From contig NZ_BMGA01000001.1 in assembly GCF_014639535.1 (NCBI RefSeq), positions 124,001-188,000 of the forward strand: 64,000 nucleotides of DNA, in the 5' to 3' direction. The notes beneath the pieces are model-generated. The model worked only from the letters and a program-made list of their open reading frames with translations, was not told where the DNA came from and searched no databases. The position numbers and the translations under genes are program-made. How positions within the stretch are numbered: the first letter of the stretch is position 1; every line of letters begins with the position of its first letter. This DNA is from Flavobacterium palustre. Its GTDB lineage: Bacteria > Bacteroidota > Bacteroidia > Flavobacteriales > Flavobacteriaceae. Shown in pieces: positions 1-64,000 of the stretch.

Positions 1-1035
1 GTGCGAATCTCTAACCGACTTACCAGAATATTTTATTATTCCTCCATGTGTATCATAAACCGTACTGGTATCGGCAACTTTATCTTCTAAAATAGTCATT
101 AAATCAACCAATTTAAAAGTAGATCCTGGTTCGTGAGATTCGGCTACTGCGTAATTAGTAGTTTCATAATAGGTTCCATCACTAGCTCTTCCTAAATTAG
201 AAATTGCTTTTACCTGACCTGTGTGGGTTTCCATTACCACCACACAACCATGATCGGCTTCGTAATCTTGTAATTGTTTCAATAAAGCATGATGTGCAAT
301 ATCCTGAATATACACATCAATTGTCGAGATTACATCGTATCCATCCTGAGGATCCACCTCATTCAAATCTCTGATAGGTTTCCACTGTCCTTTAGCAATT
401 TTTTGCTTTAAAATTTTACCATCCTTACCATTCAGATAATCTCTGTAAGCCCATTCGATTCCTTTTCCATCCGAATGTCCTGCGTCATATTTTCTTTCGT
501 AACCAATGGTTCTTTCGGCAATTTTACCAATAGGATGCTCACGTACCGTTTTTTGTTCGATTATAATTCCGCCTTTGTAAGCACCTAATTCAAATAAAGG
601 AAAGCTCTTTATTTTCATATAATCGGTATAGCTCAAATCTCTGGCAACCAAATAATAGCGATTATTATTGGCTCTGGCTTTTCTCAATTCGTTTTGATAA
701 TATCCCGCTGGTTTTCCTAAAACAGTAGCTAACGAATCGGCAAGAGCATTAACATTTTTCTCGAAAGTTTCTCTCTTTGGTGCCAAAGCATCAAATCGGA
801 TGATGTATTTTGGAATTGAAGTAGCCAATAAACTCCCGTCTGCCGAATAAATATTTCCTTTGTTAGCAGGAATAACAAAATTTCGAACCGTTCTTTCTTT
901 AGCTAACTCTCTATAATACTCACCTTCAACCCACTGAATATTAGTCAGCTTAACCGCAATTGCTATTGCCATCAAAAAGATACCACAAGCAACTAAATAG
1001 ATACGGTACGATATGTATTTATCATCTACTGCCAT
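1..1035 (-). CDS. ftsI: Penicillin-binding protein FtsI (PBP3-type transpeptidase), N-terminal part, cut by window edge
   Basis: Read from ATG at 1035, the frame stays open for 345 codons to base 1. An N-terminal membrane segment lies at about residues 10-30, then the PBP dimerisation domain, then the start of the transpeptidase domain with active-site motif GSTFK, serine at residue 305 (121-123). FtsI cross-links septal peptidoglycan in the periplasm while anchored in the inner membrane. It follows ftsL with a 10-base overlap and sits in the mraZ-rsmH-ftsL-ftsI order of the dcw cluster, which separates it from the elongation paralogue PBP2. The KTG motif and C-terminus lie outside the window. 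Confidence 0.93.
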   Translation of the reverse strand, partial: MAVDDKYISYRIYLVACGIFLMAIAIAVKLTNIQWVEGEYYRELAKERTVRNFVIPANKGNIYSADGSLLATSIPKYIIRFDALAPKRETFEKNVNALADSLATVLGKPAGYYQNELRKARANNNRYYLVARDLSYTDYMKIKSFPLFELGAYKGGIIIEQKTVREHPIGKIAERTIGYERKYDAGHSDGKGIEWAYRDYLNGKDGKILKQKIAKGQWKPIRDLNEVDPQDGYDVISTIDVYIQDIAHHALLKQLQDYEADHGCVVVMETHTGQVKAISNLGRASDGTYYETTNYAVAESHEPGSTFKLVDLMTILEDKVADTSTVYDTHGGIIKYSGKSVRDSH

Positions 1036-1373
1036 AATTTCTTAAGGAAACTTTTCTCTTCTTCTTTCTTCACTTTTATTTTCACTGGAGGTACAGTTGA
1101 CGGAAAAATTTGTTTTTCCACCATCTTTTCAGAAACGGTTGATTCCATTCGCAACTTCATTAATTCCGAACGTCTGTCAACAAATTCTGAGCGCAATTCT
1201 TTAACCTCTGAGGTTAATTCGGCTATTTTAAACACTTTTTGTTCGTATCGCTGTGTATTTGCAATCATAATTATTGCCAGAACAATCAAAAAAACAATAA
1301 AACGCCAATTTTTAATCGCATCTTCATCGATTAAAAACCTTGCTTTTAACAGATTGTAAATACTCGTTTTCAT
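1026..1373 (-). CDS. ftsL: FtsL-like cell division protein
   Basis: This 115-residue protein has one hydrophobic segment at about residues 26-40, followed by a charged, coiled-coil-like stretch rich in E, R and K. That is the bitopic layout of FtsL, which with FtsB and FtsQ activates the septal synthase. Sequence similarity within FtsL is poor, so the call leans on position between rsmH and ftsI, size and topology. Its stop overlaps the ftsI start, so the two are probably translationally coupled. Confidence 0.8.
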   Translation of the reverse strand: MKTSIYNLLKARFLIDEDAIKNWRFIVFLIVLAIIMIANTQRYEQKVFKIAELTSEVKELRSEFVDRRSELMKLRMESTVSEKMVEKQIFPSTVPPVKIKVKKEEEKSFLKKLWQ

Positions 1374-1380
1374 GGTTTAT

Positions 1381-2289
1381 CTAAATCTTTTCAGCAATTC
1401 TTAACTTAGCACTTCTTGCTCTGTTATTAACTTTAATCTCTTCGTTATCAGGAACAATTAATTTCCCGATAGTTTTGAACGGAACCGAAAAATTCCCAAA
1501 AAAGTCACGTTCAGGTTCTCCTTCAAACATGCCGTTTTTTATAAATCTTTTAACCAAACGATCTTCCAGAGAATGATACGAAATCACACTTAATCGTCCC
1601 CCGGGATTCAAAATCTCTAATGATTGTTCTAAAAATTCTTTTAAAACATCCATTTCCTGATTCACTTCAATTCGAATAGCCTGATAAATTTGTGCTAACA
1701 CTTTATTTCGAACTCTTTCCGGTAAATATTTCGCCAAAACCTCCTTCAATTCGTCGGTAGTTTTTATCGGTCTGTGTACTCTGGCTTCAATAATAGTTCT
1801 TGATAAAGCAGGTGCATTTTTCAACTCTCCGTAATCATAAAAAACCCTTCTCAAATTAGCATCGTCATACTCATTAACTACTTTATAAGCATTAAGATCG
1901 TTTTTCTGACTCATTCTCATGTCTAATCCAGCATCAAATCGGGTTGAAAAACCTCTTTCCGGCACATCAAATTGATGAGAAGAGACTCCTAAATCGCCTA
2001 AAATCCCATCAACATTTCTCACACCATGAAAACGCAAAAATCGTTTTATATGTCTGAAATTTTCATTAATTAACACAAATCGCTCATCAGGAAGCGCATT
2101 TGCAAGCGCATCTTCATCCTGATCAAAAGCGAATAATTTCCCATCAGGACCTAATCGTCTTAAAATTTCTTTCGAATGACCACCACCACCAAAAGTCACA
2201 TCAACATACACTCCGTCCGGCTTAATATTTAAACCATCTACCGTCTCTTTAAGCAAAACCGGATTATGATATTCCATCGTTGTCGTCAT
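1381..2289 (-). CDS. rsmH: 16S rRNA (cytosine(1402)-N4)-methyltransferase RsmH (MraW)
   Basis: RsmH uses S-adenosylmethionine to N4-methylate C1402 in the decoding centre of 16S rRNA. The 302-residue protein has the family opening HNPVLL, the SAM-binding glycine run DVTFGGGGHS, the LGDLGVSSHQ segment and RLSVISYHSLEDRLVK near the C-terminus. The start overlaps the end of mraZ. A second ATG four codons in (2277) gives the more usual MEYHNPVLL opening, and either could be used. It is second gene of the dcw operon. Confidence 0.95.
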   Translation of the reverse strand: MTTTMEYHNPVLLKETVDGLNIKPDGVYVDVTFGGGGHSKEILRRLGPDGKLFAFDQDEDALANALPDERFVLINENFRHIKRFLRFHGVRNVDGILGDLGVSSHQFDVPERGFSTRFDAGLDMRMSQKNDLNAYKVVNEYDDANLRRVFYDYGELKNAPALSRTIIEARVHRPIKTTDELKEVLAKYLPERVRNKVLAQIYQAIRIEVNQEMDVLKEFLEQSLEILNPGGRLSVISYHSLEDRLVKRFIKNGMFEGEPERDFFGNFSVPFKTIGKLIVPDNEEIKVNNRARSAKLRIAEKI

Positions 2290-2734
2290 TTATATTACCC
2301 ATTACTTCTTCAGCCAAATCTGCAAAATCAACTCCGTCATCTATCGACTGCTCATACAAATCTTTATCCCAAATCTCCACAATATTCACCGCAGATGAAA
2401 AAACCACATCTTTAGTAATACTGGCAAAATTCACCAAATCCTTAGGCACTAATAAACGCCCCAAAGCATCAATCTCAACCATCTTAACACCAGCAGTAAA
2501 CTTGCGGATAAAGTCGTTGTTCTTCTTAACAAATCGATTCAGCTTATTGATTTTTTGCATCATCAAATTCCATTCTTCCATAGGATACAACTCCAAACAA
2601 GGCTGAAACAACGAACGCTTCAGGACAAAACCATCCTGAAGAGAAGAAGCCAATTGCTTTTTTAAAGGAGAAGGCAACAAAACCCTCCCTTTAGCATCGA
2701 CTTTACACTCGTATGTCCCTACAATTGCATTCAA
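2264..2734 (-). CDS. mraZ: MraZ, transcriptional regulator of the dcw cluster
   Basis: 156 residues with two SpoVT-AbrB-like repeats. The first opens GTYECKVDAKGRVLLP and the second carries VEIDALGRLLVP, the DxxGR pattern of MraZ. The family forms ring oligomers that bind short direct repeats in front of the operon and control it. Here such repeats lie immediately upstream (2777-2826), which supports autoregulation. First gene of the operon; the acidic C-terminal tail is unremarkable. Confidence 0.94.
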   Translation of the reverse strand: MNAIVGTYECKVDAKGRVLLPSPLKKQLASSLQDGFVLKRSLFQPCLELYPMEEWNLMMQKINKLNRFVKKNNDFIRKFTAGVKMVEIDALGRLLVPKDLVNFASITKDVVFSSAVNIVEIWDKDLYEQSIDDGVDFADLAEEVMGNINDDNDGIS

Positions 2735-2759
2735 AAGAATCGCTTTAAATGATATAGAG

Positions 2760-2826
2760 CAAAAATATAAAAAAATTTACCACCTTTTACCACTTTCTAC
2801 CACTTTGTTGATAAGTTTACCCACTT
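2760..2826 (-). promoter_or_regulatory. mraZ promoter and MraZ-box array
   Basis: On the minus strand a -7 element TATTTTTG lies at 2760-2767. Behind it, in strict 10-base register, are repeats reading AAGGTGGTAA (2777-2786), AAAGTGGTAA (2787-2796) and AAAGTGGTAG (2797-2806), then a degenerate slot, then AAGTGGGTAA (2817-2826). This resembles the TGGG-type boxes bound by E. coli MraZ and the AAAGTG boxes of mollicutes. The boxes cover the -33 region, so repression by promoter occlusion is the simplest inference. Confidence 0.7.
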
Positions 2827-3080
2827 CAAACCCAAAACCCTTAATTTTTAGACAATCAGAACATTAGCCAAAATGCGATTTCTTACAAACAACAAAATTC
2901 AATTCGAAAAACAAGACACAAAGCAGCTTCTTTTTTCAACCCTAAAAGCAACATAATTTCACAAAAAAAGCATAGACACTCAATAACATAAACAAGCTAA
3001 CACTACGCTGCCACAAAAAAGACTTGGCAGATTCTGTTCGAAAAAATGTTTTCAAAAATTCTTTTTAACTGATTATATCC
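2827..3080. other. Intergenic stretch without recognisable gene
   Basis: This A-rich spacer separates the divergent mraZ operon and the hydrolase gene. Only very short open frames without family features were seen. No hairpin with a T tract and no RNA-gene-like structure was recognised apart from the promoters at its two ends. Confidence 0.5.
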
Positions 3081-3088
3081 TATATTTG
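3081..3088 (+). promoter_or_regulatory. -7 promoter element of the hydrolase-engB operon
   Basis: TATATTTG matches the Bacteroidota -7 consensus TAnnTTTG. It lies 27 bases before the ATG at 3116. No good -33 element is visible. It covers the TTG at 3086, which argues against that codon as a translation start. Confidence 0.55.
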
Positions 3089-3115
3089 TCGAAATTGAAA
3101 TTCGCATCCAAAAGC

Positions 3116-3895
3116 ATGGAAAAAAACTATAAAAAAGAAGGAAGATACAGCTATTATGAAGCAGGAGAAGGGACCCCCATTGTCATTTTACACGGCTTAA
3201 TGGGAGGACTAAGCAACTTTGATGGCGTAGCTCGTTACTTCTCTGACAAAGGATACAAAATTGTAATTCCAGACCTACCTATATACACCCAAAGTCTACT
3301 AAAAACTAACGTAAAAGCTTTTGCCAAATATGTAAAGGATTTTATCACTTTTAAAGGTTTTGACCGAGTAATTCTTTTAGGAAATTCACTTGGAGGACAC
3401 ATCGCTTTATACCACACCAAAATGTATCCTGAAAAAGTAGCCGGACTTGTAATTACAGGAAGTTCAGGACTTTATGAAAGCGCCATGGGAGACAGCTACC
3501 CAAAACGCGGCGACTATGAATACATCAAGAAAAAAGCCGAAGATGTATTTTACGACCCAAAAATTGCTACTCCCGATCTTATTGATGAAGTATATGCAAC
3601 GGTAAATGACCGCATAAAACTGATTAAAACTTTAACCATTGCCAAAAGTGCTATTCGTCATAATATGGCTAAAGATTTACCCAAAATGCACGTTCAAACC
3701 TGCATTATCTGGGGAAAAAACGACAAAGTCACCCCTCCTGATGTAGCTGAAGAATTCAACAAATTATTACCTAATTCAACCTTGTACTGGATTGATCAAT
3801 GTGGTCATGCAGCCATGATGGAGCATCCCGATGAATTCAATAAATTGCTGGAAGAATGGCTGACAAAAACTAATCTGAAAGCAGCTTCGGCATAA
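3116..3895 (+). CDS. Alpha/beta-fold hydrolase
   Basis: About 259 residues from ATG 3116. The frame is open back to a TTG at 3086, but that lies inside the -7 promoter element. Motifs: VILHGLMGG (oxyanion-loop HG), nucleophile elbow GNSLGGH, a late aspartate in WGKNDKVTPP and histidine in QCGHAAMMEHP, so a complete Ser-Asp-His triad is visible. No signal peptide, so probably cytoplasmic. The substrate cannot be told from the sequence. It is followed 25 bases later by engB, with which it is probably co-transcribed. Confidence 0.88.
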   Translation: MEKNYKKEGRYSYYEAGEGTPIVILHGLMGGLSNFDGVARYFSDKGYKIVIPDLPIYTQSLLKTNVKAFAKYVKDFITFKGFDRVILLGNSLGGHIALYHTKMYPEKVAGLVITGSSGLYESAMGDSYPKRGDYEYIKKKAEDVFYDPKIATPDLIDEVYATVNDRIKLIKTLTIAKSAIRHNMAKDLPKMHVQTCIIWGKNDKVTPPDVAEEFNKLLPNSTLYWIDQCGHAAMMEHPDEFNKLLEEWLTKTNLKAASA

Positions 3896-3920
3896 AACCG
3901 CTTTTTTTACATTAAAAAAC

Positions 3921-4541
3921 ATGAAAATCAATACCGCCGAATTCGTAATTAGCAACTCAGACGTAAGCAAATGTCCTAAGGATTTTTTGCCGGAATATGC
4001 TTTTATAGGCAGGTCAAATGTAGGCAAGTCTTCATTAATCAACATGTTGACTAACCGACAAAAATTAGCTAAAACATCCGGAAGACCTGGAAAAACCCAA
4101 TTAATCAATCACTTTTTAATCAACAATAATTGGTTTCTGGTTGATTTACCAGGCTATGGTTATGCTAAAGTTTCAAAGAAAACCAAATCGGTCTTCCAAC
4201 AATTTATCACTGATTATTTTGAAAAAAGACAGCAACTGGCTTGCGCCTTTGTACTAATTGATATTCGCCATGAAGCACAGGCAATTGATATTGAGTTCAT
4301 GAGTTATATGGGCGAAAGCGAAATTCCTTTCTGCATTATTTTTACAAAAGCCGACAAAATCAGTAAGGTAAAAATCGATTCCCATGTTGCTGCTTACAAA
4401 AAACAAATGTTCGCTAACCATTGGGCCGAAATGCCTCCTTATTTTGTAACTTCATCAACTGAAGGCACCGGAAAAGAAGAAGTACTGAATTATATCGATG
4501 AAGTCAATCAAGAAATTTTTAAAAACAACAGCGGGTTTTAA
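3921..4541 (+). CDS. engB: Ribosome biogenesis GTPase EngB (YsxC/YihA)
   Basis: 206 residues, usual length for this family. The TRAFAC-class GTPase motifs are in order: G1 GRSNVGKS (residues 30-37), G2 threonine in GRPGKTQ, G3 DLPGYG, G4 TKADK and a G5-like TSS near the end. EngB assists late assembly of the large ribosomal subunit. It follows the hydrolase gene on the same strand and ends at a bidirectional terminator facing gldC. Confidence 0.95.
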   Translation: MKINTAEFVISNSDVSKCPKDFLPEYAFIGRSNVGKSSLINMLTNRQKLAKTSGRPGKTQLINHFLINNNWFLVDLPGYGYAKVSKKTKSVFQQFITDYFEKRQQLACAFVLIDIRHEAQAIDIEFMSYMGESEIPFCIIFTKADKISKVKIDSHVAAYKKQMFANHWAEMPPYFVTSSTEGTGKEEVLNYIDEVNQEIFKNNSGF

Positions 4542-4581
4542 ATTCCAATTTTAGAAATTCCAAATCCCAAAAATAAAATAC

Positions 4582-4629
4582 AAAAAAACCCCAAATTCCA
4601 AGTTTAACAATTGGAATTTGGGATTTTTT
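4582..4629. terminator. Bidirectional terminator between engB and gldC
   Basis: A perfect 12-base stem, CCCAAATTCCAA (4590-4601) with TTGGAATTTGGG (4611-4622), has a 9-base loop. Six T follow on the right and seven A precede on the left, so the hairpin can end transcripts from both converging genes. Confidence 0.85.
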
Positions 4630-4660
4630 ATGTTGGAATTTTCATCCCAACACTTCGGGA

Positions 4661-4996
4661 TTATTTTGTCAAATCTAATTTCTCTGCAAAATATTCACAG
4701 AAATCCTTCATGGTTGCTGACATTTTCTCATCACCGGTAGCACGATGAAAAGTATCCGACATGGCTACTAAAGTTTGGTGAAAGAAAATCTTCATTTCAT
4801 CCACAGGCATATCTTTAGTCCATAAATCGATACGCATACTTTCCTTCGCTTTACTATCCCAAACCGACAACATAATTGCTTTTGATTCTTCTAATTCAAT
4901 TCCGCCGTCTTTTGCCGTCCAATACAATTTTTCCGGAATACGGTTTTCATCTAATTCTACAAGAAAATTTATTTCTGATTTATTTGTGTTTGACAT
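4661..4996 (-). CDS. gldC: Gliding motility protein GldC
   Basis: 111 residues, soluble, no signal peptide. The sequence (opening with INFLVELDENRIPEKLYW, then KESMRIDLWTKDMPVDEMK) is recognised as GldC, a small protein encoded next to gldB in Flavobacterium gliding loci. Loss of GldC impairs but does not abolish colony spreading in F. johnsoniae, as remembered. Its ATG overlaps the gldB stop in a TAATG arrangement, implying coupled translation. Confidence 0.92.
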   Translation of the reverse strand: MSNTNKSEINFLVELDENRIPEKLYWTAKDGGIELEESKAIMLSVWDSKAKESMRIDLWTKDMPVDEMKIFFHQTLVAMSDTFHRATGDEKMSATMKDFCEYFAEKLDLTK

Positions 4997-5955
4997 TACT
5001 TTTTAGGTTTATAGTTTGATTTTTCAAAAATTTCTTTTGCACTTGTTTGCATTAATTGCGGCAAAGATACTTCATTATTTTTCATATACGAACGAACAAT
5101 TTGCCAGCCTATCCAAGCCCCTACTCTTCCAGGAGACTCATTATCGATTTCCAAATAAAATTTAGAAAATGGCGCCGGACTGATAAATCTCGGAATCAAC
5201 TTCGGATCATCATTATATAATAATTGATCTTCGATAAAATAACGCCACATATAACTTTCGTTTTCCTGACACCAAAGCAATTGCTCCGGCGTGTAACCTA
5301 TTTTATCAGCATCAATATAATCTTCAGACAACAACACATCCTTAAGATACAACTGCTTTCCTGAATAAATCATCGCAGCCAAAAAGCTTTTCTCCATAGC
5401 CGGAGGTATTTGTCTTCTGGCAAAACTCTCCACCACATCAGGCATCATTTGTTTTGACTCAAAATTCTGTTTGATATAATTAGGAAACTGATAAAACTTA
5501 TGTTCTTTTCCCAAATACATTTCAAGCGAAACAATCAACAAACTATCCGCATAAATTACCTTATTATTATAATCCATTTCAGCTATAATAGTATATATTT
5601 TAGGTGTTTGTGTTTTAGGGAAATTATATTTTATACGTTTAAAAACGCTTTCTAACTCTACTTTATAAGAATCAAAATCAGAAAACTTTTTTTGAACCTC
5701 ACCGTACAATTCACGCCAAAGCGGATTTTGCATTTTTTCCAACCAAACATTATCATCATTACCAGCTGGAAAGAAAAAAGGAAATTCTTTTTTTATTTTA
5801 GGCAAATCTTCAGGAGGAGTTTCGAAAAAAATCTTATCAAATCGAACCACTTCCAAATCAACCGAAATAGCCTCTACCGCTTTTTCTTTATTATTTTTAG
5901 TCTCGCATGATAAAAAAAAGAACAACAGAACTAAGGAAAATACACAAGTTTTCAT
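4996..5955 (-). CDS. gldB: Gliding motility lipoprotein GldB
   Basis: 319 residues with an N-terminal lipoprotein signal ending in the lipobox FLSC (cysteine near residue 17). The rest is a periplasmic domain with the DLEVVRFDKIFFETPP opening typical of GldB. GldB is essential for gliding in F. johnsoniae and is associated with the type IX secretion/gliding machinery. The gene order gldB-gldC with nadE divergent agrees with the call. A candidate minus-strand -7 element TATCTTTG lies at 6020-6027. Confidence 0.93.
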   Translation of the reverse strand: MKTCVFSLVLLFFFLSCETKNNKEKAVEAISVDLEVVRFDKIFFETPPEDLPKIKKEFPFFFPAGNDDNVWLEKMQNPLWRELYGEVQKKFSDFDSYKVELESVFKRIKYNFPKTQTPKIYTIIAEMDYNNKVIYADSLLIVSLEMYLGKEHKFYQFPNYIKQNFESKQMMPDVVESFARRQIPPAMEKSFLAAMIYSGKQLYLKDVLLSEDYIDADKIGYTPEQLLWCQENESYMWRYFIEDQLLYNDDPKLIPRFISPAPFSKFYLEIDNESPGRVGAWIGWQIVRSYMKNNEVSLPQLMQTSAKEIFEKSNYKPKK

Positions 5956-6058
5956 TTTATTTTAATTAAATTTGCAGCATTATATCAGGAACAACCAGTA
6001 TGTTAACGAAGATTTGATGCAAAGATACATTTCCTGATGGTTAAAATTTGAACTATTT

Positions 6059-6859
6059 ATGACTAAAAAAAGCACCCTAAAAGTTGATCAGGTAAACACT
6101 CAGATTGTCAATTGGTTAAAATCTTATGCTGAATCCACAAAAGTAAATGGTTTTGTGGTTGGAGTTTCAGGAGGTGTCGATTCGGCTGTAACCTCTACTT
6201 TATGTGCTCAAACCGGACTTCAGGTGTTATGTGTCGAAATGCCAATACACCAGCATGCAAGTCATGTAAGTCGCGCTAAAGAACACATTGAACAACTCAA
6301 AAAGCGTTTTTCTAATGTCAGCAGTGTTCACACTGACTTAACGGCTGTATTTGAAACTTTCAAAAATGAAGTTCCTACCAACTTTGAAGAAAACAAACTC
6401 AACCTAACTTTAGCCAATACCCGTGCCCGATTAAGAATGACAACTTTGTACTACTACGCAGGAGTTCACGGACTTTTAGTTGCCGGTACAGGTAACAAAG
6501 TAGAAGATTTTGGTGTAGGCTTCTACACTAAATATGGCGATGGCGGTGTCGATTTAAGTCCGATTGCCGATTTAATGAAATCGGATGTTTTTGCTTTAGC
6601 TTCCTATTTAGAAGTTCCCAATTCTATATTAACAGCACAACCTTCGGATGGTTTATTTGGAGATGAAAAAACCGATGAACAACAATTAGGTGCCAGCTAC
6701 GACGAATTAGAATGGGCAATGTTGGAAGATGAACATAAAAATTCTCAGGACAATTATACTGAAAGAGAAAAAAAGGTGTTTGAAATCTACAAAAAACTCA
6801 ACACAATCAACCAACACAAGATGAATCCGATACCAGTTTGTGTAATTAATCGGATTTAA
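6059..6859 (+). CDS. nadE: NAD(+) synthetase, ammonia-dependent type
   Basis: 266 residues, the short form without a glutaminase domain. The ATP-pyrophosphatase P-loop SGGVDS is at residues 37-42. GTGNKVEDFGVGFYTKYGDGG and LSPIADLMKSDV are the conserved NadE core. It amidates deamido-NAD to NAD in the cytoplasm, the last step of NAD synthesis. It is divergent from gldB; a TAAATTTG element at 5967-5974 could serve it with a leader of about 80 bases. Confidence 0.95.
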   Translation: MTKKSTLKVDQVNTQIVNWLKSYAESTKVNGFVVGVSGGVDSAVTSTLCAQTGLQVLCVEMPIHQHASHVSRAKEHIEQLKKRFSNVSSVHTDLTAVFETFKNEVPTNFEENKLNLTLANTRARLRMTTLYYYAGVHGLLVAGTGNKVEDFGVGFYTKYGDGGVDLSPIADLMKSDVFALASYLEVPNSILTAQPSDGLFGDEKTDEQQLGASYDELEWAMLEDEHKNSQDNYTEREKKVFEIYKKLNTINQHKMNPIPVCVINRI

Positions 6860-6955
6860 TACTATTTTATCTATAAAAAATAGCATTATTCCTTTTTTTT
6901 ACCTAAATTTATATATACATTTCACACAAATAAACAACCCTAAAAAAATAAAATC

Positions 6956-7585
6956 ATGATTAAAGTTTGTCTAGCCGATAATTTTCCGGTAGTACATTTT
7001 GGAGTAAAGTCGTACTTCAAAGACCATTCAGACATCTCAATAACTGCTAATGTAGGTAGTTTTTTGATGATAAGAGATATACTCTTAACAAAAGAAATTG
7101 ACGTTCTTGTCTTAGACTTAGAACTAGAAGGTCTTTCGAGTATTTTTGAAGTTAAATCGCTTTTAAAGAATTTCCCTAAAACTAAAATTATTATTTTCAG
7201 CGGACTTTCTGAACAAATTTATGCTCCAAATGCCATCAAAGCTGGAGTTTCCGGATATGTTCACAAAAAAGAGAAATTAGAGACTCTTGGGCAATCTATA
7301 ATCAAAGTTCATCAAGGTAAAATTATCATGAACGAAACAGTTAAGAAAAACCTGGCTTTAATTGCTAAACAAAGTAAAAGCGAGCGCCTGTACCGTAAAC
7401 TTTCTAACCGTGAGGTAGAGGTTTTACGTTATTTAAGTGGTGGTAAGAAAAACCACGAGATTGCAGAAATCTTAAGTCTAAACGAAAAAACTATCAGTAC
7501 GTACAAATTACGTTTATTAACTAAACTAAATGTTACTAATTTAGTTGACTTAGTAAACAAAGCTAAAAGTTTAGAAATCGTTTAA
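6956..7585 (+). CDS. LuxR-type (NarL-family) response regulator
   Basis: 209 residues. N-terminal receiver domain with acidic residue D8, phospho-acceptor D54 in LVLDLELEG, a serine in IIIFSGLS and lysine in GYVHKKEK. C-terminal LuxR helix-turn-helix at about residues 145-205 (LSNREVEVLRYLSGGKKNHEIAEILSLNEKTIS, key residues E, V, L, G, I, K, T, V). No cognate kinase lies next to it. The spacing to the convergent dnaG is only one base, so transcription must run into the 3' end of dnaG. Confidence 0.9.
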   Translation: MIKVCLADNFPVVHFGVKSYFKDHSDISITANVGSFLMIRDILLTKEIDVLVLDLELEGLSSIFEVKSLLKNFPKTKIIIFSGLSEQIYAPNAIKAGVSGYVHKKEKLETLGQSIIKVHQGKIIMNETVKKNLALIAKQSKSERLYRKLSNREVEVLRYLSGGKKNHEIAEILSLNEKTISTYKLRLLTKLNVTNLVDLVNKAKSLEIV

Positions 7586-7586
7586 T

Positions 7587-9641
7587 TTAAAAACGAGACA
7601 TGACTCTGCCGAGTTTTTTTGAAAAAGCACGAGTGAGTTCATTATAATCTTTTATCATCATCATAGACTCCATATTATCCTGATCAGGTGATATGGAGTT
7701 TTTTAATTCCTCAATGATTCGCCCAACTAAGTACCACCTTAAGGTTAAAATGGTTTCAGAAACATTTTGACTTATGGTATCCTGCTTGGTTTTTGGAAAA
7801 ATATTTTGTCCTTCCCAGTTGTGCATTACTAAACGCTCGTCTTCCATCAGAATATCAGTAACTTCCTGAGCATATTCAGCCGGCAAACGCATTAAATACT
7901 GCTCTAAACTAAAGCTGTCATTTTGAAGATAATAATTAATCAAATCATTAAAAATACCGCGAAACAAAGGATTGGCTAATTCTACCTCATCTTCCTGCAA
8001 ACTCAAATAAATACGCTGAAAAACTTTATAGGATTTCATTTCAGAAACATTCACTATCTCACCTTCATCGTTGGTTTTCATCAAGACATCCTCAAACTCT
8101 TCGGTTTTATTTCCGTACAAAAGTAAAATCTCGATTATTTTGCGTTCCAAACGATACAAAACATCTACTCTTTCTGTAGGCTCGCTTGCATACCCTGGTT
8201 CTCCCGGATAATCCTCCGGTGGACCAAATCTGGGATCTTCCGGATCTCCTCCTGAATAGCCCGCACTTTTTGGGTTTGGATTTCTAAGAACTTCAAAAGG
8301 TTTTTGCTCTTGTTTTTGCTTTTTAGCAACTTCAGTAGCATCTTTTTGAATTAACTGAGCCAAAGTACTAATAAGCACCTGCTCCGAAATATCCATAATA
8401 CGGGAACATTCCTGAATGTAAACTTCACGTTGAATACGGTCCGGTATTTTAGAAATACTTCCGACCATATCACGAATCAAATCAGCTTTCTTGATAGGAT
8501 CGTTCTTAGCTTCATCCATCAAAAGTGAAGCTTTGAACTGGATAAAATCTTTAGCGTTATTTTCCAGATAAGCCACCAACTCATCGTGTGGTGTTTTCTT
8601 AGCAAAACTATCCGGATCCTCTCCATCAGGAAAAGTACAAACCTTAACATTCATCCCTTCTTCCAAAATCAAATCGATTCCTCGAACTGAAGCACGAAGT
8701 CCCGCAGCATCACCATCAAAAAGAACGGTAATATTTCTGGTCAATCGGTTGATTAAGCGAATTTGGTCCGGAGTCAATGCCGTTCCCGAAGAAGCCACCA
8801 CGTTCTCAATTCCCGCCTGATTGAACTGAATCACATCAGTATAACCTTCCACCAAAAAACAATTGTTCAATTTGGCTATAGATTGTTTGGCCTGAAAAAT
8901 TCCGTAAAGCACTTTACTCTTATGGTAAATTTCACTCTCAGGCGAATTCAGGTATTTTGCCGCTTTTTTATCATTGGTCAAGATTCGTCCTCCAAAACCT
9001 AAAATCCTTCCGGACATACTTTGGATAGGGAACATCACACGACCTTTAAATCGGTCAAAAGGACGGTCTTCTCTCGGAATGGTCAAACCGGTACTCTCCA
9101 GAAATTCCAATTTATAACCTTTCCCTAAAGCTTCTTTAGTCAAAGCATCCCAGGCTTCAGGCGAATATCCTAAACTAAACTTTTCAATAGTATCAAGAGT
9201 AAAACCTCTTTCTTTAAAATACGAAAGTCCAATTGCTTTTCCTTCTTCGGTATTTAATAGGGTTTTATGAAAATAATCTTTTGCAAATTCAGAAACCAAA
9301 TACATACTTTCACGAGCATCCATATTGGCCTTTTCAGCATCGGTTTGCTCGGTTTCCTCAATTTCGATATTGTACTTTTTAGCCAAATAACGAATGGCTT
9401 CCGGATACGTAAAATGTGAGTGTTCCATCAGGAAAGCCACAGCATTACCTCCTTTTCCCGAGCTAAAATCCTTCCAGATTCCTTTAGCCGGCGAAACCAT
9501 AAACGATGGCGAGCGCTCATCAGAAAACGGACTCAGTCCTTTAAAATTACTTCCGGCACGTTTTAATTGCACAAAATCACCAATAACTTCCTCAACACGG
9601 GCAGTTTCGAAAACAGTATCTATCGTAGCTTTTGAAATCAA
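7587..9641 (-). CDS. dnaG: DNA primase DnaG lacking the zinc ligands
   Basis: 684 residues. N-terminal CHC2-like fold, then TOPRIM domain (FLVEGYTDV, about residue 265; LFDGDAAGLRA, about 312) and a C-terminal helicase-binding region. It makes RNA primers at replication forks. The four zinc ligands of E. coli primase (C40, H43, C61, C64) correspond in position and spacing to S37, S40, D58 and S61 here, so no zinc can bind in the usual way. The surrounding fold motifs (PSF, GGNAVAFL) are intact, so the domain is kept without metal. Confidence 0.95.
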   Translation of the reverse strand: MISKATIDTVFETARVEEVIGDFVQLKRAGSNFKGLSPFSDERSPSFMVSPAKGIWKDFSSGKGGNAVAFLMEHSHFTYPEAIRYLAKKYNIEIEETEQTDAEKANMDARESMYLVSEFAKDYFHKTLLNTEEGKAIGLSYFKERGFTLDTIEKFSLGYSPEAWDALTKEALGKGYKLEFLESTGLTIPREDRPFDRFKGRVMFPIQSMSGRILGFGGRILTNDKKAAKYLNSPESEIYHKSKVLYGIFQAKQSIAKLNNCFLVEGYTDVIQFNQAGIENVVASSGTALTPDQIRLINRLTRNITVLFDGDAAGLRASVRGIDLILEEGMNVKVCTFPDGEDPDSFAKKTPHDELVAYLENNAKDFIQFKASLLMDEAKNDPIKKADLIRDMVGSISKIPDRIQREVYIQECSRIMDISEQVLISTLAQLIQKDATEVAKKQKQEQKPFEVLRNPNPKSAGYSGGDPEDPRFGPPEDYPGEPGYASEPTERVDVLYRLERKIIEILLLYGNKTEEFEDVLMKTNDEGEIVNVSEMKSYKVFQRIYLSLQEDEVELANPLFRGIFNDLINYYLQNDSFSLEQYLMRLPAEYAQEVTDILMEDERLVMHNWEGQNIFPKTKQDTISQNVSETILTLRWYLVGRIIEELKNSISPDQDNMESMMMIKDYNELTRAFSKKLGRVMSRF

Positions 9642-9668
9642 TTTTTAAAGAATAAAGTTGGAAAGCAT

Positions 9669-9676
9669 CAAAGATA
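9669..9676 (-). promoter_or_regulatory. Candidate -7 element of dnaG
   Basis: The minus strand reads TATCTTTG, matching TAnnTTTG, 27 bases before the dnaG ATG. The region behind it is a run of CAAT-rich near-repeats, in which several TTG triplets could serve as -33 element, so the assignment is tentative. Confidence 0.4.
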
Positions 9677-9792
9677 CAATATCAATGGTAATTTTCAATA
9701 GCAATAGCAATGACAATGGTGATGACAATTTTCAATTTCAATATTAACTTTAAATCCAGTTTTTTAAAATTGATTTTTGATATTGAAATTGT

Positions 9793-10770
9793 CTATTTTT
9801 TTCTCTCAATCACGTAATTCACCATCAAAGTTAAAGCGTCTTTGAATTCGGAATCAGGATAATTTTGAAGTAAGGAAAGAGCTTCTTGTTGGAATTCGAC
9901 CATTTTATTTTCGGCATAGGTCAGACCGTTATTATTTTTGACAAAAGCAATGACTTCTTTGACTCTCTTTTTGTCTTTATTGTGGTTTTTAATCGAATTA
10001 ATTAACCACGACTTTTCTTTAGAAGTACAATTATTCAAAACATGAATTAAAGGCAGAGTCATTTTTTGCTCTTTGATGTCAATCCCTGTAGGTTTTCCAA
10101 TAGCCTCCTCTGTATAATCAAACAAATCGTCTTTTATCTGGAAAGCCATTCCTATCAATTCACCAAACTTTCGCATATTCTCCACCTGAACCGTATCTTC
10201 AGAAACCGATTTGGCTCCCAATGCACAACAAGCCGCAATAAGCGTAGCGGTTTTTTTTCGGATAATTTCGTAGTAAACTCCTTCGGTAATATCTAATCTT
10301 CGAGCTTTTTCTATTTGCAATAATTCTCCTTCACTCATTTCGCGAACAGCGACAGAAATAATTTGAAGCAAATCAAAATCACCATTGTCTATCGAAAGCA
10401 ACAATCCTTTCGATAACAAATAATCACCAACCAAAACGGCAATTTTATTTTTCCAAAGTGCATTAATGGAGAAAAATCCTCGACGACGGTTACTGTCGTC
10501 CACCACATCGTCATGAACTAAAGTTGCAGTATGAATCAACTCAATTACCGAAGCGCCTCGATAGGTTCTTTCGTTTACACTTCCACCGGAAATCATCTTA
10601 GCGGTTAGAAAAACAAACATCGGACGCATTTGTTTTCCTTTTCTGTTAACAATGTAATAAGTAATTCTGTTTAACAGCGCCACTTGGGAAGACATCGACT
10701 CATAGAACTTTTTTTCAAAAAGTTCCATCTCATTAAATATGGGCTGTTTTATTTGAGAAGTGACATTCAT
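9793..10770 (-). CDS. Polyprenyl synthetase (all-trans prenyl diphosphate synthase)
   Basis: 325 residues. The first aspartate-rich motif DDVVDD (residues 87-92) and the second KDDLFD (D214, D215, D218) bind magnesium and the allylic diphosphate. KGKQMRPMFVF near residue 45 is the substrate-binding lysine/arginine region. Size and the motif layout point to a long-chain product (octaprenyl or similar, for menaquinone side chains) rather than farnesyl diphosphate, but chain length cannot be fixed from sequence alone. Same strand as dnaG, 150 bases upstream of it. Confidence 0.9.
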   Translation of the reverse strand: MNVTSQIKQPIFNEMELFEKKFYESMSSQVALLNRITYYIVNRKGKQMRPMFVFLTAKMISGGSVNERTYRGASVIELIHTATLVHDDVVDDSNRRRGFFSINALWKNKIAVLVGDYLLSKGLLLSIDNGDFDLLQIISVAVREMSEGELLQIEKARRLDITEGVYYEIIRKKTATLIAACCALGAKSVSEDTVQVENMRKFGELIGMAFQIKDDLFDYTEEAIGKPTGIDIKEQKMTLPLIHVLNNCTSKEKSWLINSIKNHNKDKKRVKEVIAFVKNNNGLTYAENKMVEFQQEALSLLQNYPDSEFKDALTLMVNYVIERKK

Positions 10771-10949
10771 TTAGGTTTCAAATATACTATTTTAAATAAA
10801 AAGACATTCGCTTTTTTAAATACTTATCTATTTTATTAGTTAATTTTATACTATAAAACTCAAAATTGCGTTTTTAAAATTTACAAAATTGCCCCATTAA
10901 ACCATTTAAAAATTTCGCCATCTTACTCTAAACCAAAAACCTAAGAATT

Positions 10950-11807
10950 ATGAAAACAAAAATTTTATTAATCGCAGTGTTTTTTACCATACTAACTTTT
11001 TTCAGTTGTAGTTCCAACGACGCTACAGCTGATAATACAGCAGTAGTTTCTTCTGATGATGTAGCATTAACTGCAAAAATCGACACTTCGCTGGAAGATA
11101 TCGATGCCATTACCGAAGACCAATTTAATGCGCAACAAAGTATCTCAGGAAAAATTGACAGTTACCGAAAAAGTATCTTGCCCAGCTGCGCAACCATCAA
11201 CACAGTTTTAACTAACAATGTCTGGACAAGAACTATCAATTTTGGCACAGAAGGATGTACCTTAGCTAACGGCAATACTATCAAAGGAAAAATCATTATT
11301 AGTTTTACAAATGATTTTAGTACTTCGACACATTCAATTTCCTATACTTTTGAAGGATTCTACCACAATGGAAAGTTAATTGAAGGAAATAAAAACACAA
11401 CTTACACAAAAAAAACAACTGATTTACTTAATGAAATCCATCCTGTTATGACACACTCAATTGACATGACTGTGACATTTGATGATGGGAAAATTTATAA
11501 AATAACAGGAACCAGAACAAGAGAAATGGTCGAAGGATTCAGCACTCCACTGGAATGGGAAGACAATGTTTTCTTAGTAACAGGAAATAGCAATATTACT
11601 AAAAAAGACGGAACCGTAATTACTTGTACAATTACTAATCCATTACGTTTTGAGATGAGTTGCAGATCTCCATTCCCGATTTCCGGAACTAAAACAATAA
11701 CTAAAAACAATTCAACTGCAACATTAGATTTTGGAGATGGCGATTGCGACTCCCTCGCAACAATAACTATCGACAATGTAAGAACCGAAATTTCTTTAAG
11801 AAAATAA
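10950..11807 (+). CDS. Lipoprotein of unknown function
   Basis: 285 residues. A signal peptide ends with lipobox FFSC (cysteine near residue 20), so it is probably lipid-anchored in the cell envelope. The acidic linker (about residues 21-60) is followed by a Thr/Asn-rich region consistent with a beta-sheet domain, including GCTLANGNTIKGKI and two later segments with ITGTRTR and ITKKDGTVITCTI. No known family was recognised. It is a single-gene unit ended by the terminator at 11826-11872. Confidence 0.8.
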   Translation: MKTKILLIAVFFTILTFFSCSSNDATADNTAVVSSDDVALTAKIDTSLEDIDAITEDQFNAQQSISGKIDSYRKSILPSCATINTVLTNNVWTRTINFGTEGCTLANGNTIKGKIIISFTNDFSTSTHSISYTFEGFYHNGKLIEGNKNTTYTKKTTDLLNEIHPVMTHSIDMTVTFDDGKIYKITGTRTREMVEGFSTPLEWEDNVFLVTGNSNITKKDGTVITCTITNPLRFEMSCRSPFPISGTKTITKNNSTATLDFGDGDCDSLATITIDNVRTEISLRK

Positions 11808-11825
11808 CAGTCCTAAAAACTAAAA

Positions 11826-11872
11826 AGCATCCGATTATTGTTTCTTTTTAATTCAACAATCGGATGCTTTTT
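11826..11872. terminator. Bidirectional terminator between lipoprotein gene and rlmN
   Basis: GCATCCGATT (11827-11836) pairs with AATCGGATGC (11858-11867); four further bases extend the stem after one mismatch. T-rich on the right and five A on the left allow termination in both directions. Confidence 0.85.
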
Positions 11873-11884
11873 TATTTAAAAAAA

Positions 11885-12925
11885 TTAAGCTTCTTTATTG
11901 GCCAGTTGCCCGCAGGCCGCATCAATATCTTTACCCCGGCTTCTTCTCACCTTAACTACAATACCTATAGCTTCAAGCGCTTTGACATAAGCATTAATCG
12001 ATTCTTCCGAAGCCTGTTGGAACTCTCCATCATCAATCGGGTTGTATTCAATCAGGTTCACTTTACAAGGCACATATTTGCAAAATTTCACCAAAGCATC
12101 CACCGAAGCCTTATTATCATTAATTCCCTTCCAAACCACATATTCATAAGAAATCTTGCTTTTAGTTTTCTTATACCAATATTCCAAAGCTTCACGCAAA
12201 TCAGTCAACGGGAAATTTTTAGAAAAAGGCATAATTCGGGCTCGGATTTCGTCAATTGCCGAGTGCAGCGAAACTGCCAATTTGAATTTCACCTCATCAT
12301 CGGCCATTTTCTTAATCATTTTTGGAATCCCCGAAGTAGAAACTACAATACGCTTAGGTGACATCCCTAATCCTTCTTCCGAAGTAATCATATCAATCGC
12401 TTTGATTACGTTATTATAATTCATCAATGGCTCACCCATTCCCATAAAAACAATATTCGACAAAGGATGATTAAAGTACAAACGACTTTCTCTGTCTATG
12501 GCAAGAACCTGATCGTAAATCTCGGCTGGCTCTAAATTTCGCATTCTTTTTAATCGGGCAGTAGCACAAAAATTACAATCTAAACTACAACCCACCTGAC
12601 TCGAAACACAGGCTGTAGTACGTGTTTCTGTAGGAATCAAAACCGATTCTACCACCAAACCATCATGCAAACGAACCGCATTTTTTACCGTTCCGTCATC
12701 CGAACGCTGCATGGTATCAACTTTAATGTGATTGATAACAAAGTTGGCTTCGAGCATTCCACGAGTTCCTTTGGAGATATTAGTCATATCTTCAAAACTG
12801 TGCGCACCCTTACTCCACAACCATTCATAAACCTGATTTCCACGAAATGCTTTATCATTATTCGCCACAAAAAAATGGCGTAATTCTTCTTTAGATAAGG
12901 CCCGTATGTCTTTTTTCTCAATCAT
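11885..12925 (-). CDS. rlmN: 23S rRNA/tRNA adenine-C2 methyltransferase RlmN
   Basis: 346 residues, normal length. Radical-SAM cluster motif CSLDCNFC (C113, C117, C120), GMGEPLMNY, and the second catalytic cysteine near residue 338 in DAACGQL. RlmN methylates C2 of A2503 in 23S rRNA and A37 of some tRNAs using a [4Fe-4S] cluster. It is convergent with the lipoprotein gene and divergent from the antitoxin gene. Confidence 0.96.
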   Translation of the reverse strand: MIEKKDIRALSKEELRHFFVANNDKAFRGNQVYEWLWSKGAHSFEDMTNISKGTRGMLEANFVINHIKVDTMQRSDDGTVKNAVRLHDGLVVESVLIPTETRTTACVSSQVGCSLDCNFCATARLKRMRNLEPAEIYDQVLAIDRESRLYFNHPLSNIVFMGMGEPLMNYNNVIKAIDMITSEEGLGMSPKRIVVSTSGIPKMIKKMADDEVKFKLAVSLHSAIDEIRARIMPFSKNFPLTDLREALEYWYKKTKSKISYEYVVWKGINDNKASVDALVKFCKYVPCKVNLIEYNPIDDGEFQQASEESINAYVKALEAIGIVVKVRRSRGKDIDAACGQLANKEA

Positions 12926-12989
12926 GGCGCAAAGTTAATTACAATTTTGAATTATACTGAATTTTTCTAAGCCACAAAATTATATTTTG

Positions 12990-12997
12990 TAACTTTG
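12990..12997 (+). promoter_or_regulatory. -7 element of the antitoxin operon
   Basis: TAACTTTG matches TAnnTTTG and lies 20 bases before the antitoxin ATG. The minus strand carries the same octamer at 12930-12937 facing rlmN, but that one is only five bases from the rlmN start and is less certain. Confidence 0.45.
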
Positions 12998-13016
12998 TTT
13001 TATAAAACAATCCGTC

Positions 13017-13313
13017 ATGGGACTTCCAGAATTAAAACAAAAAATTCAAATGCAAATTGAGAATGCGGACGAACGTTTATTACGTATCGTTTCATCTGTT
13101 TTTGATAATTATTTGAATGAAGAACCAATAGTCGAAACTAAAAACAATACTGTTGACGAATCTATAGTAGCGTACAACATAACAGGAAAACCTTTAACCC
13201 TAGAAGAATACAATCAGGAAATCGACAAAGGAATTGAAGATTTTAAAAATGGCAGGTCTATTTCTCATGAACAACTTTTAAAAGAAATCAAAAGTTGGAA
13301 AAATGAAATATGA
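13017..13313 (+). CDS. Antitoxin-like protein of a type II toxin-antitoxin pair
   Basis: 98 residues, charged and mostly helical. The first half (GLPELKQKIQMQIENADERLLRIVSSVFDNYL) is the pattern seen in small Bacteroidota antitoxins. The second half (LTLEEYNQEIDKGIEDFKNGRSISHEQLLKEIKSW) resembles the toxin-binding tail of RelB/ParD-like proteins, with the frequent G-x-x-x-S-x-E-x-L pattern. The ATG of the following toxin remnant overlaps its stop by 11 bases, as in active toxin-antitoxin operons. Function is inferred from form and position. Confidence 0.7.
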   Translation: MGLPELKQKIQMQIENADERLLRIVSSVFDNYLNEEPIVETKNNTVDESIVAYNITGKPLTLEEYNQEIDKGIEDFKNGRSISHEQLLKEIKSWKNEI

Positions 13314-13570
13314 AATTAAATGGTCAATTAGCGCATTAAACGACCTAAAAAAAACTTAGAACCATAATTTCAGATTCCAAATTTAAAGCTATTTATAAAG
13401 CTCCTGAACAAATTATTTTTCCAGAACAATTTCAAATTGATGAATACAGAAAAGATTGCAGAAGAATAATTGAAGGCAATTACAAAATTTTATATCAATT
13501 TGAAAGCAACCAAATTAGAATAATCAAAATTTTTAACTCCCAACGCGACCCTATAAAAAGTCTAAAATAA
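13303..13570 (+). pseudogene. Broken RelE/ParE-family toxin gene
   Basis: Frame one starts MKYEIKWSISALNDLKK and stops at TAG 13357-13359. The next frame carries a typical RelE/ParE C-terminal half (IIEGNYKILYQFESNQIRI, then IFNSQRDPIKSLK) and stops at 13568-13570. The shift lies in or just after an eight-A run at about 13347-13354. Even with the frame restored the protein would be about 88 residues and would lack roughly 20 residues of the usual helical part, so deletion plus frameshift is likely. The stop overlaps the next gene's ATG (TAATG). Confidence 0.75.
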
Positions 13571-14211
13571 TGCATTTCATATCCCAGGAATTAGAAGATT
13601 ATGTTGAACAACATTCTGAAAACGAACCAGAATTATTAGCAGCATTAAACAAAGAAACTTATCAAAAAATTCTTTTACCCCGAATGCTTAGCGGGCATTT
13701 TCAAGGACGTGTTTTGAGTATGCTCTCAAAACTGATACGCCCGGTAAACATTCTTGAAATTGGAACCTACACCGGTTATTCAGCATTGTGTTTATGCGAA
13801 GGAATGCAGGAAAATGGTCAGTTGCACACCATAGACATCAAAGAAGAGTTAGTCGATTTTCAAAGAAAACATTTTGATAAATCCCCCTGGGGAAATCAAA
13901 TTGTACAGCATTTAGGAGAAGCAATTGACATAATCCCCACACTTGACATTAAATTTGATTTGGTTTTTATTGATGCCGACAAAGAAAATTATCTGAATTA
14001 TTTTGAACTGATTGTTCCCAGAATGAACAAAGGAGGTATTATTTTATCAGACAATGTACTCTGGAGTGGAAAAGTTTTAGAACCTTTACATCCAAAAGAC
14101 ATCAGCACAAAAGTCTTACTCGATTACAATAAATTATTAAAAGAAGACCCAAGGGTTGAAACCGTTTTACTCCCTATTCGCGATGGATTAACAGTAAGCA
14201 GAGTTCTTTAA
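13570..14211 (+). CDS. O-methyltransferase, caffeoyl-CoA-OMT-like
   Basis: 213 residues, class I SAM-dependent fold. SAM-binding motif LEIGTYTGYSALCL, then HTIDI, FDLVFIDADKENY (metal and substrate region) and GGIILSDNVLWSG, all characteristic of this family of cation-dependent methyltransferases. The natural substrate is not predictable. The ATG overlaps the stop of the broken toxin gene, so translation was once coupled to that operon. Confidence 0.9.
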   Translation: MHFISQELEDYVEQHSENEPELLAALNKETYQKILLPRMLSGHFQGRVLSMLSKLIRPVNILEIGTYTGYSALCLCEGMQENGQLHTIDIKEELVDFQRKHFDKSPWGNQIVQHLGEAIDIIPTLDIKFDLVFIDADKENYLNYFELIVPRMNKGGIILSDNVLWSGKVLEPLHPKDISTKVLLDYNKLLKEDPRVETVLLPIRDGLTVSRVL

Positions 14212-14230
14212 GATATTATTATTTATTTAA

Positions 14231-14270
14231 AAAAACGCATATTCATAGTTTACGGATATGCGTTTTTAAA
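14231..14270. terminator. Bidirectional terminator between O-methyltransferase and PAP2 gene
   Basis: AAAACGCATAT (14232-14242) pairs exactly with ATATGCGTTTT (14256-14266). The A and T tracts at the stem ends can serve as U tracts for either direction. Confidence 0.8.
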
Positions 14271-14284
14271 TTTTGATAAAACTC

Positions 14285-14848
14285 TTAAAGCGGAAAATAT
14301 TTTATTTGTGTAAATTGATATATTTTAAAAACAAACCATCCTGTTAACGCTCCAAATAAATAACCCGATAATATATCTAAAGGATAATGTAACCCCAAAT
14401 AAATACGACTGTAGGCAAAAATTAAAGGCCAGAGAAACAACAAAAACGTATATTTAAAATACGGCTTAATCAGATGATAAATAAACACCGCTGCCGCCAT
14501 ACTATTGGCCGCATGTCCTGAGAAAAAACTAAACGATTTTGTTTTTTTAACCACCCTGATTATCGAATAAATATCGGGATTATTACAAGGACGTAATCGC
14601 TGAACTCCATGTTTAAACAAATTAGTACATTGATCGGTAATTAAAATCAGCAGTGCAATAAACAGAAGAACATACAAAGTTTGCTTACCTCCGATTTTTC
14701 TGTAAATAATATAAAGCAACAGTAAAAAAAGTGGAATCCAATTGGTTTGTTTAGTTATAAAAAGCCACAAACCATCGTAAGATTCAGAACCTAGTCCATT
14801 CAAATAGACTAATAGTTGAATATCTAAAGAAAGGAGTTTGTCTAACAT
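14285..14848 (-). CDS. PAP2-family membrane phosphatase
   Basis: 187 residues with several membrane segments. The three phosphatase motifs are present: KHGVQRLRPC (K-x6-RP), FFSGHAANS (SGH) and SRIYLGLHYPLDILSG (SR-x5-H-x3-D). Such enzymes remove phosphate from lipid phosphates, for example undecaprenyl diphosphate or phosphatidic acid, at the membrane. The start overlaps the tatA stop by one base (TAATG), so the two are a transcriptional and translational unit. Confidence 0.9.
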   Translation of the reverse strand: MLDKLLSLDIQLLVYLNGLGSESYDGLWLFITKQTNWIPLFLLLLYIIYRKIGGKQTLYVLLFIALLILITDQCTNLFKHGVQRLRPCNNPDIYSIIRVVKKTKSFSFFSGHAANSMAAAVFIYHLIKPYFKYTFLLFLWPLIFAYSRIYLGLHYPLDILSGYLFGALTGWFVFKIYQFTQIKYFPL

Positions 14849-15174
14849 TATCGACTACGTTTTACAGGACCTGTGATATCTTCAATATCTTCTTTGATTT
14901 TAGTTGCCTGAACAACACCATCTCCTAAAACATCTTCTTTTATCTTATCAATTTGAGTATTGATACCACCTGTCATTTCTGACAATGATTTTGCATCTAA
15001 ACCGTTTTCTTCTGCTCCTTTTTGAATCTCATGTTTGATATCATTTGTGGCATTTTTTAATTGCGCCATCGCTTTTCCCATTGTACGGGCAATTTCCGGA
15101 ATTTTATCCGACCCAAACAACAACAACACTACAAACATTATAAAGATTAACTCTCCTCCTCCAATACCAAACAT
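14848..15174 (-). CDS. tatA: Sec-independent translocase subunit TatA/TatE
   Basis: 108 residues. A short N-terminal transmembrane helix (about residues 5-20), the FG hinge in LLFGSDKIPEIAR, an amphipathic helix GKAMAQLKNATNDIKHEI and a charged tail form the TatA pattern. TatA forms the protein-conducting part of the twin-arginine pathway. No tatC is in the window. A minus-strand TATATTTG promoter element lies at 15198-15205. Confidence 0.92.
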   Translation of the reverse strand: MFGIGGGELIFIMFVVLLLFGSDKIPEIARTMGKAMAQLKNATNDIKHEIQKGAEENGLDAKSLSEMTGGINTQIDKIKEDVLGDGVVQATKIKEDIEDITGPVKRSR

Positions 15175-15282
15175 ATTCTATCTATTTTTTTAAAATGCAA
15201 ATATACCAAAATTAAAAAAGTCTATTTTTAAATTTTTTCTTAAAATAAAAAACCAATGTTTTTTCAAACAAATACTGTTCTT

Positions 15283-16032
15283 CTAGTGTTTTGTTATTTT
15301 TTGATACTCTACATTCTTAGTAACCAGAAAATCCATTAATCGAAACTCTTCACTTGGCTGCATCAGTTGTCTTGACTTAGAATCGTTCTCGCAGTAAATC
15401 AAAAACAATTTAATCTCATCATCCTTTAGATGCAAAGTATTAGAAAAAAAGCTGTAATTCACCTTATTCATTACCACTTCAGAAAAACTAGTTTCTTTGT
15501 AAAAATCGACTTTTTGCGGATTATTTTTTCTTAAAACACCTAGTACGTCTTTATAAATCCTTACAAAATCGACCCCGTTTTCTATACCACCTATAGGAGG
15601 TAAAGTTTTATTTTTAGGAGAAGATTTAGCATCGTCAAAATATTTCATATCAACATATTTTTGCGTATTCCCTTCAAGCGGGCTTAATTCCTTCTTGGCC
15701 CGAATTAAAACCTCAGCCAGTTCATTCGTAAAAATATCCAAATTCACAATCAGCTTAGGCGCAGCAAAATCAGCTTCGGTAAGAACAATTCTTTTCGATT
15801 TAAAAGACAAACTGGAAAATACTAAGGTATCATAAACTTTTGCCTTGACTTCAAAAAGTCCGAATTGATCTACCACATCTCCCACATTAGAATTCACATT
15901 AAAAACAATTACGTTTTCAACCGGAACCAAATTATTTCGCACCTGTCCTTTAAGTGTTCTTTGCGCACCTATTTGACTAAAAGAAAATTGAGCAAAGAGA
16001 AGAAAAATTAAAATGCTTACTTTAGTTTTCAT
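15283..16032 (-). CDS. Secreted protein with carboxypeptidase-regulatory-like domain (paralogue 3)
   Basis: 249 residues. Signal peptide of about 19 residues ending FSFSQ, then a beta-sandwich domain (GQVRNNLVPVENVIVFNVNSNVGDVVDQFGLFEVKAKVYDTLVFSSLSFKSK, key features the N-V-x-V start, G-x-F and D-x-L-x-F-S-S) as in CarboxypepD_reg-like proteins. The C-terminal half has no recognised family. It is probably periplasmic. Its ATG overlaps the end of the upstream paralogue by 11 bases, so all three paralogues form one operon. Confidence 0.8.
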   Translation of the reverse strand: MKTKVSILIFLLFAQFSFSQIGAQRTLKGQVRNNLVPVENVIVFNVNSNVGDVVDQFGLFEVKAKVYDTLVFSSLSFKSKRIVLTEADFAAPKLIVNLDIFTNELAEVLIRAKKELSPLEGNTQKYVDMKYFDDAKSSPKNKTLPPIGGIENGVDFVRIYKDVLGVLRKNNPQKVDFYKETSFSEVVMNKVNYSFFSNTLHLKDDEIKLFLIYCENDSKSRQLMQPSEEFRLMDFLVTKNVEYQKITKH

Positions 16033-16744
16033 ATACCGTTATTTTATTATAATTCTTAGCCAGAGTTAAAATATAGAACTTGGACAGGGTTTTATTTTTT
16101 GATTTTAATGAAGATACAAAATCATTATTTTCGATACAATACAACTGAAAATCCCTGATATATTCTTTTTTAACTTTTAATGTCTCAATATAAAAATTTT
16201 CTTCAAAAAGATATTCTAATTTAGCCATCAATTGTTCTTTTTCAGCAACAATTAACTCTTTTTTCAACATAGCAGTTCTTCCCGACATCCAGTTTAAAGG
16301 TCTGTCTAAAAAACCCGATCTTGCAGAATACAATCGCCTTTCGGCAACCGTGTATTTTTTTTGTCCACTTGGAATAATCCCTAAACTTTCAGCACTAATC
16401 TTAGAATCTTCTTTGATAATTACTTCTTTGAGCGGAATACTTTCAATTTGTAACTGAATCATTAAAACAGCTTTTTCTAAATCGGCCCGGACTATCTTTC
16501 TACGTAAAGTTACAAGATTTACAGCAGAAAACAGCAGTTGATCACCTTCTTTTACTAAAAGCATAAAACTCCCATTCACATCACTTGAAGTTGTTTTTTG
16601 AGTAGTCTCATTCACAATATTAACACCTTCAACCAAAGTTGAATCAACACGAATGATTCCGTGAATTTGTTTTCTGTCATCCTGACTAAAAACAATCTGA
16701 CAAAATAAAAAAAGAAATAGTAAAAAAAGATTATTTGTTTTCAA
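16022..16744 (-). CDS. Secreted protein with carboxypeptidase-regulatory-like domain (paralogue 2)
   Basis: About 240 residues. There is no ATG at the start of the frame. TTG at 16744 gives MKTNNLFLLF, a good signal peptide ending IVFSQ; an earlier TTG at 16750 is possible. The regulatory-like domain contains NGSFMLLVKEGDQLLFSAVN. A central segment (SAESLGI, QKKYTxAERR, then SGRTAMLKKE) is shared with the upstream paralogue, showing tandem duplication. Function unknown, probably envelope-located. The frame overlaps both neighbours. Confidence 0.75.
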   Translation of the reverse strand: MKTNNLFLLFLFLFCQIVFSQDDRKQIHGIIRVDSTLVEGVNIVNETTQKTTSSDVNGSFMLLVKEGDQLLFSAVNLVTLRRKIVRADLEKAVLMIQLQIESIPLKEVIIKEDSKISAESLGIIPSGQKKYTVAERRLYSARSGFLDRPLNWMSGRTAMLKKELIVAEKEQLMAKLEYLFEENFYIETLKVKKEYIRDFQLYCIENNDFVSSLKSKNKTLSKFYILTLAKNYNKITVYEN

Positions 16745-17468
16745 GGGCAATTATCGCTTTGTATTTTACTGCCAATTCTCCCAACAAAAATTCAATTGTA
16801 GTTTTATTTTTCATCTCTAATATTTTGGTAAATTTTTCATTATCCACCACATAATACTCAAAACCTTTTATATACTCCAAAGGCAGTTGCAATGTATTAA
16901 TAAAATGTTCCCTGTCAAACATTTTTTCCAACATCACCATATAAGATTCTTTTTTCTCGATTGCTATCTCTTTTTTCAGCATCTTACTACGACCCGAAAT
17001 AAGATTAATTACAGGATCTAAACCCATCGGATTTAATCGTGCCGAACTCGCAGTAGCATATTTTCTTTCGGCCGGTGTATATTTTTTTTGATCTGAAGAA
17101 ACAATTCCAAGCGATTCCGCACTAATGGAATTATAATTTCTAACCACTACTTCATTCAACTCATGAACCATTGGAATTAAATATACATTTAAAATGGTTT
17201 TCTGAAAATCTTCACTGCACAATACTAATTCTTTACGCTTAGTCTGCAAGCTCGAAAAAAGCAAAGTATCGCCCACATTAGCCTCAATCACAAATTCTCC
17301 GTTTGTATCTGTAAAAACCGTTTGCTCCGATGCTAAATTAATAACATAGATGTTATCCAAATTTAGCACATTAGCACTCACCTGACCTTTTATCTCAGGA
17401 GCTTTATTTGCCTGCCCAAAAACAACTGTAGCAAACAAAATAAAAAACGCAACCACAAATCCTTTCAT
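16731..17468 (-). CDS. Secreted protein with carboxypeptidase-regulatory-like domain (paralogue 1)
   Basis: About 245 residues from the ATG at 17468, which begins a clean signal peptide (MKGFVVAFFILFATVVFGQ). The frame is open to 17507 but the extra 13 residues would spoil the signal. Domain: NLDNIYVINLASEQTVFTD, then NGEFVIEANVGDTLLFSS, as in the other two copies. The central SAESLGI and SGRSKMLKKE segments match paralogue 2 closely. First gene of the three-gene unit, divergent from pepE. Confidence 0.8.
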   Translation of the reverse strand: MKGFVVAFFILFATVVFGQANKAPEIKGQVSANVLNLDNIYVINLASEQTVFTDTNGEFVIEANVGDTLLFSSLQTKRKELVLCSEDFQKTILNVYLIPMVHELNEVVVRNYNSISAESLGIVSSDQKKYTPAERKYATASSARLNPMGLDPVINLISGRSKMLKKEIAIEKKESYMVMLEKMFDREHFINTLQLPLEYIKGFEYYVVDNEKFTKILEMKNKTTIEFLLGELAVKYKAIIALENK

Positions 17469-17597
17469 CTTACACATTCTCAAGCAGTAAAAATAAATCA
17501 GACCCATCCCAATTTGATACTAAGGAGCTGATAAAAATTTGTTAATAAATCCACCCAAAAAGCTAATCGTTTTTATATCTTTAAATCAAAAAAAACA

Positions 17598-18305
17598 ATG
17601 AAAAACCTACTATTAGCCAGTACCTCCACCCTTTATGGAAGCAGCTACTTAGAATACCTTCTCCCTAAATTAAAACTACATTTCAAAAATTGCAAAACTA
17701 TACTATTTATTCCTTACGCCAGACCAAGCGGAATTACGCATGAGGAATACACCCAAAAAACAGCTTCGGCTTTCGCCAAAATCAATATTTCCATAAAAGG
17801 GATTCACGAATACGAAAACCCGGCACTAGCCATTCAAAATGCCGAAGGCATATTTACAGGCGGAGGCAACACTTTCCTGCTGGTAAAACAACTGTACCAT
17901 GAAAAAATCATGACTACATTAAAAGAAACGCTGGAAAAAGGAACTCCGTATCTTGGTACCAGTGCCGGAAGCAATATTGCCGGACTCAGCATGCAAACTA
18001 CCAATGACATGCCTATTGTTTATCCTCCAAGTTTTCAAACCCTGGGATTGATTCCTTTTAATTTAAATGTACATTTTCTGGATACCGATTCCCAATCAAC
18101 ACACATGGGAGAGACCCGTGAAACCAGAATCAACGAATTTCACCAATTCAATAATTTTCCTGTTCTGGGACTAAAAGAAGGGAGTTGGCTCAAGATAAAA
18201 GAAGGAAAAATAATTTTGAAAGGAAAATTATCAGCTAAATTATTCCAAAAAAACCGAATTCCGATTGAACTAAAACCAAACTCAGAATTGAGTTTTATAC
18301 AATAA
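17598..18305 (+). CDS. pepE: Dipeptidase E (alpha-aspartyl dipeptidase)
   Basis: 235 residues, peptidase family S51. Nucleophile serine 122 in GTSAGSNIAG, preceded by FTGGGNTF. PPSFQTLGLIPFNLNVHF and GETRETRINEFH are the conserved later segments. The enzyme splits dipeptides with N-terminal aspartate in the cytoplasm. The terminator hairpin at 18311-18330 serves this gene as well as the facing tRNA gene. Confidence 0.95.
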   Translation: MKNLLLASTSTLYGSSYLEYLLPKLKLHFKNCKTILFIPYARPSGITHEEYTQKTASAFAKINISIKGIHEYENPALAIQNAEGIFTGGGNTFLLVKQLYHEKIMTTLKETLEKGTPYLGTSAGSNIAGLSMQTTNDMPIVYPPSFQTLGLIPFNLNVHFLDTDSQSTHMGETRETRINEFHQFNNFPVLGLKEGSWLKIKEGKIILKGKLSAKLFQKNRIPIELKPNSELSFIQ

Positions 18306-18330
18306 AAAAACCGAAACTATGAAGTTTCGG
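18304..18330. terminator. Bidirectional terminator for pepE and first tRNA-Gly
   Basis: CCGAAACT (18311-18318) pairs with AGTTTCGG (18323-18330). On the minus strand it is followed by seven T (18304-18310), ideal for ending the tRNA transcript; the plus-strand side is only mildly T-rich. Confidence 0.75.
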
Positions 18331-18342
18331 CTTTCTATTATG

Positions 18343-18415
<73 letters not shown>

Positions 18416-18425
18416 ATAACGGGTG

Positions 18426-18456
18426 CAAATATACAAATTATTCAAACACCTCCAAA
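18426..18456 (-). promoter_or_regulatory. Promoter of first tRNA-Gly
   Basis: Minus strand: TTTG (18456-18453), 19-base spacer, TATATTTG (18433-18426), then 10 bases to the first tRNA base. This is the full Bacteroidota housekeeping consensus. Confidence 0.85.
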
Positions 18457-18463
18457 TTTTATT

Positions 18464-18492
18464 TTAAAAAAACCGAAACTATTAAATTTCGG
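18464..18492 (-). terminator. Terminator of second tRNA-Gly
   Basis: A six-base stem (CCGAAA at 18473-18478, TTTCGG at 18487-18492) is followed on the minus strand by a T tract. It resembles the hairpin after the first tRNA gene, consistent with duplication of the whole unit. Confidence 0.65.
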
Positions 18493-18500
18493 TTTCTATG

Positions 18501-18573
<73 letters not shown>

Positions 18574-18585
18574 ATTAGCGTGGTG

Positions 18586-18618
18586 CAAATATAAAGAATA
18601 AGTTAAGTTGAAAACAAA
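18586..18618 (-). promoter_or_regulatory. Promoter of second tRNA-Gly
   Basis: Minus strand: TTTG (18618-18615), 21-base spacer, TATATTTG (18593-18586), 12 bases to the tRNA. Same elements as for the first copy with a slightly longer spacer. Confidence 0.8.
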
Positions 18619-18714
18619 TTTTTAAAGCATATTTTTTTATCTCAAAAACATTTTAAAGCATAACTTTTTTAAAACGAAACTGTTACCCCTAAGTTTTTTT
18701 TCAAAAAAAACAAT

Positions 18715-19437
18715 CTAGGAAACCAATTTTGACAAATGCTGATACGATTCTGAAGGATAATAGATAAACAAACAGGATTTATCCTTGATAGTACGAATCA
18801 ATTCTTCAGTTATTTCTACAGGAATTGCCGGACAGCCAAGACTTCTTCCCAATCTTTTGTTGTTATGAATAAAAGCATCCGAAACATAATCAGCACCATG
18901 AACAACAACTGCCCTTCCTCTGGCATTGTCATTGATTCCTTTTTCCAAACCATCCAGTTTCAACGACTTTCCATGCTTTCCATTATACACTTCACCGGTA
19001 ACATAAAAACCCAAACTGCTTTTATACGATTCCGGAGCATTAGAAAAACTATTCGCAAACTCTCCTCCGGTATTTCTGCCATGAGCTACCAGAGAATGAT
19101 ACAAAATAACATCAGTATCCAAATCAATCACCCAAAGCCTTTTAACATTAGCCGACATGCTAAAATCAATCAGGGTAATTATATTTTTAGAAACAACTCC
19201 CTGAGCCTTTAACTTATAAAAACCTTCTAAAGCCTTCTTAAAACTTTCTAACTTAGGCAAATCATAATTTACCGAATGCAACTTATTATAAATCTCCTCT
19301 ATGCTTGGCTCTGTAAAATCACTCAACTGATGCGTCTTGATAATCACCTCTTTTTTGTTTTCTTTTGAAAAAAAGACATTAGTAGTTCCTAAGAAAAACA
19401 CGAGCAACAAACAACCCAAAAAACCCCTACAAACCAT
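18715..19437 (-). CDS. Murein L,D-transpeptidase catalytic domain protein (YkuD_2-like)
   Basis: 240 residues. N-terminal signal/anchor segment (about residues 3-24), then a catalytic domain with H180 (VVVHGADYVS) and C202 in RSLGCPAIP, the cysteine-protease-like pair of L,D-transpeptidases of this family. NTGGEFANSFSN is the other conserved block. Likely periplasmic, forming or remodelling peptidoglycan cross-links. A candidate minus-strand -7 element TATTTTTG lies at 19473-19480. Confidence 0.85.
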   Translation of the reverse strand: MVCRGFLGCLLLVFFLGTTNVFFSKENKKEVIIKTHQLSDFTEPSIEEIYNKLHSVNYDLPKLESFKKALEGFYKLKAQGVVSKNIITLIDFSMSANVKRLWVIDLDTDVILYHSLVAHGRNTGGEFANSFSNAPESYKSSLGFYVTGEVYNGKHGKSLKLDGLEKGINDNARGRAVVVHGADYVSDAFIHNNKRLGRSLGCPAIPVEITEELIRTIKDKSCLFIYYPSESYQHLSKLVS

Positions 19438-19574
19438 TGAATACTAATTACTTAAAAACTTAATTATGCTGCCAAAAATATAAAAAAAGCACTCTATAAA
19501 AAAACAAAACAACATTAATAAGATAGTTTTAACCTGTTAGTAGTTCTTTTATTACACATATAGCTGTTAAAAAG

Positions 19575-19604
19575 TTGTTAATTTCACTAGTTTTCTTATT
19601 TTTG
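19575..19604 (+). promoter_or_regulatory. Promoter of the DUF5916 gene
   Basis: TTG (19575-19577), 19-base spacer and TATTTTTG (19597-19604), with the ATG 20 bases further on. It matches the Bacteroidota consensus. Confidence 0.7.
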
Positions 19605-19623
19605 CCTAAGATATCATTCCTGC

Positions 19624-22038
19624 ATGAAGTTATTCCGTTTATCAATATATTGTCTCTTAGCGTTATTAAACCTGAGTCTTTTTGCCCAAAAAAAGAGTGT
19701 TTTGGCAAAATCAAAGACAAAGGAACTTGCTATTGACGGAAAAATTGACGAAGACGAATGGACACAAAATACTGAGGTCGCTTCCAATTTCATTATGTTT
19801 GAACCCGATAACGGCAAACCCATAAGCGAAAATAAAAAAACAGAAGTCAAAGTTGTATATGACAATGAAGCCATATATATTTCGGCTGTTATGTATGATG
19901 ACGAACCTGACAAAATCCAACGCGAATTAACAGAAAGAGATGTATTTGGCGTAGCCGATCATTTTGCCGTTTTTATAAACGGATTTAATGACGGGCAACA
20001 GGATTATCGATTTTATGTGAGTTCTACCGGGGTACAAATGGATTGTTTGGCCACCGAAGAAACCGAAGATTTTACCTGGGATGCTATATGGCAAAGCAAT
20101 GTCAAATTAACTTCTTTTGGCTGGACGGTAGAAATGAAAATTCCTTATGCTGCAATCCGTTTTCCTAAAAGCAAAAAACAAATCTGGGGAATCAATTTCA
20201 TGCGCGAAATTAAAAGAAATGCGCAAAAATTCACTTGGAATCATATCGACACCAGAATAGGAGCCGTATTGACTCAATCAGGAATATTGGAAGGAATAGA
20301 AAATATCAATACACCTACCCGCTTATTTCTAATTCCTTATACTTCGGCTTATTACCAAAAAGACAATTTTTCTGCCGACAAAACACTAAAAGCAGGATTA
20401 GACATTAAATATGGAATTAATGATGCTTTTACGCTGGATGCCATTTTAATTCCTGATTTTGGACAAACTAAATTTGACAATGCAATTCTAAATCTACAAC
20501 CTTTTGAACAAAAATTAGACGAAAACCGACCTTTTTTTACCGAAGGAACGAACTTATTTAATATTGGAAATTTATTTTATTCCAGACGAATTGGCGGTAA
20601 TCCTATTGTAAGCAAAGAGGAAGTTGAAAGCGGTTTAGGAAATACAGAAAGTATTTCTGAATACCCAAACACTGTAAAACTTATTAATGGTCTAAAAATC
20701 TCCGGAAGAACAAAAAACGGTTTAGGAATAGGATTTCTTAATGCTGTAACCGAAAAAACTTTTGCCACAATAAAAAACACGGATAACAACAATACCAGAA
20801 CAGAAGTTATCGAACCTTTAACAAACTACAACATCCTTGTATTAGATCAACGATTCAGACAAAATTCATCAGTTTCTTTCATTAACACTAATACCACTCG
20901 TAATGGCAGTTTTAGAGACGCCAACATTACGGGATTAGTATTTGATTTAAACACTAAAGGAAACACCTATAATCTTTCAGGCGATTTCAAATACAGTAGC
21001 ATCAATGATTCTAAAAATTATAACGGAATTAAAAGCTTTATTAATTTTGCCAAAACCAGCGGAAAATACCGCTACCTTTTTAACGGAAAATACACTTCAA
21101 AAAACTTTGATTCAAACGATTTGGGGATTTTGTTCTACACTGATTATTACAGCGGCTTTGTTAATACCAGCTATCGTATTCTAAATCCTACAAAGTTTTT
21201 CAACACCTTAAAAATCGAACAGGAAGTAAATTTAGACGTTGACAACAGCACTAACAGATTACAAAACACCAGCTGGATACAAACCATTGTAACCGCTACT
21301 ACTTTAAAATTATTCTATTTTCAACTTGGAATTAATTTACTTCCCTTTGAAACATTTGATTTCTATGAACCGCGCCAAACAGGCAGGTTTTTGAGCATTC
21401 CCAGAAAATTTTCTGCTTACTTAGAAATGGAATCCAATAAAAACAACAACCTAACATTCGACATAACGCCTTCTGTCGAAAAATTTGACGAAAACAAGCG
21501 ATTTTCATACCGAATTTATGCCGGTCCTAAATACCGGTTTAACGATAAATTATCTATCGGTTTTTATACAGATTATACAAATGAAAGAAACAATATTGGC
21601 TGGGTTGACAACAACGATACCGAGATTATTTTCGCCAAACGAAACGTATCAACTTTACAAAACAATCTTACAGGCAAATACTCCATCAACAACAAGATGA
21701 CAATAAACCTTAATGCCCGTTATTATTGGTCGTATTCGTCAAATAAAAATTTCTATAACTTAGAAGACAATGGGCATTTAACAGCTAATAACAGCTACAA
21801 TACCAATAAAAACAGAAATTTTAATTCCTGGAATTTTGATTTATCTTATTCCTGGTGGTTTGCTCCTGGCAGCCAGCTTTCATTATTATATCGAAATTAC
21901 TCTCAGGAAGAAACCAATATCATTCAAAGAAACTTAAACAAGAACATCAACTCTATTTTTAACGCTAATATGACTAATATTTTCTCTATTAGTTTGCGTT
22001 ATTTTATTGACTATAATTCGGTGAAAACTAAATTCTAA
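19624..22038 (+). CDS. DUF5916 outer-membrane protein with carbohydrate-binding family 9-like domain
   Basis: 804 residues. Signal peptide to about residue 21 (LSLFAQ). Residues about 30-220 form a CBM9-like beta-sandwich (AIDGKIDEDEWTQN, YDNEAIYISAVMYDDEP, GWTVEMKIPYAAIRFP). The remainder is rich in alternating aromatic/polar strands and ends with SISLRYFIDYNSVKTKF, as in an outer-membrane beta barrel. The family is common in Bacteroidota but its substrate is unknown. Single gene with its own promoter. Confidence 0.85.
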   Translation: MKLFRLSIYCLLALLNLSLFAQKKSVLAKSKTKELAIDGKIDEDEWTQNTEVASNFIMFEPDNGKPISENKKTEVKVVYDNEAIYISAVMYDDEPDKIQRELTERDVFGVADHFAVFINGFNDGQQDYRFYVSSTGVQMDCLATEETEDFTWDAIWQSNVKLTSFGWTVEMKIPYAAIRFPKSKKQIWGINFMREIKRNAQKFTWNHIDTRIGAVLTQSGILEGIENINTPTRLFLIPYTSAYYQKDNFSADKTLKAGLDIKYGINDAFTLDAILIPDFGQTKFDNAILNLQPFEQKLDENRPFFTEGTNLFNIGNLFYSRRIGGNPIVSKEEVESGLGNTESISEYPNTVKLINGLKISGRTKNGLGIGFLNAVTEKTFATIKNTDNNNTRTEVIEPLTNYNILVLDQRFRQNSSVSFINTNTTRNGSFRDANITGLVFDLNTKGNTYNLSGDFKYSSINDSKNYNGIKSFINFAKTSGKYRYLFNGKYTSKNFDSNDLGILFYTDYYSGFVNTSYRILNPTKFFNTLKIEQEVNLDVDNSTNRLQNTSWIQTIVTATTLKLFYFQLGINLLPFETFDFYEPRQTGRFLSIPRKFSAYLEMESNKNNNLTFDITPSVEKFDENKRFSYRIYAGPKYRFNDKLSIGFYTDYTNERNNIGWVDNNDTEIIFAKRNVSTLQNNLTGKYSINNKMTINLNARYYWSYSSNKNFYNLEDNGHLTANNSYNTNKNRNFNSWNFDLSYSWWFAPGSQLSLLYRNYSQEETNIIQRNLNKNINSIFNANMTNIFSISLRYFIDYNSVKTKF

Positions 22039-22154
22039 ACCGTATTAATTTCAATAAAACAGCTCTTCTGTAAAAGAATTAACATTTTTACTACGGCTAA
22101 ATTCCCGAATACATAATAGTCGTTTTATTGCTAACGAAGATTTTAGAAATAATT

Positions 22155-22162
22155 TATCTTTG
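22155..22162 (+). promoter_or_regulatory. -7 element of gpmI
   Basis: TATCTTTG lies 18 bases before the ATG at 22181. It covers the TTG at 22160, which would otherwise look like an upstream start. The -33 element is weak (TTG at 22128-22130, 24 bases away). Confidence 0.5.
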
Positions 22163-22180
22163 TGCAAAACAAAAACTATA

Positions 22181-23704
22181 ATGAGCAAAAAAGTAATCTT
22201 AATGATTTTGGATGGTTGGGGAAAATCTCCTGATCCGAAAGTATCTGCAATTGACAATGCAAATGTTCCCTTTATAAACAGTCTTTACACTAAATACCCT
22301 AGTGCACAACTTAGAACCGACGGTTTACATGTAGGTTTACCGGAAGGTCAAATGGGAAACAGCGAAGTAGGACACATGAATCTTGGTGCCGGGAGAATTG
22401 TTTATCAGGATTTGGCTAAAATTAATTTGGCTGTAGCCAATAAAACTTTAGCACAGGAACAAGTCTTAAAAGATGCTTTTCAGTACGCAAAAGACAATAA
22501 CAAAAAAGTACATTTCCTAGGATTAGTTTCTGACGGAGGTGTGCACTCACATACTTCTCACTTGCGTGGATTAATTGATGCCACTCAGGATTATGGTTTA
22601 GATCAGGTTTTCATCCACGCCTTCACTGACGGTAGAGATGTTGACCCTAAATCAGGAAAAAAATACATTCAGGATTTAACGGATTATATTGCCAATACTC
22701 CGGTAAAAATTGCTTCTGTAATTGGTCGTTACTATGCGATGGATCGTGACAAACGTTGGGAGAGAGTAAAACTGGCTTATGATTTAGTTGTTCATGGAAA
22801 AGGAACTCCAACACACAATATAGTGACTTCAATCGCTACGAGTTACGGAAACGACATTACAGACGAATTCATTGAACCTCTTATAGCTGTAGGTGCTGAC
22901 GAAAAACCATTAGCAACTATTCAGGATGACGATGTGGTTATTTTCTTCAACTTCAGAACTGATAGAGGACGTGAATTGACTGAAGCACTTTCGCAGCAGG
23001 ATTTCCACGAACAAAACATGCATAAATTAGACTTGTATTATGTTACATTGACTAATTATGATGAGACTTACCAAAATGTAAAAGTGGTTTACAACAAAGA
23101 TAACATCACTGAAACATTAGGAGAAGTTTTAGAAAAAGCAGGAAAAAAACAAATTCGTATTGCCGAAACCGAGAAATATCCACACGTGACTTTCTTCTTT
23201 TCAGGAGGTAGAGAAGTGCCGTTTGAGGGAGAATCCCGTATTTTGAGAAACTCTCCAAAAGTAGCTACTTACGATTTACAACCGGAAATGAGTGCTTATG
23301 AATTAGCCGATGCACTTTGTCCTGAACTTGAAAAAGGAGAAGTGGATTTTGTATGTTTAAACTTTGCCAACGGGGACATGGTAGGACACACCGGAATTAT
23401 GGAAGCTGCTATCAAAGCTTGTGAAGCCGTAGATAAATGTGTCGAACAAGTAATCACTACCGCACTGGAAAACGGATATTCAACCATTGTAATTGCCGAC
23501 CACGGTAACTGCGAAACAATGATTAACCCTGACGGAAGTCCTAACACGGCTCACACCACTAATCCGGTACCTTTTATATTAGTTGACAATGATCAAATAG
23601 CTATTCAGGACGGTGTTTTAGGAGATATTGCCCCTACTATTTTAGATTTGATGGGAGTAGCTCAACCTGCTGCTATGTCGAGTCATTCGTTATTAGCGAA
23701 ATAA
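22181..23704 (+). CDS. gpmI: 2,3-bisphosphoglycerate-independent phosphoglycerate mutase
   Basis: About 507 residues from ATG 22181 (MSKKVILMILDGWG). Alkaline-phosphatase-superfamily metal site: D11, nucleophile S61 in GQMGNSEVGHMNLGAG, later HAFTDGRDVDPKSG, NFANGDMVGHTG and IADHGNCE. It interconverts 3- and 2-phosphoglycerate in glycolysis and gluconeogenesis using manganese. The normal bacterial length is about 510. It ends at a strong hairpin. Confidence 0.97.
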   Translation: MSKKVILMILDGWGKSPDPKVSAIDNANVPFINSLYTKYPSAQLRTDGLHVGLPEGQMGNSEVGHMNLGAGRIVYQDLAKINLAVANKTLAQEQVLKDAFQYAKDNNKKVHFLGLVSDGGVHSHTSHLRGLIDATQDYGLDQVFIHAFTDGRDVDPKSGKKYIQDLTDYIANTPVKIASVIGRYYAMDRDKRWERVKLAYDLVVHGKGTPTHNIVTSIATSYGNDITDEFIEPLIAVGADEKPLATIQDDDVVIFFNFRTDRGRELTEALSQQDFHEQNMHKLDLYYVTLTNYDETYQNVKVVYNKDNITETLGEVLEKAGKKQIRIAETEKYPHVTFFFSGGREVPFEGESRILRNSPKVATYDLQPEMSAYELADALCPELEKGEVDFVCLNFANGDMVGHTGIMEAAIKACEAVDKCVEQVITTALENGYSTIVIADHGNCETMINPDGSPNTAHTTNPVPFILVDNDQIAIQDGVLGDIAPTILDLMGVAQPAAMSSHSLLAK

Positions 23705-23727
23705 TAGATTATTTTATACTATTTCAT

Positions 23728-23763
23728 CAAACGGCTGTTCAAATAAGGACAGCCGTTTGTTAT
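23728..23763 (+). terminator. Terminator of gpmI
   Basis: CAAACGGCTGT (23728-23738) pairs perfectly over 11 bases with ACAGCCGTTTG (23749-23759), followed by a short T-rich stretch. Confidence 0.8.
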
Positions 23764-23822
23764 TTACCAACTGCTGAATTGACTCAACAATTATCATTTT
23801 TAACAACAAAAAGACCAAAACT

Positions 23823-23855
23823 AAAACAACATTAAAACAACATTAAAATAACATT
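23823..23855 (+). repeat. Three tandem 11-base repeats upstream of the tetR operon
   Basis: AAAACAACATT occurs twice (23823-23833, 23834-23844) and AAAATAACATT once (23845-23855), directly head to tail. The 11-base period is about one helix turn, so an activator or other DNA-binding protein could dock on one face. They lie 62-94 bases before the -7 element. Confidence 0.6.
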
Positions 23856-23884
23856 AGAAAACGCTTTGTTTTTGCATAATTAAA

Positions 23885-23941
23885 TGTTAAAAACACAAAA
23901 TTAACAGTATTGCTATTAAATTTGCACAAAAATGATTAACA
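23885..23941 (+). promoter_or_regulatory. Promoter and candidate TetR operator of the export operon
   Basis: The -7 element TAAATTTG is at 23917-23924, 18 bases before the ATG. Just upstream TGTTAA (23885-23890), 10 bases, TTAACA (23901-23906) form a perfect inverted repeat over the -33 region. A further TTAACA half-site is at 23936-23941, touching the start codon. The position suits autorepression by the adjacent TetR protein. Confidence 0.55.
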
Positions 23942-24613
23942 ATGGATTTGTTAGCAAATTTAAAAATCAAAGTAAACGAAAAGCTGTATCTGAAAGATCC
24001 TGAAACATCTGAATTAGGAAAAAAGATCATTCAACAAAGCATTTTATTAATAGACGAAATTGGTTTGGAAAGTTTTACATTTAAAAAACTTGGTGAACAA
24101 ATCCAGTCTAACGAAAGCTCCATTTACCGTTATTTTGAAAACAAACATAAATTAGCAATCTATTTATCGAGTTGGTATTGGACCTGGATGGAATACAAAC
24201 TCGTTTTAGCGACTAATAACATTGAGAATCCTAAGGAAAAATTAACCAAAGCCATAATAGTTGTCACAGAAAAAGTAAAGGATGATGACAACACCAAACA
24301 TATTAATGAAGCAATTTTAAATAAAATCATCATCTCTGAATTCAACAAAACACTATACACCAAAGAGGTAGATGAAGACAACAAGGAAGGATATTTTTTA
24401 GTTTATAAAAAAGTAATCAATCAGTTAGCAACTATATTTTATGAAGTTAACCCTGATTATCCCTATGCTAAGAGCTTAGCTTCCACATTAGTCGAAGGAA
24501 GTTTGCATCAGCACTTTCTTAATGAACATTTACAAACTATAACCGATTGTACGGATCAGATTTCGCCAACTGACTTCTATCTTGACCTTATAACCAACGC
24601 CTTAAAAAAATAA
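23942..24613 (+). CDS. TetR/AcrR-family transcriptional regulator
   Basis: 223 residues. An N-terminal helix-turn-helix (about residues 28-75: IIQQSILLIDEIGLESFTFKKLG, then NESSIYRYFENKHKLAIYL) with the family's S-x-Y-R-Y-F-x-x-K signature, followed by an all-helical ligand domain. It is first in an operon with an ABC protein, an HlyD adaptor and a TolC channel, six bases before the next start, so it probably controls that export system. The ligand is unknown. Confidence 0.88.
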   Translation: MDLLANLKIKVNEKLYLKDPETSELGKKIIQQSILLIDEIGLESFTFKKLGEQIQSNESSIYRYFENKHKLAIYLSSWYWTWMEYKLVLATNNIENPKEKLTKAIIVVTEKVKDDDNTKHINEAILNKIIISEFNKTLYTKEVDEDNKEGYFLVYKKVINQLATIFYEVNPDYPYAKSLASTLVEGSLHQHFLNEHLQTITDCTDQISPTDFYLDLITNALKK

Positions 24614-24619
24614 ATATTT

Positions 24620-26278
24620 ATGAAGCCCTTACAACGATTTTTTAACTTATTAAAACTGGACAAAAAAGACGTTTATCAGTTGTTCTTTTATTCTATTTTT
24701 TCAGGAATAATCAGTTTATCATTGCCTTTAGGAATTCAGGCTATAACTAATTTTATTCAATCAGGAAGAGCAAGTGTTTCGTGGATTATGTTAATTATCC
24801 TGGTTGTTTTTGGTGTTGCTTTAGTGGGTATTTTATCATTAATGCAGTTGCGAATAACTGAAAATTTACAACAAAAAATATTCATCCGGTCTTCTTATGA
24901 ATTTGCTGTACGACTTCCAAAGATAAAATTTGAGGAATTCTACAACAACTACCCCCCGGAACTGGCTAACCGCTTTTTTGACACCTTAACAATCCAAAAA
25001 GGAACTTCAAAATTATTATTAGATTTTTCAGCTGCATTACTCCAAATTGTTTTTGGACTCATCTTACTTTCATTGTACCATAGTTATTTTATCTTTTTCG
25101 GTATTTTACTCTTCGCTCTATTATACTTTATTTTTAAATTTTCTTACGTTTCCGGTCTGAACACCAGTTTAACAGAGTCTAAATTCAAATATAAAATAGC
25201 GGGCTGGCTTCAGGAAATAGCCAGAAACAATTTTAGTTTCAGAAACCAATTACACCATGATTACGCTTTAGAGAAAAACGACAGAATCCTATCCAATTAC
25301 CTCAATTCAAGAGAAAATCACTTTGCTGTTATTAAATCACAATTTAGTCAGTTAATTGTATTCAAAGTGATCATTACTGCCAGTTTACTTTCTATAGGAG
25401 GCTACCTTGTACTGGCACAAGAAATGAATATTGGACAATTTGTGGCTGCCGAAATCATCATTTTATTGGTTATTAATTCAGTCGAAAAAATAATTCTGGG
25501 ACTGGAAACTTTCTATGACGTGTTGACTTCGATAGAAAAAATAGGTACCATAACCGATATGGATTTAGAAGAAGAATTCCCTATTGACTTTGACAATTGT
25601 TACAGTTCAATAACACTGGAAGTTGATGATGTTAGTTTTAAATTCCCTGATTCTAAGAACAAAATTTTAGACAATATTTCACTAAAAATCCAACAGTCGG
25701 AGCACATTTTTATAGATGGCGAAAATGGTTCCGGAAAAACCACCCTGATTCGAATTTTATCAGGACTTATCCAACCGTCTTCAGGGGCTATTTATATCAA
25801 CGACGACAGCTTTACAAAAATAAACCTCAATCAATACCGGGCACAAATTTCGAGTATTATTTATGGAGAAACTCCTTTTGAAGGCACTGTTATTGACAAC
25901 ATAACTTTTAAAAACAAAAATATTACCGATGAAAATTTGAAATGGGCATTTGATGGTGTACAACTTAGTGGTTTTATAAAATCATTACCAAAAGGTTTAA
26001 TGACTCCTATTTTTCCCGAAGGAAGACAATTATCATCTTCTAATGCTCAAAAAATATTACTGGCCAGAAGTATTGTCAACAAACCTAAAATTTTATTCCT
26101 CGAAGATCCAACAGACACTATGGATGAAAAAGTAGCCAATGAAATCATTGACTTTTTAACCTCCGATGAACACAAATGGACTATTGTTGTCTCTTCAAAA
26201 AATCCGTATTGGAAAACAAAATGCAATAGAAAAATTACTATGCAAAAAGGAAAAATTATTTTAGATACTAAAAATTAA
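24620..26278 (+). CDS. ABC transporter, fused membrane and ATPase domains, with degenerate ATPase motifs
   Basis: 552 residues: six-helix membrane domain (about 15-300) and a nucleotide-binding domain. Walker A GENGSGKT is intact (residues 367-374). The signature is LSSSN (471-475) instead of LSGGQ, the Walker B pair is E495-D496 instead of D-E, and no histidine follows at the H-loop (VVSSKNP, about 525-529). With HlyD and TolC genes directly behind it, it resembles the inner-membrane part of a type I secretion-like exporter. No peptidase domain is present. Confidence 0.85.
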   Translation: MKPLQRFFNLLKLDKKDVYQLFFYSIFSGIISLSLPLGIQAITNFIQSGRASVSWIMLIILVVFGVALVGILSLMQLRITENLQQKIFIRSSYEFAVRLPKIKFEEFYNNYPPELANRFFDTLTIQKGTSKLLLDFSAALLQIVFGLILLSLYHSYFIFFGILLFALLYFIFKFSYVSGLNTSLTESKFKYKIAGWLQEIARNNFSFRNQLHHDYALEKNDRILSNYLNSRENHFAVIKSQFSQLIVFKVIITASLLSIGGYLVLAQEMNIGQFVAAEIIILLVINSVEKIILGLETFYDVLTSIEKIGTITDMDLEEEFPIDFDNCYSSITLEVDDVSFKFPDSKNKILDNISLKIQQSEHIFIDGENGSGKTTLIRILSGLIQPSSGAIYINDDSFTKINLNQYRAQISSIIYGETPFEGTVIDNITFKNKNITDENLKWAFDGVQLSGFIKSLPKGLMTPIFPEGRQLSSSNAQKILLARSIVNKPKILFLEDPTDTMDEKVANEIIDFLTSDEHKWTIVVSSKNPYWKTKCNRKITMQKGKIILDTKN

Positions 26279-26282
26279 AATC

Positions 26283-27638
26283 ATGCTTAATATTTCTAAT
26301 AATAACGAACACGGTTCCACATTTTTGGATCGCTACAACACCGTTAAGTCACTGGCAAAGAGACCGCATTATAAAATACTGAACCGAATAATAACGATTG
26401 TTTCCATTCTGGCATTAATTGGATTATTCCTTCCCTGGACGCAAAATATCTCAGGAAAAGGTGCCGTAACAACATTAAAACCCAATCAGAGACCACAATC
26501 AATACAAAGTGTGATTTCGGGCAGAATTGAAAAATGGTATGTTCAGGAAGGTGATTTTGTTCATAAAGGAGATACCATCCTTTATATTTCTGAAATCAAA
26601 GAAGATTACATGGATCCTAACTTAGTTGAAAACACTAAGAATCAGCTTGATGCTAAAAAACAAGCTTTAGAATCTTATGACTCTAAGGTAAGCGCATTGT
26701 CTGTACAAATTCAGGCAATTCAAAATGAAAAACTACTTAAACTGGAACAGGCAAGAAACAAAATAACACAATCACTTTTTAAAATCAAAAGTGACTCTAT
26801 TGATTTGATTGCAGTAAAAACGCAGCTCAAAATTGCCAACACACAATTTAATCGTACCGTACAATTAAACAAAGAAGGCTTAAAACCCCTAACCGACGTT
26901 GAAGAAAAACGATTAAAACTTCAGGAAGTTGAAGCCAAAATTATTACGCAGGAAAATAAATTACTAACCAGCAAAAACGAATTAATCAACGCTAAAGTTG
27001 AACTTAATCGAATTGATGCGGAATACAGTGAAAAAGTAGCCAAAGCCAAAAGCGATCAATTCACCGCATTAAGCAGTCAATACGATACCGATGCACAGGT
27101 CAATAAATTAAAAAATCAATATACCAATTACAGCATTCGTAACGGAATGTATTATATCAAAGCCGCTCAAAATGGCTACATCAACAGAGCTTTGCAGGCA
27201 GGAATTGGCGAAACTATTAAAGAAGGAACTCCTATAGCAACCATAATGCCTTCAGAATATGATATTGCAGTGGAAACCTATGTCAATCCGCTAGATTTAC
27301 CTTTAATTTCAAAGGGTGCAAAAGTCAGAATTTGGTTTGACGGATGGCCAACCATCGTATTCTCAGGATGGCCGGACATCTCTTACGGAACATTTGGCGG
27401 AACAATTGTAGCTGTTGAAAATTTTATTAGTGACAATGGAAAATTCAGAGTATTAATTGCTCCCGATCCACAGGAAGCACCATGGCCTAAACAAATCAGT
27501 ATTGGCTCAGGAGCACAAACTATTGCTTTATTAAACACAGTTCCTGTTTGGTTTGAAGTATGGAGAATCCTCAATGGCTTCCCTCCTGACTATTATCAAG
27601 TACAAGAAAAAACTAGTAAATCTAAAGAAAAAAAATAA
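26283..27638 (+). CDS. HlyD-family periplasmic adaptor
   Basis: 451 residues. One membrane helix at about residues 37-55, then biotinyl-lipoyl-like halves (SGRIEKWYVQEGDFVHKGDTILYI and AAQNGYINRALQAG) flanking a long coiled coil (about residues 115-265). It would bridge the ABC protein in the inner membrane and the TolC channel. It starts four bases after the ABC gene and its stop overlaps the TolC ATG (TAATG). Confidence 0.9.
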   Translation: MLNISNNNEHGSTFLDRYNTVKSLAKRPHYKILNRIITIVSILALIGLFLPWTQNISGKGAVTTLKPNQRPQSIQSVISGRIEKWYVQEGDFVHKGDTILYISEIKEDYMDPNLVENTKNQLDAKKQALESYDSKVSALSVQIQAIQNEKLLKLEQARNKITQSLFKIKSDSIDLIAVKTQLKIANTQFNRTVQLNKEGLKPLTDVEEKRLKLQEVEAKIITQENKLLTSKNELINAKVELNRIDAEYSEKVAKAKSDQFTALSSQYDTDAQVNKLKNQYTNYSIRNGMYYIKAAQNGYINRALQAGIGETIKEGTPIATIMPSEYDIAVETYVNPLDLPLISKGAKVRIWFDGWPTIVFSGWPDISYGTFGGTIVAVENFISDNGKFRVLIAPDPQEAPWPKQISIGSGAQTIALLNTVPVWFEVWRILNGFPPDYYQVQEKTSKSKEKK

Positions 27639-29047
27639 TGAAATACCTCATTTTATTTTTACTACACTTTACTTTTATTCTTCAGGCGCAACAAACAAAT
27701 GAGGAAACAGAACTGCCTAAAAATTCTGAATTTACTTTCAATGAATATTTAGGCTATGTCAAAAAATTCCATCCATTAGTCAAAACGGCTAATTTAGAAA
27801 TCAGTAAAGCACAGGCTAATTTGATGACTGCCAGAGGTGCATTTGACCCAAAAATCGGAGTTGATTTTGACAAAAAACAATTCAAAGGCACCGACTATTA
27901 TTCTATTTTGAACAGTAGTTTTAAAATCCCTACCTGGTACGGAATCGAAATCAAAGCGGGTTTTGACCAAAACGAAGGTTATTACCTCAACCCTGAAAAT
28001 ACAGTTCCTAATCCTGGTTTAACCTCATTTGGAATTTCAGTTCCTGTAGGTCAGGGGCTTTTTATTAACCAAAGAATGGCTGATTTGCGCAAAGCAAAAA
28101 TGCAAATTCAACTGAGTCAGGCTGAACGAAAATTACAAGCCGTTGCTATATTATATGATGCTTCGATTGCTTATTTTAACTGGAAAAAAAATTACGAAGA
28201 ATTCCAAATGTACAGCCAGTACACCACCAATGCACAAACGCGTTATAATGCCATTATAACTTCTATTGAACAAGGTGACAAACGGGCAATTGACAGCATA
28301 GAAGCAGGAATTAGCTTAAAAAGCCGTCAGTTGAGTTTAGAAAATTCGAAACTGAAACTCTATAAAGCCAGACTGGAACTTTCTAATTTCTTGTGGTTAG
28401 AAAATTCAATACCCATGGAACTTTCTGAAACGCTTTTTCCCGAACAACAAATTGAAAATACTATTCAGGAAACCTTAAAAACAAATGATTTATTGACTCA
28501 GGATGTCACCATTGACAATCATCCTAAGATAAGTGCAATGGAAACTAAACTTGATATGCTGGAAGTTGATCAAAAGCTAAAAGCAAATATGCTATTGCCT
28601 AAAATTGATTTGAGTTACTCCTATCTGTCCGAACCGCAATACATCGACAACTACAAGTTTGAAAATTATAAAATAGGAGTCAATTTTAGTTATCCTATAT
28701 TCCTAAGAAAAGAAAGAGGCGGACTCAAATTAGCCAAATATAAAATTCAGGAGACTACAAACAGTCTTAATTTAGAGCGTTTGCAGCTTTCGAACAAAAT
28801 CAAAGCCCAAAAAGAAGTCATTACATCATTGAACAAACAATACATTTTGGCAAATGATTTAGTTGCTAATTACAAAACCATGTTACAATCTGAAGAACGG
28901 CTGTTTTCCTTTGGAGAAAGCTCTTTATTTTTAATCAACAGCAGAGAAAGTAGTTTGATTACAGCACAGTTGAATGCAATTGCTTTGCGAAATGATTTTT
29001 GCAATTCCAACTCCGAATTGTATAAAATTATTGCAAATCCTGATTAA
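27638..29047 (+). CDS. TolC-family outer-membrane channel
   Basis: 469 residues with a signal peptide (to about residue 18, ILQAQ). It has the repeated helical pattern of outer-membrane efflux proteins: TFNEYLGYVKKFHPLVKTANLEISKAQANL near the start and a matching later repeat NHPKISAMETKLDMLEVDQKLKANMLLPKIDLSYSY. It completes the tripartite exporter encoded with the preceding two genes. Confidence 0.9.
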   Translation: MKYLILFLLHFTFILQAQQTNEETELPKNSEFTFNEYLGYVKKFHPLVKTANLEISKAQANLMTARGAFDPKIGVDFDKKQFKGTDYYSILNSSFKIPTWYGIEIKAGFDQNEGYYLNPENTVPNPGLTSFGISVPVGQGLFINQRMADLRKAKMQIQLSQAERKLQAVAILYDASIAYFNWKKNYEEFQMYSQYTTNAQTRYNAIITSIEQGDKRAIDSIEAGISLKSRQLSLENSKLKLYKARLELSNFLWLENSIPMELSETLFPEQQIENTIQETLKTNDLLTQDVTIDNHPKISAMETKLDMLEVDQKLKANMLLPKIDLSYSYLSEPQYIDNYKFENYKIGVNFSYPIFLRKERGGLKLAKYKIQETTNSLNLERLQLSNKIKAQKEVITSLNKQYILANDLVANYKTMLQSEERLFSFGESSLFLINSRESSLITAQLNAIALRNDFCNSNSELYKIIANPD

Positions 29048-29088
29048 ATCAATTAAAATCGTAATTTTGCAAACTCAAAATTCAAACT

Positions 29089-29907
29089 ATGATTGTAGTA
29101 AAATCACGTGAAGAAATAGAATTAATGCGCGAAAGTGCCTTAATTGTATCCAAAACATTAGGAATGCTTGCTTCTGAAGTAAAAGAAGGAGTTACCACTT
29201 TACACCTCGATAAATTAGCCGAAGAATTCATTCGTGATCACGGCGCCGTACCTAGTTTTTTAGGCTTATACGGTTTCCCCAACTCACTTTGTATGAGTCC
29301 AAATGCTCAGGTAGTACACGGGATTCCAAATAACACTCCTCTTGTTAACGGTGATATTATCTCTATCGATTGTGGTGCTTACAAAAATGGTTTTCACGGT
29401 GATCACGCCTATACTTTTGAAGTAGGCGAAGTGGCTCCTGAAACTAAAAAATTATTACAGGTTACCAAAGAATCCTTATACGTTGGAATGCGCGAATTCA
29501 AAGCCGGAAATCGTGTAGAAGATGTAGGGAATGCTATCCAAAAATATACCGAAGGACATGGTTATGGAGTAGTTCGTGAATTAGTTGGTCACGGATTAGG
29601 ACAAAAAATGCACGAAGATCCTGAAATGCCTAATTATGGTAAAAAAGGTCGCGGAAAACTTTTTGTTGAAGGAATGGTTGTTGCACTTGAGCCCATGATT
29701 AATCAGGGAACCCGCAACATCAAACAACTAAAAGACGGCTGGACAATCCTGACTGCCGACGGAAAACCCTCGGCACATTTTGAACACGACGTTGCTTTAG
29801 TAGATGGTAAACCGGAATTGCTTTCCACTTTTGCATATATCTATAAAGCATTAGGAATTGAAAGCAACGAAGAAGATGAATTCAGAAAAGTGCCTTTAGT
29901 TATCTAA
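29089..29907 (+). CDS. map: Methionine aminopeptidase, type I
   Basis: 272 residues, usual length. Motifs: SLCMSPNAQVVHGIPN, metal ligands in SIDCGAYKNGFHGDHAYTFEVG, VGHGLGQKMHEDPEMPNYG and ALEPMINQGT. It removes the initiator methionine in the cytoplasm. A -7 element TAATTTTG is at 29062-29069. The stop codon lies inside the left inverted repeat of the GxxExxY unit that follows. Confidence 0.96.
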   Translation: MIVVKSREEIELMRESALIVSKTLGMLASEVKEGVTTLHLDKLAEEFIRDHGAVPSFLGLYGFPNSLCMSPNAQVVHGIPNNTPLVNGDIISIDCGAYKNGFHGDHAYTFEVGEVAPETKKLLQVTKESLYVGMREFKAGNRVEDVGNAIQKYTEGHGYGVVRELVGHGLGQKMHEDPEMPNYGKKGRGKLFVEGMVVALEPMINQGTRNIKQLKDGWTILTADGKPSAHFEHDVALVDGKPELLSTFAYIYKALGIESNEEDEFRKVPLVI

Positions 29908-30403
29908 ACACGGATTTCACAGATTACCACAAATTAAATAGTTATTCTGAAATTAAAATATGGAAAATTTTTATTTAAAAGAAGAAACCTATAGAATAAT
30001 CGGAATCTGCATGGAAGTTCATAAAATATTAGGAAAAGGACATAGTGAAAAAGTTTATGGTGATGCTTTGGAATATGAATTCCAAAAAAACGAAATTCCT
30101 TATTCTCGTGAAGTAAAATACAATATTGAATATAAAGAAATAATATTACCGACATATTATTATGCTGATTTTGTTGTTTTTGAAGAAATTATTTTGGAAT
30201 TAAAAGCAATAAAAGAACTTACTAGTAGTGAAGTAAAACAAACTTTAAATTATCTGGCTGCTTCAAAAAATAAAATTGGTTTGTTAGCCAATTTTGGAGA
30301 AGATAGTTTAAAACACAAACGAATAATCCTATAATTAATTTACTATATTAAACATATATTTTGCAGAACTCAATCTGTGATAATCTGTGAAATTTGTGTT
30401 TAG
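29904..30403. mobile_element. GxxExxY unit bounded by 28-base imperfect inverted repeats
   Basis: The left end (29904-29931, starting CTAAACACGGATTTCACAGA) matches the reverse complement of the right end (30376-30403, ending AATTTGTGTTTAG) at 25 of 28 positions. The 500-base segment contains only the GxxExxY gene. Mobility is inferred; no transposase and no clear target duplication were seen. Confidence 0.5.
29960..30334 (+). CDS. GxxExxY protein
   Basis: 124 residues. The name-giving motif is seen as GHSEKVY in GICMEVHKILGKGHSEKVYG. A PD-(D/E)xK-like core follows: YADFVVFEEIILELKAIKEL (D, then E-x-K) with a later Q-x-x-x-Y in KQTLNYLAAS. These small proteins are widespread and of unproven role; a nuclease-like fold is generally assumed. 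It sits alone inside a pair of inverted repeats between map and a methyltransferase gene. Confidence 0.88.
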   Translation: MENFYLKEETYRIIGICMEVHKILGKGHSEKVYGDALEYEFQKNEIPYSREVKYNIEYKEIILPTYYYADFVVFEEIILELKAIKELTSSEVKQTLNYLAASKNKIGLLANFGEDSLKHKRIIL

Positions 30404-30422
30404 TTTTTTTTAGAAATAATCT

Positions 30423-31187
30423 GTGAAATCGTTATTTAAACTCGTACTTAATACCATTCCGCGTCCTCTACTTATTCGTTTAAGTTATGTTGCGCGTCCT
30501 ATTATTGCTTTTTCTTTAAAAGGAGATAAATTTACTGATCCTATCGATGGAAAAAGTTTCAAATCAATGCTGCCTTACGGATACGAAAAGCAAAGAAACA
30601 ATGTACTTTCACCCAGTACACTTTCACTGGAAAGACATCGTTTGCTTTGGTTGTATTTAAACGAAAAAACCGATTTTTTTACAGCACCAAAGAAAGTATT
30701 ACACTTTGCTCCTGAACAGGCTTTTTACAAATTGTTCCGCAAGCAAAGAAACCTGGATTACACCACAACCGATTTGTTTTCGCCTCTTGCCGATGTAAAA
30801 GCGGATATTTGCAATTTACCTTTCAAAGACAATCAATATGATGTTATCCTTTGTAATCACGTTTTAGAACACATTCCTGACGATACTAAGGCTATGCAGG
30901 AATTGTATCGCGTATTGAAACCGGGTGGAATGGCTATTTTGCAAATCCCGCAAGACCTAAATCGGGAAGTTACTTTTGCTGACGATTCGATTACAGATCA
31001 AAAAGAACGCGCTAAAATTTTCGGACAATACGACCATGTTCGTATTTATGGTCGTGATTATTTTGATAAATTAAGAAGTATTGGTTTCAATGTAATCGAA
31101 GAAGATTATACAAACAAAATAAGTCCTGAATTAGTAGAGAAATACTGTCTGGCCAAAGGAGAAATTATCCCCGTTTGCTTTAAATAA
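30423..31187 (+). CDS. Class I SAM-dependent methyltransferase
   Basis: 254 residues. Methyltransf_11-like core: VLHFAPEQAFYKLF, ADICNLPFKDNQYDVILCNHVLEHIPDD and ELYRVLKPGGMAILQIP. Substrate unknown. The start is GTG (30423), chosen because the following residues (KSLFKLVLNTIPRPLLIRL) look like a conserved opening and no ATG is in range. This GTG lies in the sequence ATAATCTGTGAAAT, which also occurs in the right inverted repeat of the neighbouring GxxExxY unit. Confidence 0.85.
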   Translation: MKSLFKLVLNTIPRPLLIRLSYVARPIIAFSLKGDKFTDPIDGKSFKSMLPYGYEKQRNNVLSPSTLSLERHRLLWLYLNEKTDFFTAPKKVLHFAPEQAFYKLFRKQRNLDYTTTDLFSPLADVKADICNLPFKDNQYDVILCNHVLEHIPDDTKAMQELYRVLKPGGMAILQIPQDLNREVTFADDSITDQKERAKIFGQYDHVRIYGRDYFDKLRSIGFNVIEEDYTNKISPELVEKYCLAKGEIIPVCFK

Positions 31188-31263
31188 TCGCTAAAAGAGC
31201 TTTCTCACTCATACTATTTTATTGCTTATTTTGTTATATTTACACGATAGCAATTATAGTTTT

Positions 31264-32520
31264 ATGGCTAAATCTTTTCTTTTTGGAACCTTCTTTCTTT
31301 TGATTTTTAATTTGGCAACAGCTCAAATTCAAAATGAAGTACTTCCACCGTACAATATAAAAACCGTTACTTTTGTACAAAACAATCAAAATGCAGTTCC
31401 TGTTTTCGAATTAGGAAGCGGTTTTCAATTCCAGTTTGATGATCTTTTTGGCAACGAAGCCAATTATTATTATGAAATCATTCATTGTGATTACAACTGG
31501 ATCCCTACCAATATACCCAAAAACGAATATTTACAAGGATTTGACAATCAAAGAATTCAAAACTACACCAACTCTTTCAACACCCTGCAAATCTATTCCC
31601 ATTACAATTTAAGTATCCCTAATCAATTTACACAACAATTACGCCTTAGTGGAAATTATATTTTAAAAATTCTAAACGACGACAAAGAAGTTGTCTTTTC
31701 AAGGAAATTCATGCTCTACGAAAATATCGCTACCGTTCCTTTGCAAATAAAAAGAGCCCGAAACGTAAGCAACATCGAATACATGCACAATTTAGATTTT
31801 GCTGTAAAGTCTAATACAATTACTTTTCAAAATCCATTAAAAAACATCAAACTAAGTCTGTTTCAAAACGGAGATTTCCACACCGAAATAAAAAACATCA
31901 AACCACAATACACCATTGGCAATGATTTAATTTATAAATACGATACCGAAACCCAATTTTGGGCAGGTAATGAATTTCTTTATTTCGAAAACAAAGATAT
32001 TCGGGTTGCCAGCAATTTTATAGCCCGTGTTGATTTTAGCACAGACATCTACAATTGCCTACTGTACACCAACAATGCCAGAGCGAATACTACTTACACT
32101 CAATTTGAAGATATCAATGGTAATTTTATTGTAAAAAACACCAACGCCACCAATAACGAAGTTGAAGCCGATTATGCCTGGGTTTATTTTAGTCTCTCAG
32201 CCCCTACTTTCCGATTGAACAAAAACATCTATATTGGCGGAATGTTCAATAATTACAGTCTGTCTCCTGAATACACGATGGAGTACAACGAAAAAAAGGG
32301 CGTTTATGAAAAAGCAGTCTTAATCAAACAAGGTTTCACCAATTTCAAATATACTGTAGCTGACAATAAAGGAATCGTTGATAACGCCAATACAATTGAC
32401 GGAAATTTCTATCAAACCGAAAACGAATATACGATTCTGGTTTACTATAAAGAAAACACCGGACGCTATGACAGAATCATCGGAAAAGGAACAGCTAATT
32501 CACTGAACATCATTAATTAA
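31264..32520 (+). CDS. Type IX secretion system plug protein (DUF5103)
   Basis: About 418 residues from ATG 31264, which opens a signal peptide (MAKSFLFGTFFLLIFNLATAQ). The frame is open to a TTG at 31222 but that adds a tail in front of the signal. The body matches DUF5103: YNIKTVTFVQNNQNAVPVFELG, EIIHCDYNWIPTNIPKNEYLQG and VYFSLSAPTF. In F. johnsoniae this protein plugs the SprA translocon when it is not loaded. Periplasmic, fitting the gliding genes in the window. Confidence 0.85.
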   Translation: MAKSFLFGTFFLLIFNLATAQIQNEVLPPYNIKTVTFVQNNQNAVPVFELGSGFQFQFDDLFGNEANYYYEIIHCDYNWIPTNIPKNEYLQGFDNQRIQNYTNSFNTLQIYSHYNLSIPNQFTQQLRLSGNYILKILNDDKEVVFSRKFMLYENIATVPLQIKRARNVSNIEYMHNLDFAVKSNTITFQNPLKNIKLSLFQNGDFHTEIKNIKPQYTIGNDLIYKYDTETQFWAGNEFLYFENKDIRVASNFIARVDFSTDIYNCLLYTNNARANTTYTQFEDINGNFIVKNTNATNNEVEADYAWVYFSLSAPTFRLNKNIYIGGMFNNYSLSPEYTMEYNEKKGVYEKAVLIKQGFTNFKYTVADNKGIVDNANTIDGNFYQTENEYTILVYYKENTGRYDRIIGKGTANSLNIIN

Positions 32521-32560
32521 AAAAACATTTAAAAATAAACAAAAGCAAATGAAAATTTTG

Positions 32561-32568
32561 TAATTTTG
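32561..32568 (+). promoter_or_regulatory. -7 element of apaG
   Basis: TAATTTTG lies 33 bases before the ATG at 32602 and overlaps the TTG at 32566. No convincing -33 element. Confidence 0.45.
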
Positions 32569-32601
32569 AACCAGTTAAGCACAACTATTTACCACTGTAG
32601 T

Positions 32602-32988
32602 ATGGTTTCTCAAATAACAAGAGGCATAAAAATCACCGTTTTGACTAGTTTTGAAGGCACCTACTTCAAAAACTACAAAATTCACTTTGCCTTTAGTTAC
32701 CATATCACCATCGAAAACCACAGTAAAGATTCAGTACAACTCACTTCCCGTCATTGGGAAATCTTTGATTCCTTAAATAATATCGAAATAGTTGATGGTG
32801 AAGGAATCATTGGTAAAAAACCAGTTTTAAAACCGGGAGAAAATCACACTTACAGTTCAGGATGCCTGCTTTCTTCTCCTTACGGAGCCATGAAAGGACA
32901 TTTCAACATGATTAACTTTACCAATACTAAAAACTTTAAAGTTATCATTCCTACTTTCAGATTGTGTGCTCCTTTTGCACTAAATTAA
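32602..32988 (+). CDS. apaG: ApaG-domain protein
   Basis: About 128 residues from ATG 32602 (MVSQITRGIKITV), the usual ApaG length. Conserved features: FAFSYHITIENHS, VQLTSRHWEIFDS, VDGEGIIGKKPVLKPGE and YSSGCLLSSPYGAMKGHF. ApaG is a small beta-sandwich domain; in some proteobacteria it is linked to the Co2+/Mg2+ resistance locus, but its function is not settled. An upstream TTG at 32566 lies in a promoter element and was rejected as start. Confidence 0.93.
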   Translation: MVSQITRGIKITVLTSFEGTYFKNYKIHFAFSYHITIENHSKDSVQLTSRHWEIFDSLNNIEIVDGEGIIGKKPVLKPGENHTYSSGCLLSSPYGAMKGHFNMINFTNTKNFKVIIPTFRLCAPFALN

Positions 32989-33052
32989 TTCCTGTTTTAA
33001 CATTTTTAAAACTATTATAACTTCTTTATAAAAGTTTTAAATTCTGCTTTTG

Positions 33053-33060
33053 TATTTTTG
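33053..33060 (+). promoter_or_regulatory. -7 element of pruA
   Basis: TATTTTTG about 80 bases before the pruA ATG. The leader between them has no obvious hairpin. -33 element not recognised. Confidence 0.4.
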
Positions 33061-33139
33061 TTAGCATACTGATTATTCATTTTTTGAATTCATTTTACTA
33101 ATTGCATCTATTTTTTAGATTAACAAAATACAAAACACA

Positions 33140-34768
33140 ATGCTAAAAGGATTTTTTAAAGTACCCAAAGCAATAAACGAACCTGTAAAAGGATACGCTC
33201 CAAATTCACCCGAAAAAGAAGCCGTTCTCGCTGCTTATAAAAAAATGTGGAACGAAAAAATTGATGTTCCTTTATACATCGGTAACGAAGAAATCAGAAC
33301 CGGAAATACCCGAAACATTACTCCTCCACACGACCATAAACACGTTGTAGGAAGCTATCATCTTGCCGAAAAAAAACACGTAGAAAAAGCTATCGCAAAT
33401 GCACTGGAATCAAGAACTGCCTGGGCAAATATGGCTTGGGAACAACGCGCTGCCATATTTTTAAAAGCAGCTGAACTAATTGCAGGACCATATAGAGCAA
33501 AAATTAATGCCGCAACAATGATTGGGCAATCCAAAACTATACATCAGGCAGAAATTGATGCTGCCTGTGAATTCATTGACTTCCTGCGTTTCAACGTGGA
33601 ATTCATGACGCAAATTTATGCAGACCAGCCTACTTCGGAATCTACTATCTGGAACCGAATCGAATACCGTCCATTGGAAGGTTTTGTATATGCCATCACG
33701 CCGTTTAACTTTACCGCTATTGCCGCCAATCTTCCGGCAAGCGCCGCCATGATGGGTAATGTAGTGGTTTGGAAACCGAGTGACAGTCAGGTTTTTTCAG
33801 CAAAAATTATTATCGAAATTTTCAAAGAAGCCGGACTTCCTGATGGTGTAATCAATGTGGTTTTTGGCGATGCAACAATGATTACCGATACCGTTTTAGC
33901 GAGTCGTGATTTTGCCGGATTACATTACACAGGTTCCACCTTTGTATTCAAAGAACTTTGGGCAAAAATTGGAGCCAACATTCATAATTACAAAACTTAC
34001 CCAAGAATTGTAGGCGAAACAGGCGGAAAAGATTTTGTTATGGTACACCCGAGTGCCAATGTCAAACAAGCCGTAACCGGAATTATTCGTGGTGCTTTCG
34101 AATTTCAGGGTCAAAAATGTTCGGCTGCATCGAGAGTTTATATTCCGCAAAGTTTGTGGCCAGCTATTAAAGAACAGCTTACCATTGATATTCAATCCAT
34201 AAAAATGGGGTCTCCCGAAGATTTCAGCAACTTTATTACTGCTGTGATTCATGAAGGCGCTTTCGATAAATTGGCAAGTTATATTGACCAAGCTAAAAAA
34301 GATACTGATGTAGAAATTATCATTGGAGGAAACTATGATAAGTCGGTTGGTTATTTCATCGAACCGACGGTTTTACTGACTACCAATCCAAAATACGTTA
34401 CGATGGAAACCGAATTATTCGGCCCTGTTTTAACGATTTATGTTTATGAAGATTCAAAATGGAATGAAACTTTGGAACTCATCGATCAAACTTCAAAATA
34501 TGCTTTAACCGGAGCTATCTTTAGTCAGGATCGTTATGCTATTGAACAAGCCACCGTGAAATTACAAAACGCAGCAGGAAACCTTTATATCAATGATAAA
34601 TGTACCGGAGCGGTTGTAGGGCAACAACCTTTTGGCGGGGCCAGAGCTTCGGGAACGAATGACAAAGCTGGTTCGGCAATGAACTTGTTGCGCTGGGTTT
34701 CACCAAGAACCATCAAAGAAGTTTTTGTGAGTCCTGAAAATTACAGATATCCGTTTTTAGGAGAATAG
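33140..34768 (+). CDS. pruA: L-glutamate gamma-semialdehyde dehydrogenase (1-pyrroline-5-carboxylate dehydrogenase)
   Basis: 542 residues, the long group typical of eukaryotes and Bacteroidota. ITPFNFTAIAANLPASAAMMGN, general base E293 in GETGGKDF and catalytic C327 in FQGQKCSAASR are present, as is ETELFGPVLTIYVYED. It oxidises glutamate semialdehyde to glutamate with NAD in proline breakdown. No proline dehydrogenase is encoded next to it. The stop is directly followed by a 24-base palindrome that fills the gap to rsmG. Confidence 0.94.
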   Translation: MLKGFFKVPKAINEPVKGYAPNSPEKEAVLAAYKKMWNEKIDVPLYIGNEEIRTGNTRNITPPHDHKHVVGSYHLAEKKHVEKAIANALESRTAWANMAWEQRAAIFLKAAELIAGPYRAKINAATMIGQSKTIHQAEIDAACEFIDFLRFNVEFMTQIYADQPTSESTIWNRIEYRPLEGFVYAITPFNFTAIAANLPASAAMMGNVVVWKPSDSQVFSAKIIIEIFKEAGLPDGVINVVFGDATMITDTVLASRDFAGLHYTGSTFVFKELWAKIGANIHNYKTYPRIVGETGGKDFVMVHPSANVKQAVTGIIRGAFEFQGQKCSAASRVYIPQSLWPAIKEQLTIDIQSIKMGSPEDFSNFITAVIHEGAFDKLASYIDQAKKDTDVEIIIGGNYDKSVGYFIEPTVLLTTNPKYVTMETELFGPVLTIYVYEDSKWNETLELIDQTSKYALTGAIFSQDRYAIEQATVKLQNAAGNLYINDKCTGAVVGQQPFGGARASGTNDKAGSAMNLLRWVSPRTIKEVFVSPENYRYPFLGE

Positions 34769-34769
34769 C

Positions 34770-34839
34770 GTCATAGCGAGGAACGAAGCAATCACACTTG
34801 TTGCTCTCGTTATGAGATTGCTTCGTTCCTCGCTATGAC
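34770..34839. repeat. 24-base perfect palindrome (REP-like) between pruA and rsmG
   Basis: Left arm 34770-34793 begins GTCATAGCGAGGAACGAAGC; the right arm 34816-34839 is its exact reverse complement. A 22-base loop separates them. It fills the whole space between the two converging stop codons. It is more GC-rich than its surroundings and resembles the interspersed GTCATTGCGAGGAACGAAG-type repeats of many bacterial genomes. It could also end both transcripts, though it has no T tract. Confidence 0.8.
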
Positions 34840-35469
34840 TTAAACTACAAACTTCAAAGGCAAATGAACTACTTTCTTCGTTTCAAAGAATTCATCTTCA
34901 AAGAAATTAGCTAAGTCGTATTGTGTTGCTTTTGGGAAATCTTTTAACTCTTCGGTTAAATCACCTCCTTTTAAGTAAAGAATTCCGTTTTTCAATTCGT
35001 GTTTTTGTTGTTTCTTGATTTTGGTTTTTATCCAGGAAACAAAATCAGGCATATTGGTCACCGCACGACTTACGATAAAATCGAAATCGCCTTTTACATT
35101 TTCAGCACGAATTTGCTCCGCTTTTACGTTTTTAAGCCCTAAAGCATCAGCAACGCCTTGTACCACTTTTATTTTTTTAGCGATAACATCTATCAGATAA
35201 AAACGAGTTTCGGGAAACAAAATCGCCAAGGGAATTCCCGGAAATCCTCCTCCGGTTCCTACATCAAGGACATAACTTCCCGGTTCGAATTTCATAATTT
35301 TAGCAATTCCTAATGAATGCAAAACATGTTTAGTATACAAAGAATCAATGTCTTTTCGGGAAATTACATTTATTTTTTCATTCCAATCGTGGTATAAAAA
35401 ATCCAGTTTTTGGAATTGTTCTTTTTGAATATCGGTTAAATCTGGAAAATACTTCAGAATCTCATCCAT
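34840..35469 (-). CDS. rsmG: 16S rRNA (guanine(527)-N7)-methyltransferase RsmG (GidB)
   Basis: 209 residues. SAM site VLDVGTGGGFPGIPLAILFPE, preceded by HDWNEKINVISRKD and LYTKHVLHSLGI, and later DFIVSRAVTNMPDFV, all conserved in RsmG. It methylates N7 of G527 in 16S rRNA. Single gene on the minus strand; a TACTTTTG element at 35486-35493 could be its -7 box. Confidence 0.96.
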   Translation of the reverse strand: MDEILKYFPDLTDIQKEQFQKLDFLYHDWNEKINVISRKDIDSLYTKHVLHSLGIAKIMKFEPGSYVLDVGTGGGFPGIPLAILFPETRFYLIDVIAKKIKVVQGVADALGLKNVKAEQIRAENVKGDFDFIVSRAVTNMPDFVSWIKTKIKKQQKHELKNGILYLKGGDLTEELKDFPKATQYDLANFFEDEFFETKKVVHLPLKFVV

Positions 35470-35551
35470 GGTTTTAATTTTTTAACAAAAGTACTATTTT
35501 TAAGTTTGAAATATTTAACTCAATTTTGCAGAGTTAAAATTTATAAATAAT

Positions 35552-35572
35552 TATCTTTGAACGCTATTTTTG
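35552..35572 (+). promoter_or_regulatory. Two adjacent -7 elements of the desaturase gene
   Basis: TATCTTTG (35552-35559) and TATTTTTG (35565-35572) both match TAnnTTTG. The second overlaps the TTG at 35570, so translation more likely starts at the ATG 35579. The first box gives a workable short leader. Confidence 0.45.
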
Positions 35573-35578
35573 AATGAT

Positions 35579-36673
35579 ATGAATACTAACGCACCTACAT
35601 TTGCTAAGCAAGACAAATTAAAGTTTTTCAGAACGCTTAACTCGCGGGTAAACAATTACTTCAAAGAAAACAACATTTCAAAAGCAGGAAATTGGAAACT
35701 GCATTTAAAAGCAGTTATCCTTTTTACCGTTTTTCTGGTTCCTTACTTTTTAATTCTTACTCTGGATATGCCTTTTTGGGCTCACCTGCTTTTAACCATC
35801 GTTATGGGAATTGGTATGGCCGGATTAGGGATGAACGTAATGCACGATGGAAATCATGGTTCCTATTCCAATAAAAACTGGGTTAATAAATTCATGGGTG
35901 GCACTATTTATGTCCTTGCCGGAAATGTCTATAACTGGCAGGTACAGCATAATGTTTTGCATCATACTTATACTAATATTCCCGGTCATGATGAGGATTT
36001 AGATGCGGGAAGAATTATCCGTTTCACTAAAAGTGCCAAATGGCATTCCTTTCATCGTTTTCAGCATTATTATTCTGTTTTTCTATACGGATTATTGACT
36101 TTCAATTGGGCATTGACAACGGATTTTAAGCAAATGAGAAACTACCTGAAAAGAAAATTATCGTATGGTGAGCCTAAAAGCCCTAAAATTCTATGGACAA
36201 CTTTAATTATCACTAAAATAATCTACGTTGCTATCTGGATTGTTTTACCAATTGTTATAGGAATCGTATGGTGGAAAGTACTTATTGGTTTTTTTGTAAT
36301 GCATTATACGGCAGGATTAATTTTAAGCATTGTATTCCAATTAGCGCATGTTGTAGAAGAAACAGAAAATCCTTCTCCAAATGAATTAGGCGAAATGGAA
36401 AACACCTGGGCCATTCACCAATTGTTCACCACAACTAATTTTGCTCCAAAAAACTGGCTGGTAAACTGGTACACCGGAGGTTTGAATCACCAAATTGAAC
36501 ATCATATTTTTCCAAATATCAGTCACATTCATTATAGTAAAATTGCAAAAATTGTTCGTGAAACCGCACAGGAATGCAACTTGCCTTATTATGAATACAA
36601 AACCATGAGAAGTGCCGTAATTGCACATTTCAGGCATTTAAAAGAATTAGGAATGAAACCAGAAATGGCTTAA
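35579..36673 (+). CDS. Membrane fatty acid desaturase
   Basis: About 364 residues with two pairs of membrane helices (about residues 40-85 and 205-260). Three histidine boxes: HDGNHGS, HNVLHHT and QIEHH, with the glutamine variant seen in acyl-lipid/front-end type desaturases. It uses di-iron and oxygen to insert a double bond into acyl chains, which adjusts membrane fluidity. The nearest family is linoleoyl-CoA/delta-type desaturase; regiospecificity cannot be read off. Start chosen at ATG 35579. Confidence 0.9.
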   Translation: MNTNAPTFAKQDKLKFFRTLNSRVNNYFKENNISKAGNWKLHLKAVILFTVFLVPYFLILTLDMPFWAHLLLTIVMGIGMAGLGMNVMHDGNHGSYSNKNWVNKFMGGTIYVLAGNVYNWQVQHNVLHHTYTNIPGHDEDLDAGRIIRFTKSAKWHSFHRFQHYYSVFLYGLLTFNWALTTDFKQMRNYLKRKLSYGEPKSPKILWTTLIITKIIYVAIWIVLPIVIGIVWWKVLIGFFVMHYTAGLILSIVFQLAHVVEETENPSPNELGEMENTWAIHQLFTTTNFAPKNWLVNWYTGGLNHQIEHHIFPNISHIHYSKIAKIVRETAQECNLPYYEYKTMRSAVIAHFRHLKELGMKPEMA

Positions 36674-36774
36674 AAAAAAGAGACACTGCGGTGCATCGAC
36701 AATAATTAATTAAAACAAATAATTAACCTCCTTGAATTCGGAATTAACAATTCGAGGCTTTCAACACTTTATTA

Positions 36775-37965
36775 ATGAGTAATCCACTTTCAGACAGAAT
36801 TAACAATCTTGCTACATCACAAACATTAGCAATGGCAGCTTTGGCTAGAGAATTAAAAGCGCAAGGTAAAGACATCATCAGTTTAAGTTTAGGAGAACCT
36901 GACTTTAACACGCCAGACTTCATTAAAGAAGCTGCTAAAAAAGCGATTGACGAAAACTACAGCACTTATTCTCCGGTTGACGGATATGCTGAATTGAAAG
37001 ACGCTATATGCAGAAAATTCAAAAGAGACAACGGTTTAGATTACAAACCATCTCAAATCGTAGTTTCTACAGGAGCAAAACAATCTTTATACAACATTGC
37101 ACAGGTAATGTTAAACGACGGTGACGAAGTAATCTTACCGGCTCCTTACTGGGTTTCTTACTTCGAAATCGTAAAATTATCAGGTGGTGTTCCTGTAGAA
37201 GTTCCGACTTCTGTAGAAACTGATTTCAAAATTACACCAGAACAATTAGAAGCAGCGATCACACCAAAAACTAAAATGATGTGGTTCTCTTCTCCATGTA
37301 ATCCTTCAGGATCTGTTTACAACAGAGAAGAGTTAACTGCTTTAGCTAAAGTTTTAGAAAAACACCCAAATATCTATGTAGTAGCTGACGAAATCTATGA
37401 GCACATCAACTTCTCAGGAACTTTCTGCAGTATTGCTTCTATCCCTGGAATGTTCGAAAGAACAGTTACTGTAAACGGAGTTGCTAAAGCTTTCGCTATG
37501 ACAGGATACAGAATTGGATACATTGGAGCACCAGAATTTATCGCTAAGGCTTGTACTAAAATTCAAGGACAGGTAACTTCAGGAGCTAACTCTATTGCAC
37601 AACGTGCTACAATCACAGCTGTAGATGCTGATCCATCTGTATTGAACCACATGGTTCAGGCGTTCCATAGCCGTAGAGATTTAGTTGTTGGATTATTGAA
37701 AGAAATTCCAGGAGTAAAAATCAACGTTCCAGAAGGAGCTTTCTACGTATTCCCAGACGTTTCTTCTTTCTTCGGAAAAACATTGAGAGGAAAAGAAATT
37801 AAAGATGCTAACGATGTTTCGATGTATCTTTTAGCTGAGGCTAATGTAGCAACAGTAACAGGTGACGCTTTTGGTAACCCTAACTGTATCCGTTTCTCTT
37901 ATGCAACAAGCGACGATTTATTAAAAGAAGCTTTAAAAAGAATTAAAGACGCTTTGGCTGGATAA
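36775..37965 (+). CDS. Pyridoxal-phosphate aminotransferase, aspartate aminotransferase type
   Basis: 396 residues, fold type I. SLGEPDFNTPDF, STGAKQSLYN, NPSGSVYNREEL, VADEIYEH and PLP lysine K238 in VNGVAKAFAMTGYRIGY. These fit class Ib aspartate/prephenate aminotransferases. It transfers amino groups between aspartate or similar and 2-oxoglutarate. Codon use looks smoother than in neighbours, suggesting high expression (an impression, not a calculation). It ends in a strong terminator. Confidence 0.92.
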   Translation: MSNPLSDRINNLATSQTLAMAALARELKAQGKDIISLSLGEPDFNTPDFIKEAAKKAIDENYSTYSPVDGYAELKDAICRKFKRDNGLDYKPSQIVVSTGAKQSLYNIAQVMLNDGDEVILPAPYWVSYFEIVKLSGGVPVEVPTSVETDFKITPEQLEAAITPKTKMMWFSSPCNPSGSVYNREELTALAKVLEKHPNIYVVADEIYEHINFSGTFCSIASIPGMFERTVTVNGVAKAFAMTGYRIGYIGAPEFIAKACTKIQGQVTSGANSIAQRATITAVDADPSVLNHMVQAFHSRRDLVVGLLKEIPGVKINVPEGAFYVFPDVSSFFGKTLRGKEIKDANDVSMYLLAEANVATVTGDAFGNPNCIRFSYATSDDLLKEALKRIKDALAG

Positions 37966-38034
37966 TAGCCGAAAGACCAACTCATTCAGAGTTGCCCTAA
38001 AAAAGCTGACTCTGTTAATTCTATAAAATTAATC

Positions 38035-38070
38035 AATCGGAACAGAGTTAATTCTGTTCCGATTTTTTTT
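38035..38070 (+). terminator. Terminator of the aspartate aminotransferase gene
   Basis: AATCGGAACAGA (38035-38046), loop GTTAAT, TCTGTTCCGATT (38053-38064), a perfect 12-base stem with eight T at the end. Confidence 0.93.
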
Positions 38071-38136
38071 GAATTCTTTTCTTTCTACTGAAATCTAAAA
38101 CAACTTACTATCAACTTTTTCAGACAAGACAACATA

Positions 38137-38165
38137 AAAAAAACCCGTCATAACTGACGAGTTTT
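38137..38165 (-). terminator. Terminator of queA
   Basis: Minus strand ACTCGTCA...TGACGGGT (38143-38162) followed by seven T. The single non-Watson-Crick pair is G-U in minus-strand RNA and C-A on the other, so the hairpin is built for the minus strand. Confidence 0.85.
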
Positions 38166-38192
38166 CTTAAGTGAATTAACCTTTAATGGTGA

Positions 38193-39242
38193 TTATAGAA
38201 TTAACATTGCGTCACCGTAAGAATAGAATTTATATTTTTCTTTAATAGCTTCTTCGTAAGCTTTCTTCATTAAATCGTGTCCACAAAATGCTGAGATCAT
38301 CATTAACAAAGTTGATTTTGGCGTATGAAAATTAGTAATCATACAGTTAGCCACACTAAAATCATGTGGAGGAAAGATAAACTTGTTAGTCCAACCTTCG
38401 TATGGATTCAAAGTGTTTTGTGAAGAAACTGAACTTTCAATAGCACGCATAGAAGTCGTTCCTACAGCACAAACACGTTTTCTTTTTGCTTTAGCCTCAT
38501 TAACAATATCACAGGCTTCCTGAGTAATTTTTAATTCCTCAGAATCCATTTTGTGTTTGGATAAATCTTCTACCTCAACCGGGTTGAAAGTTCCCAAACC
38601 TACGTGAAGCGTTACTTCAGCAAAATTCACTCCTTTTATTTCTAAACGTTTCAATAAATGTTTAGAGAAGTGCAATCCTGCAGTTGGTGCAGCAACAGCT
38701 CCTTCTTCTTTAGCATAAATAGTTTGGTAACGCTCAGCATCTTCAGGAGTAACTTCTCTGTTAATATATTTAGGAATTGGAGTTTCTCCAAGTTCGGTCA
38801 ATTTATTTCTGAATTCTTCATAAGAACCATCGTAAAGGAAACGCAAAGTTCTTCCACGGGAAGTAGTATTATCAATAACCTCAGCAACTAACGAATCGTC
38901 ATCGCCAAAATATAATTTGTTACCAATTCTGATTTTACGCGCCGGATCCACTAAAACGTCCCAAAGACGTTGCTCAGCATTTAATTCTCTAAGCAAAAAC
39001 ACTTCGATTCTTGCTCCTGTTTTTTCTTTGTTACCGTATAAACGAGCAGGAAAAACTTTGGTATTATTCAAAATCATAACATCCCCATCATCAAAATAAT
39101 CGATAACGTCTTTGAACATCTTGTGTTCTATGGTTTGTTTTTTTCTATCAATTACCATTAAACGGGCTTCGTCTCTGTTTTCTGCCGGAAATTCAGCCAG
39201 AAGTTCTTTTGGTAAGTCAAAATTAAAATGTGATAATTTCAT
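38193..39242 (-). CDS. queA: tRNA preQ1(34) S-adenosylmethionine ribosyltransferase-isomerase
   Basis: 349 residues. Opening [27 protein letters not shown], then [39 protein letters not shown] and [19 protein letters not shown], all QueA hallmarks. It transfers the ribosyl part of SAM to preQ1 in tRNA, giving epoxyqueuosine. Single gene with a full-consensus minus-strand promoter (39309-39340). Confidence 0.97.
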
Positions 39243-39308
39243 TCAAAAAAGTTATAAGTTTATGAGTTATAAGTCTTAAGTTTTGATTCTTAATATTATA
39301 ATCGGCTG

Positions 39309-39340
39309 CAAATATACGATTGTCAAACAGGCGATGTCAA
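39309..39340 (-). promoter_or_regulatory. Promoter of queA
   Basis: Minus strand TTG (39340-39338), 21-base spacer, TATATTTG (39316-39309). The leader would be about 60 bases and contains imperfect repeats of TTATAAGT-like sequence. Confidence 0.6.
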
Positions 39341-39416
39341 GTATTTTACTGTTTAATTTAGAATTAAAACCATAAAACCCGAAACGACCAAGACTTTAGA
39401 GGTTTAACAGCGATTT

Positions 39417-40646
39417 TTAACCTACTAAATCCGAAACTTTATAACCTAATTTTCTCATATCATCCCAAAAATCCGGATATGATTTTGAAACTACATCGGC
39501 ATTTTCGATAATAATTGGCACTTTTAATGCTAATGGAGCAAAAGCCATTGCCATTCGGTGATCATTATAAGTTCCAATTTTTATGTTCGAATTAATTTCT
39601 GAAGTAGCCACAAGCGTCAAACTATCATTAGTAACCGAAATATTAGCGCCTAGCTTGCTTAATTCAATTCGTAAAGCTTCAAGTCTGTCTGTTTCTTTAA
39701 TTTTTAAAGTATGCAAACCTGTCAAATGACAACCAATTCCTAATCCAAGACAAGTAACCACAATAGTTTGAGCTATATCCGGTGTATTATTCAAATCGAA
39801 AGTTACATCCTGATACTTAAATTTCTTAGTTTTAGTCAAAGTAATCGTTCCGTTGTTGAATTGGGTTTCAACCCCCATTTCTTTATATATAGAAACCAAA
39901 GCAGAATCTCCCTGTAAACTTGACTCTTTGTAACTTGTTAATGAAATATTCGCTTCATCAGACAAAGCCGCTAAACTGAAGAAATAAGAAGCCGAACTCC
40001 AATCGGATTCTACAGTCATTACTTTGGATTCCACCGATTGTTTCGGACATACCTTAATTACATTTCCTTCAAAACTGGTTTGAATATCTAAATCATTCAA
40101 CAAAGCCAAAGTCATTTTGATATAAGGAATAGAAGTAATTTCACCTTCTAAGGTTAACTCGATACCGTTTTCTAATTTTGGAGCTACTAATAATAAAGCC
40201 GAAATATACTGACTACTCACATTAGCAGCCATAGTAACTTTAGACTGAGTGATTTTTTGTCCCTTAATTTTAATTGGTGGATAACCTTCTTCTTTCAGGA
40301 AAGAAATATCAGCCCCTAATTGACGTAAGGCTTCCACTAAAATTTTAACCGGACGCTCCTGCATACGGCTGGAACCAGTCAACACCACTTCGCGACCTTC
40401 TTTTACAGCAAAATATGCTGTAAGAAAACGCATTGCTGTTCCTGCATGATGAATATCTACCACTTCTTCATTGCCGCTCAATGCCATTTGCATTACTTCG
40501 CTATCATCAGAATTTGAAGTATTTGCCAAAGTAATATTTGGGAACAAAGCCTGCAACAATAACAATCTATTAGTTTCGCTTTTAGATCCTGTAACCGCTA
40601 TTTGAGCATTTAGATTAGAATGGGTTGTTTGTAGTAGTAAATTCAT
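39417..40646 (-). CDS. aroA: 3-phosphoshikimate 1-carboxyvinyltransferase (EPSP synthase)
   Basis: 409 residues, slightly short for the family. SKSETNRLLLLQAL, HAGTAMRFLTAYFA, GSSRMQERPVKILVEALRQLGA, SSQYISALLLVAP, DWSSASYFFSLAAL, KETDRLEALRIELSKLGA and NDHRMAMAFAPLAL are present in order. The enzyme joins shikimate 3-phosphate and PEP in the shikimate pathway, feeding chorismate to the Phe/Tyr operon at 53.7-57.8 kb. It is not in an operon with other aro genes. Confidence 0.96.
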   Translation of the reverse strand: MNLLLQTTHSNLNAQIAVTGSKSETNRLLLLQALFPNITLANTSNSDDSEVMQMALSGNEEVVDIHHAGTAMRFLTAYFAVKEGREVVLTGSSRMQERPVKILVEALRQLGADISFLKEEGYPPIKIKGQKITQSKVTMAANVSSQYISALLLVAPKLENGIELTLEGEITSIPYIKMTLALLNDLDIQTSFEGNVIKVCPKQSVESKVMTVESDWSSASYFFSLAALSDEANISLTSYKESSLQGDSALVSIYKEMGVETQFNNGTITLTKTKKFKYQDVTFDLNNTPDIAQTIVVTCLGLGIGCHLTGLHTLKIKETDRLEALRIELSKLGANISVTNDSLTLVATSEINSNIKIGTYNDHRMAMAFAPLALKVPIIIENADVVSKSYPDFWDDMRKLGYKVSDLVG

Positions 40647-40758
40647 TTTTTAAATTATTAGTTCTGAATTGTAAATTATCAACTCTAATTGAAAGTCAAA
40701 TAATTTGCGGGCGCAATTTACCACTCCTCATTCACAATTCATAATTCATCACTGATAA

Positions 40759-41085
40759 TTATTTCAATTTTTCGTTATTCTTATGACGGTCTTTATCGCG
40801 AAGGGATTTTAAATCCATTTTTTTATCAAATGCCGCCTGCAAATCGATTCCGGTTTGGTTAGCTAAACACAAAACCACAAAAACCACATCGGCTAATTCT
40901 TCGCCTAAATCTTTATTTTTATCTGATTCTTTTTCCGATTGCTCCCCATAACGACGGGCAATAATACGGGCTACCTCACCTACTTCTTCGGTAAGCTGAG
41001 CCATATTAGTCAATTCATTAAAATAACGCACACCGTGTTCTTTAATCCAGGTATCTACGTCTAATTGGGCATTTTTTAGGTTCAT
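40759..41085 (-). CDS. MazG-like nucleotide pyrophosphohydrolase
   Basis: 108 residues, all helical. The metal-binding pattern is visible as EEVGE (E-x-x-x-E) and, further on, EELADVVF (E-x-x-D). Proteins of this type hydrolyse nucleoside triphosphates to monophosphates and often clean up altered nucleotides. The start lies three bases downstream of the end of the DUF3857 operon, so it may be read as its last gene. Confidence 0.88.
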   Translation of the reverse strand: MNLKNAQLDVDTWIKEHGVRYFNELTNMAQLTEEVGEVARIIARRYGEQSEKESDKNKDLGEELADVVFVVLCLANQTGIDLQAAFDKKMDLKSLRDKDRHKNNEKLK

Positions 41086-41087
41086 TA

Positions 41088-43085
41088 TTATATTTTTTTA
41101 AGTACAATTTTTTCGTGTTGCTTTTCAATCATTTTTTGATAAAATTCTTTTAAACCATCATAAAAATCTGCCGAAGCCATTCCAGTATTTATTTCTTTTG
41201 TCACTGAAATTTGAATATTATTCCCACTAAACAAACTGTTTACAGAAAACACCAACATCTTATCGTCTGTTGCAATTCTCATGGCTTTAGGAATTGATTC
41301 TACCTGATAACCCTCGGGGATTTCAAAATTAAAATTATACTTCTCTTGTCTTGGGTATCCAAAATAGATAGGCATTTTCCTTTTTTCCTGAACAAAAGGA
41401 TTTTTCTCCATTGTAAAAAACAATAGCGGATTAATAAACATTTTACCTCCTACCATCTCGCAATGATTGTTACTTGCAAAAGTAAATTTTTCCACAACAG
41501 CTTTTGACAAATCAGTACCCTTATTTTCAATGGTATAATCATTAATTTCAATCCCGTTAAATTCATTCTCTTTTTTCTCAAGATAATTTTCCTTTTGAAC
41601 ATTAGCCTCTCTTTCTCTGAATATTAGTGCCTCATAATCCGTTTTTTGTACTAAATATTTACCTGAAATATATCCATTCTTAGCCACAGCAACACTTAAA
41701 TTATGATGTTGTTTAGATGCCTTATTAGGCACTAAATTAATTTCTTCAGAAGTTCCATCCTGCCTGACAAGTCTCCCTTTCCAATTTAAGACACTTAAAG
41801 GCAAAATATTAGGTGCCGTATATTTATTTACAGCATCTAACAGAATCTTTTCTTCATTCATCTCAACAGCAGCAATAGTATAATTAAAAACGGCTCTATT
41901 AGGAAAAACAGGAATCCCATGTTCTCTGGTACTCACCAATACCGGATATGCTGAAATTCCTGCCAAATTCAACATATTAATTAAGTTAAAATTGATTTCA
42001 GCAACATTTCCTGTTTGCTCAAGATAAGCTTTTTTCACTCCCTTTTCTGTATAATAACCGTATTCTCCATTCCAATTCATTTTACTCTGCATAAACTTAA
42101 ACACAATGTTTATTTTATCGAAATCGGATATATTTTCATTACTATTTATGATTTTCTTTAAATCGTCCAAAAGATACAATCGCTCCTGTAACTCCTTACC
42201 AAAATCTTTATCTTCATAAATTGTTTTGACAACCCCATCCCAAGTTTGAGAATAATCTTTTACGGGTTGGTTTGGATATCTTGTTGTTTCTAATTCATAT
42301 TGCAATGAGGACCTATAATTATTTATATTATCCACATAACTTTCTTTTTCTAGCTGAGGCACATCATCCGCTACAAAAGTAGATTTTATTTGCTGATAGT
42401 TTATTGAACTTGTCTGCCTGTATTCATTATCAAAAGTCTTGGAGGTTTGTTCTAACTTTGAATCGGATTTTACATCAACATATCCGGTTAGTAATTGTTT
42501 GTAAATAAAATACTCTGGTATCTCACTACAAAACTCTACATGATTTACCGGAACTGAATATTGGATTTGAAAGACAGGGAATTTGGTTAAATTCTCTGAC
42601 TTAATTGTATATTTCAATTCAATAACAGAACCTACTCTTACAGCTGGCATTGCTATAGTGGCTTTTTTCCAATTTTCATTTACATTTTCTTTAAATGTTC
42701 CTTCGCTATTTAATTTAGTTTTTACAATACTTCCATTTTCAATATTATAGGTAATCCCATCTGAAAAACGAACCATTTCATCGCTTAAATTCTGATAGCC
42801 TACATAATAAGGAACTTCAAAATTAGCCCAATCTAAACCTTCTTTTTTATATATTTTTATTCTGATTTGGATTTCATGATTAGCAACAAAACCTTTCTTA
42901 AAATCATAATCAAAATAAGTTTTCCCTTTTTTACATAATATTGCCGCAACAGCCGATGAATCCTTTGGATGATTTTTTTCTTTTAATTCCTCTATCGAAA
43001 CTTTCCCTAATCTAAAATCTTGTGAATTAGAATTAAAAATTACCAAACAAAACAAAACTGCTGTTATCAAAAACCTATTTTTCAT
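41088..43085 (-). CDS. DUF3857/transglutaminase-like protein without catalytic residues (copy C)
   Basis: 665 residues. Signal peptide (to about residue 22), DUF3857 domain (about 60-280), then a transglutaminase-like core and a C-terminal DUF2569-like or beta-rich part. Where active relatives have G-D-C-K it reads TGNVAEIN, and the histidine position reads FNYTIAAV, so cysteine and histidine are both absent; the aspartate of LLDAVNKY remains. Closely related along its length to the next gene upstream, opening with the same VSIEELKEKNHPKDSSAVAA segment. Probably periplasmic; function unknown. Confidence 0.85.
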   Translation of the reverse strand: MKNRFLITAVLFCLVIFNSNSQDFRLGKVSIEELKEKNHPKDSSAVAAILCKKGKTYFDYDFKKGFVANHEIQIRIKIYKKEGLDWANFEVPYYVGYQNLSDEMVRFSDGITYNIENGSIVKTKLNSEGTFKENVNENWKKATIAMPAVRVGSVIELKYTIKSENLTKFPVFQIQYSVPVNHVEFCSEIPEYFIYKQLLTGYVDVKSDSKLEQTSKTFDNEYRQTSSINYQQIKSTFVADDVPQLEKESYVDNINNYRSSLQYELETTRYPNQPVKDYSQTWDGVVKTIYEDKDFGKELQERLYLLDDLKKIINSNENISDFDKINIVFKFMQSKMNWNGEYGYYTEKGVKKAYLEQTGNVAEINFNLINMLNLAGISAYPVLVSTREHGIPVFPNRAVFNYTIAAVEMNEEKILLDAVNKYTAPNILPLSVLNWKGRLVRQDGTSEEINLVPNKASKQHHNLSVAVAKNGYISGKYLVQKTDYEALIFREREANVQKENYLEKKENEFNGIEINDYTIENKGTDLSKAVVEKFTFASNNHCEMVGGKMFINPLLFFTMEKNPFVQEKRKMPIYFGYPRQEKYNFNFEIPEGYQVESIPKAMRIATDDKMLVFSVNSLFSGNNIQISVTKEINTGMASADFYDGLKEFYQKMIEKQHEKIVLKKI

Positions 43086-43090
43086 TCGGT

Positions 43091-45109
43091 TTAAATTTTA
43101 GTTAGAATAATTTTCTCGTTCTGTTTTTCAATCATATTTTGATAATATGATTTTAAGGCAACATAATCTTCCGAAAGAACTATGGAAGAATTAATCTGAT
43201 TTGAAATAGAAATCTGTATAGCATTCCCATTTAAATTAGTCAAATATCTAAAAACGCCCAAGTTCCCATTCATTGTTAATGTAATGGATGGAGGTAAATT
43301 CTCCACCTTGTAGCCCTCGGGAATTTGAATATTTATTGCGTATTTATCCTGAAACGGGAAACCATAATCTACAGGATACTCTCTATTTTCCTGCTTAAAC
43401 GGATTTTGTTTTTTAGTAAAAAACAACATTGGATTAATGTATATTTTCCCTCCTATCAATTCACATAAATTATTGGCTGTAAAAGAATACGTTTCTATTA
43501 CCGGCAAACTAAAATCTTTTTCATTTTGCAATGAATACTCTTTTATTTCAATTTTATTGTTGGCATTTTCTAATTTTTCAAGATAAGTATCTTCTTTAAC
43601 ACCTTTTATTTCTTCTCTAAAAAGCATCGCATTATGTGCTGTCTTTTGGCTTCTTAACTTTCCTAAAATCTCTCCTTTATCATTAACAGAATAATTCAAA
43701 GAATTAAGTTCCACAGCTGCTTTTTTAGGCATTAAATCAACAGAAGATGAAGTTCCGTCTTTACGCACTAATCTTCCTAACCAATTTAAAGCCCTAAAAG
43801 GTAAAACATTCGGTGTAGAAAAAGCATCTGATGCATCTAACAAGATCATGTCTTCACCATTTTCAACAGCTGCAATTACATAATTAAAAGCAGTTCTGTT
43901 AGGAAAGAACGAAATTCCATTTGACCGGGTACTCACTAAAACCGGATTTGCATTTAAACCTGCATAACGTAACATTGCGGTAAGCATCAAATTGATTTCG
44001 GCTATATTTCCTGTCTTATCCTTATAGGCTTTTCTCACACCATCATTACAAGAATAGCCATAATAATCATTCCACTTTACAGTTGATTTTACAAATTTTA
44101 ATATTGCATTAATTTTCTCATCCTGCGTATTTAATCCCGTAAGTACCGTTTTTAAATCCTCTTCAAAATAACCCGTTTTGTTTAATTCTGGTCCAAAATC
44201 ATCATACTCATATATTGTTTTTACTACAGCCTCCCAATTAGTTGAGTACATTTTATGCATGGCATTAGGAAACTTAGTCATCGATAATTCCTGCTCTAAA
44301 CTAGTCGTGTAATTTCTAACATTATTAACAAAAGCCTCTTCTTTAATCGCCGGCATATTTTCGGTTAGATAAGTTGTTCTTGTTTCCGTATAAGAAATAT
44401 TATCTGTGTTATGATTTGTAGTAACACGTCCCATAAAACCAACCATTTTTTCTTTAAAATCCATATTTATAACCTTAGCAACTTTTGTTTCAGTAATTTT
44501 AGGTCTTAAAATTCCTTTTACATTGGTATTAAAAACAAAATATTCAGGAACACAACTAATATATTCCGAATAATTGACAGGAATATCTGATTGAAAATAC
44601 CAATCTCTTGGATTTCCTATACTAGGTGAATATAATGTGTATTGATATTCAATAACAGAACCTTCTTTTACATTAGGCATTACTATTTTTTTTTGTCCCC
44701 AATATTTATTGACATGCTCATCAAATTCCCCATCACTCTTTAACTTTGTTTTTTCTATCTTTCCATCAACTAAATTATAGGTCACTACTTCGGCAAACGA
44801 AACCTTTTCTCTTAAATTACTATCTAAATAGTAACGTACTTTTTTATTAGCCCATTCATAACCTTCTTTTTTATATATCTTAATTCTTGTTCTAACTACT
44901 AATTCTGTCTCAAAACCATTCCCTTGGTTATACACCATTTTATTCTCTGCTTTTTCAAAAAGCACTGCTGCAACTGCCGATGAATCTTTAGGATGATTTT
45001 TTTCTTTCAATTCCTCTATTGAAACTCTTCCCAATCTAAAGTCTTGTGCATTAGAATTAAAAATTATAAAAGAAAACAAAACTATTGTTATTAAAAACCT
45101 ATTTCTCAT
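43091..45109 (-). CDS. DUF3857/transglutaminase-like protein without catalytic residues (copy B)
   Basis: 672 residues, signal peptide MRNRFLITIVLFSFIIFNSNAQ. Same architecture as copy C, with TGNIAEIN in place of the cysteine motif and FNYVIAAV in place of the histidine motif. The N-terminal 50 residues are nearly the same as in copy C, showing a recent tandem duplication, whereas the middle regions have diverged. Five bases separate each pair of genes, so the three form one operon. Confidence 0.85.
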   Translation of the reverse strand: MRNRFLITIVLFSFIIFNSNAQDFRLGRVSIEELKEKNHPKDSSAVAAVLFEKAENKMVYNQGNGFETELVVRTRIKIYKKEGYEWANKKVRYYLDSNLREKVSFAEVVTYNLVDGKIEKTKLKSDGEFDEHVNKYWGQKKIVMPNVKEGSVIEYQYTLYSPSIGNPRDWYFQSDIPVNYSEYISCVPEYFVFNTNVKGILRPKITETKVAKVINMDFKEKMVGFMGRVTTNHNTDNISYTETRTTYLTENMPAIKEEAFVNNVRNYTTSLEQELSMTKFPNAMHKMYSTNWEAVVKTIYEYDDFGPELNKTGYFEEDLKTVLTGLNTQDEKINAILKFVKSTVKWNDYYGYSCNDGVRKAYKDKTGNIAEINLMLTAMLRYAGLNANPVLVSTRSNGISFFPNRTAFNYVIAAVENGEDMILLDASDAFSTPNVLPFRALNWLGRLVRKDGTSSSVDLMPKKAAVELNSLNYSVNDKGEILGKLRSQKTAHNAMLFREEIKGVKEDTYLEKLENANNKIEIKEYSLQNEKDFSLPVIETYSFTANNLCELIGGKIYINPMLFFTKKQNPFKQENREYPVDYGFPFQDKYAINIQIPEGYKVENLPPSITLTMNGNLGVFRYLTNLNGNAIQISISNQINSSIVLSEDYVALKSYYQNMIEKQNEKIILTKI

Positions 45110-45114
45110 TTGGT

Positions 45115-47025
45115 TTAATTTTTAGTTAGAATAATTTTAGCATTATCATTTCTGGAAACTTGTTCCATAAAAAGACGGTATTGATCATAATCAGTATTAG
45201 AATATGACCCTTTATTAACAGATAATGTTCTCTTATAGACTAAGTGTGTAGCATCTTTTTTTATTATCTCTGTCTTATAATCTCCAAACTTTGAATTCAA
45301 TTCAAAATTAGACGGAAGAAATTCAATGGTATAATTTAATGGCAAGACTACTTCTACCTCATCTATATCTACGTACCCACGCTCAATTTCAAATGGATTT
45401 TTACGATTTCTTATTCGTTTCACCGAAGCAGCAAATTGATTATAAGCATTCAGTGTAAAAATCATTTTTGTTCCTGAAACAGTTGCGTAATTAAACGCAT
45501 TTAAATCTACTTTTTCTACAAATACTACTTTTTCTTTATCATTAGAAAAAGTAATCTTATTTAATTTCAAATTATTAATATTACTCCAATATTCCTTATA
45601 ATGAGTCTCTCTTTCAATAGGCTGACTATTTTCCAGATTTGCTTTATTACTATATTGAGATCCTTCCGAAGCAATATTTATATTTCCTGAAAAATTGCCT
45701 TTCTCATCAATACTGTACCCCCCTTTACTATTTTGTAAATTAGTCTTATCATCATAAATTTTAGTATGAACTATTTCACCCCCGGTTGGTTTTATTACCA
45801 GTACAGCTCTGTCATCGGTAAATTTCCCTTGGTAACCAAAAGGATCATCCTGACTAGTACACTCTAACCACACATAATCATTTTCAGTTGGTATTGCCAA
45901 AATCATGTGATTTCCCTGCATTGAAACAAAATCTGAAACAATATCTCTTTTATGAGTATCACCATAAAGAATCGTGTTATAAGATGGCACTCCAACAATG
46001 TCTAAAAGTGATCTGGTATAATTAGTTAAAGCCTTACAATCACCATATCCCAGTCGATCAACATCATTGGCTAACATTGGTTTCCATCCACCTATACCCA
46101 CTTGAATACTAACATATCTTGATTTCTTTTGAACATAATCATAGATCATTTTGGCTTTCGCAATAGGATCAATTTCACTTCCTACAAGAGCTTTTATCTT
46201 ACTGACCGTTTCCGGAGATAACTGGGTAGTTCCTGTCAAAATTTCATCATAATACCATTTTCCAAATTCTTTCCATGACTTTGCAGTTCCATCTTCCCCT
46301 TCAAGATTAAAATACTCTAAACCCATTATTAGTTTAGGAAAAATGGCTGAGACATTACAATAAGGTTCCTGCCTTTGAGCTAAAATTCCAGTAGCTTTAT
46401 AACTCAATTGTGTATCAGTATCAGTCTCTTTTTGAATATTAAAACCTGAGAAATTAAATTCTTTCTTTTTAAAACCAAGGTTATTAGGATGCATTACATT
46501 TAAAATACTCTGTTCTACACCCACAAGATAATCCTGAACAGGAAACCAACTAGGTATAAAAGCGGTATTTGAAGTTTCTACTTCACTTTCATAAATTATA
46601 GTAAAAGGATACTGTGTAGGTGTGTAATCTAAATAAATATATCTGGAATCCGAAAAGAGTGTACTCCCACTTATAGCACTTACATCTTTAAACTCCTTTC
46701 TCCTTATTCTTTTAATTTCATTACCAAAAGCATTAATTATCCTTGCTTCAATATTCTTAACTGAAGTTGTTTTGTCGTAATTTTCAAAAGCATCTATTGC
46801 AGACAAACCACTTTCATTAAAAACAGAAACAACTCTTTTTGTTTTAATGTTCATACTCCTCTGAGAAGAAATAGCTACATCTATTTGATACAGTCGAACA
46901 ATAGCGTTCGCATTTTCTTTTAAACTATCAGCAATAAGCGTAAGAGGATATTCGTTATTTTGTGCCTGAAGTTGTAAGGCAAAAAACATTAAGATGATTG
47001 CAAGTTGTATTTTTTTGATTTTCAT
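45115..47025 (-). CDS. DUF3857 and transglutaminase domain protein (copy A)
   Basis: About 636 residues from ATG 47025 (MKIKKIQLAIILMFFALQLQAQ, a clean signal peptide); the frame is open to 47055. DUF3857 domain at about 50-250, transglutaminase core at about 290-400 with C330 in GYGDCKALT and H373 in GNHMIL, then WLECTSQ, where glutamate replaces the usual aspartate. It may therefore be an active cysteine enzyme, unlike copies B and C. First gene of the operon. Substrate unknown. Confidence 0.86.
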   Translation of the reverse strand: MKIKKIQLAIILMFFALQLQAQNNEYPLTLIADSLKENANAIVRLYQIDVAISSQRSMNIKTKRVVSVFNESGLSAIDAFENYDKTTSVKNIEARIINAFGNEIKRIRRKEFKDVSAISGSTLFSDSRYIYLDYTPTQYPFTIIYESEVETSNTAFIPSWFPVQDYLVGVEQSILNVMHPNNLGFKKKEFNFSGFNIQKETDTDTQLSYKATGILAQRQEPYCNVSAIFPKLIMGLEYFNLEGEDGTAKSWKEFGKWYYDEILTGTTQLSPETVSKIKALVGSEIDPIAKAKMIYDYVQKKSRYVSIQVGIGGWKPMLANDVDRLGYGDCKALTNYTRSLLDIVGVPSYNTILYGDTHKRDIVSDFVSMQGNHMILAIPTENDYVWLECTSQDDPFGYQGKFTDDRAVLVIKPTGGEIVHTKIYDDKTNLQNSKGGYSIDEKGNFSGNINIASEGSQYSNKANLENSQPIERETHYKEYWSNINNLKLNKITFSNDKEKVVFVEKVDLNAFNYATVSGTKMIFTLNAYNQFAASVKRIRNRKNPFEIERGYVDIDEVEVVLPLNYTIEFLPSNFELNSKFGDYKTEIIKKDATHLVYKRTLSVNKGSYSNTDYDQYRLFMEQVSRNDNAKIILTKN

Positions 47026-47287
47026 ATAAATTTTGAAAATATAAATAATTTCCAAGAAGAGGTAAAGAAAATAAACACTTTATTTTTTTCTAAACAACTA
47101 TCTATTATTCTCAAAAATAAAACAAATCATACAAAATACAAGGAAATATTTTTTATTTTTTTTAACAAGAAATCCTTGTTGCAGAATACTACTCGAAAAA
47201 CTTATTGAAAAAACTGTTTCTATGACAATTTTAAAAACAGATTTTAAAATTATTCGGAAGCAATGAAAACATTACAAACCAACCACA

Positions 47288-48766
47288 TCACTCTCTCCTA
47301 ATCAACTCCATAAGTGCAGCATGTAATTCATCTGAATCAAACGGCTTAGAAATGTATTTATTAATCCCTACTGCTTTACAGGCTTTGGCTACCGTACTGT
47401 TAACAACTGCCGACAGGGCAATAATGGGAATATTCTTTTTAGTATGGTCTTTCAAACTTCTAATGGTCGATGTAGCTTCGTAACCATTCATAACCGGCAT
47501 CATCAAATCCATTATAATCACATCAAAATCTTCCTGAATAACGACATCAATAGCTAATTGTCCGTTAGCAACCGCTACACAATTCATGTTGAATTGTGAC
47601 AATAGTTTTTCAACTAAAATTTGATTCATCCGATTATCTTCAGCCAAAAGCACTCTTACAGGTCTGTTCTTATCAATTGGCTTTTTATTTATAAAAGATT
47701 TAGAAACAGAAAAATAATAGTCATTTTTAGAAAAAGGGAGTGTAATAATAAATTTCGTTCCATCACCAGGCTTACTTTTCACCTGAATATCTCCTTTCAT
47801 CAAAGAAACAATTCTTTTAACAACGGTTAAACTAAGACCGGAATTAGAATCATCACTCATTTGGACAAAAGGATTAAAAACTTCCGCTAATTTATCTTCA
47901 GCTATTTCTGTTCCGGAATTACTCACAACTATCCGAACAAGATAAAAATCATCTTCTTCATCCTGAAACTTGACTTTCAATCTAATACTACCTTTCTCAG
48001 CTGTACCTTGAATGGCATTGTTGATTAAATTGAATAAAATTTGTGTAATCCTGGTCGAATCACCATTAAGGACTGTTGGTAATTCTTCATCAATGGATAC
48101 TTGAAAATCTATCTGTTTTTGTTGGAATTTTATCAAAAAAGTCTCTTGTACCACACGAATTAACTGATTTATCTGAAACGGTTTATTGGAAAAAACGAGC
48201 TGTTTTGCATCCATCTTGACTAAATCTAAGATGTCATTAATAATTACTAGCAAAATAGCTCCCGACATCCGGATATATTCTAATTGATTCTTCTCCTCCG
48301 AACCTAATGCAGGATTTTTTAGTAATAAATCTGTGAACCCTAAAATACCATTTAGTGGTGTACGTATTTCATGACTCACATTAAACAGGAATTCATTTCT
48401 TGACAATGTTAACTTATCAGTGCGGTCTTTTTCTTCTACTAATTTTTCATTGATGGTTTCTACTAATTTTTTAGAAACCATAGCCGCTTTTAACTCTTCA
48501 ATATAGGTATTGAAGCCCATACAAAATACATCCAGCTCATCATGCGCATCTGAAATAGGCAAATAATTAAAAAAATCACCCGCAAAGCAATTTGATATTT
48601 GCTCAACAATAACAGATGTTCTTTTCTTTTTGGAATCAATTTTCTCAGCCAAAAATAACAACTCATCATAAACATCATCCAGACTATCCCCATAAGTGAG
48701 TTGCTCCTGAAACTCATCTTGGTTTATGGAACGTACTAAGGCTAATATTTTTTCCAGTTTAGACAT
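47288..48766 (-). CDS. Hybrid sensor histidine kinase/response regulator
   Basis: 492 residues, no membrane segment. N-terminal helical region (1-115), HisKA with phospho-accepting H132 in SHEIRTPLNGILGF, HATPase_c (about 225-345) with NNAIQ, then a receiver domain with D420 in VIIMDLMMPVMNGYEA and the SKPF lysine. The ATPase G2 glycine region is weak (SDDSNSGLSLTVVK). Output must pass through a separate protein, perhaps an Hpt partner; none is encoded here. Cytoplasmic signalling role inferred. Confidence 0.9.
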   Translation of the reverse strand: MSKLEKILALVRSINQDEFQEQLTYGDSLDDVYDELLFLAEKIDSKKKRTSVIVEQISNCFAGDFFNYLPISDAHDELDVFCMGFNTYIEELKAAMVSKKLVETINEKLVEEKDRTDKLTLSRNEFLFNVSHEIRTPLNGILGFTDLLLKNPALGSEEKNQLEYIRMSGAILLVIINDILDLVKMDAKQLVFSNKPFQINQLIRVVQETFLIKFQQKQIDFQVSIDEELPTVLNGDSTRITQILFNLINNAIQGTAEKGSIRLKVKFQDEEDDFYLVRIVVSNSGTEIAEDKLAEVFNPFVQMSDDSNSGLSLTVVKRIVSLMKGDIQVKSKPGDGTKFIITLPFSKNDYYFSVSKSFINKKPIDKNRPVRVLLAEDNRMNQILVEKLLSQFNMNCVAVANGQLAIDVVIQEDFDVIIMDLMMPVMNGYEATSTIRSLKDHTKKNIPIIALSAVVNSTVAKACKAVGINKYISKPFDSDELHAALMELIRRE

Positions 48767-49000
48767 CTAAATCTCTTATAATCAATTTAAAATGAACAGC
48801 GTTTTTTTGTTTAACGAAAAAGTAAAATTATTATTACGTATTAAAAAAATAAATATAAGAAATATCTTTTAAAAAAAACAACATCATATTGTTAAATTAA
48901 AAAAATATTGCATTAAGTTATAGAATCATGTTCTTTAAGCTTTAGCAACAAAATCGGTATTTACTTATATAAAAGCAGCAACTCACAAATATTAAATAAT

Positions 49001-49393
49001 TTATTGATTATTCTTTTCCTTCAATTCGTTTAACCATTTAACTGCTTCACTTTTTTTAGTAAAACCTTTCAAAGGAACAGAAGCTGATTTCAATTTCATG
49101 AATGTATTCAGAATAAATTTAGTTATATGAGAATTCAATATTACAGCACACGCATGTAAATATTCCTGTCCATATTGATCGGCATAATCACGCGCATCTT
49201 TGTCATAAGATTGTATACCAGCGAAATCATAACACCAATATTGTTTTTCACCTGCTGATATTTGATGTCTTAAATCTATTAAAGCTTTCAAGTTTTCTTT
49301 AGTTCCAATAGTAGGTTTTTTAAATTCAGAATAGAGAATATCATCTTCTATCCAATACTTAATAAAATCATTTTCAACGAATTTAATTACCAT
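49001..49393 (-). CDS. Small STAS/SpoIIAA-like protein
   Basis: 130 residues without signal peptide. The alternating strand/helix pattern, WCYDFAGIQSYDKDARDYADQYG in the middle and the ending SASVPLKGFTKKSEAVKWLNEL (a strand followed by a K/E-rich helix), resembles STAS/SEC14-like small proteins known in Flavobacterium. The similarity is by pattern only. It lies between the histidine kinase and the synthase fusion, all on the minus strand. Confidence 0.6.
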   Translation of the reverse strand: MVIKFVENDFIKYWIEDDILYSEFKKPTIGTKENLKALIDLRHQISAGEKQYWCYDFAGIQSYDKDARDYADQYGQEYLHACAVILNSHITKFILNTFMKLKSASVPLKGFTKKSEAVKWLNELKEKNNQ

Positions 49394-49516
49394 TTTATTT
49401 TTTTTAATTAAAATTAGAACAACAGTATTTTAAACATCTAAAACTTTAATAATACTGGAATAAACAATACATGTAAACAAATTACAAGTTTTAGGGACAA
49501 CCTTTATTTTAAAAAT

Positions 49517-51928
49517 TTAACCGCTCAGCGAAGATAACAAATCTAAATTATACATATCATCGACCTTAATATAACCCAAAAGAGCTACTGATTTTGCTCC
49601 ATATTTTTGTTTTTCATAATCAGCTGTCAAACCTAGGTAGATTTTAGATTTTTCTAAATCATTTCCTCTCTTCACCATACGATACATAATTTGTTTATAT
49701 AAATGATGTGATTCATTATAATCATAATTCAACCCTAAAATAAGATGACAAATATGATCTTTCCCTAAAAAAGACCATACACAAGCTATTAATTCTTCTG
49801 AATCTTTAAGACGAAACTCCATAAACTCCCAATCAGAATATTTAGATATAATTTTTGCAATCTTAACTGGAAAAGAAAAAAAATTAAAAGCTAAATTAAC
49901 TTTCTTAACATTTAGAAATAACTGATAATGTTTTTCAGCTTCTAAATTTGTTAATGTTTTTTTTATCGTAACATTAAATAGATGTTCATATCTAAAAACG
50001 TAGCGATTAATATTTCTAACATTATTTTTTGAATCTAAAAGCGCCAATAATTCCTCTTTCGAATTCCATTTTGGATGACTAACAATATTACTATTAGGCA
50101 TTTTCATCTGTACATAGCCTTCATCTTTCAATAATGAGTTTAAAGGATGTTCTGCTTCAAAATCTCTTAAGACAACAGCTGTGGCATCAATTTCCTTTTT
50201 CACTTTGGCAACAAATTCAAACAAACGATTCGTTGCATTTCTCCACTCAGTATGTTCAACATCCAAATAAACAAAATCTCCTTCACAAAACAAAGACCCC
50301 ATCGCTAATGTTTTTGAACACAAATAATAAGGATCAGTCTTGCGTACTTCTTCTATTTGTTTCGAAACATTTTCCTGAGCAAGCATATCGTCTTTATAAA
50401 TTGCCCCGGTAAAAAAAGTAGCCAAAACTATTTTCCCCTTACTATCTCTAACAATAATGTAATGAAAACTCCAGTTCTCTTCCGGTTTTTCATTATTCGA
50501 AAAAATTTCTTCCATACACTGCATTCCCGAATGGCTGATATTTCCTCTGTCCTTAAACATCAAGTCCCAATCAGCAGCATTTATAGCGTGTATTGTAGCA
50601 TATTCTTCAACAATTAAGTTCGAATTATTTTTTGATTCCAGTTTAAAATCATTATTATCTTGTTGAAAATGAAAACCAAATTCTTTATAAACTCTTTCTA
50701 CACTATCTCCCTCCTCTTCTATAGCTTTAGGCAAATGATATGCTAATACATCGGTTAACAAATCGATATCTGCTTTTGTATTATGACGCGTTAAAGTAAA
50801 TCGCAAACCGGATTTATCATTAGGAACAACCGGAAATGTAGCTGTGTTTACATAAATTCCTTCTTGCAAAATACGATGCACAAAATTACGGGTTACCTTA
50901 TTCAAGCCACTTCCAATAAAATAAATAGGAGAATCCGGAGAAGAAATATTCGTGAGATTTTTTTCTTTCAAACGTAGATTCATATAATCCATCAATTCTT
51001 TTAATTCGGACTGATAGGTATAAATATCGTCAGACAAATGAATTTTTGCCGAAGCAATAGCAGCTCCAACATTGGCTGGTGACAACGGGTGCGAATAACT
51101 TAATGGCCCTCCAAAAATATCAGTTCTTCTATACATCTCTGGGTCGGCAAAAATAGCCGTTCCTCCTACACAACCAAAACCTTTAGCCAGTGTTGATATG
51201 ATTACAATACGCTCATTAACTCCTAATCGGTCATAAATATAGCCGGCTCCATTTTTTCCAGCCCATCCCATTCCATGCGCATCATCAAAATACAAATGCA
51301 ATTTTGGGTATTTACCCAATAATCTTTTTAAGATAATGGTATCGGGCAAATCACCGTGCATTGAATACACTCCATCAGCCATATACCAAATACGTTTGTA
51401 TTTATTGTAGTTTTCCCGAATCATTTCCTCCAGCATTTCATAATTAGAATGCCTGACCATTTTTACTTCTGTCCCTTGTAATTTGGTGTTTTTAGAAGGA
51501 AACTGCACACTAAAATGTACTTGTTGGTCAAGAATAATTAAATCATCCGGTTTTATAATTGTAGCAATAACCGAAATATGAGCATTGGATGTTGAAGTAT
51601 AACAAATCACTTTATTGCCATCAAATATTTGAGACATCAACTCTTCTAATTCCTGAATATATGATGGTCGAATGTATGCTCTGGACATCGATAATTGTGT
51701 TCCAAATTTCTTCGTTAATTCGATTGAACCAGCTACTAAATCAGGATGCATCTCTAAACCTAAATACCCACAAGTTCCAAAATTAATTAAATCTCGCCCT
51801 TTGATTCTGAATTTCGTTCCATTAAAAGTTTGCTCCTCTGAGTTTATATGCATAATCCCCTTTTCTTTTGCAGAGGTCCACACATTATCAACAACATCCA
51901 AATAATTATTATGATTTATCTTTGCCAA
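49517..51928 (-). CDS. Alpha-oxoamine synthase fused to an acetyltransferase-like domain
   Basis: 803 residues. Residues 1-about 405 are a PLP enzyme of the alpha-oxoamine synthase family (8-amino-7-oxononanoate synthase, serine palmitoyltransferase): NFGTCGYLGL, stacking histidine in LDQQVHFSV, D215/H218 in FDDAHGMGWAGKNGAG, PLP lysine K249 in STLAKGFGCVGG. Residues about 430-803 look like two GNAT-type halves (HYIIVRDSKGKIVLATFF; EFRLKDSEELIACVWSF). Such synthases join an amino acid and an acyl-CoA/ACP to start sphingoid or sulfonolipid bases. Fusion suggests an N-acylation or related second step. Substrate unproven. Confidence 0.8.
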   Translation of the reverse strand: MAKINHNNYLDVVDNVWTSAKEKGIMHINSEEQTFNGTKFRIKGRDLINFGTCGYLGLEMHPDLVAGSIELTKKFGTQLSMSRAYIRPSYIQELEELMSQIFDGNKVICYTSTSNAHISVIATIIKPDDLIILDQQVHFSVQFPSKNTKLQGTEVKMVRHSNYEMLEEMIRENYNKYKRIWYMADGVYSMHGDLPDTIILKRLLGKYPKLHLYFDDAHGMGWAGKNGAGYIYDRLGVNERIVIISTLAKGFGCVGGTAIFADPEMYRRTDIFGGPLSYSHPLSPANVGAAIASAKIHLSDDIYTYQSELKELMDYMNLRLKEKNLTNISSPDSPIYFIGSGLNKVTRNFVHRILQEGIYVNTATFPVVPNDKSGLRFTLTRHNTKADIDLLTDVLAYHLPKAIEEEGDSVERVYKEFGFHFQQDNNDFKLESKNNSNLIVEEYATIHAINAADWDLMFKDRGNISHSGMQCMEEIFSNNEKPEENWSFHYIIVRDSKGKIVLATFFTGAIYKDDMLAQENVSKQIEEVRKTDPYYLCSKTLAMGSLFCEGDFVYLDVEHTEWRNATNRLFEFVAKVKKEIDATAVVLRDFEAEHPLNSLLKDEGYVQMKMPNSNIVSHPKWNSKEELLALLDSKNNVRNINRYVFRYEHLFNVTIKKTLTNLEAEKHYQLFLNVKKVNLAFNFFSFPVKIAKIISKYSDWEFMEFRLKDSEELIACVWSFLGKDHICHLILGLNYDYNESHHLYKQIMYRMVKRGNDLEKSKIYLGLTADYEKQKYGAKSVALLGYIKVDDMYNLDLLSSLSG

Positions 51929-52061
51929 AATTCCGAAATTTTAATTAATAATTTGATTTGTTTTTTAGTCATTGTAATAACAACGAAGCAATAACAAACA
52001 CAAAACTATTTCGGGGCAAAACAGTATTGAATTGTAAAAAACTATCCTTCATGAATACAAC

Positions 52062-52069
52062 CAAATATA
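52062..52069 (-). promoter_or_regulatory. Possible -7 element of the synthase fusion gene
   Basis: TATATTTG on the minus strand, 133 bases before the ATG at 51928. No -33 element at the right distance was seen; the assignment is weak. Confidence 0.3.
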
Positions 52070-52071
52070 AC

Positions 52072-52094
52072 AAAAAAAAGCCCCTATTGGAGCT
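52072..52094 (-). terminator. Terminator of the rsgA-dtd operon
   Basis: Minus strand GCTCC-AATA-GGGGC (52080-52093) followed by eight T. One G-U pair. It lies just after dtd. Confidence 0.75.
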
Positions 52095-52117
52095 GTTGCA
52101 TTTTCAAATCAAGTTTT

Positions 52118-52570
52118 TCACTCCTTATTTTTACTATCAATTAGTATCGTAACAGGACCATCATTAACCAATGCTACTTTCATATCAGCACCAAACTGAC
52201 CTGTTTGTACTTTTTTGCCGAGTTCCTGTTCTAATTTTCGAACAAAATTCTCATAAAGTGGAATGGCAATTTCAGGCTTAGACGCTTTTATATAAGAAGG
52301 ACGGTTTCCTTTTTTAGTACCGGCGTGAAGTGTAAACTGACTAACTACAATAATATCGCCATCAACATCCTGAACCGATAAATTCATGACATCATTTTCG
52401 TCTCCAAAAATGCGGATTTTAGCAATTTTAGCTGTAAGCCAATCGATATCTTCTGGTGTATCAGCATCTTCAACACCTACAAGAACCAATAAACCTTTTT
52501 GAATGGAAGCTACTATTTGAGAATCAATCGTAACCGAAGCTTCAGCAACTCTTTGAATTACAACTCGCAT
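52118..52570 (-). CDS. dtd: D-aminoacyl-tRNA deacylase
   Basis: 150 residues, usual length. Opening MRVVIQRVAEASVTID, catalytic SQFTLHAGTKKGNRPSY and the C-terminal NDGPVTI (Gly-cisPro motif) are diagnostic. It removes D-amino acids and glycine mischarged on tRNA. Its ATG overlaps the stop of rsgA by one base, so the pair is one operon. Confidence 0.96.
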   Translation of the reverse strand: MRVVIQRVAEASVTIDSQIVASIQKGLLVLVGVEDADTPEDIDWLTAKIAKIRIFGDENDVMNLSVQDVDGDIIVVSQFTLHAGTKKGNRPSYIKASKPEIAIPLYENFVRKLEQELGKKVQTGQFGADMKVALVNDGPVTILIDSKNKE

Positions 52571-53553
52571 TAACCTCTGGATTTATCGCTGTTTTTTCGG
52601 TCCTCGTCATAAATATCAGTTCGATAATGTTCGTCATCTCCTTCTAATATTTTGAGATAACTATTGTAACGCGACCAGGCTATCTCTTCTTTTTCCAAGG
52701 CTTCTTTGACAGCACATTTTGGTTCTTCTTTATGCAGACAGTTATTGAACTTACATTTGTCTTTTAGCTTAAAAAACTCCGGAAAGTAATCACTTATTTC
52801 TTCTTTTTCCATATCAACCACTCCAAAACCTCTAATTCCGGGTGTGTCAATAATTTTGGCTCCAAAAGAAAGATCAAACATCTCAGCAAAAGTGGTAGTA
52901 TGTTGTCCTTGTGAATGCGAATCTGAAATTTGTTTGGTTTTCAAATTCAATCCCGGCTCTATTGCGTTTACCAAAGTGGATTTTCCAACTCCTGAATGCC
53001 CCGAAAACATACTCACCTTATTTTTCATTAATAACATCAGTTTATCCAAACCTTTGCGCTCCTGAGCCGAAACGCGCAGACATTGGTAACCTATATTCTC
53101 ATAAATATATTGTAAATACAGCTGCTCGTCTAAAGCCGCCTCATCAAAAGTGTCGATTTTATTAAAAACCAAAATCGCTTCGATACCATAAGCCTCAGCA
53201 GTGACTAAAAAACGATCTATAAAACTGGTAGTTGTAGGAGGATTATTAATAGTTACCAACAAGAAAACAATATCAATATTAGATGCAATAATATGCGTCT
53301 GCTTAGAAAGATTAACTGATTTTCGAACAATATAATTTTTCCTGTCCTGAATGGTATTAATCACTCCCGTAACCTGATCGTTAGATTCCTCCAGTTCAAA
53401 ATCAACACGGTCGCCTACAGCTATAGGATTGGTACTCTTAATACCTTTCATCCTAAACTTTCCTTTAATTCTACACTCCACAAAATTCCCTTCATCGGAT
53501 TTTACCGTGTACCAGCTTCCTGTTGATTTATAAACGATTCCTGTCATTTGCAA
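52570..53553 (-). CDS. rsgA: Ribosome small subunit-dependent GTPase RsgA
   Basis: 327 residues. N-terminal OB fold, then a circularly permuted GTPase: G4 NKID first, later SAQERKG (G5-like), G1 GHSGVGKSTLVN, G2 with T in GQHTTT, G3 DTPGIRGFG. The zinc site follows as C-x6-C-x-H-x5-C in CKFNNCLHKEEPKC. It checks the maturation of 30S subunits. The ATG at 53553 or the one two codons later can start it. Confidence 0.96.
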   Translation of the reverse strand: MQMTGIVYKSTGSWYTVKSDEGNFVECRIKGKFRMKGIKSTNPIAVGDRVDFELEESNDQVTGVINTIQDRKNYIVRKSVNLSKQTHIIASNIDIVFLLVTINNPPTTTSFIDRFLVTAEAYGIEAILVFNKIDTFDEAALDEQLYLQYIYENIGYQCLRVSAQERKGLDKLMLLMKNKVSMFSGHSGVGKSTLVNAIEPGLNLKTKQISDSHSQGQHTTTFAEMFDLSFGAKIIDTPGIRGFGVVDMEKEEISDYFPEFFKLKDKCKFNNCLHKEEPKCAVKEALEKEEIAWSRYNSYLKILEGDDEHYRTDIYDEDRKNSDKSRG

Positions 53554-53642
53554 TTTTAGATTTCCGAATTCAGATTTTAGATTAGAATGTTTGCAAAGAT
53601 AAAGGATTTATGGAGGATTTTAATTTTAGAACTCTCTAAAAC

Positions 53643-53675
53643 AAAAAAAATCCCAAAACATAAAGTCTTAGGATT
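53643..53675 (-). terminator. Terminator of the Phe/Tyr operon
   Basis: Minus strand AATCCTAAGAC, 5-base loop, GTTTTGGGATT (53675-53649), an 11-base stem with two G-U pairs, followed by eight T. It lies 41 bases after the stop of the DAHP synthase gene. Confidence 0.85.
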
Positions 53676-53715
53676 TTATAAATTTAAATTATCGAGTTCT
53701 TAAATCACGAATCAA

Positions 53716-54795
53716 TTATCCGTTGATAATTTTTTCTTGGTGTTCGATACTTTCCTGGTGAATTGATTTGAACAATTTAGTGATAAATTCTTCTGACAAT
53801 CCTTTTTTAGCACCTTCAGCAACCATTTTCTCCTGGATTTCATTCCAACGGTTGTTTTGCAATACTGCAACATTGTTTTCTTTTTTCACCTGACCAATTT
53901 CATCAGCTACTTTCATTCTTTTTCCTAAAAGATCTAATAAGTTAGCATCCAAAACGTCGATATTGGTTCTTAATTTTGTCATTTTATTTTCAAAATCGCT
54001 ATCTCCACTCACTTTTCTTACTTTCAAATCTTTCAAGATTTGTTTCAAAGCATCTGGAGTAACTTGTTGAGCAGCATCAGACCAAGCGTTATCAGGATCA
54101 ATATGCGTTTCGATAATCATACCGTCATAGTTCAAATCTAAAGCTTCCTGAGTTACTTCAAGAATCATGTTACGGTTTCCTGTAATGTGAGACGGATCGA
54201 TGATTAATGGCAAATCAGGGAATTTGTTTTGCAATTCGATAGCAATTTGCCACTCAGGAATGTTTCTGTATTTAGTTTTCTCATAAGTAGAGAAACCTCT
54301 GTGAATAACTCCTAAGTTTTTGATTCCAGCCATGTGTAAACGCTCAACACCACCTAACCATAAAGCCATATCAGGGTTTACAGGGTTTTTAACCAAAACG
54401 ATTTTATCAGTTCCAGCCAATGTATCAGCAATTTCCTGAACTGCAAATGGATTAGCTGTTGTACGAGCTCCAACCCATAATACATCGATATCATATTCTA
54501 AAGCTAATTTACAGTGAGCTGCTGTAGCAACCTCAGTTCCCATCAACAATCCTGTTTCTTCTTTAGCTTTTTTCAACCATTTTAATCCTATTTCCCCAAT
54601 TCCTTCAAATCCTCCCGGACGAGTTCTTGGTTTCCAAATTCCTGCTCTGAATACGCTTACATCTGAATTTTTCAGTTCATGAGCAATTTTCAATACCTGC
54701 TCTTCAGTTTCAGCACTACAAGGTCCTGCAATCACAAATGGATGATTCAATTTGAAAGCATCCAACCAATTTCTCATTTCTTTGTTGTTTTCCAT
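53716..54795 (-). CDS. Bifunctional 3-deoxy-7-phosphoheptulonate synthase/chorismate mutase
   Basis: 359 residues. Residues 1-about 260 are a type I-beta DAHP synthase: FVIAGPCSAETEEQ, RAGIWKPRTRPGGFEGIG, GTEVATAAHCKLAL, LIIDPSHITGNRNM. Residues about 268-355 are an AroQ-type helical chorismate mutase (LRTNIDVLDANLLDLLGKRMKVADEIGQVKKEN). It makes the first committed intermediate of the shikimate route and also converts chorismate to prephenate. Neither pheA nor tyrA here has its own mutase, so this domain serves both branches. Last gene of the attenuated operon. Confidence 0.95.
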   Translation of the reverse strand: MENNKEMRNWLDAFKLNHPFVIAGPCSAETEEQVLKIAHELKNSDVSVFRAGIWKPRTRPGGFEGIGEIGLKWLKKAKEETGLLMGTEVATAAHCKLALEYDIDVLWVGARTTANPFAVQEIADTLAGTDKIVLVKNPVNPDMALWLGGVERLHMAGIKNLGVIHRGFSTYEKTKYRNIPEWQIAIELQNKFPDLPLIIDPSHITGNRNMILEVTQEALDLNYDGMIIETHIDPDNAWSDAAQQVTPDALKQILKDLKVRKVSGDSDFENKMTKLRTNIDVLDANLLDLLGKRMKVADEIGQVKKENNVAVLQNNRWNEIQEKMVAEGAKKGLSEEFITKLFKSIHQESIEHQEKIING

Positions 54796-54850
54796 CTTTT
54801 AAAATTTATTTCTTTTTAATTTGTGTTGTATATATTTATTCTTTTTACTC

Positions 54851-55708
54851 CTATTTTTTAACGCCTATTCCGTTTAATATTTCTCTAATTTTATTGACAC
54901 TTGCCATTTCTTCGTAAATCGCATTGTAATCATCCTGCACCAATAAATCCCTAAACTGAGTTAGATTCGAAATATACTCTTCTAATGATTCTAAAACCTG
55001 AGCTTTATTCTGTTCAAAAATTGGCGTCCACATTGCCGGTGAACTTTTAGCCAAACGTACCGTGCTTTCAAATCCGGAACCCGCCATATCAAAAATATCC
55101 TGCTCGTCTTTTTCTTTATTTATCACCGTTTTTCCTAACATAAAGGAACTGATGTGCGATAAATGAGAAACATAAGCAATATGTTTATCATGTGATTTTG
55201 GATCCATATAACGAATACGCATTCCCATTTTATTGAAAACCTCTAATGCTTTTTCCTGTAATTTGAAAGCCGTTTTCTCTACTTCGCAAATGATATTTGT
55301 TTTTCCTCGAAACAAATCTCTCAACGCTGCCGAAGGTCCTGAAAATTCTGTTCCCGCAATAGGATGAGTGGCAATAAAATTTCTTCTTTTAGGATGATTA
55401 GCGATTGCCTGACAAATAGGATTTTTAGTTGAACCTACTTCAAAAACAATAGCATTATCACCAACCAAATCCAATACTTTAGGTAATAACCCAATAGCTA
55501 CATTTACAGGAACCGAAACAATTACAAAATCTGCCTCAGGCAAATCTTCCATTGTAGTGGCAACATCAATAACGCCTAACTCTAATGCCTGTTGCAAGTG
55601 TTTTTCGTTATTGTCTATTCCGTAAATAGTGGCATTCGGATACAGCGCTTTGATGTCTAAAACCATCGAACCACCTATTAAACCAATACCTATTACAAAT
55701 ACTTTCAT
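54851..55708 (-). CDS. tyrA: Prephenate dehydrogenase
   Basis: 285 residues. Rossmann NAD-binding start VFVIGIGLIGGSMVLDIKA, then VSVPVNVAIGLLP, VFEVGSTKNPICQAI and THPIAGTEFSGP, and a helical C-terminal domain with SHLSHISSFMLG. It oxidatively decarboxylates prephenate to 4-hydroxyphenylpyruvate, the tyrosine precursor. There is no ACT or mutase domain. Third gene of the operon. Confidence 0.94.
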   Translation of the reverse strand: MKVFVIGIGLIGGSMVLDIKALYPNATIYGIDNNEKHLQQALELGVIDVATTMEDLPEADFVIVSVPVNVAIGLLPKVLDLVGDNAIVFEVGSTKNPICQAIANHPKRRNFIATHPIAGTEFSGPSAALRDLFRGKTNIICEVEKTAFKLQEKALEVFNKMGMRIRYMDPKSHDKHIAYVSHLSHISSFMLGKTVINKEKDEQDIFDMAGSGFESTVRLAKSSPAMWTPIFEQNKAQVLESLEEYISNLTQFRDLLVQDDYNAIYEEMASVNKIREILNGIGVKK

Positions 55709-55784
55709 TTTATTTCTTTAAATTCCAAACTTTTAAAATTCCAAATTCCAAACTTTGATTAATCTAAAATCTGAGATCTAAAAC

Positions 55785-56930
55785 CTAAAATCGGCTTATT
55801 GCTTCCTGTACTTTTTCTTCTTTCACACATAATGCAAATCGAATATATCCTTCTCCGTTTGAACCGAAAATAGTTCCCGGTGCAATAAAAATATATTTCT
55901 CGTGCAATATCTGATCGATGAACTTCTCAGCCGATTGAATTCCTTCCGGCAATTTTGCCCAAACAAATAAACCTACTCCTTCTTTATAAACTTTACAGCC
56001 TAATTTTTCAGCCAATTGCTCGGTTAAAACGCGGCGTTTTTTATATATTTCATTCATGGAATCAAACCATGATTTATCACTTTTTAATGCTTCGATAGCG
56101 CCTTTTTGGATTCCAAAAAACATTCCGCTATCCATATTACTTTTCACTCTTAAAACAGCATCAATCAATTCAGCATTTCCGGAAACCATTCCTACTCTCC
56201 ATCCTGCCATGTTAAAAGTCTTGCTCAGAGAGTTCAATTCCAAAGCTACTTCTTTAGCTCCTTCCACCTGTAACAAACTCATCGGATTGTCATTCAAAAC
56301 AAAACTGTACGGATTGTCATTGACTAACAATATCTGATGTTTTTTGGCGAAAGCCACTAACTTTTCAAACAAAGCTAAACTTCCTCTGGCTCCTGTAGGC
56401 ATGTGCGGATAACCTATCCACATCAATTTCACTTTGGATAAATCTAATTTTTCTAAAGCCTCAAAATCAGGTTCCCAATTATTAGCTTCAGCCAAATCAT
56501 AATAAACTGCTTCTGCTCCAACTAAATTCGTTACCGAAGTATACGTTGGATAACCCGGATTAGGAATTAAAACCTGATCTCCTTCATTCAAAAATGCCAT
56601 TGAAATATGCATGATTCCTTCTTTCGAACCCATCAAAGGCAAAATCTCCGTATTTGGATTTAACTCTACCTGAAAATTGTTCTGATAAAAATCAGCCATG
56701 CTTTTTCGCAACTCAGGCAATCCCTGATAACTTTGATAACCATGTGCATTTACATCCTGCATAGCTAAAGCAACCGCGTCAATCACAGCCTGTGCCGGAG
56801 CCAAATCAGGGCTTCCAATCCCCATATTGATAATAGGCTTACCTTCTGCTGCCAATTGTCTTACCTCTCTCAATTTTGATGAGAAGTAGTATTCTTCAAC
56901 TGTATTTAATCTGTTTGCTGTTGTAATCAT
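55785..56930 (-). CDS. Aminotransferase class I/II (aromatic amino acid operon)
   Basis: 381 residues, PLP fold type I. INMGIGSPDLAPA, HGYQSYQGLPELRKSMADFY, MGSKEGIMHIS, NPGYPTY, VNDNPYSFVLN, PLP lysine in ELNSLSKTFNMAGWRVGM and a final YIRFALC. Its place between pheA and tyrA suggests the transamination of phenylpyruvate and 4-hydroxyphenylpyruvate, or of prephenate. Sequence alone also allows other substrates such as diaminopimelate-type acceptors. Confidence 0.9.
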   Translation of the reverse strand: MITTANRLNTVEEYYFSSKLREVRQLAAEGKPIINMGIGSPDLAPAQAVIDAVALAMQDVNAHGYQSYQGLPELRKSMADFYQNNFQVELNPNTEILPLMGSKEGIMHISMAFLNEGDQVLIPNPGYPTYTSVTNLVGAEAVYYDLAEANNWEPDFEALEKLDLSKVKLMWIGYPHMPTGARGSLALFEKLVAFAKKHQILLVNDNPYSFVLNDNPMSLLQVEGAKEVALELNSLSKTFNMAGWRVGMVSGNAELIDAVLRVKSNMDSGMFFGIQKGAIEALKSDKSWFDSMNEIYKKRRVLTEQLAEKLGCKVYKEGVGLFVWAKLPEGIQSAEKFIDQILHEKYIFIAPGTIFGSNGEGYIRFALCVKEEKVQEAISRF

Positions 56931-56988
56931 TTTTATTCTTTGGCTTTTGAACTTAGTTCAAATTGACAATCTGCTTTTACTGTTTTAT

Positions 56989-57825
56989 TTAAATCAAACT
57001 AGGTTTTGTATTGGTATACTCGCCTAACACTTTAAAATATTCTGCCATAATCTCTAACAAAGATTTCGCTTTTGCATAATCTTCATATTTTTCGAAAGTA
57101 ACATCAACAAAAAAAGAATATTTCCAGGGCGTTTCTATTTTTGGCAACGATTGAATTTTAGTCAAATTCATTTTACAATCGCTCATTACATTCAAAACTG
57201 CCGCCAAACTTCCGCGTTTGTGATCCAATTCAAATTTTAAAGAAGCTCTGTTTATCTCTTCTTCCGAAACAAATGAATTCTCCTTTTGAATAATCACAAA
57301 ACGGGTCATATTGTTTTTAATCGTTTGGATTTCGGGAGCCAGAATTTCCAAATCATACATTTCTGCCGCTGTTTTACTCGCAATTGCAGCAATACCTGTT
57401 AATTGTTTCTCCTGAATTCTTCTTGCTGTTTCAGCCGTATCCTTATCTTCTACTAATTTAATATGCGGGTATTTTTTCAAAAAATCCATACACTGCAACA
57501 AAGCCATCGGATGCGAATATACTTCGGTAATATCTTCAATCTTCTGACCTCTTAAAGCCATCAGGTTTTGATGAATACTTAAATAATGTTCCCCAATAAT
57601 GTGCAATTTATTCTTATCAATCAAAGCATAATTAGGAATAATAGGACCTGCAATAGAATTCTCGATAGCCATTACCGCCTGAGTTGACTTCCCAGACAAA
57701 AGACTATCTACTAATTCCTCAAAAGACATACATTCATCAACAACTACCTGCTGACCATAATACTCCTGAGCCACCTGATGGTGAAAAGAACCTATTATAC
57801 CTTGTATTGCAATTTTTGCTTCCAT
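56989..57825 (-). CDS. pheA: Prephenate dehydratase, monofunctional
   Basis: 278 residues. Periplasmic-binding-like catalytic domain with IQGIIGSFHHQVAQEYYG, AVMAIENSIAGPI and the catalytic TRF in NNMTRFVII, then an ACT domain (about 190-270). The ACT motif usually read as ESRP reads QSLP here, so phenylalanine feedback may differ. It converts prephenate to phenylpyruvate. No chorismate mutase domain. First gene after the attenuator; the ATG lies six bases after the U tract of the leader terminator. Confidence 0.95.
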   Translation of the reverse strand: MEAKIAIQGIIGSFHHQVAQEYYGQQVVVDECMSFEELVDSLLSGKSTQAVMAIENSIAGPIIPNYALIDKNKLHIIGEHYLSIHQNLMALRGQKIEDITEVYSHPMALLQCMDFLKKYPHIKLVEDKDTAETARRIQEKQLTGIAAIASKTAAEMYDLEILAPEIQTIKNNMTRFVIIQKENSFVSEEEINRASLKFELDHKRGSLAAVLNVMSDCKMNLTKIQSLPKIETPWKYSFFVDVTFEKYEDYAKAKSLLEIMAEYFKVLGEYTNTKPSLI

Positions 57826-57831
57826 TTATTC

Positions 57832-57860
57832 AAAAAAAAATCCTGATTTTCATCAGGATT
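57832..57860 (-). terminator. Attenuator terminator in the pheA leader
   Basis: Minus strand AATCCTGAT, loop GAAA, ATCAGGATT (57860-57839), a perfect nine-base stem running into nine T (57840-57832). The stop of transcription would fall just before the pheA start codon. The left arm can pair instead with the sequence after the leader-peptide stop codon. Confidence 0.9.
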
Positions 57861-57913
57861 GTATATTAGTTTTATTTGTTTATTTATTTTTCAAATTACC
57901 ATAGCACAATCCT
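57855..57913 (-). promoter_or_regulatory. Antiterminator pair of the pheA leader
   Basis: On the minus strand AGGATTGT (57913-57906), which begins at the last A of the leader stop codon, is the exact complement of ACAATCCT (57862-57855), which overlaps the 5' arm of the terminator. A ribosome stalled at Phe/Tyr codons would leave the first segment free to pair and prevent the terminator; a ribosome at the stop codon would cover it. Confidence 0.8.
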
Positions 57914-57969
57914 TATCTCTCGCTAAAGAAATAAAAAGAAAAGCTAAAATAGAAACGGTTATTTGACAT
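57913..57969 (-). CDS. Phe/Tyr leader peptide of the aromatic amino acid operon
   Basis: An 18-codon frame, ATG at 57969 to TAA at 57913-57915, encodes MSNNRFYFSFSFYFFSER: six Phe and two Tyr in ten consecutive residues (6-15), with serines between. The composition matches the end products of the genes downstream, as in pheL or pheST leaders of enteric bacteria. It lies about 38 bases after the predicted transcription start and is followed by antiterminator and terminator sequences. As usual in this phylum there is no obvious Shine-Dalgarno site. Confidence 0.88.
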   Translation of the reverse strand: MSNNRFYFSFSFYFFSER

Positions 57970-58013
57970 CTTAATTAAATATTATTCTCTCGAATGATTA
58001 TTTTTAACGCTGG

Positions 58014-58044
58014 CAAATATATAACATATTTCCAACAACACAAA
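58014..58044 (-). promoter_or_regulatory. Promoter of the Phe/Tyr operon
   Basis: Minus strand TTTG (58044-58041), 19-base spacer, TATATTTG (58021-58014), the full consensus. Transcription would start near 58007, giving a leader of about 180 bases before pheA. Confidence 0.85.
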
Positions 58045-58092
58045 AATATTTTTGTTTTTTTTCAAAAAAAACAAAACAATGCTTTTTCTGTT

Positions 58093-58100
58093 TATTTTTG
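58093..58100 (+). promoter_or_regulatory. -7 element of gldA
   Basis: TATTTTTG 17 bases before the gldA ATG. The -33 position is not clear. It is divergent from the Phe/Tyr promoter. Confidence 0.5.
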
Positions 58101-58117
58101 TAATCAAATAAAAAAAC

Positions 58118-59014
58118 ATGTCAATAGAAGTAAAAAATATATCTAAAAGTTATGGTGACCAAAAAGCTTTGGACAACATTTCATTTTCTATAAAAAAAGG
58201 AGAAATCGTTGGTTTTTTAGGTCCAAATGGAGCCGGGAAATCTACATTGATGAAAATATTGACAACCTACCTTGCCTCCGACGAAGGTACAGCATTGGTT
58301 AACGGACAAGATGTAAACACTAACCCAAAGGCAGTTCAACTTTCTATTGGTTATTTGCCGGAGCACAATCCGTTATATCTGGATTTATACGTGAGAGAAT
58401 ATCTGGCTTTTAATGCCGATGTTTATAAAATTGCCAAATCCCGCATTGAAGAAGTAATTCAGCTTACAGGTTTAAGCGCCGAAAGCCATAAAAAAATAGC
58501 AGAACTTTCTAAAGGATACCGTCAGCGTGTAGGACTAGCAAATGCTTTGCTGCACAATCCTGATGTGTTAATTCTAGACGAACCAACAACTGGTCTAGAC
58601 CCAAACCAACTTTTAGAAATTCGCAACCTGATTAAAAATGCCGGAAAAGACAAAACGGTTTTTCTTTCCACACATATCATGCAGGAAGTAGAAGCTATTT
58701 GTGATCGCGTGATTATTATTAACAACGGAAAAATAGTTGCCGATAAAAAATTAGACCATCTTATTTCGGAAGAAAAAGAACAAATTATCGAAGTCGAATT
58801 CGATTATAAAATCGAGGAACAGGCCATTGCTAAAATCGAGAATTTAATTTCTTATAAAAATACGCACGACATGACCTGGGAACTGGTTTTTAAAACCGAC
58901 AAAGACATGCGTTCTGTAGTCTTTGATTTTGCCACTGCCAATGGCTTGAAAACCCTTCAACTGAATCAGAAAAATAAAAATCTGGAAGCGATATTTAGAG
59001 AGATTACGAAGTGA
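58118..59014 (+). CDS. gldA: Gliding motility ABC transporter ATPase GldA
   Basis: 298 residues. Walker A GPNGAGKST, signature LSKGYRQRVGLA, Walker B LILDEPTTGLDP, H-loop STHIMQEVE, all intact. The overall sequence (IGYLPEHNPLYLDLYVREYL) is the GldA type of ABC-2 ATPase. GldA works with membrane subunits GldF and GldG, not encoded here, and is needed for gliding in F. johnsoniae. Single gene. Confidence 0.9.
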   Translation: MSIEVKNISKSYGDQKALDNISFSIKKGEIVGFLGPNGAGKSTLMKILTTYLASDEGTALVNGQDVNTNPKAVQLSIGYLPEHNPLYLDLYVREYLAFNADVYKIAKSRIEEVIQLTGLSAESHKKIAELSKGYRQRVGLANALLHNPDVLILDEPTTGLDPNQLLEIRNLIKNAGKDKTVFLSTHIMQEVEAICDRVIIINNGKIVADKKLDHLISEEKEQIIEVEFDYKIEEQAIAKIENLISYKNTHDMTWELVFKTDKDMRSVVFDFATANGLKTLQLNQKNKNLEAIFREITK

Positions 59015-59069
59015 TTTTTTCAACCACTTTTAACTAAATAACATCAACCCTAACACCTCACAATTTTCT

Positions 59070-59666
59070 TTACTCCGTTGGTGATTTTACATCCTCAGGA
59101 GCTTTTGTTTCTACACCATCAGTAGCCAACAAAGCCGGAACAGAACGCTGAACATTGTCATTTGGTGTAATCTGAGTTGATGTTGCGGCATTTACAACTG
59201 GCTTAGAATTTAATGGTGCACCAACCGCAATATCACAACGATGCCCTGGCTCTCCGTGAGGCGGATTCATTCCTTTTGCAGTTACTACTTTAGACGTGGA
59301 CATTTTAGAGGTTATTACCTGAGCAGATTGAGGTTTTACATTTGCTTGCCCCACAGAGGTAACACTCTTGTTTGGAGCACTATTCAATGGCGCCCCAACT
59401 GCAATATCGCAACGGTGATATGGCTGCCCATGTGGAGGATTAACAGCTGTAACAACAGCCGAAGTCGTGCTCACATTATTTTCACGAAACAAATTATGCT
59501 TTTCAACTACTGGAGTTTGCGCGCTTTGATTAGGCAAAACGGTCGTAGTTTGCTGTGTAAAAGGCACTACAATCCCATCTGTTGCTTGTGCTTTCTTAGT
59601 GTCATTGTTTTTACAAGAGGTAAAAACAATGACGGTAGCTAAAAATGTATAATAAATTTGTTTCAT
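59070..59666 (-). CDS. Lipoprotein with two NPPHGxPxHRCDIAVGAPLN repeats
   Basis: 198 residues. Lipoprotein signal with lipobox FTSC (cysteine near residue 18). The rest is low-complexity, Thr/Val/Ser/Pro-rich, with two copies of a 19-20-residue motif (NPPHGQPYHRCDIAVGAPLN around residue 77 and NPPHGEPGHRCDIAVGAPLN around 133). The repeats conserve two His, one Cys and one Asp, so metal binding is conceivable. Similar motifs are remembered in other small Bacteroidota proteins of unknown function. Full-consensus promoter at 59692-59723. Confidence 0.8.
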   Translation of the reverse strand: MKQIYYTFLATVIVFTSCKNNDTKKAQATDGIVVPFTQQTTTVLPNQSAQTPVVEKHNLFRENNVSTTSAVVTAVNPPHGQPYHRCDIAVGAPLNSAPNKSVTSVGQANVKPQSAQVITSKMSTSKVVTAKGMNPPHGEPGHRCDIAVGAPLNSKPVVNAATSTQITPNDNVQRSVPALLATDGVETKAPEDVKSPTE

Positions 59667-59691
59667 CTTGAAAAAACTATTACAGTGAACT

Positions 59692-59723
59692 CAAATATAC
59701 TATTTTAACAGCTAAAAATCAAA
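59692..59723 (-). promoter_or_regulatory. Promoter of the repeat-lipoprotein gene
   Basis: Minus strand TTTG (59723-59720), 20-base spacer, TATATTTG (59699-59692), 26 bases before the ATG. Confidence 0.75.
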
Positions 59724-59927
59724 ACATTACCATTTCAATTTATATTAATCATTTTTCAATGTAACTCTATTTGATTTCAAACAGACAACAACTCTAATCG
59801 ACTATTACATAACTTTGAAAAAACTTGTTTATAAACGCTAAGAAAAAAACATTGCACTACATGTTTTTTAAAACCACCTCAAAACCCTAATGACTTAGCC
59901 AAATTATCATAACTAAAGAATAAATAC
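59724..59927. other. Intergenic stretch without recognisable gene
   Basis: AT-rich DNA between the lipoprotein promoter and the terminator of the TonB receptor. A plus-strand TAACTTTG (59810-59817) is followed only by a nine-codon frame. No RNA-like structure was recognised. Confidence 0.45.
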
Positions 59928-59958
59928 AAAAAAAGCATCGCCTTATTAAAACGATGCT
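59928..59958 (-). terminator. Terminator of the TonB-dependent receptor gene
   Basis: AGCATCG (59934-59940) pairs with CGATGCT (59952-59958), seven bases, followed on the minus strand by a T tract. Confidence 0.75.
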
Positions 59959-59979
59959 CTTTAAATTTATGATAAAAAA

Positions 59980-62352
59980 TTACAACTTAATAGCAAGACT
60001 AACTAAAAAATTTATCGTTTTCTGAGGCATTCCCGTTGCGTTCCAGTATTTCTCATTCAAAAGATTGTTCCCTTTTAAAGATATCCTATATTTTGGCTGA
60101 TCATAAAACAACGCTCCATTCAACAACGTATAAGACGGAAGAACAAACGTATTAGTTGTTTCAAACCAGGAATCACTAACATAATTTCCTCCTACTCCTA
60201 TTCCTAAACCTTTCATTTTACCTTCTGGCAGAGTGTAACTCGCCCAAATATTAGCCGCATTTTTCGGACTGGCAGCAAGTGATTTTCCTAATAAAGCCGG
60301 ACTTGATTTAGTATATGTATTTTCATTAAAAGCATATCCTGCAACAATATTTAAGCCCGCAACAGGATTAGCTATAACCTCAACATCAACACCTTTACTA
60401 TTTTGAGTTCCATCCTGAATAGTATTATTTGTTGCAGCATCTTTATAAGTTGAATTTGTTACCGAAATATCATAATAACTGACAGTAGCATTTAATCTGT
60501 TTCTTACTATATCAAATTTCACACCTGTTTCCCATTGTGTACCATATTGAGTATCCAATTTTAACACACTATTATCTGACTGAACCACCGGAGCTAAATT
60601 TGTAAAACCATTCATATAGTTTCCAAATACAGATATTTTGTCTTTAATTAATTGATACACTAATCCAAATTTTGGCGCTAATGAGGTTTGTTGATATTCT
60701 GAGTTAGCTGTATAAGCTCCTGTTCTTACATCATAAGAACCTTTAGTAGAAAATCTATCTACACGCAAACTCAACATTGCCATTAAGGACGGAGTCAAAT
60801 TGATAACATCTGAAACATACAAGCCATAAGTCTCCGCTTTAGTTGTACTTGCGCTAAAACCTTTTGCGTATGAAAGATCAATTATTTTTTCTGAATTGAA
60901 ATCATTTACAGGCTGATTTACATTAATAACATCGTAATTTATACCAGTCACACGATTTAATTCATTGTAAGCATTATTATAATCTAAGCCAATTAACATT
61001 CTATTTCTAAGAGATCCTATTTTAAAATCTCCTGTAAAATTTTGTTGCAACTGAATGTTCCCAAATGTTTCAGGAGTTTGATTCCTAATAACTCTGGTGG
61101 CTGTAGAATCTGTTAGAACATTCAAATTTGTCCAAAGTAAATGTTTATAATATCCCACTGAACTCAAAAATTTAGTTTCCGATTTCCATTGGTCAGATAT
61201 TTTATAATCTATCTGCATTCCAAGATTATTAACTCCAATTTCGGCATCTACATCATTATTTCCATAGGAACGATTATAATTTAATTGCAAATCTTTAAAA
61301 CTCTTTGCTTTAACATTTGTCAAAGAACCTATTGAAATAGTGGTCATCGTATAAGCACTTTTTGTGATATCTAAATCCACAGAGAACTTTAATCGATCAG
61401 TTACCTGATAAGAAAAAGTAGGTGCAAAAACATAATTCTTAGCATATCCTTGATCTTGAAAAGAACCTTCAGACTGACCAGCAACATTCAATCTAAATAA
61501 AGCTGTTTTCTCCTTATTTAATGGTGTATTTATATCTGCAGTAACTCTGGTAAAACTAAAACTCCCTCCAACTAAACTAACTTCTCCTCCAAAATTCTCA
61601 TAAGCTTTTTTAGTTACGTAATTATAAACACCCCCAAAAGAAGTATTTCTGGTACCTCCAAACAAAGTACCTGATGGTCCTTTAATAAATTCAACACGTT
61701 CTAAAATTGCCGGATTTAATGGATAAACCGGACTCGTATTCATTCCATTAAGCATTCCACTGGTATTAGAAAAACCTCGCATTGTTAGTCCTTGCGAACC
61801 ACCTGCAGAATAATTCGGGACTGCTCCCGGAACATTTCTGTATATATCGGTACGTTCTAAAACAACTTGTTCCTTCATCAAATCTTTCCCCACTATATTA
61901 TAAACCTGAGGATTTTCGAGATTCTTTAGCGGTAAACGAGCTACAGATTCCGTCTCTTTCTTTGCAAATTTATTTTTATGACTAAAAATACTCACTTCGT
62001 CAAGCTGAGTCAAATCTTCATTTAAAATAATGTCATCAATCGTATTATTTATATCCTTTTTCACCTCGATATTTTTTTCTACAGTTAGATAACCTAATCC
62101 TCTTACTATAATAACATTTTGTCCAATTGGTAAATTATTCAAAATAAAATATCCGTTTTCATCAGTATATGCTCTTTTGTTGATTTTTTTAACTACAACA
62201 ATTACAGTTTCAATTGGTTTTCCTGAAACATCTCTAACGATTCCTGAAACCGAACCTTTGTTAGTTTGTGAATATCCAACAGTAGCGAAAAAAAGCAGTA
62301 AGAAACTTAGATAAGTATAATTTTTAAACTTATAAGTTGAAACAAAATCCAT
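59980..62352 (-). CDS. TonB-dependent outer-membrane receptor (siderophore-type)
   Basis: 790 residues. Signal peptide (to about residue 29), a carboxypeptidase-regulatory-like domain (about 32-115: GSVSGIVRDVSGKPIETVIVVV, NGYFILNNLPIG), a plug domain (about 140-250: RNVPGAVPNYSAGGSQGLTMRGF, RVEFIKGPSGTLFG) and a 22-strand barrel ending NEKYWNATGMPQKTINFLVSLAIKL. The siderophore-receptor signature is in RGF and GPSGTLFG. It imports an iron chelate or similar ligand with TonB energy. Its ligand is unknown. Confidence 0.9.
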   Translation of the reverse strand: MDFVSTYKFKNYTYLSFLLLFFATVGYSQTNKGSVSGIVRDVSGKPIETVIVVVKKINKRAYTDENGYFILNNLPIGQNVIIVRGLGYLTVEKNIEVKKDINNTIDDIILNEDLTQLDEVSIFSHKNKFAKKETESVARLPLKNLENPQVYNIVGKDLMKEQVVLERTDIYRNVPGAVPNYSAGGSQGLTMRGFSNTSGMLNGMNTSPVYPLNPAILERVEFIKGPSGTLFGGTRNTSFGGVYNYVTKKAYENFGGEVSLVGGSFSFTRVTADINTPLNKEKTALFRLNVAGQSEGSFQDQGYAKNYVFAPTFSYQVTDRLKFSVDLDITKSAYTMTTISIGSLTNVKAKSFKDLQLNYNRSYGNNDVDAEIGVNNLGMQIDYKISDQWKSETKFLSSVGYYKHLLWTNLNVLTDSTATRVIRNQTPETFGNIQLQQNFTGDFKIGSLRNRMLIGLDYNNAYNELNRVTGINYDVINVNQPVNDFNSEKIIDLSYAKGFSASTTKAETYGLYVSDVINLTPSLMAMLSLRVDRFSTKGSYDVRTGAYTANSEYQQTSLAPKFGLVYQLIKDKISVFGNYMNGFTNLAPVVQSDNSVLKLDTQYGTQWETGVKFDIVRNRLNATVSYYDISVTNSTYKDAATNNTIQDGTQNSKGVDVEVIANPVAGLNIVAGYAFNENTYTKSSPALLGKSLAASPKNAANIWASYTLPEGKMKGLGIGVGGNYVSDSWFETTNTFVLPSYTLLNGALFYDQPKYRISLKGNNLLNEKYWNATGMPQKTINFLVSLAIKL

Positions 62353-62378
62353 TTTATTTATTTTTAGTTAATAAGGTG

Positions 62379-62409
62379 CAAAACTATACAATAAAAAAAC
62401 TGTTTCAAA
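62379..62409 (-). promoter_or_regulatory. Promoter of the TonB-dependent receptor gene
   Basis: Minus strand TTTG (62409-62406), 19-base spacer, TAGTTTTG (62386-62379), 26 bases before the ATG. No Fur-box-like palindrome was recognised over it. Confidence 0.7.
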
Positions 62410-62452
62410 ATTATTTTTATTTATTCTAAATTAATACATTATAAAAAAGCAT

Positions 62453-62481
62453 AAAAAAACCCGTATAATATTTATACGAGT
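62453..62481 (-). terminator. Terminator of metF
   Basis: Minus strand ACTCGTATAA, loop ATA, TTATACGGGT (62481-62459), then seven T. The mismatch on the plus strand is a G-U pair in minus-strand RNA. Confidence 0.85.
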
Positions 62482-62494
62482 TCAAAATTTGATA

Positions 62495-63448
62495 TTAAAA
62501 AACCTGACTTGCTATTTGATAAATATTGTCAGATTTACCCATCGAATAATAATGCAAACAAGGCACACCAAATTCCATTAACTCTTTAGATTGCTGAACT
62601 GCAAATTCTACTCCAATCTGACGAACGGCTGCGTTGTCTTTTGCATTTTCAATAGCACTAATCAATTCTTCCGGCATATCCAGCCAAAAAACCTGAGGCA
62701 ATAATTGCAAATGACGTTTCACTGCTACCGGTTTGATTCCCGGAATAATTGGCACTGTAATCCCAATAGCACGAGCCGCTTCAACAAATTTAAAATAACG
62801 CTGATTATCAAAAAACATTTGGGTTACAATATAATCGGCACCGGCATCTACTTTTTCTTTCAGTCTTTTCAAATCGGCTTCAAGACTTGGCGCTTCAATA
62901 TGCTTTTCAGGATAACCTGCAACACCCACACAAAAATCAGGTGCATTTTGAATAGGCAATTCACCATGCAAAAACTTCCCATTATTCATGGCTTTGATTT
63001 GTTTTACTAAATCAACCGCATAAGCATTTCCTCCCACTGTAGGCTCAAAATACTTCTCCCCTTTCATTGGGTCGCCTCGTAATGCCACTAAATTTTCTAT
63101 TCCTAAATAATGACAATCTACCAATAAATATTCTGTCTCCTCTCTTGTAAATCCGCCACACAAAACGTGCGGAATGGCATCTACACCATATTTATGTTGG
63201 ATAGAAGCACAAATTCCAACTGTTCCCGGACGCATTCGAGTGATACGACGATCAAAAAGTCCATCTTTTTCAATGTACACATATTCTTCTCTCGAAGTCG
63301 TTACATCAATAAAAGGAGGCTTAAACTCCATTAAAGGATCTATATTAGCATATAAATCTTTAATATTACTTCCTTTTTGAGGCGGTACAATTTCAAAGGA
63401 AAACAAAGGTTTACCTTTTGCTGCTTCTAAATGTTGTGTTACTTTCAT
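62495..63448 (-). CDS. metF: 5,10-methylenetetrahydrofolate reductase
   Basis: 317 residues, TIM barrel with FAD. SFEIVPPQKGSN opens the fold, DVTTSREE, ENLVALRGDPMKGE and DYIVTQMFFDNQRYFKF are conserved. It makes 5-methyltetrahydrofolate, the methyl donor of the methionine synthase encoded just upstream. About 60 bases separate it from metH; the two are probably one operon. Confidence 0.96.
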   Translation of the reverse strand: MKVTQHLEAAKGKPLFSFEIVPPQKGSNIKDLYANIDPLMEFKPPFIDVTTSREEYVYIEKDGLFDRRITRMRPGTVGICASIQHKYGVDAIPHVLCGGFTREETEYLLVDCHYLGIENLVALRGDPMKGEKYFEPTVGGNAYAVDLVKQIKAMNNGKFLHGELPIQNAPDFCVGVAGYPEKHIEAPSLEADLKRLKEKVDAGADYIVTQMFFDNQRYFKFVEAARAIGITVPIIPGIKPVAVKRHLQLLPQVFWLDMPEELISAIENAKDNAAVRQIGVEFAVQQSKELMEFGVPCLHYYSMGKSDNIYQIASQVF

Positions 63449-63506
63449 TTCAAGTCTTAAAGTTTGAATGTCAAAAGTCAGCGCTTTGGACTATATGACT
63501 ATTTTT

Positions 63507-64000
63507 TTAATCTGCAATATTAGGACTTAACCATTTTACGGCTTTGTCAGTTGAAATACTTCTACGTTTGGCATAATCAACAACCTGATCTTCTTTTATT
63601 TTCCCCAGTCCGAAATACCTGCTTTCTGGATTTCCAAAATAATACCCCGAAACTGATGAAGCAGGCCACATTGCCATACTTTCTGTCAAAGTCACACCAA
63701 TCTTTTCTTCTACTTTTAATAGTTTCCAAATGGTTGGTTTTTCCAAGTGATCCGGACAGGCAGGATAACCAGGGGCAGGTCGGATTCCTTTATAATTTTC
63801 CTTAATTAATTCCTCATTAGACAATGATTCTTCGGCATCATAACCCCAAAACTCTTTACGAACTTTTTCATGTAGGTATTCTGCAAAGGCTTCAGCTAAA
63901 CGATCGGCCAAAGCTTTAACCATAATCGAATTGTAATCATCCAAATTATCGCGATAAGCATCCGCCCATTCGTCTACTCCAAAACCAGTTGTTACACAGA
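63507..64000 (-). CDS. metH: Cobalamin-dependent methionine synthase, C-terminal activation domain, cut by window edge
   Basis: Only the last 164 or so residues are in the window; the frame is open to base 64000 ([20 protein letters not shown] precedes a TTG at 63944 that is not a start). It is the AdoMet-binding activation domain: [33 protein letters not shown] (R-x-x-x-G-Y) and [20 protein letters not shown]. MetH transfers methyl from methyltetrahydrofolate to homocysteine. Order metH-metF agrees with the pathway. Confidence 0.95.

Follow-up and report, generated by a model that had tools for sequence, protein, structure and literature searches.

A probable ribosome-mediated Phe/Tyr attenuator upstream of the pheA operon of Flavobacterium palustre and its counterparts in the Bacteroidota

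Introduction

The leader that precedes pheA in Flavobacterium palustre is very probably a ribosome-mediated attenuator of the trp/phe-leader type, which senses charged tRNA-Phe and tRNA-Tyr. It lies within a stretch of 64,000 nucleotides that was analysed as a whole, hereafter the window, to which our coordinates refer. The locus combines an aromatic-rich frame, presumably translated, ahead of a Phe/Tyr operon with an intrinsic terminator and an antiterminator that shares the 5' arm of that terminator, as is characteristic of leader-peptide attenuators. Attenuation had been proposed for this leader in an earlier reading made from the letters of the window alone (the sequence-only reading), and the persistence and co-variation of the parts across relatives support it. 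The leader points to a Phe/Tyr sensor as what controls the aromatic pathway.

The device is known in kind and has already been pointed out in Flavobacterium. A transcriptome study of F. psychrophilum (ISME Commun 2021, PMC9723704) reports a conserved structured element 5' of pheA that is also present in other Flavobacteriaceae genera and has no Rfam hit, together with clues for leader-peptide attenuation ahead of amino-acid operons, the elements being listed in its Table S7. The statement in the sequence-only reading that no experimental work was known on such a leader in Flavobacterium is amended here, since that study already names both the pheA 5' element and the clues for attenuation. The F. 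psychrophilum element and the F. palustre leader share genus and gene; for the element, the accessible parts of the study describe neither a sequence anatomy nor a geometry and mention no co-variation, tandem forms or occurrence outside the family. What is added here is a strong and broad comparative basis, the geometry, a link between the unit and the front of the operon, and a serial doubled form in other families; for the wide reach, the geometry and the serial double units we found no earlier description in the open-access literature.

Related proposals are more distant. Bacteroid-trp RNA (RF01692) is a candidate cis-regulatory RNA in Bacteroidetes (Weinberg 2010, PMC2864571), whose name ties it to tryptophan genes; the operon is a different one, and no match to it was obtained in the window, in a permissive search or in the loci of 20 relatives. 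Short frames reminiscent of leader peptides are mentioned for B. thetaiotaomicron in the accessible text of PMC7366714, the available sections of an account of his genes in the superphylum describe attenuation for enterobacteria only (PMC8305728), and the terms attenuation, leader peptide and pheA do not occur in the text of a paper on protein synthesis in F. johnsoniae (PMC6847099). Predictions for Bacteroidetes may be included in a comparative survey of bacterial attenuation (Lopatovskaya 2010, doi 10.1134/S0026893310010164, as cited in PMC4833913). The open-access literature yielded nothing closer on leader-peptide attenuation in Bacteroidetes/Bacteroidota or on tandem attenuators.

Anatomy of the leader

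The features of the leader are as follows; the promoter elements, the frame, its sensing core, the terminator hairpin and the T run were read directly from the sequence.

58118 to 57825: gap holding the leader, the 292-base intergenic region between the start of gldA (58118, plus strand) and the start of pheA (57825, minus strand)
58041..58044, minus strand: -33 promoter element TTTG, 19 bases ahead of TATATTTG
58014..58021, minus strand: -7 promoter element TATATTTG (TAnnTTTG)
57913..57969, minus strand: leader frame MSNNRFYFSFSFYFFSER*, 18 codons and TAA
57925..57954, minus strand: sensing core (residues 6-15), ten codons with six Phe and two Tyr
57910..57937, minus strand: possible 1:2 hairpin with 12 predicted pairs, joining the aromatic codons (57937-57926) to the region 2 side (57921-57910)
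57905..57913, minus strand: region 2, AGGATTGTG, its first base being the last base of the TAA stop
57855..57863, minus strand: region 3, TACAATCCT, partner of region 2 (antiterminator) or, from 57860, of region 4
57839..57860, minus strand: terminator hairpin 3:4, AATCCTGAT-GAAA-ATCAGGATT
57832..57840, minus strand: run of nine T, where an attenuated transcript would be expected to end

The promoter, the 18-codon frame with six Phe and two Tyr within ten residues, and an 8-base segment at the stop codon that complements the 5' arm of the hairpin had all been described in the sequence-only reading, and each is present on the minus strand as described: TTTG-N19-TATATTTG agrees with the Bacteroidota -33/-7 consensus used for comparison (PMC7366714), the frame and its core stand at 57969-57913 and 57954-57925, and the segment of region 2 at 57913-57906, AGGATTGT, is the exact complement of ACAATCCT at 57862-57855, a match that a G-U pair lengthens to nine. 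Transcription would be expected to start near 58007. An A-rich spacer separates region 2 from region 3 and is followed by TACAATCCTGAT, GAAA, ATCAGGA, nine T, six bases (GAATAA) and the ATG of pheA at 57825. The hairpin and T run ending six bases from pheA were likewise found as described, but nine pairs and nine U cannot be taken as separate counts because two U are shared; the structure has either nine pairs and seven free U or seven pairs and nine U.

Chance and folding controls

As a null model, the 292-base intergenic region was shuffled 2000 times with its dinucleotide composition preserved. One shuffle contained a frame reaching 8 F/Y in 10 residues and three contained a hairpin scoring at least 20 (the real hairpin scores 21), and the complete unit occurred in none of the 2000. 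When the window was scanned on both strands in overlapping 600-base tiles, with thresholds set slightly under the real scores, the pheA leader was the only unit detected. The segment spanning regions 2, 3 and 4 folds with a z-score of -3.77 (0 of 200 shuffles equally good) and the whole leader with -2.23 (4 of 200 shuffles). Despite its 12 predicted pairs, the 1:2 hairpin, which corresponds to the pause/protector hairpin of the textbook model, is no more stable than shuffled sequence (z = -0.28); such a hairpin is strongly predicted at 91% of the genus loci, 35% of the family loci and 43% of the loci in a further family, f5.

The operon behind the leader

The leader is followed by a four-gene operon, whose names, apart from that of tyrA, rest on best matches below the curated NCBIfam cut-offs.

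56989..57825, minus strand: pheA, encoding prephenate dehydratase and opening the operon; top NCBIfam match PRK11898 at 196.7 bits, short of the curated cut-off of 219
55785..56930, minus strand: aminotransferase, LL-DAP aminotransferase-like; every match shown is below the curated cut-off
54851..55708, minus strand: tyrA, prephenate dehydrogenase; 391 bits, which exceeds the curated cut-off
53716..54795, minus strand: DAHP synthase-chorismate mutase fusion; matches below the curated cut-offs
53648..53676, minus strand: strong terminator closing the four-gene operon

The aminotransferase would serve in Phe/Tyr transamination. A genome-wide search with PF00793 returned two genes, the DAHP synthase of the operon and a second that is a KDO-8-phosphate synthase (L278; 376 bits, cut-off 242), and no PF01474 gene was found in a genome-wide search, so the DAHP synthase of the operon is the only one detected and appears to be the sole enzyme of this type in the genome. 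With this enzyme behind a Phe/Tyr sensor, the supply of tryptophan would depend on the sensor too. The gene order pheA-aminotransferase-tyrA-DAHP synthase was kept in all 60 family loci checked.

The arrangement resembles the pheL/pheA attenuator of Enterobacteria (RF01859, Phe_leader), in which a Phe-rich leader and competing terminator and antiterminator structures likewise control a gene of the prephenate pathway. Unlike pheL/pheA, the F. palustre leader would read Phe and Tyr together, is preceded by a Bacteroidota promoter and stands before an operon that includes tyrA and DAHP synthase. The RF01859 model scores the leader at 21.8 bits (E 0.27) against a gathering score of 55, with AT-rich stretches nearby reaching 16.8-16.9.

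A terminator and an alternative pairing are also what T-box and riboswitch systems possess, and the terminator could in principle be governed by an RNA that binds tRNA or a metabolite, with the short frame incidental. The only Rfam families that reached their gathering scores in the window were two tRNA genes elsewhere, none did so in the loci of 20 relatives, and a permissive search (E up to 10) gave 17 weak matches without a T-box or riboswitch among them. The aromatic frame and its distance to region 2 are, moreover, kept among relatives in which the remainder changes, and we consider an RNA sensor of this type extremely improbable. The two tRNA genes just mentioned are adjacent, have equal scores and lie on the minus strand at 18343-18415 and 18501-18573 of the window.

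Distribution in the genus and family

Searches for pheA gave matches in 83 of 121 genomes of the genus and 226 of 249 genomes of the family, and the loci examined comprised the 83 from the genus and 88 from the family. An aromatic-rich core followed by a terminator was present at 79 of the 83 genus loci and all 88 family loci (167 of 171 together), the family frequency being a biased estimate because these loci were picked as the better-scoring 88 of the 226 matches. In a set of 80 named Flavobacterium records that overlaps the genus set, the unit was found in 79, and the one miss has just 37 bases upstream. In two of the four genus misses (L006 and L056) the contig ends within the locus, with the terminator still visible; the other two (L081 and L082) have a divergent pheA (48% and 42% identity), with the other operon genes absent in the 1.7 kb fetched downstream. 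Several upstream F/Y/W-rich frames in AT-rich Flavobacterium passed the density filter and failed the unit filter.

The frame MSNNRFYFSFSFYFFSER is identical in F. pokkalii (L172) and F. glycines (L173), and the laboratory species F. johnsoniae carries a unit upstream of pheA (L216) with frame MAANRFYFSNNFYFFFSRSQDCAMVI, region 2 GTCAGGATTGTG and region 3 TACAATCCTGAT. Other relatives have variants such as MSNNRFYFSNSFYFFFSRSEDCAMVI, MTNTYFWNGFYFYFFFGRGTGLF and MKTTTYTYYNWNYFFFNKRNETLYV: Phe and Tyr exchange for one another and the flanks differ between clades around a constant aromatic core. Nascent peptides can stall ribosomes, and a leader frame with a terminator would also suit a TnaC-like device in which the aromatic-rich peptide arrests the ribosome in response to free Phe/Tyr instead of tRNA charging. 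Variation in the peptide, with the class of codon kept, fits the reading of codons and does not fit a specific stalling peptide, and we regard a TnaC-like device as very unlikely, if somewhat less so than an RNA sensor.

Bacteroidota are known for translation initiation without Shine-Dalgarno pairing. The leaders start in A-rich contexts, and 191 of the 273 rows compiled across groups (see below) have an A at position -3. Trp codons also occur in many family leaders (68 of 94 family rows, L084-L171 and six more), perhaps because the operon also feeds Trp synthesis.

Co-variation and geometry of regions 2, 3 and 4

At the 167 genus and family loci the best 2:3 helix has a mean score of 18.7, against 9.2 when the spacer is shuffled; taken individually, the pairing reaches p<=0.01 at 105 loci and p<=0.05 at 141, with p>0.05 at 26. 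Because the helix is chosen as the best pairing, the percentage of paired 2:3 positions (100%) is circular, and it is the shuffle and swap controls alone that carry weight. For the swap control we took one locus per distinct terminator arm from all groups, giving 78 arms. The mean 2:3 score was 19.2 for a locus's own regions, 13.6 between different loci and 12.3 after shuffling, and scores of at least 15 were reached in 95%, 32% and 17% of cases, respectively; the score between loci is not low because arms of the GGGAC type are common to many clades.

The wider compilation of 273 rows includes thirteen extra genus and six extra family loci and leaves out the class loci L322, L332 and L333, whose genomes recur in the sets from families f9 and f5 described below; six rows were unusable for co-variation. 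The 267 usable loci contain 45 different region 3 5-mers, with which regions 2 and 4 change along, as in the sets CGGGACT/AGTCCCG/CGGGACT and GCCGGG/CCCGGC/GCCGGG and in the GGGATT and CGAGAC types, and 3:4 is paired in 1784 of 1792 cells. Alignment of the leader with the regions upstream of pheA in other genomes had been put forward in the sequence-only reading as the way to check it. The comparison bears it out: in related genomes the terminator and the 2:3 pairing are retained along with the aromatic codons, and all three change in concert.

Distances were taken from 266 of the 273 rows, seven with a pairing score below 14 being excluded. The end of the aromatic core lies 7-14 nt from the start of region 2 in 251 of the 266 rows, the start of region 2 falls between -31 and +5, counted from the last base of the stop codon, in 259 (with -46 and +16 as the extremes), and the stop and the terminator are at least 17 nt apart in 264. 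For the downstream reach of the ribosome we used a value of up to 12 nt (PMC4833913). These distances fit attenuation: region 2 would be just free under a stall, and covered or split from region 3 with a ribosome at the stop. Ribosome footprint sizes are otherwise general knowledge, and judged by them the geometry of the aligned leaders appears to satisfy the demands of a stalled ribosome, of a ribosome at the stop and of downstream reach.

Proposed mechanism

Sequence and comparison establish the parts and where they lie, the mutually exclusive pairings with their co-varying sequence, and the link to the operon. They suggest the following course of events, in which leader translation, ribosome stalling, termination and dependence on tRNA charging are presumed steps. 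RNA polymerase would start near 58007, with a ribosome meanwhile translating the 18-codon frame. A shortage of charged tRNA-Phe or tRNA-Tyr would make the ribosome stall within the aromatic core. Starting about 10 nt past the final aromatic codon, where the stalled ribosome would end, region 2 would stay accessible and could pair with region 3, so that the terminator is blocked and transcription reads through into pheA, the aminotransferase gene, tyrA and the DAHP synthase/chorismate mutase gene. When both tRNAs are charged, the ribosome would get to the stop codon and cover region 2 or, in relatives in which the stop is further on, sit between regions 2 and 3. In either case 3:4 would form and transcription would end near 57832.

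Ribosome-mediated attenuation requires a ribosome close behind RNA polymerase. To our knowledge, transcription-translation coupling has been little tested in Bacteroidota, and in a genus amenable to genetics a conserved attenuator could serve as a direct reporter for it.

More distant relatives and exceptions

A pheA match was present in 258 of 296 genomes of the phylum, from which we examined 40 better-scoring, mostly more distant loci (one of them, L316, being a family member) and ten deeper-branching ones. Two detectors were used. The first requires a compact terminator and missed L327, which has an interrupted stem, and L317; the second allows longer loops and in its strict form needs an ATG and a pairing score of 12, thereby losing L326 (no ATG; found by the first detector) and L358 and L366 (score below 12; found in a looser listing). 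With the detectors combined, a unit precedes pheA at 33 of the 40 loci (31 by the first, 32 by the second), compared with 0 or 1 of about 300 shuffled upstream regions per group. The 2:3 pairing reaches p<=0.05 at 25 of the 31 first-detector loci and is not significant at six, including L314 and L328. These two, with pairing at chance level, belong with L313, L317 and L318 to genomes of the same phylum and another class; the unit of L317 is weak (6 of 10 aromatic, about 640 bases before the pheA match, the open frame of which has 719 aa).

Gene order varies more among the 40 loci: the full order pheA-aminotransferase-tyrA-DAHP synthase is found at 18 of them and parts of it at the remainder. 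In four loci (L301-L304) pheA stands behind other genes, and the unit is located 3.6-4.0 kb upstream of pheA, shortly before a DAHP synthase gene whose product has 47-49% identity to that of the F. palustre operon; the frames (e.g., MLITAAIYFTFFYFYFRSQSRIGAVYCLAKN) are accompanied by an 8- or 9-base 2:3 match. Since the unit precedes the upstream DAHP synthase gene where the operon starts otherwise, it is linked to the front of the operon and not to pheA alone.

The same four loci bear on whether the leader might be a stand-alone gene for a small RNA or small protein, with pheA driven from elsewhere. A terminator could close such an independent transcript, and many small RNAs are reported for F. 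psychrophilum (PMC9723704). Against this, the unit precedes a different first gene in the four loci, the six bases between the T run and pheA would not accommodate a promoter, and the complementarity of regions 2 and 3 would be left without a role. An independent gene has, in our judgement, next to no likelihood as an explanation, and we retain ribosome-mediated attenuation.

Two observations concern the DAHP synthase genes themselves. The genome of L303 has a second one further upstream, and L403 has two in tandem (matches 5014-3992 and 3557-2493, minus strand) with an attenuator unit between them.

An operon of this kind lacking the leader had been named in the sequence-only reading as evidence that would speak against it. 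One real exception of this sort was found, L395 of family f5, which has pheA-aminotransferase-tyrA and no detected unit. The other misses differ: L006 and L056 end with their contigs, as noted above, and L081, L082 and L338-L340 show none of the other operon genes in the stretch retrieved, which for L338, L339 and L340 is the 3.7 kb after pheA. L394 likewise lacks both a unit and the operon around its pheA, and no unit was found in about 1 kb upstream of each of the ten deeper-branching loci (L411-L420). In two f5 genomes (L334 and L336), Cys codons occur among the aromatic codons of the leader (TCFCFFFYFY).

Serial double units in two other families

We surveyed 30 of the 46 f9 genomes and 30 of the 38 f5 genomes with a match for tandem units. 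Two units stand in series before pheA at 9 of the 30 f9 loci and 14 of the 30 f5 loci (L342, L347, L350, L351, L353-L357, L371, L372, L374-L380, L383-L385, L396 and L398), with 10-44 nt from the first terminator to the second ATG. L332, from the same genome as L371, was counted once, and L373, a false tandem in which the second frame overlaps the first terminator, was dropped before the count of 14. A looser listing adds L341/L333 and L352/L322, bringing f9 to 11 of 30; in L333, for example, MLQTRFFFGYYYFYAAA and a terminator are followed by MVPTQQVFFTYGYYFFYLKKPARCCQC and another terminator. Tandem units were found at none of the 83 genus or 88 family loci.

At 12 of the 23 tandem loci the cross-unit 2:3 pairing is at least as strong as the weaker own pairing, and some first-unit 2:3 pairings are weak (12-14), so interplay between the units is possible. 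On these comparisons it is likely that the Bacteroidota have a wide set of classical attenuators and that two families have doubled theirs in series, each unit with a candidate region 2, region 3 and terminator, which would amount to two Phe/Tyr checks. A doubled attenuator, if true, would make the response steeper, AND-type or wider in range. We know of no other leader-peptide attenuator pair of this serial kind.

Leaders of other amino-acid operons in F. palustre

Two further leaders were seen in the F. palustre genome. Upstream of hisG (L300 1172-1290; contig C2, about 208 kb), a His leader, MLSNQLHHHHLHYCSQAMC, is followed by a region 2, CTCAAGCG, that pairs with the terminator arm CGTTTGAG; from its sequence this is likely a second attenuator. 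Upstream of trpE (L421 1292-1400; contig C3, about 348.8 kb), the leader MITNNTWWWNNLRQ precedes a strong terminator, and region 2 is weaker (score 12); this is likely a Trp attenuator. Counting these two leaders and the pheA unit, the genome probably has three or more elements of this type.
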